DNA of 21,209 nt from a virus, in the IMG/VR virus record IMGVR_UViG_3300042300_000076, positions 1 through 21,209 of that record. One strand, given 5' to 3'. Below the pieces are notes generated by a model, which had not been told where the DNA came from, did no database searches, and was given only the letters and a program-made list of their open reading frames with translations. Position 1 is the first letter of the stretch. Each line of letters opens with the position of its first letter. The translations under genes were made by a program, and so were the position numbers. This document shows, piece after piece, positions 1 to 21,209 of the stretch.

Positions 1-2
1 CA

Positions 3-167
3 TCATGATTTCATCTTCCCGTTCTCGTATTCTTCACGACCATCCATAGAATGGTGCAGCCACAGCCCAGGCCACTCATCTTCTTCGGAAGGCTTGCACC
101 AGCAGTCAACGCTGGCAGTGTGATCGCGCAGGTCATTGAGTGGCACAACGTGTACGGCCTCGGTCAT
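3..167 (-). CDS. Small conserved phage protein, CWC motif (54 aa)
   Basis: A complete 54-codon frame whose ATG overlaps the stop of the upstream 139-aa gene by four bases (ATGA at 167-164). The protein begins MTEAVHVVPLNDLRDH, then has a Cys-Trp-Cys motif at residues 22-24 and a C-terminal part containing LHHSMDGREEYENG. I recognise this pattern (HVVPLNDLR ... CWC ... HHS.DGRE.YE.G) as a small protein common in environmental phages; its function is not known to me. It is the last complete gene of an ATGA-coupled leftward chain. Its own stop (TGA, 5-3) overlaps an ATG at 6-4 that could start another gene beyond the left edge. The two close cysteines could bind metal, but only two are present. 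The call as a gene is fairly firm; no function is assigned. Confidence 0.75.
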   Translation of the reverse strand: MTEAVHVVPLNDLRDHTASVDCWCKPSEEDEWPGLWLHHSMDGREEYENGKMKS

Positions 168-583
168 AGCTTGTTCCCCCTTGCTCGGAAATCTTTGGCA
201 AATGCAGAGTTCACCATGTCATATTCCCGCAGCAAATCTTCGACCGCCTCACGCTCGCTCTCCCTGACCTGCCACCTCAATTCATCAAGCAGTTGCTCTA
301 TCGTGTCACCGTGGCCGGTGGCGTAGCCCTGCGCCATCATCCATGTCGCCAGTTTGTTGCGCTCGGCAGCTTGAGCAAGGGCGGCAAAGCGCACAAGGTC
401 TTCATCAATTCCCGTGATACGCAACAAAAATCCTTGCTCAACATTAAACCCTGCCTCCTTTGCCATTGCAATGATGTCTTCTTTCATGCTATCCAACTCC
501 TTGTCCCATGCTTCGTGCAAACATTTTTTCCACGTAGTGTCTAAGTACGTCAGCCATTCTTCTCGTGTGAGTGCCTTGTTCAT
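164..583 (-). CDS. Hypothetical phage protein, helical (139 aa)
   Basis: A 139-aa acidic protein starting MNKALTREEWLTYLDTTWKK and ending KDFRARGNKL. Most of it reads as amphipathic helix rich in E, K, L and A, with no signal peptide, membrane segment or metal site. Residues about 40-75 contain a VEQGFLLRITGIDEDLVRFAALA-like stretch that suggests a folded helical core. The start overlaps the stop of the upstream 86-aa gene (ATGA, 583-580) and the stop overlaps the start of the CWC protein, so it belongs to a translationally coupled leftward operon. I do not recognise the family. The gene call rests on length, codon-level coherence and the tight overlaps; function is unknown. Confidence 0.75.
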   Translation of the reverse strand: MNKALTREEWLTYLDTTWKKCLHEAWDKELDSMKEDIIAMAKEAGFNVEQGFLLRITGIDEDLVRFAALAQAAERNKLATWMMAQGYATGHGDTIEQLLDELRWQVRESEREAVEDLLREYDMVNSAFAKDFRARGNKL

Positions 584-840
584 GTGTTCTCCATGTGCTC
601 AGGTGCTGCGGGTGGGGTGGTGTAGAGTGGCTTCCAACGTTCTGGATGGCGATTTAAGTCAGCAGGGCGATGACTTATAACAACGTCGCCGATCATCGTG
701 TGCATCCACGCCACAGGCTGCTGCTCTGGCTGCGCCAGCCTCTTGCGTAGCAGTTCTGTTGCTTCGTAGTAGCAATTACCATCCACTTCGGCGATCTCCA
801 GCGCATCCAGCGCCTGCTGCATGATCTCGCGGTCAGTCAT
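580..840 (-). CDS. Small phage protein with PVAWM...PLYT..PP signature (86 aa)
   Basis: The start at 840 gives MTDREIMQQALDALEIAEVD and overlaps the previous stop by ATGA (840-837); an upstream in-frame ATG at 909 is rejected because it would run through the preceding gene. The N-terminal half is a helix (about residues 1-36) of the type MTDRE.MQQALDALE found in many Burkholderiales phage and prophage proteins. It is followed by AQPEQQPVAWM and, near the end, W-K-P-L-Y-T-T-P-P. That tail is a recurrent signature in such phages, but the role is unknown to me. It sits in the ATGA-linked chain of small leftward genes. No catalytic motif is visible. Confidence 0.8.
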   Translation of the reverse strand: MTDREIMQQALDALEIAEVDGNCYYEATELLRKRLAQPEQQPVAWMHTMIGDVVISHRPADLNRHPERWKPLYTTPPAAPEHMENT

Positions 841-929
841 TTCACAACCCTCATGAAAGCGCCACAGTGGGCGCACCTGTAAAGCGGCTGGCCGGTGACG
901 GCAAACCATTGGTGTTGGCAGTTTGTCAT
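837..929 (-). CDS. Tiny zinc-ribbon-like protein (30 aa)
   Basis: A 30-codon frame, MTNCQHQWFAVTGQPLYRCA then HCGAFMRVVK. Residues Cys4, His6, Cys19 and Cys22 (C-x-H ... C-x-x-C) can form one compact zinc-binding knuckle. Support for a real gene is the four-base overlap at both ends: ATGA with the upstream 68-aa gene (929-926) and with the downstream 86-aa gene (840-837). Longer readings of this frame start far upstream inside other genes and are unlikely. Very short C-x-H/C-x-x-C proteins like this are frequent in early regions of phages. Function is unknown; a protein- or nucleic-acid-binding zinc finger is the obvious guess. Confidence 0.65.
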   Translation of the reverse strand: MTNCQHQWFAVTGQPLYRCAHCGAFMRVVK

Positions 930-1132
930 ATTGCCCCCGATGCTTTTGCTACCCAAACTCGTATGCGGTAAATCTGCTCCTGTTCTACCGTCTCCTGTAG
1001 GCGTTCGTTCTCTGAGTGCAGTCGGCGCAGTTCGGCAGCGGCTTTGCCGACATTGGCATTGATGCCGCGATACCCAAGCAGCGCGTCCAATGCCGCAGCC
1101 AACCGCAGGGGTTCGGGTTGTTCTGTGCTCAT
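926..1132 (-). CDS. Small coiled-coil phage protein (68 aa)
   Basis: The start at 1132 gives MSTEQPEPLRLAAALDALLG and overlaps the stop of the 209-aa gene (ATGA, 1132-1129). The more upstream ATG at 1177 is rejected because it lies inside that gene. Residues about 27-55 (AAAELRRLHSENERLQETVE) show heptad-like spacing of leucines and acidic/basic pairs typical of a short coiled coil. This MS.EQPE.LRLA.AL...AAAELRRLH.EN type is, from memory, a common small protein in Burkholderiales phages. No known function. It is part of the ATGA-linked chain. Confidence 0.75.
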   Translation of the reverse strand: MSTEQPEPLRLAAALDALLGYRGINANVGKAAAELRRLHSENERLQETVEQEQIYRIRVWVAKASGAI

Positions 1133-1758
1133 GTTCGCTCCTCGATGTTGTAGAACCAGTCGTCGCCAGCAGACCACTTGCGCGTACCATCAACAGTCCA
1201 AAAAGTCTTGGCTGCTTGGAAGTCAGGAAACTTGACTTCGGCAGGGATCAGTGATTGGTCGTACCAAAGGCAGCGGTTGTTGGGCTGCGTGGCGAACTGG
1301 CCGTTCTCCAGCCGAATAAAGTTAAACGATTTGTGCTCCTCGGCCTGCTCGGTAAAGCCCGTGTCAGCGTCCATACCATCGGCGCAGAAGTCCACCGTGA
1401 ACAGGTAGCGCCCGTGGTTCCATTGCTTGTCCTTGCCGAGAAACTTGACCCCAAGGTTGCGCAGGCCGATCTTCTCGCACACCGTAAAGCGGTAGCCCAT
1501 GCAGTCCCACAGTTGCAGCGTGTCAATGGGCAAGTCGCCGTGGTCCTCCTTCCAAACGTAAGCGCTGATCGGCAGCTTGTCGTACAGCGCCCCGTAGTTG
1601 GGTAGCAGCGACTCGATGCGGAACACTTGACCCCGCAGCGCCTTAATGCTCACCCAGATGGCGGGCTCTAGCTCGCCGTGGCCCTTGGTGAAGTTGTACA
1701 AGTACTCCCGGCGCACGAAGCACTTCAGGGGTGGCAGCGCCGCGATGATGTAGCTCAT
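1129..1758 (-). CDS. Hypothetical phage protein (209 aa), first gene of leftward chain
   Basis: A 209-aa soluble protein starting MSYIIAALPPLKCFVRREYL and rich in aromatic residues (many W, F, Y), ending DDWFYNIEERT. The ATG at 1758 is preceded by AAAGGAAAAACA, a good Shine-Dalgarno at suitable spacing. Aromatic-rich patches such as WNHGRYLFTVDFCADG and the final W-S-A-G-D-D-W-F-Y suggest a compact beta-rich fold. I do not recognise a domain. It heads the six-gene ATGA-coupled block 1758-3 and is separated from the helicase block by a 45-bp spacer carrying a perfect CTAGC-N5-GCTAG operator (1793-1807), so it may be independently transcribed and controlled by the same repressor as the divergent switch. 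Confidence 0.8.
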   Translation of the reverse strand: MSYIIAALPPLKCFVRREYLYNFTKGHGELEPAIWVSIKALRGQVFRIESLLPNYGALYDKLPISAYVWKEDHGDLPIDTLQLWDCMGYRFTVCEKIGLRNLGVKFLGKDKQWNHGRYLFTVDFCADGMDADTGFTEQAEEHKSFNFIRLENGQFATQPNNRCLWYDQSLIPAEVKFPDFQAAKTFWTVDGTRKWSAGDDWFYNIEERT

Positions 1759-1792
1759 TGTTTTTCCTTTGATCAGTTGTCTCGTATGCAGT

Positions 1793-1807
1793 CTAGCATA
1801 TTGCTAG
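1793..1807. promoter_or_regulatory. Operator-like palindrome, copy O3
   Basis: CTAGCATATTGCTAG is CTAGC-N5-GCTAG with perfect outer arms. Read on the other strand (CTAGCAATATGCTAG) it differs at one base from the site at 7277-7291 and at two bases from the site at 7201-7215. It lies just upstream of the 209-aa gene, overlapping the stop codon of the small Cys-rich gene, so it is placed to regulate the second leftward block. The binding protein is not known; the 72-aa HTH protein at 7303 is the only visible candidate. I see no convincing -35/-10 pair here. Confidence 0.55.
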
Positions 1808-2001
1808 AAAGGTATGTGATCCCATTCCCACAGGTCACAGTCAACGGTGCCATGCACCCAGTCAGGTGGTGGTGTGCTGTCGTACTGCTCGCATTTGTTC
1901 GAGAAGTGTTTGCAGTGAAGGCAATTGATCTGGATTGAATTTAGCTGCTTGATCTGATCGTTCAGGTGGTCTTTGATGGCCTTGAGTTGGATTAAATTCA
2001 T
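1804..2001 (-). CDS. Small Cys-rich phage protein ending WEWDHIPF (65 aa)
   Basis: The start at 2001 gives MNLIQLKAIKDHLNDQIKQL, a helical N-terminus. Then come Cys residues at CLHCKHF and at NKCEQY, a P-P-P-D-W stretch, G-T-V-D-C and a C-terminal W-E-W-D-H-I-P-F. The pattern C-x-x-C-x-x-F ... C ... P ... G..C..W.WD.IPF is one I know from many small phage proteins and implies a single metal site. The first 140 bases (2001-1862) overlap the 3' end of the helicase gene in another frame, an unusually long overlap; conservation of the Cys/WEWD pattern argues the gene is real nonetheless. Function unknown. Confidence 0.7.
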   Translation of the reverse strand: MNLIQLKAIKDHLNDQIKQLNSIQINCLHCKHFSNKCEQYDSTPPPDWVHGTVDCDLWEWDHIPF

Positions 2002-3592
2002 AGTCCTTGATCTCTGTAAATTTGCCGTTCTTGCGGGTTGCAATGCGTGTAGGCTCTTCAATCTCGTTGTCGTTCAACCAGGCCAGCGCATCGCTAACGG
2101 ACGCAGGCATGTACGCCTTGTCTCGGCGCAGCCACCAGTCTTGGGCCTTCTGTTGGGCGTAGCCAAAGTGGTTGAAGCAAATCCACTCGCTGGCGCTGCG
2201 GAGCAGACCGCTGAAGTAATCCACCCTCATGCTGTCTGGCTTGCCGTCCTTGCGGTGCAGGTGGTACTCCACTCGCGTCACATCGTGCCAAGTCACCGTT
2301 TCTTGCACCTGTGCAGACAGCAGGGCAGCGTAGGACACAACGGCATCTAGCGGCTTGGCGTTTTCTTCTTTGATCCTTGCACCGCAATGCACACAGACAA
2401 AGGCCGTGGGCGGGTTGCGCTCACCACAGTCAGGGCAGATGCTAAACGGTGCGTCTTGGGTGCCTGACTTCTTCTTGGCCCTGCCTTGGATGATGTCCAC
2501 CGGCCCCAAGCGCTCTACCGTGTCGGTAAAGTCCAGCACCAAGCAATCTTCCTTGCCATCAGCAATGCGTGTGCCCCGGCCCATGCCCTGCACATACAGC
2601 ACGGGCGACTTGGTGGGCCTGCACCAAACAATGCAATCAACGTCCGGCACATCAAAGCCAGTGGACAGCGCCAGCACGGTGACAAGGCAATGGATTTGGT
2701 GATGCCTAAAATCATCAATCAAATCTGCCCTGTCTTGTGCCGGTGTTTCACCGCACACAACAGCGCTGACAATGCCCATCTCACACAGCTTGTCTGCAAG
2801 GCTTTCGGCGTTGGCAACACTCGGTGTGAAGGCAATCCATTTGCGACGACCTGAAGCAATCCTGGTGGCTTCTGCGGCCACTTTGGACAGGTACTTCTCA
2901 ACTTCAACCGACAACTCATTGATCTTGTAGTCGCCATTGGCAATGCCAACGTGGCTCACATCAATGCGGGTGTTAACAGCCTGGGCAGGCGGCACAAGTG
3001 GCGCAATGAACTTGGCATCAAGCAGTTCACGCATGGACACCCGGCTGGCAATGCCGGTGAACAGCGGATCGTCACCATCGGTCAACCAAACCTGATTACC
3101 GCGAAACGGCGTGGCTGTCATGCCAACCGTGCGGTACTGGCAAATCTCAGCCAGTTTGGACAGAAAAGTGCGGTACATGCCCTGCGCTTTGGTGTCCACA
3201 AGGTGCGCTTCGTCAATGATCACGCACTTGATGTCACCTAGCAGGTGGGCGCTTTTGTGGATGCTGCCAATGGTGGCCACAATCACATCGGCGTTGTGCT
3301 GTTTTTTGCCCAAGCTGGCGCTGACAAAGCCAACATGGATGGTGTCGGGCAACAGCGCTTGCAGCTTGCCTGCATTCTGCTCGGCCAACTCTTTGCTGGG
3401 CACCAGCACCACAGTGCGGGGGTGGTAGTCTGGCCACTGATCCCACATCTGTCGCACGATCTCAGCGCAGATCACTGACTTGCCCGCGGCGGTGGGCAGC
3501 ACCAACAGCGGAATGTCAGCGTTGCCTTGGTGCTTTGTCCACCAGGCAAACAGGTCGGACACCGATCTGGATTGGTAGTCTCTTAAGATCAT
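1862..3592 (-). CDS. DEAH-box SF2 helicase with C-terminal zinc ribbon (576 aa)
   Basis: An SSL2/RecG-like superfamily 2 DNA helicase. Visible motifs: Q-like N-terminus (LRDYQ, 3-7), Walker A PTAAGKS (33-39), DEAH (127-130), TAT (159-161), and a second RecA domain with STGFDVPDVD and motif VI QGMGRGTR (fitting QxxGRxxR) in the 330-350 region. A four-Cys ribbon follows (CPDCGERN...CVHCG, roughly 385-405), then a C-terminal region of about 170 aa with W-x-x-Y/F motifs. ATP-driven unwinding or branch migration during phage replication or recombination is the likely role. The ATG overlaps the nuclease stop (ATGA, 3592-3589), so it is co-translated with it; such nuclease-helicase pairs are common in phage early regions. 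Its last 46 codons overlap the Cys-rich gene. Confidence 0.95.
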   Translation of the reverse strand: MILRDYQSRSVSDLFAWWTKHQGNADIPLLVLPTAAGKSVICAEIVRQMWDQWPDYHPRTVVLVPSKELAEQNAGKLQALLPDTIHVGFVSASLGKKQHNADVIVATIGSIHKSAHLLGDIKCVIIDEAHLVDTKAQGMYRTFLSKLAEICQYRTVGMTATPFRGNQVWLTDGDDPLFTGIASRVSMRELLDAKFIAPLVPPAQAVNTRIDVSHVGIANGDYKINELSVEVEKYLSKVAAEATRIASGRRKWIAFTPSVANAESLADKLCEMGIVSAVVCGETPAQDRADLIDDFRHHQIHCLVTVLALSTGFDVPDVDCIVWCRPTKSPVLYVQGMGRGTRIADGKEDCLVLDFTDTVERLGPVDIIQGRAKKKSGTQDAPFSICPDCGERNPPTAFVCVHCGARIKEENAKPLDAVVSYAALLSAQVQETVTWHDVTRVEYHLHRKDGKPDSMRVDYFSGLLRSASEWICFNHFGYAQQKAQDWWLRRDKAYMPASVSDALAWLNDNEIEEPTRIATRKNGKFTEIKDYEFNPTQGHQRPPERSDQAAKFNPDQLPSLQTLLEQMRAVRQHTTT

Positions 3593-4674
3593 ACAAACCG
3601 TCCACCGTGTTGCTTGCGCAGGTGCAGCACAAACTCGTCAACCAGCGCAGTCTTGTCCACACTGGCGTGTATCTCTGCACTAGAGATATGGTCAGCGTTG
3701 ACGTTGGGGTCGCCATTGGTAAATTGCTTGTCACCTAGCTGATACACCACACCACCATCAGCGGTGTGATCCACTGGGTGAGCAGTCTTGGCCAACAAGA
3801 TGGGGATGTAGCGGTGGTCAGAACAACCTTGGCGCTGCTTATCGGGGTGCAGGCTGTCGCTGTGCAAGCCACAAGACCAGCGGGCCGTGCCGTCCATCTC
3901 CGGCGTTACGTGAGCGCACGAACGGCAGGTGGGGGCTGGCACATCAGTGCCGTGGCAGATCGCTTGGTAGTCGCAGAACTTGCACTCGTACCATGTCGGG
4001 TCGGTTGAGATGCCAACGGGCGGCTCGGTAGCGGTGATCACGGCCAAAGCTTTGCTGATGATGGCATCTGCAAAGGCCGGGTCAAACTCTAGTCGTTCGG
4101 TGTAGATGTCGTCGTTGTCCTTGTTCACCACAAAGTACAGTGCCCTGCGGCAACCGTCCTCGCCAAACTCGTCAATCGACCACTTCATGTAAATCTGCAT
4201 CTGGGCGTAGTGTTCAGGCTTGGCCTGCTTAACTCCAACCTTCTGCATTTCCTTGAACATCTTGTCGCTGGCCGTCTTGATCTCCAAGATGTGCGGCGCT
4301 TTAGGGGCTTGCGGCAGGCCGGTCAAAATGCCGTCTGCGTTGCCTTGGAAGTGATGGCCACAAGCTGGCTCAGTAAACGACCACTGCTTGCCCGTTGCCG
4401 GGTTGTCTTGGTACACGGTGCAGCCAATGCCTGCCAAGTCTGCGTACACCCTTGGCTCTTGCAGGTGGCCGGACTGGAACACTCGGTAAAGACGACCAGA
4501 GAACTCGGCAGGCTTAGACCAGCGAAAGCTGTACCAATGCTGGCGCAGACAAGGCTTGCCAATGGCAGATGCGCCAAGGTAAGTTCGCTGCTTCTCGCTG
4601 CCATGCTTTGCCTTGTAGTAGGCAAAGATGGCATCGGCCACAGGATCAGAAACTGATTGTGGAATCAGGGCCAT
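3589..4674 (-). CDS. PD-(D/E)XK nuclease, Cas4/RecB-like with Fe-S type cysteines (361 aa)
   Basis: A RecB/Cas4-family nuclease. The active-site pattern is visible: G-N-A-D-G (Asp114), I-L-E-I-K (Glu131, Lys133) and the QxxxY motif Q158-M-Q-I-Y162. Cys42 near the N-terminus plus Cys231, Cys234 and Cys240 (C-x2-C-x5-C) match the four cysteines that hold a 4Fe-4S cluster in Cas4 and AddB. A further cluster (C250-x2-C253, later W-S-C-G and G-C-S-D-H) forms an extra C-terminal Cys/His module, seen in phage relatives. The likely role is 5'-3' or end-processing exonuclease in recombination with the downstream helicase and the upstream Sak4 and SSB proteins. There is no Cas1/Cas2 or array nearby, so it is not a CRISPR gene. 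Its start shares one base with the preceding stop (TAATG). Confidence 0.9.
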   Translation of the reverse strand: MALIPQSVSDPVADAIFAYYKAKHGSEKQRTYLGASAIGKPCLRQHWYSFRWSKPAEFSGRLYRVFQSGHLQEPRVYADLAGIGCTVYQDNPATGKQWSFTEPACGHHFQGNADGILTGLPQAPKAPHILEIKTASDKMFKEMQKVGVKQAKPEHYAQMQIYMKWSIDEFGEDGCRRALYFVVNKDNDDIYTERLEFDPAFADAIISKALAVITATEPPVGISTDPTWYECKFCDYQAICHGTDVPAPTCRSCAHVTPEMDGTARWSCGLHSDSLHPDKQRQGCSDHRYIPILLAKTAHPVDHTADGGVVYQLGDKQFTNGDPNVNADHISSAEIHASVDKTALVDEFVLHLRKQHGGRFV

Positions 4675-5183
4675 TATTTTCTAGCCCAAGCTGGCACCTT
4701 GCTGGCGGTCGCTGTTTGATCGGCAACAGGTGTAGGTGCGGTAAAAGTTGCGGCGGCAGCTGGTGCAACGTAAGCAACAGCGCTTGCACCACCGGCAGAC
4801 TCGTAGCCCTTGATGTTGTTGCTGGCCTTGTACTGGCCCTGCGCCTCACGCACCACCACACTGATCTTCACTGGTTTGAAGTGCAGGCTGCTAGTGTCCA
4901 TCAGCTTGATGACACCTACGGCGTGGCAAAGCGCAGACAGTTGCGACTGGGCAATGCGCTGCGTGTCTTCGTTGCTGTGCCGAATGTTGAGGTTCTCCCA
5001 AACCTTACGGCCTTTTTGCGGTCCATCAAGAACCTCAAAAACCAGTTTAAGACCCTCGCCATTGCCAGACTTCAAAGGCTGGACATCTGATTCAGTGATG
5101 TGTGCAAGGTAAGTGCCTGCTGGCAGTGGCCCCATGTTTTGTTGGGGGGCGATTTGTGATGCGTCAAAGTTAAAATGTGCCAT
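4674..5183 (-). CDS. DUF669-type single-stranded DNA-binding protein (169 aa)
   Basis: The protein starts MAHFNFDASQIAPQQNMGPL, then PAGTYLAHITESDVQPLKSG and LKLVFEVLDGPQKGRKVWEN, the signature of DUF669 proteins, which are regarded as phage SSB-like proteins with an OB-type fold. The body spans roughly residues 1-128. It is followed by an Ala/Thr/Pro-rich flexible tail (about 130-160) ending VPAWARK, like the disordered tails of SSBs. The ATG has AAGGA upstream at suitable spacing. Position between the Sak4-like ATPase and the exonuclease fits a single-strand annealing recombination module. The tail here is basic at its end (WARK) rather than the acidic DDDIPF of bacterial SSB. Confidence 0.88.
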   Translation of the reverse strand: MAHFNFDASQIAPQQNMGPLPAGTYLAHITESDVQPLKSGNGEGLKLVFEVLDGPQKGRKVWENLNIRHSNEDTQRIAQSQLSALCHAVGVIKLMDTSSLHFKPVKISVVVREAQGQYKASNNIKGYESAGGASAVAYVAPAAAATFTAPTPVADQTATASKVPAWARK

Positions 5184-5213
5184 TTGATTTCCTTGTTTAC
5201 GAACTGATGATAG

Positions 5214-5957
5214 TCAAGCCTGCGCTTGAGAAAGTGCTGCTTGAAATGCCGCCCAGTTAAGCGGCATGTTTGGTAAGCCAAAGCGGTTGCCACCGCAATG
5301 GGCTGGGTGAGGCTCAACGTGCAAGATGCGCTCACCAGTGGTGGTGGCCTTGGTTTCTTTTTTGGAGAACCCTGCGTCAGTTTTGCTGGTGAAGATGCGA
5401 TAACCGGCGTAGCCAATCACATCAGCCCACTCTTGCACAAGGCCCGCGGCCTTATCATGTAACTTCAAGACATGGCTGTCGTAACCTTCGGTCAAAGGGT
5501 CTTCTATGCGCTTGATTTTGTCGTGCGCAATCAAGATGATGCCCATGCCCTTGGCAGAGCGCAGGACTTCCAAGCCAGACAACAGGTTGCGCCACTCTTC
5601 CGCGGCAGCAACGTAGCCCTTGCCAAAGCCAGGTGCCTCAATGTTTTTCCAGTTGTTTTGCTTGCAAACATAGTCTTGAATCATTGGCTCCAGCCAGTCA
5701 AGGCTGTCAATGAACAGGGTCTGGAACTCATGGTCCTGATTGATCAGCGTGTCAATGGCTGCGTACACCTCGGCCAAGCTAGAAGCCAGCGGGAATGCAT
5801 TGGCGTCCACGGCGTCTGCACCGTCTTCGGTCAGGATGCCAATGGCGTTGGGTGCCATAGCAGCAAAGGTGGTCTTGCCGATCTTGCCCTGGCCACAGAT
5901 GACGATCTTAGGGCTGCGCACTCGGCGTGTTTTAGAGATGGATTTAAGGTCAAACAT
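5214..5957 (-). CDS. Sak4-like RecA-fold ATPase / single-strand annealing protein (247 aa)
   Basis: A P-loop ATPase of the AAA_24/Sak4 group. The Walker A is GQGKIGKT (22-29), a Walker B-like TLFIDSLD follows at about 80-88, and residues around 147-152 read IILIAHDK, a RecA-core strand with a sensor-type residue. The length of about 250 aa is typical for phage Sak4, a minimal RecA/Rad51 relative that anneals single strands with help from the partner SSB. The partner SSB (DUF669) is encoded directly downstream and a Cas4-like exonuclease after that, the usual arrangement. The start overlaps the previous gene by eight bases and is preceded by GAAAG. Confidence 0.9.
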   Translation of the reverse strand: MFDLKSISKTRRVRSPKIVICGQGKIGKTTFAAMAPNAIGILTEDGADAVDANAFPLASSLAEVYAAIDTLINQDHEFQTLFIDSLDWLEPMIQDYVCKQNNWKNIEAPGFGKGYVAAAEEWRNLLSGLEVLRSAKGMGIILIAHDKIKRIEDPLTEGYDSHVLKLHDKAAGLVQEWADVIGYAGYRIFTSKTDAGFSKKETKATTTGERILHVEPHPAHCGGNRFGLPNMPLNWAAFQAALSQAQA

Positions 5958-6336
5958 TTAATTCTTTCAACTCAATTGATGGTTTGGCAGGCTTGGCGGT
6001 GATGTACGCGGCAACCTTGTTGTAGGCTACGGGATCGTTGGTGCTAAGACTGCGAAGGTGGGCCAGATTAACTTCGGCTTTCCAGCGGAAAGCATCTTGG
6101 GCATTGGATGGCAACTCTTCGTAATGTTCCTTGAGCTTGTCAGTGTCAACCGTGCGGTTAAGCTTCCAAGTGATGGTCAGGTCGCCATCTTTGTGTGTGC
6201 CTTCGCCGTTAGCTGGCTTGGGAAACTTGGCCTCAAGCAGTGTTTCAATGCGCAGGCGCTCGGTCTTGGCCACAAGTTCGGCGTATTTAGCGTGGCGCAG
6301 CAAGCCGACCAAGTCGTTAATGGTGTGATCAATCAT
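5950..6336 (-). CDS. Conserved phage early protein (128 aa), possibly DUF7173-like
   Basis: I place the start at 6336 (MIDHTINDLVGLLRHAKYAE) because it overlaps the stop of the 46-aa membrane gene by ATGA; an ATG four codons earlier at 6348 has no Shine-Dalgarno. The protein is helical at the N-terminus, has a middle D-L-T-I-T-W-K-L-N-R-T-V-D strand region, then WKAEVNLAHLRSL and ends with AYITAKPAKPSIELKEL. The order of ER..IE, EGT, KLxRxxD, FRWKAE and ITxKPxKPS is one I know from small phage proteins next to Sak4/SSB genes; the family name DUF7173 is from memory and uncertain. Function unknown, probably in the recombination module by position. Confidence 0.75.
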   Translation of the reverse strand: MIDHTINDLVGLLRHAKYAELVAKTERLRIETLLEAKFPKPANGEGTHKDGDLTITWKLNRTVDTDKLKEHYEELPSNAQDAFRWKAEVNLAHLRSLSTNDPVAYNKVAAYITAKPAKPSIELKELNV

Positions 6337-6473
6337 GATGACCACCATGCAACGAGAAGGGCAGCAAGGCCAACACCAATGGCAAGGGCAAGAACAAAGC
6401 CAAGTGCGGCCTCGGCTCTTGCGTGCAGCTTGGCGGCTTGCACCTGTGGGTGATAGTGATAACGTGGTTTCAT
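6333..6473 (-). CDS. Small single-pass membrane protein (46 aa)
   Basis: This short frame reads MKPRYHYHPQVQAAKLHARA, then EAALGFVLALAIGVGLAALL and VAWWSS before the stop. The first 20 residues are basic and His/Tyr-rich, and residues about 23-44 form one clear hydrophobic helix ending in Trp-Trp at the membrane edge. The positive-inside rule would put the N-terminus in the cytoplasm. The TGA overlaps the ATG of the next gene (ATGA, 6336-6333), which supports both the gene and that gene's start. Upstream is a CTGAAAGCAAACC leader with a weak ribosome site. Function unknown; small inner-membrane phage proteins of this sort can act in host takeover or superinfection exclusion, but nothing here shows which. 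Confidence 0.7.
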   Translation of the reverse strand: MKPRYHYHPQVQAAKLHARAEAALGFVLALAIGVGLAALLVAWWSS

Positions 6474-6491
6474 GGTTTGCTTTCAGGGTAG

Positions 6492-6505
6492 GGGGCCGTA
6501 GCCCC
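6492..6505 (-). other. Intergenic UNCG-tetraloop hairpin, copy 1
   Basis: On the coding (minus) strand the RNA would read GGGGC-UACG-GCCCC, a 5-bp GC stem closed by a C(UACG)G tetraloop, one of the exceptionally stable UNCG loops. It lies in the 39-bp gap after the 126-aa gene and before the 46-aa gene. There is no U-tract, so it is not a classical intrinsic terminator. An RNA-stability element or partial attenuator is plausible. Confidence 0.6.
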
Positions 6506-6512
6506 GGTTAAA

Positions 6513-6893
6513 TTAGGCTGCGGCTTTTTCAGCAAAAAGACGTTGAACCTCTGTGCATTGATCCTCGTACTCATCAGAACCATAAGCAGGATCGACCTCG
6601 TACCAGCAAGCTAAATCCAAAGCCACACCGGCTTTTAATGCAGCGTTAACACGCTGAGTTAGACGCTCGGCTTTGGCAGATGCTTCTTGGCGAAGATCAG
6701 GAAAGCAAGCATCGCCAGTTTCTTCGCAAATGAGTTGCTCAGTCCCGTTAAAAATAACTTGATGACGGTAACGGCGACCTGCTTTGTTTTCAACCAAAAC
6801 ATAAAAACGCTCAGCAATAAATGGATGACCATCGCAGGAATAACCTGCGTTGTACAGATCAGAAGCGGCGTAAGCTATGTAAGTTGCGTTCAT
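6513..6893 (-). CDS. Hypothetical phage early protein (126 aa)
   Basis: It starts MNATYIAYAASDLYNAGYSC with AAAGGAAATCAAA before the ATG, a good ribosome site. The middle contains RFYVLVENKAGRRYRHQVIF, a probable beta-hairpin pair, and the C-terminal half is helical (LRQEASAKAERLTQRVNAAL) and acidic, ending LFAEKAAA. Five cysteines are present but spaced irregularly and do not form an obvious metal site. There is no membrane segment or signal peptide. It is flanked on both sides by the same type of stable UNCG hairpin. I do not recognise a family; expressed early from the leftward promoter, by position. Confidence 0.75.
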   Translation of the reverse strand: MNATYIAYAASDLYNAGYSCDGHPFIAERFYVLVENKAGRRYRHQVIFNGTEQLICEETGDACFPDLRQEASAKAERLTQRVNAALKAGVALDLACWYEVDPAYGSDEYEDQCTEVQRLFAEKAAA

Positions 6894-6923
6894 TTTGATT
6901 TCCTTTGACCTTGCGGCAAATTG

Positions 6924-6937
6924 GGGGCCGAAGCCCC
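6924..6937 (-). other. Intergenic UNCG-tetraloop hairpin, copy 2
   Basis: On the minus strand the RNA would read GGGGC-UUCG-GCCCC, the classic C(UUCG)G tetraloop on a 5-bp GC stem. It occupies the 50-bp gap between the 62-aa gene and the 126-aa gene. The stem is identical to copy 1 at 6492-6505; only the second loop base differs (UUCG versus UACG). A weak AAUUUG follows, not a proper U-tract, so termination would be at most partial. Confidence 0.6.
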
Positions 6938-6943
6938 ATTGAT

Positions 6944-7132
6944 TTAAGAGTACGACAGCCCTTGGAACTCAAAACTATCAGCAAGGTCAGGCGCAGCAGA
7001 CTTGCGGATGTTGATGGAAACGCAAGCAAAGCCATAACGCTCTGCAAGGTATTTTTTGCCGTCTGGCGTATTAGCAACCACTGTGATTTCGGTAGCGCTG
7101 AAGTCTGCGGAAGAGAAAGTGAAATCGGTCAT
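6944..7132 (-). CDS. Small early phage protein (62 aa), first gene of leftward transcript
   Basis: The start at 7132 gives MTDFTFSSADFSATEITVVA and is preceded by TTTGGAGGTCTC, a near-perfect Shine-Dalgarno, so I prefer it to the in-frame ATG at 7225, which lies upstream of the predicted transcription start. The sequence continues TPDGKKYLAERYGFACVSIN and ends FEFQGLSYS. It looks like a small alpha/beta protein with alternating hydrophobics in ATEITVV and ACVSINI. No family recognised. As first gene behind a strong promoter with the best ribosome site in the region, it should be among the most highly expressed early products. Confidence 0.75.
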   Translation of the reverse strand: MTDFTFSSADFSATEITVVANTPDGKKYLAERYGFACVSINIRKSAAPDLADSFEFQGLSYS

Positions 7133-7197
7133 GAGACCTCCAAAGTTACGGCCTTGCGGCGTGATGGTCAGAGAACCATTTCCCTGCCACGCTTTGA

Positions 7198-7225
7198 ATT
7201 CTAGCGATCTGCTAGATGTTGTCAA
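7198..7225 (-). promoter_or_regulatory. Leftward early promoter, sigma70 type
   Basis: On the minus strand TTGACA (7225-7220, perfect -35) is followed by 16 bases and TAGAAT (7203-7198, five of six matches to TATAAT). Transcription would start near 7191 and give a leader of about 60 bases before the ATG at 7132. An operator-like palindrome (7201-7215) fills the spacer, so a bound protein would block RNA polymerase. Confidence 0.75.
7201..7215. promoter_or_regulatory. Operator-like palindrome, copy O1
   Basis: CTAGCGATCTGCTAG has perfect CTAGC-N5-GCTAG arms. It lies between the -35 and -10 of the leftward promoter and overlaps three bases of the -10, the classical position for a repressor site. 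Related sites are at 7277-7291 and 1793-1807. Confidence 0.65.
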
Positions 7226-7245
7226 GCCCCTAGCTAGAAAATAAT
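7219..7245 (+). promoter_or_regulatory. Candidate rightward early promoter
   Basis: TTGTCA (7219-7224, five of six to the -35 consensus) and AATAAT (7240-7245, five of six to the -10) with a short 15-base spacer. Transcription would begin near 7252, about 50 bases before the regulator ATG. Its -35 is the reverse complement of the leftward -35 (shared bases 7220-7224), so the two promoters cannot be occupied together. The short spacer suggests the weaker member of the pair. Confidence 0.45.
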
Positions 7246-7276
7246 GACTAGGTGCTTTCCCTATGCCTGTGAGCGT

Positions 7277-7291
7277 CTATCAATATGCTAG
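7277..7291. promoter_or_regulatory. Operator-like palindrome, copy O2
   Basis: CTATCAATATGCTAG differs at a single base from the reverse complement of the site at 1793-1807 and has one imperfect arm. It ends 11 bases before the ATG of the HTH gene at 7303, in the leader of the rightward transcript, where binding could autoregulate that gene. Confidence 0.55.
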
Positions 7292-7302
7292 AGTCTTGGG
7301 CT

Positions 7303-7521
7303 ATGAACACACAAATCACACCAGATGAGCGCCGACGACTGGCAGAAAAAGTTGGCATGAACGAACAGTACATCTACCAGTGCCTCACCGGCAGGCGTGA
7401 GATGTCGGCAGCAGAAGCTGTGCGCATTGAGCAAGAGTCTTTGGGGGCGGTGACTCGCAAGATGGTGTGCCAGGGCACCTGGCAGTCGATCTGGCCTGAA
7501 CTTGTTGAGGCACAAGCATGA
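7303..7521 (+). CDS. YdaS/Cro-like HTH transcriptional regulator (72 aa)
   Basis: The start at 7303 gives MNTQITPDERRRLAEKVGMN; a frame start at 7285 is less likely because it lies in the operator. Residues about 10-46 form a small lambda-repressor/Cro type helix-turn-helix domain: RRLAEKVGMNEQYIYQCLTG then RREMSAAEAVRIEQES. YdaS-like proteins, known from Rac-type prophages, have this length and the pattern (LA..(V/I)G....Y.....GRR.(M/I)....A..IE..S). The remaining 25 residues are a short tail. It is the first rightward gene, faces the leftward promoter, and its stop overlaps the primase ATG (ATGA). Likely role: Cro-like repressor or switch protein binding the CTAGC-N5-GCTAG sites. No CI-type partner with a peptidase domain is seen in the window. 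Confidence 0.8.
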   Translation: MNTQITPDERRRLAEKVGMNEQYIYQCLTGRREMSAAEAVRIEQESLGAVTRKMVCQGTWQSIWPELVEAQA

Positions 7522-9569
7522 CCTCCCTTTCAACCATCTTCCCTAACGGCTTTGCAGCAGCGACAGAAAGCCAAGACCTGATCAACCCAGAGGAATCGTT
7601 TCGCCGTCACTGTGAGGCGGCTGGCCTGCTGATCAAGGACCAGATCGTGGCAGACGGTGAGATACACCGTGTGGCTCATGTCTCGAGCAAAAAAGGTGCA
7701 TTGGATGGCTGGTACATCTTGCACACTAGCGGCAAGGTGCCCGTGGGCATTGCTGGGTGCTGGAAGGAGCCAGTGTTCGAAGCCAAGTGGGTGGCTGAAA
7801 CGTCAAGGCAGATGACGTTCACAGAAAGGTTTGAGCATGACAGGTGGATCACTGAGGTCAAGGCCAAGAAAGAAGCTGCAAGGCTGGTGAGTCAGGCCGT
7901 GGCAGCAGAGCGTGCGGAAGATGAAGTCGGCACCTATGCGGATGCCAGCGCAGATCATCCTTACCTTGTGCGCAAGCACATCAAGGCTCACGGCGTAAAG
8001 ATCGACCGTGCTGGGCGGCTGGTGGTGCCGGTGAGTAGCCAGCAAGGAGAAATACTGTCTTACCAGACCATTGATGCTGATGGCAACAAAAGATTTCTTA
8101 AAGGCGGCAAGATCGAAGGCGGGTTTTACGAGCTACGCGGGAACCGGAAGGTGGTGTTTGTTGGCGAGGGGTTTGCTACCTGCGCGTCCATCCATGAGGC
8201 GACGGGCTACACCGTGATGGTGGCCTTTGATTGCGGCAACTTGGCCAAGGTTGCCAAAGCAGCCAAGGAGATGTTCCCAGGCTCTAAGATTGTGATCGGC
8301 GCAGACAACGACCAATTTACAGAGGGCAACCCTGGCGTGGCGAAGGGCAGGGCAGCGGCAGCGCTGGTGTTTGGCGAGGTTGTCTACCCACAATTCGGGA
8401 ATGCTGATATGGTTGACAACAAACCAACAGACTTTAACGACCTGCACTGCCTGCAAGGTCTGGATGCCGTGAAAGAGCAGATTGAGCGCGTAGCAGGCCC
8501 AGTGCGGGACAAACTGGGTTTTGAGTTCACCAGAGCAGACAACCTTGAGTTGCACCAGATCAAGTGGGTGGTCGATGACTACATCGAGGCAGACTCCCTC
8601 GCGCAAGTCTTCGGTGATCCAGGTGGCGGCAAGTCCTTTGTCAGCATTGATCTGGCCTGCTGCGTGGCCACCGGCAAAGACTGGCACGGCCACCAAGTCC
8701 AGCAAGGTGCAGTCTTCTACATCGCAGGCGAGGGCCACAACGGCTTGGCTAGGCGTTTCAAAGCATGGCAACTGGGCAATGGCCAGACCTTAGACGGTGC
8801 GCCGTTATACAAAAGCCACCGCGCAGCGCAGTTGTACGACACAACAGAGGCGGCAATCGTTGCCGAGAGCATTAAGGAACTGTCAGCCCAGTCCGGCTGC
8901 ATCCCCAGCATGATCATCATCGACACCCTGGCCAGAAACCACGGAGGGGATGAAAATTCTACTCAGGACATGAATGCGTTCATCCAGCATTTGGACACCT
9001 ACCTGCGCCAGCCGTGGAAGTGCTGCGTTCTGGTGGTGCACCACTCAGGCGTTGCCGACAAAGACCGCAGTAGGGGTAGCACGGCGCTCAAAGGGGCATT
9101 GGATGCTGAGTACCGCTGCCAGTTGGACTCGGGCACTAAGACCATCGCCTTTGAGTCCAAAAAGATGAAGGACGCGGAAATGCCAGCGCCCAAGAACTTC
9201 CAGATCACCCAAGTTGATCTGCCCATCCTCGACAAGCACGGCAACCCAGTGCGAGGTGCCTACCTCACCGCGGTCGACCTGAACGGGCTTATAGACAGCA
9301 TCCAAAAGCGCACCGTGCTCTCAGGCAACCAACGCCTGGCACTGAACTGCCTTGTCGCCATCGAGGTCAAGAGAGCCAGTGACGGGGTGCAAGGCTTTGC
9401 CGCGCAGGTGGACTACGACGAGTGGCGGGACTCGGCCAAAGAACACGGCATGAACGCCAGACGGTTTGCAGAATCAATCAAGGCATTGGTCAAAAAAGAG
9501 ATGGTGCTGGACAGGTCGGGGATGTACCGCAGTGTGCCAAAACCAATAGAAGAAGGTGTGGCGACATGA
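7518..9569 (+). CDS. Primase-helicase: Toprim plus RepA-like hexameric helicase domain (683 aa)
   Basis: A two-domain replication protein. The N-terminal part contains a Toprim domain: VFVGEG with catalytic Glu217, then VIGADND with Asp263/Asp265. After a linker, an AAA_25/RepA-type RecA fold begins with Walker A GDPGGGKS (366-373) and Walker B MIIIDTLA (465-472), followed by VLVVHHSG (a motif typical of RepA/RadA-like helicases). The C-terminal 100 residues look like a winged-helix region (ALNCLVAIE ... MNARRFAESIKALVKKEMVL). A D5/CHC2 zinc finger is not visible at the N-terminus. It should prime and unwind at the phage origin. ATG overlaps the regulator stop; the final TGA overlaps the next ATG, giving a coupled rightward operon. 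Confidence 0.93.
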   Translation: MTSLSTIFPNGFAAATESQDLINPEESFRRHCEAAGLLIKDQIVADGEIHRVAHVSSKKGALDGWYILHTSGKVPVGIAGCWKEPVFEAKWVAETSRQMTFTERFEHDRWITEVKAKKEAARLVSQAVAAERAEDEVGTYADASADHPYLVRKHIKAHGVKIDRAGRLVVPVSSQQGEILSYQTIDADGNKRFLKGGKIEGGFYELRGNRKVVFVGEGFATCASIHEATGYTVMVAFDCGNLAKVAKAAKEMFPGSKIVIGADNDQFTEGNPGVAKGRAAAALVFGEVVYPQFGNADMVDNKPTDFNDLHCLQGLDAVKEQIERVAGPVRDKLGFEFTRADNLELHQIKWVVDDYIEADSLAQVFGDPGGGKSFVSIDLACCVATGKDWHGHQVQQGAVFYIAGEGHNGLARRFKAWQLGNGQTLDGAPLYKSHRAAQLYDTTEAAIVAESIKELSAQSGCIPSMIIIDTLARNHGGDENSTQDMNAFIQHLDTYLRQPWKCCVLVVHHSGVADKDRSRGSTALKGALDAEYRCQLDSGTKTIAFESKKMKDAEMPAPKNFQITQVDLPILDKHGNPVRGAYLTAVDLNGLIDSIQKRTVLSGNQRLALNCLVAIEVKRASDGVQGFAAQVDYDEWRDSAKEHGMNARRFAESIKALVKKEMVLDRSGMYRSVPKPIEEGVAT

Positions 9570-10438
9570 GCGATCCCTTCAAAATTACAGAGCCAACTTG
9601 CATTAGCTTCAGCGGCGGGCGCACAAGTGCCTACATGCTCTGGCGGGTTCTTCAAAGCAATGGCGGGTTGCCGGATGAAGCTGCGGTTTGTTTTGCCAAC
9701 ACAGGCCGTGAGGAGGAAGCCACTCTTTGCTTTGTGCGTGATTGCGGTGAGCATTGGGGTGTGCCCATCAACTGGGTGGAGTTTGTAGATGCTGATCCAG
9801 CGTTCAAGGTTGTCAGCTTTGAGACAGCCAGCCGTGACGGTGAGCCATTTGAGGCCATCATACGCAAGCGCAATTACCTGCCCAACCCAGTCACAAGGTT
9901 CTGCACTAGCGAACTGAAGATCAGAACCATGCACAAATGGCTGCGGGCCAACTGGCAAGCGTTAGGCTGGGATGCCAAAGACTTGGAATGGAACCAGATG
10001 ATTGGCATTCGCGCCGACGAGCAGCGCCGTGTATCCAAGATTCGTGCCCGTGGCCATAGCACTGAGACAACTAAGGAAACCATGCTTATGCCACTGGCTG
10101 ACGCTGGAGTGACCGTGCAGCAAGTCGGTGACTTTTGGAACAGCCAGCCGTTCAATCTGGGTTTGGCCACATACAACGGGCGCACCCTCGCGGGAAACTG
10201 TGACCTGTGCTTCCTCAAGCCAGCCAACCAAATCTTTACACTTATTTCGGAAAAACCAGAGCGTGCAGTGTGGTGGGCAAAAATGGAGGCTTTGGCTTTG
10301 GCTTTGGCGTCCAAGCCAAGCGGTGCCGTGTTTAGGTCTGACCGGCCTGGTTACGCTTCAATGCTCAAGTTCAGCCAAGACCAACGTGACATGTTCGATC
10401 CCAATGAGGAAGCCATTTCGTGCTTCTGTGGGGATTGA
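9566..10438 (+). CDS. PAPS-reductase-like PP-loop protein (290 aa)
   Basis: The start at 9566 (MSDPFKITEPTCISFSGGRT) overlaps the primase stop by ATGA; earlier in-frame starts lie inside the primase. The PP-loop S-G-G-R-T-S (16-21) binds ATP or PAPS, as in the adenine nucleotide alpha-hydrolase superfamily (CysH, DndC, TtcA). Later Cys motifs are RFCTSELKIRTM (about 112-123), GNCDLCFLK (C-x2-C, about 211-219) and a C-terminal CFCGD. The C-x2-C pair plus the CTxxLK cysteine could hold an Fe-S cluster, as in thiolation enzymes. Phage homologues are usually annotated phosphoadenosine phosphosulfate reductase, but a metabolic CysH role is unlikely without partner genes; nucleotide or DNA/tRNA modification is possible. 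It sits between the primase and the GTACCGA array. Confidence 0.82.
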   Translation: MSDPFKITEPTCISFSGGRTSAYMLWRVLQSNGGLPDEAAVCFANTGREEEATLCFVRDCGEHWGVPINWVEFVDADPAFKVVSFETASRDGEPFEAIIRKRNYLPNPVTRFCTSELKIRTMHKWLRANWQALGWDAKDLEWNQMIGIRADEQRRVSKIRARGHSTETTKETMLMPLADAGVTVQQVGDFWNSQPFNLGLATYNGRTLAGNCDLCFLKPANQIFTLISEKPERAVWWAKMEALALALASKPSGAVFRSDRPGYASMLKFSQDQRDMFDPNEEAISCFCGD

Positions 10439-10442
10439 TGAT

Positions 10443-10629
10443 GTACCGAAGCGTACCGAAATGTACCGAAATCGGTACGGACGGTGGGGGGGTCTGATGT
10501 ACCGACGAATGTACCGATTTGTACCGAAACGTACCGATGTGTACCGAAGGAACCCACCTCTGGTGTACCGAAACGTACCGAACGTGTCTATAGACACGTT
10601 CAGGTTCGGTACATAAAGGGTTTCGGTAC
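10443..10629. repeat. GTACCGA iteron-like array (10 direct, 3 inverted copies)
   Basis: Copies of GTACCGA on the plus strand start at 10443, 10453, 10463, 10499, 10511, 10521, 10531, 10541, 10565 and 10575; inverted TCGGTAC copies start at 10472, 10606 and 10623. Most neighbours are 10 bp apart (unit about GTACCGAAAY), one helical turn, so bound proteins would line up on one face. The unit length is not a multiple of three and stops interrupt the frames, so it is not a protein repeat. It starts five bases after the PP-loop gene stop, within a gene-free stretch of 269 bases (10439-10707). Best guesses are a replication origin bound by a phage initiator or a regulatory or partition site. Confidence 0.85.
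10580..10601. repeat. 22-bp perfect palindrome in the GTACCGA array
   Basis: The left arm GAACGTGTCTA is followed directly by its reverse complement TAGACACGTTC, with no interruption. It shares its first three bases with the last direct GTACCGAA copy and is followed four bases on by an inverted copy (10605-10612). Both strands could extrude a cruciform; as RNA it would be a hairpin with no U-tract, so not a standard terminator. A dimeric protein site at an origin is the simplest reading. Confidence 0.8.
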
Positions 10630-10707
10630 ATGGTGTGCGTTCGGGGGGCGTTTTGGGGCTGGTTCAGGGATGGCTTGGGATGGTGATGATTGGATGGGGG
10701 GTGTGGC

Positions 10708-11046
10708 GTGATTGATGTGATGATTGAGATGAAAATTGTGTCGGTGGCTAACTTGAGGCTGCATTGGGCTGTGAAGGCCAAGCTGGTGAAGGGGCAGCGC
10801 AAAAAGGCGTACAGCGCGTTGGCGAGTGTTGCGGCACCACCTGTGCCACCTTGCAGTGTTGTGCTTACTAGGGTGGCTCCAAGGCGCTTGGATGGGGATA
10901 ATCTGCAGTCGGGGTTTAAGGCGGTCAGAGATGGGGTGGCTGACTGGCTTGGCGTGGACGATGGCGACAAGCGGATTGATTGGCAGTACGGGCAAAGGTC
11001 GGGTGGGGTAAACGTGTACCAAGTCGAAATCGAGGTGATAGCATGA
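10708..11046 (+). CDS. RusA-like Holliday junction resolvase (112 aa)
   Basis: I take the GTG at 10708 (after a GGGGGG run six bases upstream); ATG at 10720 (MIEMKIVSVANLRLHW) is an alternative and a TTG at 10690 is less likely. The protein has a basic N-terminal half (VKAKLVKGQRKKAY) and the core PRRLDGDNLQSGFKAVRDGV followed by ADWLGVDDGDKRIDW. The spaced acidic residues (D-G-D-N ... K ... D ... D-D) match the RusA metal-binding site, D.DN..K...D......DD. RusA dimers cut four-way junctions, resolving recombination or replication intermediates before packaging. The length is close to RusA (about 120 aa). It is followed by a candidate ATGA-coupled 29-aa frame and the small terminase. Confidence 0.78.
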   Translation: MIDVMIEMKIVSVANLRLHWAVKAKLVKGQRKKAYSALASVAAPPVPPCSVVLTRVAPRRLDGDNLQSGFKAVRDGVADWLGVDDGDKRIDWQYGQRSGGVNVYQVEIEVIA

Positions 11047-11132
11047 CGGGGTGCGCACATGCAGTTGCCGCATCTTTGGGGAAAACGCACCCGCGGCGTG
11101 AGTACCCGTATTTTTTAGGAGTTTACAAGTGA
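11043..11132 (+). CDS. Candidate 29-aa coupled ORF between RusA-like and small terminase
   Basis: Reading from ATG 11043 gives MTGCAHAVAASLGKTHPRRE then YPYFLGVYK and TGA. The ATG overlaps the RusA-like stop by four bases (ATGA) and the TGA overlaps the GTG start of the small terminase by four bases (GTGA). Coupling at both ends is hard to explain by chance alone and would keep ribosomes moving into the terminase gene, but the same tract also carries the terminase ribosome site. No homologue is known to me and the frame is very short, so it may serve only as a coupling leader. Confidence 0.4.
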   Translation: MTGCAHAVAASLGKTHPRREYPYFLGVYK

Positions 11133-11641
11133 CTGAAAACTTGGCGTCAGAGATGACAGTGAAAAGAGGTCCAGGCCGTCCACCAGTATTCCCACTCGAG
11201 CACCCCGTCTGGGCTGAGATATGCAAACAAATCTCGTCCGGCAAAAGCATCACCAGCACACTCAAGCAGCCCGGTATGCCAAGCTACCAGTGCGCCATGC
11301 TCATGATTCGGAACAACGCAGAGTTCCGCACCATGTACGAGCGAGCCACCGAAAGCCGCGCTGACCGACTGGCCGAAGAGATCATCGAGCTGGCCGACGA
11401 AGAAATGCCCGCGTGCCTCGAAGGACCAATGGCGTCTGCCTGGGTTCAGCAAAAGCGCTTGCAAGTAGACGCTCGCAAGTGGGTTGCCTCAAAGCTCTAC
11501 TCAAAGCGCTATGGCGAACGCATCGACGTTGCCGTCACCGACACCCGCATCAGCGTTATGGATGCCCTCAAAGATGCCAAACAACGTGTGCTTCTGGACA
11601 ACAGCAATGTCGTAGACGTTCAGGCTAAAGACGTTGCGTAA
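11129..11641 (+). CDS. Terminase small subunit (170 aa)
   Basis: GTG start at 11129 with TAGGAG upstream at about seven bases. The N-terminus has KRGPGRPPVFP, an AT-hook-like GRPP segment. A helix-turn-helix region follows: ICKQISSGKSITSTLKQPGM with PSYQCAMLMIRNNAEFRTMY, then RATESRADRLAEEIIELADE and a region with LQVDARKWVASKLYSKRYGE. This pattern (HTH, E/A-R-A-...-A-D, D..KW.AS.L.P..YG.R) is that of the Sf6 gp1/terminase small subunit family that recognises the packaging site and delivers DNA to the large subunit. Unlike most phages, it is separated from the large terminase by a 381-bp gap and a 599-aa gene. Codon use is similar to neighbours. Confidence 0.88.
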   Translation: MTENLASEMTVKRGPGRPPVFPLEHPVWAEICKQISSGKSITSTLKQPGMPSYQCAMLMIRNNAEFRTMYERATESRADRLAEEIIELADEEMPACLEGPMASAWVQQKRLQVDARKWVASKLYSKRYGERIDVAVTDTRISVMDALKDAKQRVLLDNSNVVDVQAKDVA

Positions 11642-11807
11642 GGGTGATTGCTTCCGGTTTTGAGGGTAATGAGGGGGGTTTGGGGCGCATTACGCACGAA
11701 ATCTGTACGATTACGCGCACGCGCCTAACACAAACAAATGAGGGCAAACCCTAACAAAACCGCACATACACTTCGTACAACCTTCATTATGTTAAGTTCG
11801 TGCAAAG

Positions 11808-11896
11808 TTATCCACAGAAAAACTAACGCTTGCGGCCTACATTTGCAGTTGTCCACAGGCAACTGTGCATAACTAGCGCAAAACCCTTGTGGACAA
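11808..11896. promoter_or_regulatory. Cluster of four DnaA-box-like 9-mers
   Basis: TTATCCACA (11808-11816, the perfect DnaA box), TTGTCCACA (11849-11857), TTATGCACA on the minus strand (11872-11864), and TTGTCCACA on the minus strand (11896-11888). One matches the strong R1-type box, one fits the TTWTNCACA consensus, and two differ from it at position 3. All lie within 89 bp. A hairpin-forming CAGTTG/CAACTG pair (11846-11865) encloses box two. Four boxes this close are far above chance and imply a DnaA-dependent step, such as host DnaA-aided origin opening. Confidence 0.7.
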
Positions 11897-11979
11897 CCCG
11901 CCCTGGCCCTCCGCTGGCCGGATCGAGGGGGGGGGTGGGGGCCCGCGGCGAGGGGTCACGGTTACGGTGCCCCCGCGAA

Positions 11980-12014
11980 CATTTTGGAATATTTTTTTAA
12001 AAAAATGATTTAAC
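11980..12014. other. AT-rich stretch, candidate unwinding element
   Basis: A strongly AT-rich run follows the DnaA cluster and the GC block. It contains the 16-bp palindrome ATTTTTTTAAAAAAAT (11991-12006). T7A7 tracts are easily melted or bent. A position about 85-100 bp from the last DnaA box suits a duplex unwinding element, but it also directly precedes the 599-aa gene, where it could act as an upstream promoter element. Confidence 0.45.
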
Positions 12015-12022
12015 ATCTGGCG

Positions 12023-13822
12023 ATGCCGATCTACCGCAACAATTTGCAGCAAGCGCCCGCGAACAGGCTGGCGTATCCGGACACGATTGGCCCGACGCCT
12101 CGTAACGAGTTGTTGGGTTACTTGGCTGACTTGGCGGCATCGTCGTACTCACCGCAGCGCACCCAGCAGATGCAGGGTGTAGCGAGGTTTCTGTCTGCTC
12201 CGGCGGTAAGCGAGACATTGGACCGGCTGTCGTATGGCCAGCCTTTGACGACTGGCAGGGGGATGACGACACGCATAAGGCCGGAGGCATTAGAAGCTGG
12301 CTTGGCCGTGGCTCCCTTGGCGCAACCTGTGACCTTGGCGACCTTGCAGGCAGCGAGGGCAGCTACGCGGGCGGCGATGGCGGGTGGCATGGCTGGTGAG
12401 CGTTTGGCTGAGAGGGTTGTGCCAGGCATCATGGAGCGTGGTGGTTTGCCTGCTGAGATATTGCAGGGTTTGGCGCAGGGTTCGAGAAGTCAGGTGTTGC
12501 CTGTTCCAACTCCCACTAAAGCAATTAGACGATTTAACGACGGCGGCCTTGAGGTTGGTTATGGCAGAGGCGACTCAAAAATTTTGGTCACAGTTGCCCC
12601 GCAAGGTAAAAATGACCGAATGTTAAGCGCGAGCCTTGAGAACATTGGTGGCTATCCATCAGGCACGGGCGATGCAACAATGGCGTATGTAGACGCGCTT
12701 GAGTCGGTGATAAAAGACGCCAGAGGCAGAAAAGTTTACTGGGATGGGTTTACATCAGAGTCAATTCAAAGTGATAAAGCTCGAGCTATTTACGATAGGT
12801 TAAAGGCAGCGGGTATTCCATTTGAAAAAAATGTGTTTAAGGATCGTAGTAAAAACGCATTGTCTTTGACGCAAGAACAATTGTTGAACATTAATTTTGA
12901 TCAAGTGCGAAACAACCTTATAAAGTCTGCGGCTAAAAAGCAATTTTCCCAAGCCCCCCAAGCAGAGGCATTGGCACTGGCCCAGCAACGCGCAGCCTTG
13001 CCGGTTGAGCAGTACGGCCTTGGCTTGCCTGCGAACAACACACCGGCCCAAAGGGCTAGGGCAATGAAGTTTGAGGATCGTGGATTTCACGAAACTGAAG
13101 GGGCCAACATAGAAGGTGGGTTGTTGAGTTTTGATCCTCGTCGTGTTGGCGCTGCGGCATCTGATGAACAGACACCGTATGCAATGTTTGTAAAGCCACA
13201 TGGTGCTGGTATTGGAATTGCGAAAAACAACCCTGCACAAATGCCATTGATGGTCAAAACTAATTTGACTGATGAGAACATTATGCGTTCTTTTGGCAAT
13301 AGGGATGAATTGCAGCAGTATTTAAATCAGTTTCCCGATATAAAGCAAGCTACGCAAGCTGTTCGTGATTTAGACAATAAAATGGCTAATTACATGAAGG
13401 GAATTGAAAAGAAAGCTGATAATCTTTATGCAGAAGGCAAGACAAAAGAAGCAGATAAACTTCTGGACTCTTTAAACTTTGACAGTAATTTGTTAAAAGA
13501 GTTTGATGCCAGAACAAATGAACTTGCTGCTATTTCCAAGAAAAAGATTACTGATCTTTTTAATTCTCAACAAGTCGGAACAGTTGCTTTAGACAGAGAT
13601 GCTGGCGCTTTTGGAAGAAGCACCATGACGGAAATGGTTTTAAACCCTGCCGAAAATGTGCGCTCCCGCTTCGCCGCCTTTGACCCTTTCAGGCGCAACG
13701 CTGCAATTGCCGCAGCGACTGGTGCTTTGGCTCCTGACCTGTTGGCAGCGCAAGCAGAGCAAGACGCATATTCGCAAAACGAGTTGCGCAGGTTTGTGCG
13801 TCAGAGTCGCCAGAACAAGTAA
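12023..13822 (+). CDS. Polyvalent virion-associated protein with ART-like region (599 aa)
   Basis: The N-terminal about 150 residues (LSYGQPLTTGRG at about 70-81, RIRPEALEAGL, an Ala/Gly-rich hydrophobic stretch) look like the shared N-terminus of phage polyvalent proteins, which enter the cell with DNA. Residues about 165-280 (GDATMAYVDALESVIKDARG, RAIYDRLKAAGIPF) resemble an acetyltransferase-like or LPD module. ALALAQQRAALPVEQYGLGL then NTPAQRARAM leads to FEDRGFHETEG...FDPRRVGAAASDEQT (about 350-385), reminiscent of the H-G-T motif of ADP-ribosyltransferases, here H-E-T. The end NVRSRFAAFDPFRRN (about 550-564) is the typical closing signature of such proteins. GC content falls sharply inside (40 of 60 bases at 12361-12420, 18 of 60 at 13441-13500). 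No clear ribosome site precedes the ATG. Enzyme activity is inference. Confidence 0.7.
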   Translation: MPIYRNNLQQAPANRLAYPDTIGPTPRNELLGYLADLAASSYSPQRTQQMQGVARFLSAPAVSETLDRLSYGQPLTTGRGMTTRIRPEALEAGLAVAPLAQPVTLATLQAARAATRAAMAGGMAGERLAERVVPGIMERGGLPAEILQGLAQGSRSQVLPVPTPTKAIRRFNDGGLEVGYGRGDSKILVTVAPQGKNDRMLSASLENIGGYPSGTGDATMAYVDALESVIKDARGRKVYWDGFTSESIQSDKARAIYDRLKAAGIPFEKNVFKDRSKNALSLTQEQLLNINFDQVRNNLIKSAAKKQFSQAPQAEALALAQQRAALPVEQYGLGLPANNTPAQRARAMKFEDRGFHETEGANIEGGLLSFDPRRVGAAASDEQTPYAMFVKPHGAGIGIAKNNPAQMPLMVKTNLTDENIMRSFGNRDELQQYLNQFPDIKQATQAVRDLDNKMANYMKGIEKKADNLYAEGKTKEADKLLDSLNFDSNLLKEFDARTNELAAISKKKITDLFNSQQVGTVALDRDAGAFGRSTMTEMVLNPAENVRSRFAAFDPFRRNAAIAAATGALAPDLLAAQAEQDAYSQNELRRFVRQSRQNK

Positions 13823-15349
13823 ATGCAAACCACGATCTACAAGCCCGAAGAAGAGCAAGAGCTGATGGCCACACTGTGGTCCCCGGCGATTGCAGATGAC
13901 CCTGAAGCGTTTGTGTTGTTTGCCTTTCCTTGGGGTCAGGAGAACACGCCGCTAGCGAACTTCAAGGGGCCAAGAAAATGGCAAAGGGAAGTGCTTAGAG
14001 ATGTTGCAGCGCACATAAAAAAGCAAAAGGGGCTGGTTGACTTTGAGACATTGCGCCAGGCCGTGTCGTCTGGCCGAGGGATTGGCAAGTCTGCCCTTGT
14101 CAGTTGGTTGACCATTTGGATGTTGACGACAAGGATAGGCTCAACCACCATCATCTCGGCCAACAGCGAGGCCCAGCTTCGGGCGGTAACATGGGCTGAG
14201 ATTACCAAGTGGTTGGCGATGGGGATCAACAGCCACTGGTTTGAGGTGTCAGCCACGAAGGTGGCACCTGCCAACTGGCTTTCAGAACTGGTTGAGAAGG
14301 ATTTGAGGAAGGGCACCCGTTATTGGGCGGTCGAAGGAAGGCTCTGGTCGGCAGAGAACCCTGACTCTTACGCTGGGGTTCACAATCACGATGGTGTGAT
14401 GGTGATCTTTGACGAGGCATCGGGCATTGACGATGCGATCTGGGCTGTGACGGCTGGATTCTTTACCGAGAACACGCCCAGCCGCCTTTGGTTGGCTTTT
14501 TCCAACCCACGGCGCAACACTGGCTACTTCTATGAGGCGTTTCACAGCAAGCGTGATTTTTGGACATCCAAGATTGTGGATGCCAGAACGGTTGAGGGCA
14601 CGGACAAGCAGGTCTACCAGGGGATCATTGACGAGTACGGCCCAGACTCCTCACAAGCGCACGTTGAGGTTTATGGCCAGTTTCCGAACGAGGGGGACGA
14701 CCAGTTTATTCCGACAAACTTGGTTGATGAGGCGATGGCAAGGGCCAAGTACAAGGACCAGACAGCGCCAATCATTGTGGGGGTGGACCCCGCAAGGTTT
14801 GGTGCTGATGCGACGGTGATTGCGATCCGGCAGGGCAGGGACATTGTTCGCATTGACCGGCACCGCGGCGATGACACCATGACGGTGGTGGGCCACATCA
14901 TTGAGGCTATAGAGGAGTTCAAACCTGCCTTGGTGGTGATTGACGAGGGTGGTCTTGGCGCTGGCATTGTTGACCGGCTCAAAGAGCAGAGGTATAAGGT
15001 CAAGGGCGTGAACTTTGGCAACAAGAGTGCCAATGCCATTATGTATGGCAACAAACGCGCCGAGATGTGGGGCAAGATGAAGGAATGGTTGAGAACGGCA
15101 AGTGTTCCGAAGGACAGGTTTCTGAAGTCTGATTTGGTATCGCCCATGATGAAGCCAGACTCTAGGGGCACTATTTTTCTGGAGAGCAAGAAGGAAATGA
15201 AGGCCCGAGGGCTTGCGTCACCGGATGCTGCTGACGCGATTTGCGTGACATTTGCTTTTCCTGTTGCCCATCGGGAGTACAATTCCAGCGCAATTGTCCG
15301 TAAATCTGCTGGAACGCAGGGCGTTTCAACATCTTGGATGGGGTCTTAA
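13823..15349 (+). CDS. Terminase large subunit (508 aa)
   Basis: The DNA-packaging motor. N-terminal ATPase: Walker A SSGRGIGKS (82-90) and Walker B MVIFDEAS with Asp197/Glu198; the coupling motif region follows at about 220 (LAFSNPRR). C-terminal RNase H-like nuclease: VGVDPARFGAD with Asp322, VVIDEGGLGA with Asp374, and SPDAADA with Asp468/Asp471. Length is typical for P22/Sf6-like large terminases. The ATG follows the previous stop directly (TAAATG). Packaging links head filling to cleavage of concatemers. It is followed immediately by three small basic genes and the portal. Strong call. Confidence 0.95.
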   Translation: MQTTIYKPEEEQELMATLWSPAIADDPEAFVLFAFPWGQENTPLANFKGPRKWQREVLRDVAAHIKKQKGLVDFETLRQAVSSGRGIGKSALVSWLTIWMLTTRIGSTTIISANSEAQLRAVTWAEITKWLAMGINSHWFEVSATKVAPANWLSELVEKDLRKGTRYWAVEGRLWSAENPDSYAGVHNHDGVMVIFDEASGIDDAIWAVTAGFFTENTPSRLWLAFSNPRRNTGYFYEAFHSKRDFWTSKIVDARTVEGTDKQVYQGIIDEYGPDSSQAHVEVYGQFPNEGDDQFIPTNLVDEAMARAKYKDQTAPIIVGVDPARFGADATVIAIRQGRDIVRIDRHRGDDTMTVVGHIIEAIEEFKPALVVIDEGGLGAGIVDRLKEQRYKVKGVNFGNKSANAIMYGNKRAEMWGKMKEWLRTASVPKDRFLKSDLVSPMMKPDSRGTIFLESKKEMKARGLASPDAADAICVTFAFPVAHREYNSSAIVRKSAGTQGVSTSWMGS

Positions 15350-15607
15350 ATGGCAAAAAAGGGTGTGTCTCTTAGCGTTGGACGGGGCGAGAAGCTACCC
15401 GTCAGCAAGGGTGCGGGCCTGACAGCCAAGGGCCGCGAGAAGTACAACGCCGCCACGGGTTCTAACTTGAAGCCGCCAGCCCCAAACCCCAAGACCAAGG
15501 CTGATCAGGCACGCAAAGACAGTTTTTGCTCACGCATGGGTGCCGTCGCGGCAAAGGCCAAGGACGGCGAACGGGCCAAAGCGGCCCTTAAACGATGGAA
15601 GTGCTGA
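15350..15607 (+). CDS. Small basic phage protein (85 aa), GREKYNAATGSNLK type
   Basis: Starts directly after the terminase stop (TAAATG). The sequence MAKKGVSLSVGRGEKLPVSK, then GLTAKGREKYNAATGSNLKP, with a C-terminal SFCSRMGAVAAKAKDGERAK and ALKRWKC is a family I recognise from many environmental phages, where it sits between the terminase and portal (I recall DUF6321, not certain). It is very basic, has two cysteines (SFCSRM and the final C), and no hydrophobic segment. The role is unknown; a DNA-associated or head-assembly helper is a guess from position and charge. Confidence 0.8.
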   Translation: MAKKGVSLSVGRGEKLPVSKGAGLTAKGREKYNAATGSNLKPPAPNPKTKADQARKDSFCSRMGAVAAKAKDGERAKAALKRWKC

Positions 15608-15609
15608 TT

Positions 15610-15768
15610 ATGGCTACAAAACCCGGACTTTACGCAAACATCAACGCCAAACAGGAACGCATCAAGGCAGGTTCTGGCGAGAAGATGAACAAAGTTGGCA
15701 GCAAAGCAGCGCCATCAAAGCAAGACTTTATCAATTCTGCCAAGACGGCAAAGAAAGTCAAAAAATGA
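15610..15768 (+). CDS. Small basic phage protein (52 aa), GLYANI.AK type
   Basis: Reads MATKPGLYANINAKQERIKA then GSGEKMNKVGSKAAPSKQDF and a Lys-rich end INSAKTAKKVKK. I recognise the pattern GLYANI.AK..RI..GSGEKM...G.K.AP....F...AKTAK as a widespread small phage protein near terminase and portal. The ATG is two bases after the previous stop and the TGA overlaps the next ATG (ATGA). Highly basic (many Lys), no membrane segment, no cysteines. Function unknown; possible head or DNA association is inference. Confidence 0.8.
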   Translation: MATKPGLYANINAKQERIKAGSGEKMNKVGSKAAPSKQDFINSAKTAKKVKK

Positions 15769-15944
15769 ACAAAACCCTTGCACCCATCAGCAAGCTCAAC
15801 AGCCGTGAGCCTAAGATTACTGGCGGCGGTATGCCCGCCCGCAACACGCCGACCAACGCTCACATGGCGTCCTACAGCGGCAAGAACGACGGCAGCGTCA
15901 ACGTCAAGGCGACGGTTGCCAAGGTTCTGGGCAAGATCAAGTAA
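15765..15944 (+). CDS. Small basic phage protein (59 aa)
   Basis: Start at 15765 by ATGA overlap with the previous gene. The sequence is MNKTLAPISKLNSREPKITG, then GGMPARNTPTNAHMASYSGK and NDGSVNVKATVAKVLGKIK. The middle is Gly/Asn/Thr-rich and likely unstructured and the C-terminus is a short basic helix. Upstream in-frame starts would run through two other genes. It is the third in a row of tiny basic genes before the portal, two bases ahead of it. No family name known to me; probably a virion-assembly accessory by location. Confidence 0.7.
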   Translation: MNKTLAPISKLNSREPKITGGGMPARNTPTNAHMASYSGKNDGSVNVKATVAKVLGKIK

Positions 15945-15946
15945 TC

Positions 15947-18130
15947 ATGCCCCAAGACTACACAGGAATTGCCGCTGCTGGCGCAGTCAGCGACGGCGGC
16001 TCGGCCAAGGATCAAAGCGACTCCGAGGTGCTATCGACGGCACGCAGTCGCCTTGACATGGCGATTTCTGCGTTGTCTGAGTCGCGTGAGGACGAGCTAG
16101 ACGACCTGCGGTTCTACGGCGGCTCGCCCGACAACCAGTGGCAGTGGCCCGCCGATGTGCTGGCAACTCGCGGCGCGGTGCAGGGTCAGACCATCAACGC
16201 CCGCCCGTGCCTGACAGTCAACAAGCTGCCGCAGCACGTTCACCAAGTGACCAACGAGCAGCGGCAGAACAGGCCGCAGCCCAAGGTCATACCGGCAGAC
16301 GACGGCGCTGACGTTGAGGTGGCGACGATCTTCAACGGCATGATCCGGCACATTGAGTACATGTCGGACGCAGATGTCGCCTACGACACCGCCTGCGAGA
16401 ACCAAGTGTCCTATGGTGAGGGCTACGCCCGCATCCTGACCGAGTATTGCGACGACAACACGTTCAATCAAGACATCAAGATTGGGCGTATTCGTAACAG
16501 TTTCTCTGTCTACATGGACCCGCTGATCCAAGACCCGTGCGGCTCAGATGCCAACTGGTGCTTTATCACCGAGGACATCCCCCTCGACGAGTACGAGCGC
16601 CAGTACCCGGACGCCGCGCCCCTGTCAACGATGCAGACACTGGGCGTGGGCGACCAAGGGCTCAGTCAGTGGATGAACGAGAACACGGTGCGGATCGCCG
16701 AGTATTTCTACGTTGACTACGAAAAGCAAACGCTCAACCTGTACCCCGGCAACCAGACCGCGTTCGCGGGCACGCCCGAGGACAAGATGCTCAAGGGCAT
16801 GTTCGGCAAGCCGGTCAAGTCGCGCAAGGCCGACCGCAAGAAGGTCAAGTGGCTCAAGATCAACGGCTACGAGATTCTGGAAAAGTCTGACTGGGCAGGC
16901 GCACACATTCCCGTGATCCGCTGCGTCGGTAACGAGTTTGAGGTTGAAGGCCGCTTGTACGTCAGCGGCATCGTGCGTAACGCCAAGGACGCGCAGCGCA
17001 TGTACAACTACTGGGTGAGCCAAGAGGCCGAAATGCTGGCGTTGGCACCCAAAGCTCCGTTCATCGGCTACGGCGGTCAGTTTGAAGGCTACGAAACTCA
17101 ATGGAAGACAGCCAACACGACTAACTGGCCGTATCTAGAGGTCAACCCGGACGTTACAGACGGCGCAGGCAACACGCTACCACTACCCCAGCGGGCGCAG
17201 CCGCCAATGGCCTCCAGCGGCCTGCTGCAAGCCAAGGCTGGCGCGTCTGACGACATCAAAGCGTCCACCGGCCAGTACAACGCTGCGCTGGGCATGACAT
17301 CGAACGAGCGCAGTGGCAGGGCCATCTTGGCGCGGCAAAAAGAGTCGGACACCGGCACGTACCACTACGTGGACAACTACGCCCGGTTCATCCGCTACAT
17401 CGGGCGGCAGTTGATCGACTTGATCCCTAAAATCTACGACACCGAGCGCATCGCCCGGATCGTTGGCGAGGACGGCGAGTCCAAGATGATCAAGATCAAC
17501 CCGATGCAAGCCGAGCCGGTCAAGAAGATCAGAAACGAGCAGGGCATCGTCATTGAGAAAATCTACAACCCTGGCGTCGGTAAGTACGATGTCATGGTCA
17601 TCACCGGCCCAGGCTTTGCCACCAAGCGCCAAGAGTCGCTTGAAGCAATGGCCCAGTTGCTGCAAGGCAACCCAGACCTGTGGAAAGTCGCTGGCGACTT
17701 GTTCATCAAGAACATGGACTGGCCGGGTGCCCAGGAGATGTCTCAGCGGTTTGCCAAGGTCATTGACCCGTCGATCTTGGGTGACGACGAGGACAATCCG
17801 GCTCTGGCTGCGGCCAAGCAGCAGATGGAGGCCATGAACCAAGAGATGCAGCAGATGTCTGGGATGCTCCAGAACGTGCAGCAGTCGATGGAAGCCCAAG
17901 ACCAGCGCCGCGCTGACTACGAGGCCCAGATCAAGGCGTTTGAGGCTGAGACTAAGCGCATCAGCGCCGTGCAGGCTGGCATGACTGAGCAGCAAATTCA
18001 AGACATCGCTATGGGCGTGGTTGCAGCCGCAATGGAGAGCAATGACATGATCTCTCAGATGCCAATGGAGCCGCCGCCCGAGATGATGGAGCAGCCCCCG
18101 ATGATGCCACCTGAAGGAGCCATGCAATGA
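15947..18130 (+). CDS. P22-type portal protein (727 aa)
   Basis: A large portal protein of the P22 family, forming the 12-fold ring through which DNA enters and leaves the head. Typical features: helical N-terminus (ARSRLDMAISALSESREDEL), a PCLTVNKLPQHVHQVTNEQR segment with the conserved N-Q-R/N.P region (about 88-108), the VSYGEGYARILTEY strand region, FSVYMDPLIQDPCGSDANWC (about 184-203) and GRLYVSGIVRNAKDAQRMYN (about 340-359), and SSGLLQAKAGASDDIKASTG. The C-terminal 150 residues are Gln/Met-rich coiled coil (QQMEAMNQEMQQMSGMLQNV), matching the barrel of P22 portal, with a Pro/Met-rich tail. GC is high here (42 of 60 bases at 16141-16200). Start two bases after the preceding stop. Confidence 0.95.
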   Translation: MPQDYTGIAAAGAVSDGGSAKDQSDSEVLSTARSRLDMAISALSESREDELDDLRFYGGSPDNQWQWPADVLATRGAVQGQTINARPCLTVNKLPQHVHQVTNEQRQNRPQPKVIPADDGADVEVATIFNGMIRHIEYMSDADVAYDTACENQVSYGEGYARILTEYCDDNTFNQDIKIGRIRNSFSVYMDPLIQDPCGSDANWCFITEDIPLDEYERQYPDAAPLSTMQTLGVGDQGLSQWMNENTVRIAEYFYVDYEKQTLNLYPGNQTAFAGTPEDKMLKGMFGKPVKSRKADRKKVKWLKINGYEILEKSDWAGAHIPVIRCVGNEFEVEGRLYVSGIVRNAKDAQRMYNYWVSQEAEMLALAPKAPFIGYGGQFEGYETQWKTANTTNWPYLEVNPDVTDGAGNTLPLPQRAQPPMASSGLLQAKAGASDDIKASTGQYNAALGMTSNERSGRAILARQKESDTGTYHYVDNYARFIRYIGRQLIDLIPKIYDTERIARIVGEDGESKMIKINPMQAEPVKKIRNEQGIVIEKIYNPGVGKYDVMVITGPGFATKRQESLEAMAQLLQGNPDLWKVAGDLFIKNMDWPGAQEMSQRFAKVIDPSILGDDEDNPALAAAKQQMEAMNQEMQQMSGMLQNVQQSMEAQDQRRADYEAQIKAFEAETKRISAVQAGMTEQQIQDIAMGVVAAAMESNDMISQMPMEPPPEMMEQPPMMPPEGAMQ

Positions 18131-18492
18131 GCACCGCCGCAGACTTTATGGGCCTCTTGTTCTTGGCCCGCGATGTGGCCCACTCGGTGCATCTGAACAC
18201 GCGCAGCTACTCCAAGCACCAAGCGCTCAACATCTTCTATGATCGCATCATTGGCGCGGCTGACGACTTTGCCGAGACGTACCAAGGCCGTCACGGGCTA
18301 ATCGGCCCCATCACCTTGCATTCGGCCAAGAAGACGACCAACATCACCGAGTTCCTTGAAGCCTCGCTGGCCGAGGTCGAGGAGATGCGCTACAAAGTGG
18401 CGAAAAAAGAAGACTCTACGTTGCAGCAGTTGATTGATAATATCGTTGAGATATATCTGCGAACGCTGTACAAACTGAAATTCTTGGCATAA
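18127..18492 (+). CDS. DUF5856-like helical protein (121 aa)
   Basis: ATG overlaps the portal stop (ATGA). The sequence has MSTAADFMGLLFLARDVAHS, the pattern HL.TRSYSKHQALNIFYDRI, then ADDFAETYQGRHGLIGPI and a long C-terminal helix ITEFLEASLAEVEEMRYKVA ending LYKLKFLA. This F.ARD.AH..HL.T.S...H.AL..FYD.I...AD.F.E.YQGR.G matches DUF5856, a phage family with a ferritin/Dps-like four-helix look. The conserved H, E and D residues might bind metal or DNA, as in Dps, but I see no proof. Located directly after the portal, where such genes are often found in environmental podoviruses. Confidence 0.85.
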   Translation: MSTAADFMGLLFLARDVAHSVHLNTRSYSKHQALNIFYDRIIGAADDFAETYQGRHGLIGPITLHSAKKTTNITEFLEASLAEVEEMRYKVAKKEDSTLQQLIDNIVEIYLRTLYKLKFLA

Positions 18493-18501
18493 GGACACAT
18501 C

Positions 18502-18810
18502 ATGGAACTCCTCAACCCAATGAGCCAAGCGGATTTTCCCGCTTACTCCGCAACTGCCGGTGCCTCTGCGGGCAACACGACTGCATGGGGCGCTGGCCCT
18601 CAAGGTGTGGTGGTGTGGTCTGAAGTGCCCTGTTACGTTCAGGTGGGAGTTGGGGCCGTGGCTACCAGCGCCAGCACCCCGATTCCTTCCTTTACGCCCA
18701 TCCCGTTTGTGGTGCCTCTGAACACCAGCGGCGCTCCTTGGCGCGTCAGCGTGATCCGGATCGGCAGTACGGACGGCACTGCTTACGCCAAACCGATCAA
18801 CAAGCAATGA
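18502..18810 (+). CDS. Small virion protein, beta-rich (102 aa)
   Basis: AAGGACACATC before the ATG is a good ribosome site. The protein reads MELLNPMSQADFPAYSATAG, then WGAGPQGVVVWSEVPCYVQV and TPIPSFTPIPFVVPLNTSGA and PWRVSVIRIGSTDGTAYAKP. Short beta strands separated by Pro/Thr/Gly turns suggest a small beta-sandwich. I know this type (VWS...YV.VG, STPIP.FTPIPF.VP, WRVS.I...GT.YAKPIN) from phages, placed between portal and tail genes; the likely role is a head or tail decoration or completion protein, not established. Its stop overlaps the next ATG. Confidence 0.78.
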   Translation: MELLNPMSQADFPAYSATAGASAGNTTAWGAGPQGVVVWSEVPCYVQVGVGAVATSASTPIPSFTPIPFVVPLNTSGAPWRVSVIRIGSTDGTAYAKPINKQ

Positions 18811-18968
18811 GCTTCGGTGTAGCCTTCCGCAACGCCGTCGGCCTTGGCCTGGGCGGCATCATCTCGCTGTTTGGCGGGAGGGGGAGCGAGCAGGCCCAGA
18901 GCAACCTTCTTACCGAGTCCGGTGACAACCTCGTCCAAGAGGACGGCGGCTTGATTTTGTTGGAGTAA
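18807..18968 (+). CDS. Small phage protein (53 aa), LLTESGDNLVQEDGG type
   Basis: The start at 18807 overlaps the previous stop by ATGA; an upstream in-frame ATG at 18738 lies inside that gene and is rejected. Residues 1-22 (MSFGVAFRNAVGLGLGGIIS) are hydrophobic and Gly-rich and could be a membrane-interacting or amphipathic helix. The tail NLLTESGDNLVQEDGGLILL then E has a short L-x-x-E-x-G-x-x-L-x-x-E-D-G repeat, as in short phage structural segments. Function unknown; by location part of the tail-attachment or virion set. Confidence 0.65.
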   Translation: MSFGVAFRNAVGLGLGGIISLFGGRGSEQAQSNLLTESGDNLVQEDGGLILLE

Positions 18969-18971
18969 CAC

Positions 18972-19478
18972 ATGCCCGCAGTATCGCTTTCAGCCTTTGG
19001 CGGCGTTGGTGCTCAATTTTTTGACAACAGCGGCAATGTGCTGACTGGCGGCAAAATTTACACCTACCAAGCTGGCACAACAACGCCGCAGGCTTCGTAC
19101 ACCTCGTCGTCAGGCAACACCGCCCACACCAATCCCATTGTGTTGAATGCTGCTGGCCGGGTGCCTAGCGGCGGCGAGATTTGGATTCTTGCGGCAACGT
19201 TTTATAAATTTGTGCTTGAAACCAGCACCGGCGTTCTGATTGCCACCTACGACAATGTAGGCAGCAGCTTCAACGCTATCGCAATCATTGCAAACTTTAC
19301 CGGCAACGGCTCCACTGTTGCGTTTACGCTGGCAAGCACCCCCGCAGGCGAGAACGCCACCAATGTGTACATCAACGGCGTGTACCAGCAAAAAAACACG
19401 TACAGCCTTGCTGGCGCTGTTCTCACCTTCTCTCAAGCACCTCCAGTTACTTCGTCAATCGAAGTCAATTACGTCTAA
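18972..19478 (+). CDS. Head-binding-type tailspike adaptor (168 aa)
   Basis: It starts MPAVSLSAFGGVGAQFFDNS, then GNVLTGGKIYTYQAGTTTPQ and ASYTSSSGNTAHTNPIVLNA with AGRVPSGGEIW and YKFVLETSTGVLIATYDNV. This is the head-binding module of phage tailspikes and fibres (G.G..FFD..G..L.GG.IYTY.AGTTTP...Y....G....NP..L...GR.P). Residues about 107-168 (NFTGNGSTVAFTLASTPAGE, YINGVYQQKNTYSLAGAVLT) form a second beta module seen in fibre proteins. It lacks a receptor-binding or depolymerase domain, so it probably acts as an adaptor to which the following fibre and spike proteins attach. Upstream stop and start are close. Confidence 0.85.
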   Translation: MPAVSLSAFGGVGAQFFDNSGNVLTGGKIYTYQAGTTTPQASYTSSSGNTAHTNPIVLNAAGRVPSGGEIWILAATFYKFVLETSTGVLIATYDNVGSSFNAIAIIANFTGNGSTVAFTLASTPAGENATNVYINGVYQQKNTYSLAGAVLTFSQAPPVTSSIEVNYV

Positions 19479-19487
19479 GGAACAATC

Positions 19488-20603
19488 ATGGCCGATACCA
19501 AAATCTCAGCACTCCCCGCGTCAACGACCCCGCTTGCTGGCACCGAGGTGTTGCCAATTGTCCAAGGCGGCGCAACGGTCAAAGTTGCCGTATCTAACTT
19601 GACCGCTGGCCGATCTTTTGATGCTTTGGGCATGACCCTGACATCTACAGACGCGGGTGCAGCAGCAGCCCCGTTACTTGAGTTGTACAGAGACTCAGCA
19701 ACACCAGCGGCATCTGACACACTTGGCGAAATTGAGTTTAATGGCGAAGATTCTGCGGGTAACAAGCAAGCCTATGCTTTATTTCATGGATCTATTCTCA
19801 GCCCAACGTCTGGTGCTGAACAAGGCCAGCTTCATTTTGAAACTGCAACTGCTGGCGCATTGACTGAGAAAATGATTATTGGCACAACCAATCTTGTGAT
19901 TAACGAGATCGGTGCTATTTTTAACGTGCGTATTGAAGGCGATACAGATGCAAATCTGTTCTATACAGACGCAACAAACAGCCGTGTTGGTGTTGGCACA
20001 ATAAGTCCAGCACACAAACTTGATGTTGTTGGAACTGTTGGAATAAGCAGCACAACCACATTGTCAGGTTTAACAGCCTCGACTGCGCTGGCGCTAAACG
20101 CAAGCAAAGAGATCGTTAGCGTCACCAACACAGGCACTGGTAACAACGTGCTGGCAACTAGCCCCACGTTGGTTACTCCCGTTATCGGCGCTGCTACAGG
20201 AACTTCACTTGTTACGACAAGTCAAGTTACCTCGCAAAAAACGGCAACCACAACAAAAATTCAAAGTGTTGGATTGCAAACTTATTTTACTCCGGGAAAT
20301 AGCACAACATTTACCATAACGCCAAGCTCAGGTCTTGCGTGGGCGTTTGTAATTTCTGAGGGTAGTGGCGGTGGTGGAGCGTTAGTATTTTGCTCATACA
20401 AAAACACCACGATCAACATCGTTTCAGCGTCTGTAGGCTCAAGAAGTTTTGTGGCGTCCAATTCGCCCGGTGCTTCTGAGCTAGGCATTTACAAATCGGC
20501 AGACAGCAGCGTGATTAGCTTTGTCAGTGGTGCAAGTTGGGGGGCTGCTGTAGCTATTTGTTTGCTTGGCGACTTTATTAGCGCAGTAACCGATCCAGTT
20601 TAA
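19488..20603 (+). CDS. Tail fibre protein (371 aa)
   Basis: AAGGAACAATC precedes the ATG. The N-terminus MADTKISALPASTTPLAGTE then VLPIVQGGATVKVAVSNLTA is the usual start of a phage fibre/appendage family. Residues about 165-180 (NSRVGVGTISPAHKLDVVGT) are the GxGTxxPxxKLDVxG motif common in fibres, followed by TGTGNNVLATSPTLVTPVIG, a frequent linker. The last 120 residues (SGGGGALVFCSYKNTTINIV) are a beta-rich head with no S74 chaperone or lyase domain. Thr/Ser/Gly/Ala content is high throughout, typical of beta-helical or triple-stranded fibres. Likely host-binding or a fibre base. Base composition shifts toward AT in this gene compared with the portal. Confidence 0.82.
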   Translation: MADTKISALPASTTPLAGTEVLPIVQGGATVKVAVSNLTAGRSFDALGMTLTSTDAGAAAAPLLELYRDSATPAASDTLGEIEFNGEDSAGNKQAYALFHGSILSPTSGAEQGQLHFETATAGALTEKMIIGTTNLVINEIGAIFNVRIEGDTDANLFYTDATNSRVGVGTISPAHKLDVVGTVGISSTTTLSGLTASTALALNASKEIVSVTNTGTGNNVLATSPTLVTPVIGAATGTSLVTTSQVTSQKTATTTKIQSVGLQTYFTPGNSTTFTITPSSGLAWAFVISEGSGGGGALVFCSYKNTTINIVSASVGSRSFVASNSPGASELGIYKSADSSVISFVSGASWGAAVAICLLGDFISAVTDPV

Positions 20604-20615
20604 AGGGGAATTATT

Positions 20616-20888
20616 ATGAACTTCAAATGGAACTTTAGTCCAGTTTTGGTTACAGATCAAGACGATCTCAAAAAAGTAATCAAACAAGTAGATTTTGAAT
20701 TGCAAATTAGTAATGACACCCGCACCGTTAGCCGCGTAACAACTTATGGTTTGTCGCCAGCGGATAAAAATCAGTTTATTCCCTTTGAAAATGTTACCAA
20801 TGAGGATTTAGAGCGTTGGATTACCGAAAGCGGCGCTGCGCTAATCAGTTCAATAAAGCAATCTTTGGTTGCTGAGTTAAATAGTTGA
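20616..20888 (+). CDS. Small protein between fibre and tailspike (90 aa)
   Basis: AAAGGGGAATTATT lies before the ATG, a strong ribosome site. It reads MNFKWNFSPVLVTDQDDLKK, then VIKQVDFELQISNDTRTVSR and VTTYGLSPADKNQFIPFENV and ends SSIKQSLVAELNS. One beta half (residues about 1-50) and one helical C-terminus (NEDLERWITESGAALISSIK). I recognise this shape (N.KWN...V.......L..VI..V.WE......G......G...L........FI.FE..TE....W......) from small genes beside phage tail genes; I recall DUF7936 but am not sure. Role unknown, probably virion or tail assembly. AT-rich (18 of 60 GC at 20641-20700). Confidence 0.72.
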   Translation: MNFKWNFSPVLVTDQDDLKKVIKQVDFELQISNDTRTVSRVTTYGLSPADKNQFIPFENVTNEDLERWITESGAALISSIKQSLVAELNS

Positions 20889-20895
20889 GAAACAA

Positions 20896-21209
20896 ATGTC
20901 TCTTACCAAAGTCTCCAACTCAATGATTGATGGCGCTCCTATAAGCGTCTTTGATTACATGACCCCAGCACAAATTGCTGCTGTCCAGACCGGAACCTAT
21001 GGTTCGGTCACCCCTGCTGAAATTACAGCGGCCATTCAAGCAAGTTTAAATGCTGCGTCTACTGGCGGTGCTTTCATTTCAAACAAGTCGTGGATAATGC
21101 CTGATGGACAGTACAGCATAAATGATGTACTTCAATACCCTCAAGCAGGCGTTACCGAGGTAAGTAAAAGCCAGTTGATATTCAATGGGACGATTACGCA
21201 AACAGATGA
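20896..21209 (+). CDS. Tailspike protein, N-terminal part, runs off the window
   Basis: The reading frame opens at 20896 with MSLTKVSNSMIDGAPISVFD and continues without a stop to the last base (104 complete codons), with the right edge of the window cutting it. S-V-F-D-Y-M-T-P-A-Q-I, AAIQASLNAASTGGAF and WIMPDGQYSINDVLQYPQAG match the N-terminal part of phage tailspikes with a right-handed beta-helix (pectate-lyase-like) fold: VFDYM-type start, a long Asp/Thr..AIQAAL helix, then P.G.Y. Such spikes bind or degrade surface polysaccharide. The enzyme part, if any, lies beyond the edge. Confidence 0.8.
   Translation, partial: MSLTKVSNSMIDGAPISVFDYMTPAQIAAVQTGTYGSVTPAEITAAIQASLNAASTGGAFISNKSWIMPDGQYSINDVLQYPQAGVTEVSKSQLIFNGTITQTD

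Follow-up and report, generated by a model that had tools for sequence, protein, structure and literature searches.

The repeat array described here is probably the initiator-binding part of a phage replication origin, with the phage's own primase-helicase as its initiator, and the repeated unit is very probably read by the C-terminus of that protein. An origin with an initiator-binding array had been proposed in the initial annotation of this DNA, and the comparative evidence presented below strongly supports it. To our knowledge, no replication origin is known for most environmental phages. The signature reported here would give a readable origin mark for a large family of aquatic phages and name the likely initiator.

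Repeat array of the window

The window, i.e., the whole stretch of 21,209 bases analysed (IMG/VR record IMGVR_UViG_3300042300_000076), contained 13 exact matches of GTACCGA, ten on the + strand and three on the - strand, all at 10443-10629 (187 bp) and none elsewhere, while the expectation was 0.94 per window with a maximum of 3 (100 dinucleotide shuffles of the whole window). The start-to-start distances between direct units were 10, 10, 36, 12, 10, 10, 10, 24 and 10. Exact matching and these distances reproduced the earlier counts, namely ten direct and three inverted units in 187 bp, with seven of the nine direct gaps at 10-12 bp and six at exactly 10, and the 10-bp period was also recovered by Tandem Repeats Finder. 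Clustered direct repeats of one unit beside a putative initiator gene are an arrangement of plasmid-type iteron origins. The inverted units were not randomly placed, since one forms a palindrome and the other two complete a nested stem that encloses a hairpin. The parts of the array are as follows.

10443-10469, + strand: three direct GTACCGA units at 10-bp pitch (exact matches; block also in relatives)
10463-10478, unstranded: palindrome GTACCGA-AA-TCGGTAC, made of the third direct and the first inverted unit (10472-10478), from sequence
10499-10547, + strand: five direct units (10499, 10511, 10521, 10531, 10541), exact matches
10565-10581, + strand: direct unit pair 5' of the hairpin (exact matches; constant element of the clades)
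10581-10600, unstranded: hairpin AACGTGTC-TATA-GACACGTT (pairing kept and stem sequence varying among relatives, loop T-N-N-A)
10606-10629, - strand: inverted unit pair 3' of the hairpin (10606-10612, 10623-10629; exact matches; constant element of the clades)

The direct pair, the hairpin and the inverted pair make up a conserved terminal module, and the last 73 bases of the array (10560-10632), folded as single-stranded DNA, gave one nested stem (z = -6.7). Promoter and terminator scans of the array gave no match above shuffles, and Rfam and tRNA scans gave no match. No blastn match was found for the region or the array among INPHARED phages, or for the array among PLSDB plasmids. When GTDB genomes were scanned for a three-unit pattern, 14 scattered matches were obtained, many of them in Streptomyces; three were clusters of at least five units, none with a primase-helicase.

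One layout with many units in related phages

An IMG/VR pattern scan found the window-type array, with near-fixed unit positions, in more than 50 viral contigs. A wider set was obtained by querying with the primase-helicase rather than the repeat, and the array layout was present at the 3' end of a homologous primase-helicase gene in over 100 IMG/VR contigs as well as in several phage isolates. Wherever the contig reached that far, the array lay between the primase-helicase and rusA/terS. The initial annotation had asked whether homologous phages keep the array beside the same genes, and indeed it adjoins the primase-helicase. A 6-mer repeated at least seven times was present at the end of the gene in 122 of 179 distinct loci versus 4 of 179 in a control stretch, a segment inside the primase-helicase gene; in part of the loci lacking it, the array had been displaced by an inserted gene.

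All fetched relatives with 66-88% primase-helicase identity had an array, and their units were GTACCGA, GCACCGA, AACCGAA, CATCCGA, GTCCGGA, ATCCGGA and GTCCGG. The clade of L296, about 31% identical to the window, used GGTAAC, SGGAAC, GGGTCA, AGGGGG, CGTATC, CGGACC, CGTACC, GGTACT and GTACAC, and isolate phages at 31-33% identity used GGTTCA (Alteromonas phage XX1924), GGTACA (Idiomarinaceae phage 1N2-2) and GGGACA (Salicola phage CGphi29). At least 12 different units occur in arrays sharing the layout, which remained constant: a run of direct units, in many cases with a single inverted one, followed by a direct pair, the hairpin and an inverted pair. The inverted unit of the palindrome kept its position in most relatives. 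The helical phasing of 10 bp emphasized earlier did not hold as a general rule, because the pitch was 7 bp for GGTAAC and 5-8 bp for CGGACC (7, 8 and 5 bp all occur); a 10-bp pitch is frequent among relatives, not universal. In the L296 clade, the hairpin module is also flanked by a further conserved motif common to different units, with GGGCAAAA-n-CG on the 5' side of the unit pair and a TTCGATGCGG-like sequence downstream.

Among the observations that go against the origin model is an array-less group. This sub-clade (L228, L234, L248, L249, L255, L264, L283 and L289) had no repeat array in the fetched DNA, and no DnaA boxes were present near the gene among the members checked. Its primases are 64% identical to that of L296, with a quite different C-terminus.

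Primase-helicase and its predicted C-terminal winged helix

The gene proposed to encode the initiator and its predicted DNA-reading part are located as follows.

7518-9569, + strand: primase-helicase, proposed initiator, with a Toprim primase (about 213-314) and an RSF1010-RepA-like AAA_25 helicase (about 339-513); Pfam, PHROGs, PDB 1g8y
9270-9566, + strand: predicted C-terminal winged helix (residues about 585-683) with predicted recognition helix 647-659 (9456-9494); AlphaFold models, winged-helix matches, covariation

The Toprim domain was recognized by Pfam (Toprim_3, E 6.6e-10), and RSF1010 RepA is a relative of the helicase domain (PDB 1g8y, E 3.5e-8). No SF3 helicase model reached the cut-off in this protein, the helicase matches being AAA_25/RepA-like only. 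The last 100 residues or so are far more variable than the remainder of the protein. AlphaFold models of moderate confidence (pLDDT about 70) predicted for this part three helices and a two-stranded wing (H-H-H-E-E), with the third helix starting from residue 647. Winged-helix matches in the VIA list (ORC, MCM and Cdc6 winged helices) reached Z about 9, and Foldseek gave weak winged-helix matches only; the P4 alpha domain was not among the VIA list matches, which is no evidence against it. Given the winged helix, the primase-helicase would serve as an initiator made of one protein. Where relatives lack the PP-loop gene that separates the two in the window, the primase-helicase ORF enters the array, whose first two units encode the last residues, M-Y-R-T-V-P-K. 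We also observed that the array start in such relatives, e.g. L143 and L146, codes for the predicted wing strand of the primase, so that protein and site sequence are tied together.

Covariation of the unit and the C-terminus

Among 50 representatives of the window clade, unit similarity followed C-terminal identity with a Spearman rho of 0.86, the C-terminus being taken as residues 585-668, which lie outside the array-encoded part. The rho with the unit was 0.31 for the rest of the primase-helicase, 0.38 for rusA, 0.29 for the HTH protein and 0.26 for terS, and given the C-terminus the partial correlations were 0.02, 0.00, -0.02 and 0.09, respectively; for Sak4 the partial correlation was 0.25. 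The partial Mantel p was 0.001 in both clades. In leave-one-out prediction, the nearest neighbour by C-terminus gave the right unit in 61 of 63 and 64 of 64 cases, and the nearest by N-terminus in 41 of 63 and 39 of 64. With neighbours capped below 80% identity both were lower (38/63 and 44/64 by C-terminus, 17/63 and 11/64 by N-terminus). At least 12 unit changes were needed on the N-terminal tree versus 6 on the C-terminal tree. L172 (GTACCGA) and L178 (CATCCGA) are 99% identical as far as the C-terminus and 39% beyond it.

The varying residues sit at and just before the start of the predicted recognition helix, where NA/NS goes with GTACCGA and DY with GCACCGA. The helix starts and units of the window clade pair as HGLN[AS]RRF (mostly) with GTACCGA, HGLDYRRF with GCACCGA, HGIKSNRF with AACCGAA and HGVKNNRF (mostly) with CATCCGA. 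The pairs of the L296 clade are GRK(P/A)RT-ENDLS-like with AGGGGG (14 phages), G(N/F)AERT-RNM with GGGTCA (14), A(K/R)QY with GGTAAC (17), A(K/D)(V/T)Y with SGGAAC (15), ADKK..KPGYP with CGGACC (4) and ADKK..KPGSA with CGTACC (2). In this clade, Q occurs with GGTAAC and V/T with SGGAAC. Few C-terminal positions separate L231/L340 from L259, one of them being Q versus V in the predicted recognition helix, and their units are different. An unplanned check came from L247 and L309, which have the AKQY helix and lacked a full array in the zone searched; GGTAAC arrays were then located at +996 and +302, so that the unit predicted from the C-terminus was found 0.3-1 kb further on.

Taken together, these patterns make it very probable that the C-terminus of the primase-helicase reads the unit, and they specify which part of this protein, already listed as a candidate binder in the initial annotation, would do so. 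Because the array and the C-terminus are physically adjacent, cassette transfer contributes to the covariation, but rusA, equally near on the other side of the array, shows no such covariation, which argues against linkage alone being enough. The HTH protein at 7285, another binder suggested earlier, was rejected: it carried no information on the unit once the primase C-terminus was controlled for.

The same data bear on the idea that the array is a partition site, a packaging site, a mobile repeat or a decoy for a host protein. Short repeated sites with helical spacing do occur in such elements, and this counts for the idea. On the other side, no ParA or ParB match was found among the window proteins searched, the array was present as a single copy in six near-complete relatives rather than scattered in the genome and was not found as a free repeat in phage or plasmid collections, and the unit follows the primase rather than the terminase. 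We therefore regard these roles as most improbable, and the partition and decoy functions suggested initially gained no support.

Units and their matching reading domains are available here in dozens of pairs, among them the near-identical proteins with different units (L231/L340 versus L259), through which the specificity of an origin-binding winged helix becomes directly testable. The pairs of array and C-terminus form a natural table of protein residues against the DNA letters that they would read.

Hairpin of the terminal module

In 130 of 146 arrays, facing units enclosed a candidate stem of 5 bp or more, some of these being pairings other than the terminal hairpin. Among 34 distinct examples with a T-N-N-A loop (mostly TATA or TTTA), stem positions 3-5 used all four Watson-Crick pairs; the percentage paired is biased here, because the stems had been selected for pairing. 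The terminal hairpins in a set anchored on the flanking units had no G-T pair and almost no mismatch. A stem sequence that changes freely with pairing kept argues for structure rather than base reading.

An alternative is that the array acts in transcription control, recognized by a regulator of the phage (for instance the HTH protein at 7285) or working as an RNA element in the transcript into the late genes. The array does lie between early and late genes, and its RNA is also foldable (z -5). But the similarity of the HTH protein was uninformative on the unit after the control for the primase C-terminus, the units were missing from the HTH/Sak4 divergent region of the window by exact matching, no terminator-like site was found in the array, and the anchored stems change by Watson-Crick pairs only, without G-U steps. 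A role in transcription control thus appears highly improbable.

DnaA boxes and the AT-rich tract

In the L296 clade, 100 perfect TTATCCACA boxes were found in the 600-bp array zone versus 35 elsewhere, a 28-fold higher density, and the boxes directly flank the array. The window clade has no DnaA boxes at the array itself; a box cluster and an AT-rich tract lie about 1.2 kb from it, a distance that counts against the origin model.

11808-11896, unstranded: DnaA-box cluster with TTATCCACA at 11808(+), TTGTCCACA at 11849(+), TTATGCACA at 11864(-) and TTGTCCACA at 11888(-); spacing (0, +41, -56, -80) conserved in the clade
11978-12012, unstranded: AT-rich tract (31 of 35 A/T), candidate DNA-unwinding element; comparable tract at about +165-170 in many relatives

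The cluster has a near-constant spacing in this clade (0, +41, -56, -66, -80) and is located in the gap separating terS from the gene that follows, roughly 1.0-1.4 kb past the primase stop, or more where a gene is inserted. Many relatives have a nearly all-A/T tract of 35 bp about 165-170 bp on from the cluster. DnaA boxes of whole phage records were largely concentrated at this one place. Of the DnaA boxes and AT-rich tract of iteron origins, the boxes are found flanking the array in the L296 clade and 1.2 kb away in the window clade, there with an AT-rich tract in many members, and the placement of the boxes suggests a role of host DnaA.

It may be argued that the true origin is this DnaA-box and AT-rich region (11808-12012), and that the array is an operator or loading site to which the primase-helicase binds for autoregulation or for loading of the helicase, instead of the start point. 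The conserved boxes of near-fixed spacing and AT-rich tract between terS and the next gene speak for this, and so does the lack of an AT-rich tract in the array itself. Yet the DnaA boxes stand immediately beside the array in the L296 clade, no promoter-like match was found in the array, and its position at the end rather than the start of the initiator gene makes it ill-suited to an operator. We consider this alternative unlikely. The GC-skew check proposed in the initial annotation was uninformative, as ten near-complete genomes showed no consistent turn at the array.

Proposed origin and comparison with known systems

For an origin at the array we infer binding, opening and loading, a role of the hairpin and the start of replication there, in the following way. 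The predicted winged helix would read the 6-7 bp unit, and the direct repeats would take up many initiator copies. Two complexes would be set against each other by the direct and inverted pairs on either side of the hairpin. Extrusion of this hairpin, or its exposure as the DNA unwinds, would offer single-stranded DNA as a starting place to the RepA-type helicase ring and the Toprim primase. Host DnaA would aid the opening from boxes flanking the array in one clade, or from the cluster and AT-rich tract 1.2 kb off in the window clade.

Several known systems share parts of this arrangement. P4 alpha unites in a single protein a primase of Toprim type, a helicase and an origin-repeat-binding winged helix (PMC4234260), which is the likeness to the Toprim primase, helicase and predicted winged helix found here. 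The present protein has an RSF1010-RepA/AAA_25 helicase instead of an SF3 helicase and a C-terminal winged helix by prediction only, and its array adjoins the initiator gene, contains a hairpin and other units, and has DnaA boxes nearby. SaPI Rep recognizes, through its C-terminal domain, iterons directly downstream of its own gene, and SCCmec Cch2 is alike in its helicase C-terminal domain and short iterons directly 3' of the gene (PMC7581432); unlike the present phages, these are staphylococcal satellites or islands, with other helicase families and archaeo-eukaryotic or other primases. The RSF1010 (IncQ) oriV shares the RepA-homologous hexameric helicase (1g8y) and iterons plus hairpins, and its RepA exposes hairpins that are recognized by its primase (PMC4234260). 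RSF1010 uses three proteins, RepA, RepB' and RepC, with another primase, whereas here one protein would suffice, with a Toprim primase fused to the helicase and a unit of 6-7 bp, and no RepC-like protein was found among the window proteins scanned. The pRN1 plasmid depends on a stem-loop, free in its sequence, that lies 3' of the primase-helicase gene (PMC4234260), alike in variable sequence and constant structure, in its place just 3' of the gene and in the C-terminal winged helix; pRN1 lacks iterons and has an SF3 helicase with an archaeo-eukaryotic primase, instead of Toprim plus AAA_25.

Judged from its sequence features, the present element thus combines features of P4 alpha, SaPI Rep, RSF1010 and pRN1, and on the best reading the proposed initiator would function as P4 alpha or SaPI Rep do, while being composed differently as a protein. 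No earlier description of such an array and initiator was found in the open-access literature. The PLE satellites of Vibrio cholerae offer a further likeness, because their origin and the origin-binding domain of RepA were swapped together, plausibly in escape from the phage nuclease Odn (PMC7145576, PMC8263062); the PLE initiator differs in being of the RepA_N type, without helicase or primase, and in using long semi-palindromic iterons. We conjecture that conflict at origins, as for PLE and ICP1 (PMC8263062), drives the joint change here, and such conflict would explain why unit and reader change so rapidly together. On balance we lean, by a small degree, towards a wider proposal: a single-protein initiator (Toprim primase, RSF1010-RepA-type helicase and winged helix) would act on an iteron-hairpin origin aided by host DnaA, with joint exchange or mutation of unit and reading domain at a high rate, by which the phages perhaps evade satellites or nucleases directed at origins. 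This would be a large and so far undescribed class of phage replicon, with a natural protein-DNA recognition code switched by one or few residues.

Neighbouring genes

Two genes adjoin the array in the window.

9566-10438, + strand: PP-loop gene (PAPS-reductase-like), inserted between the primase 3' end and the array; PHROG PAPS reductase, missing here in most relatives
10690-11046, + strand: ORF called a resolvase in the initial annotation, here rusA, used as linkage control

The PP-loop gene had been put forward as a candidate partner of the array; it is an inserted neighbour outside the mechanism and has no visible link to the array. Its insertion at the array start was also seen in the relatives L008, L062, L064, L092, L097 and L111, and the junction of the primase 3' end and the array seems to be a recurrent landing place. 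The rusA ORF had no match in Pfam or PHROGs. In L247 (5020-6010, record G017), the stretch of about 1 kb between the primase stop and the displaced GGTAAC array has a translation that by eye resembles a bacterial acyltransferase. Elsewhere in the window, the protein encoded at 1129-1758 matches a PHROG family that carries the annotation ferredoxin (E 2e-74), which is unusual cargo for a phage.

Follow-up and report, generated by a model that had tools for sequence, protein, structure and literature searches.

A conserved pairing of an Xer-type site with ordered DnaA boxes in tailed phages, and its possible role in resolving genome multimers

Introduction

Why would a tailed phage keep a row of DnaA boxes between its terminase genes? 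The question is raised by a viral contig of 21,209 bases. We analysed the whole of this stretch, which we call the window; the source record holds no further sequence. A preliminary description of the window reported the boxes and read them as a host-type origin or as a site that borrows host DnaA. It missed a 28-bp Xer-type site that ends 10 nt upstream of the first box.

On chromosomes, FtsK controls Xer recombination, and on small plasmids ArgR or ArcA does so with PepA (PMC11724359, PMC5357621). At the plasmid sites cer and psi, these papers describe accessory sequences of ~200 bp that lie on the XerC side and bind ArgR or ArcA along with PepA. Below, we ask whether the Xer-type site and the DnaA boxes of the phage form a single unit, whether that unit is an origin, and what else it might do.

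Results

Genes of the window

The plus strand of the window encodes a small YdaS/Cro-like regulator, whose gene adjoins that of the primase, and then the primase-helicase, the small terminase (TerS), a 599-aa protein, the large terminase (TerL), and a portal protein (Table 1). The minus strand encodes a helicase, a Cas4-like exonuclease, and SSB-like and Sak4-like proteins. The match of TerS to PF20901 bears out its earlier naming as a small terminase. The gene after the unit had been named a polyvalent gene, and we do not confirm that name because the gene has no match in Pfam or PHROGs. In other phages, a 508-aa open reading frame takes its place after the unit. Just before the 599-aa gene, about 10 nt from its ATG, TTTAACATC (12010-12022) is near-invariant among relatives. 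We saw no ribosome-binding site before this gene, and 12010-12022 might be a leaderless promoter.

Table 1. Positions of the features discussed, in the numbering of the window
Feature	Position	Strand	Evidence or remark
Primase (TOPRIM) with RepA-type helicase (AAA_25)	7518..9569	+	PF13481 8e-38; PF13362 7e-10
Iteron-like GTACCGA array	10441..10631	.	Arrays at the corresponding place in 7/10 records
TerS, small terminase, Sf6-type	11129..11641	+	PF20901 E 2e-29; phrog_1482 6e-33
Xer-type (dif/psi/pdif-like) site	11770..11797	+	Arms match Rhodoferax ferrireducens dif; kept in relatives
XerC arm ACTTCGTACAA	11770-11780		
Centre of Xer site, CCTTCA	11781-11786		
XerD arm TTATGTTAAGT	11787-11797		
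Spacer between Xer site and box 1	11798..11807	+	Fixed 10-nt length, variable sequence; 97/97 viral segments with Xer site
DnaA box 1, TTATCCACA	11808..11816	+	
DnaA box 2, TTGTCCACA	11849..11857	+	41 bp after box 1
DnaA box 3, TTATGCACA	11864..11872	-	15 bp after box 2, inverted
DnaA box 4, TTGTCCACA	11888..11896	-	24 bp after box 3
GC block	11928..11977	.	TerL side, outside invertible unit; identity 0.83 among 25 gaps
AT-rich run with 16-bp palindrome (11991-12006)	11977..12016	.	AT-richest 40-mer of the window (start 11977)
599-aa gene, between Xer-DnaA unit and TerL	12023..13822	+	No family match (Pfam, PHROGs)
TerL, large terminase	13823..15349	+	phrog_2 8e-43

DnaA boxes

Four DnaA boxes within 89 bp had been reported, and all four are where they were said to be, far beyond what chance would give. 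In 400 windows simulated with an order-2 Markov model of the window, more than two such boxes never fell within 89 bp. The whole window has 5 boxes as compared to a mean of 1.3 in the simulations, and the only one of these kinds outside the cluster is a single TTGTCCACA at 3653.

To compare relatives, we used matches in IMG/VR to TerS (32 loci) and to the 599-aa gene (the best 80 of 101). The gap between the two genes was available from 58 loci with both genes, which gave 32 distinct gaps; we aligned the 29 that were under 600 bp, of which 25 face the same way. In those 25, the boxes are 0.93-0.97 identical, as compared to 0.52-0.64 for the spacers between them. The lengths of these spacers are constant, with two exceptions: box 1 and its spacer are missing from L057, and L019 is shorter by one base. 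With few exceptions, the letters of the boxes vary only at position 5 (C, G, T, or A) and position 3 (A or G), which are the two places at which DnaA boxes tolerate change. Judging from these letters, the pattern would be hard to explain by a protein other than DnaA. So the earlier suggestion that the phage borrows host DnaA is well supported by the fixed spacing and by changes that fall almost entirely at positions 3 and 5. Also, we found no relatives that lose the boxes while keeping the rest of the gap: the boxes are kept and the spacers diverge.

The Xer-type site

The 28-bp site has the layout of dif, with two 11-bp arms in inverted relation around a 6-bp centre. Table 1 of PMC2731167 gives the dif site of Rhodoferax ferrireducens, which belongs to the Burkholderiales, as ACTTGATACGA-TGTATA-TTATGTTAAGT. 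The arms in the window are identical to that site at 19 of 22 positions (the host of the phage is itself only inferred), while the best arm score against the same site in 20 simulated windows was 16 of 22. The centre agrees with the Rhodoferax centre from that table at just 2 of 6 positions, and the dif sites of other hosts may differ. Going by the letters, such a mismatch to host-type dif is as expected for a site that would recombine with itself.

Across the viral modules, the XerD arm is TTATGTTAA-like and the centre is mostly YGWCCA. A minority form of the XerD arm, TTATGTAAAGT, is the XerD arm listed for Bordetella pertussis in the table in PMC2731167. Each of 10 records has one site whose XerD arm matches at 10 or 11 of 11 positions. 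In the alignment of 25 gaps, CATTATGTTAAGT, which lies directly upstream of box 1, has an identity of 0.978.

The site and the boxes as one unit

We also scanned viral contigs with the box triple alone (boxes 1 to 3, at spacings of 41 and 15 bp) and found at least 120 stretches. Together with the earlier loci, this gave the triple in at least 170 loci and 109 distinct segments with at least 60 nt of upstream sequence. Of the 98 distinct viral segments that were chosen by box geometry, 97 have an Xer site exactly 10 nt before box 1, the exception being L127. In the 11 distinct bacterial segments, no Xer site accompanies the triple.

Selecting by protein gave a similar picture. The Xer site is present in all 63 loci chosen by TerS homology (TerS identity of at least 64%). 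Of these 63, 60 pass a stricter test, and all 60 have the 10-nt spacer, with 5-15 nt allowed; some of these loci share a contig. Box 1 has decayed in three of the protein-chosen loci (L021, L022, and L030). In three others, with TerS at 32-34% identity, both the Xer site and the boxes are absent. As a control on spacing, we counted 8 stretches in viral contigs at 0-9 nt and 59 at 11-40 nt, versus at least 97 at 10 nt, and most of those at 11-40 nt are a single class at exactly 22 nt. We are nearly certain that the Xer site and the DnaA boxes are a real conserved unit.

Beyond the triple, whose boxes at +10, +51, and +66 are fixed by the selection of modules, additional boxes in 102 distinct modules occur only at +76 (47/102) and +90 (60/102). 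Box 4 is at the same place in 60 of these 102 modules.

Wherever both genes are visible, the unit is in the gap between TerS and TerL. We found it in no named isolate by BLAST: phages gave no matches or chance matches, and plasmids matched the Xer core or short pieces. DSL-LC05, whose portal protein is 78% identical, has neither the box cluster nor the Xer site, and it encodes its own DNA polymerase.

In 84,980 bacterial and archaeal genomes, the 41/15 triple occurs in just 13 stretches, none of which is from Burkholderiales by title. Given these 13 as compared to at least 120 viral stretches, and given the lack of an Xer site in the bacterial segments, we rejected the idea that the unit is a recent copy of a host's oriC. 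In two Acholeplasmatales genomes (L223 and L231), the same triple lies beside dnaA: the neighbouring gene in L223 is DnaA (PF00308), and the L231 gene clusters with it by blastp. This could be chance or a shared build of DnaA complexes. Another hit (L227, CAINTF010000009.1) is a phage contig with an Sf6-type TerS and the box triple that was binned in an "Acidimicrobium" MAG. Given its Burkholderiales-like setting, its placement is likely a binning error.

Two orientations and a second geometry

Six loci (L025, L058, L060, L061, L062, and L067) carry the entire unit in inverted orientation between TerS and the GC block. The 10-nt spacing is unchanged, and in this subgroup the unit is still located between TerS and TerL. 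The 22-nt class, which makes up 34 of 55 distinct stretches in both spacing scans, turned out to be a second geometry, with boxes at +22, +41, -67, and -99 in 33 of the 34. These phages have distant TerS, TerL, and primase proteins (mostly 28-43% identity), and the unit is again in the TerS-TerL gap, facing the other way. Its XerC arm, AATCGYTACAT, is divergent, which makes it doubtful that XerC binds in the second geometry. Because two geometries and two orientations occur at one genomic place, we think that the boxes and the Xer site function jointly and that, unlike for an FtsK-directed dif, it is immaterial which way the unit faces in the genome. A third geometry is perhaps represented by L292, L328, and L330, which have the Xer-like site ACTTTACACAA or ACTATACACAA, with the centre CGGGCA and a DnaA box at 35 nt.

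Is the unit an origin?

The GC block, the AT-rich run with its A/T palindrome, and the GTACCGA array are all as previously described. If the phage had a DnaA-dependent origin here, then the boxes, the GC block, and the AT-rich run as the unwinding element would make up the origin, and the Xer site would be carried along for dimer resolution. Several observations fit. The boxes are perfect or near-perfect, with fixed spacing and conserved order, and the same triple adjoins dnaA in the Acholeplasmatales genomes. In 9 of 10 records, the AT-rich run is the AT-richest 40-mer, at 180-198 bp after the start of the XerD arm. The case is best for group A, where the run is the AT-richest 40-mer in each of four records and where minima of GC skew are scattered and uninformative. 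As in oriC and in iteron plasmids with DnaA boxes, the boxes are ordered and most members have an AT-rich run nearby.

Against this, and unlike in those origins, the boxes are locked to the Xer site. Inversion of the unit leaves the GC block where it was and the AT-rich run on the TerL side in either orientation, so this run is not carried along with the boxes. The second geometry has no AT-rich run, and what peaks locally in AT there is mostly the Xer site. Furthermore, the phage has its own primase-helicase as well as an iteron-like array. Such arrays are 1.2-1.4 kb upstream of the unit (in G001, G002, G004, G008, G009, G012, and G013), and across the window and its relatives the repeat letters are GTACCGA, TGCACCGA, AAACCGGT, and GTAATGCGGT. 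In group B, the detrended GC-skew minimum is not at the unit but 1456-1817 bp upstream of it in 5 of 5 records (G009-G013), which are related and are not five independent cases. The minimum lies beside the array, whose centre is at -1290 to -1354 in the three group-B records in which an array was found. Further DnaA boxes occur near the group-B arrays, ~131 and 11 bp apart; the records with extra boxes at the place of the skew minimum or array are G009, G010, G012, and G013.

Given the skew minima, the positions of the arrays, and an AT-rich run that does not move with the unit, it is more likely that the phage's origin is at the array, possibly with help from DnaA there as well. We consider it rather unlikely that the unit is an origin. 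So of the two ideas in the preliminary description, the borrowing of host DnaA stands, while the host-type origin is demoted from first choice to a rival.

Separately, we considered whether the GC block might be a structured RNA or a terminator. Rfam gave no matches, the predicted RNA fold was no better than shuffles (z -0.59), and there is no terminator-like site, so we rejected this.

Discussion

A possible multimer-resolution site that uses DnaA

We propose that the compound site is an Xer multimer-resolution site with an accessory sequence that binds host DnaA in place of ArgR/ArcA. This rests on our analysis of genome sequences, and we would give it a probability of about 0.5. The parts would be a 28-bp Xer site, to whose arms the host's XerC and XerD would bind, and then, 10 nt past the XerD arm, a row of DnaA boxes in set order (two forward, then two or three inverted), to which the host's DnaA would bind. 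By folding the DNA beside two sites of the same circular molecule, DnaA would build a defined synapse. XerCD would then recombine sites within the multimer, which would free monomers, rather than joining separate molecules. Most likely this would work as at cer and psi on plasmids, with DnaA in the role that ArgR/ArcA and PepA have there but acting from the XerD side. The phage's DNA would be kept as single-copy circles, and we infer that the phage would exist for some of its life cycle as a circle resembling a plasmid. More tentatively, host DnaA might be considered an accessory protein of the Xer system: a DnaA complex that is locked beside XerD, where FtsK would otherwise act, could couple the recombination of the phage circle to the replication initiator.

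The phages do not seem to bring a recombinase of their own. The tyrosine recombinase domain PF00589 was found in 0 of 15 records, while 14 of 14 controls were positive, and a serine resolvase was found in 0 of 24 viral-contig records. PF00239 was present in only one of 26 records, MW202879. This is the closest named relative of group B that we found, with a TerS that is 55% identical to that of group B. In MW202879.1 (L265), a serine resolvase gene (966-1634, minus strand) is between TerS and TerL, and there is no Xer-DnaA unit. A resolvase in place of the unit fits with multimer resolution, but this is one case. We rejected replacement by a resolvase as a general rule, as the other relatives without the unit also lack a resolvase.

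Some points sit less easily with this proposal. The boxes are on the XerD side, unlike known accessory sequences, and the XerC arm of the second geometry is divergent. A search of 12 records for ParA and ParB came up empty, which leaves plasmid-like lysogeny without further support. Also, a headful-packaging phage needs concatemers, so it would be odd to resolve multimers during the lytic cycle.

In the literature that we searched, from which subscription journals were largely missing, we recognised no paper that deals with this unit or with a role for DnaA at Xer sites. If our proposal is correct, then there is a third control of Xer recombination, by DnaA, which joins the initiation of replication to the monomerisation of the genome. 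Also, a large group of integrase-free tailed phages would depend on two host systems at a single site. The unit can serve as a search pattern for such phages, and it is a short piece of DNA that can be tested.

Comparison to plasmid sites

The centre of psi ends in CCA, as do most of the phage centres. Like the phage site, psi of pSC101 has the 28-bp layout of XerC arm, centre, and XerD arm, and it is on a small circular replicon. Both psi and cer of ColE1 have ordered protein sites at a fixed distance beside the core, as in the phage unit. The differences are that the phage has DnaA boxes rather than sites for ArgR/ArcA, that these follow the XerD arm while the accessory sequences of cer and psi are on the XerC side (PMC11724359), and that the unit is in tailed-phage genomes of 34-38 kb rather than in plasmids.

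When the module is compared to plasmids by BLAST, three Acinetobacter plasmids match over the 28 bp and no further. With E values of 1-4, these matches are weak and not significant on their own. The pdif sites of Acinetobacter plasmids are nearly identical 28-mers, ACTTCGTATAA-CCGCCA-TTATGTTAAGT, and the plasmid centres CCGCCA and CCTCCA resemble the phage centre. In two of the three plasmids, there are no DnaA boxes within 92-94 nt past the site; the sequence of the third stops 16 nt beyond the site. One of the plasmids belongs to a set that was studied for pdif, and a passage in PMC6449649 does not name this site. The abstract of that paper reports that there are often several pdif sites per plasmid, as compared to one Xer site per phage genome.

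Other explanations

The unit could instead be the attP of a temperate phage that integrates into its host's dif by XerCD, with DnaA as an architectural helper. There is precedent in the IMEX phages (CTXphi, VGJphi, and TLCphi), which have no integrase of their own and use host XerCD through a dif-like site. Our phages also lack an integrase (in all 15 records), the arms fit with a Burkholderiales dif, and a YdaS/Cro-like regulator adjoins the primase. However, the IMEX phages, which integrate at dif, are filamentous or satellites, whereas these are tailed phages with double-stranded DNA, and DnaA boxes are attached to their sites. The centres differ from the TGTATA of host-type dif and resemble those of pdif and psi, which disfavours integration there. 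In virus collections, which are trimmed, we incidentally noticed no contigs that join phage to bacterial sequence at the site, and a single scan of genome contigs yielded no prophage with the unit. Integration at dif is, we think, quite unlikely.

It is very unlikely that the unit is a regulatory or titration site, at which DnaA would control the transcription of late genes or would be soaked up, as at datA. The unit is upstream of the late operon and has several high-affinity boxes, but it occurs in both orientations, its distance to the next large gene ranges from about 200 to more than 700 bp, and neither role needs an Xer site at a fixed spacing. Finally, although the unit's constant place between the terminase genes might suggest a packaging signal, with the repeats as TerS binding sites and the GC block as a cos or pac site, this is highly improbable, as the variation follows the rules of DnaA boxes, MW202879 has a related TerS without the box cluster or the Xer site, and contig ends are not concentrated at any single base (a weak test).

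A palindrome on the XerC side

In the window, the XerC arm is preceded by a degenerate palindrome (11741-11752), which takes the form AGGGTTAACCCT in L003-L018 and others. Of 115 modules, only 28 have this form ahead of the XerC arm, at 16-17 nt in 20 of them and at 5 or 7 nt in the other 8. The two distances are about one helical turn apart, and the palindrome may be a second protein site, on the XerC side.
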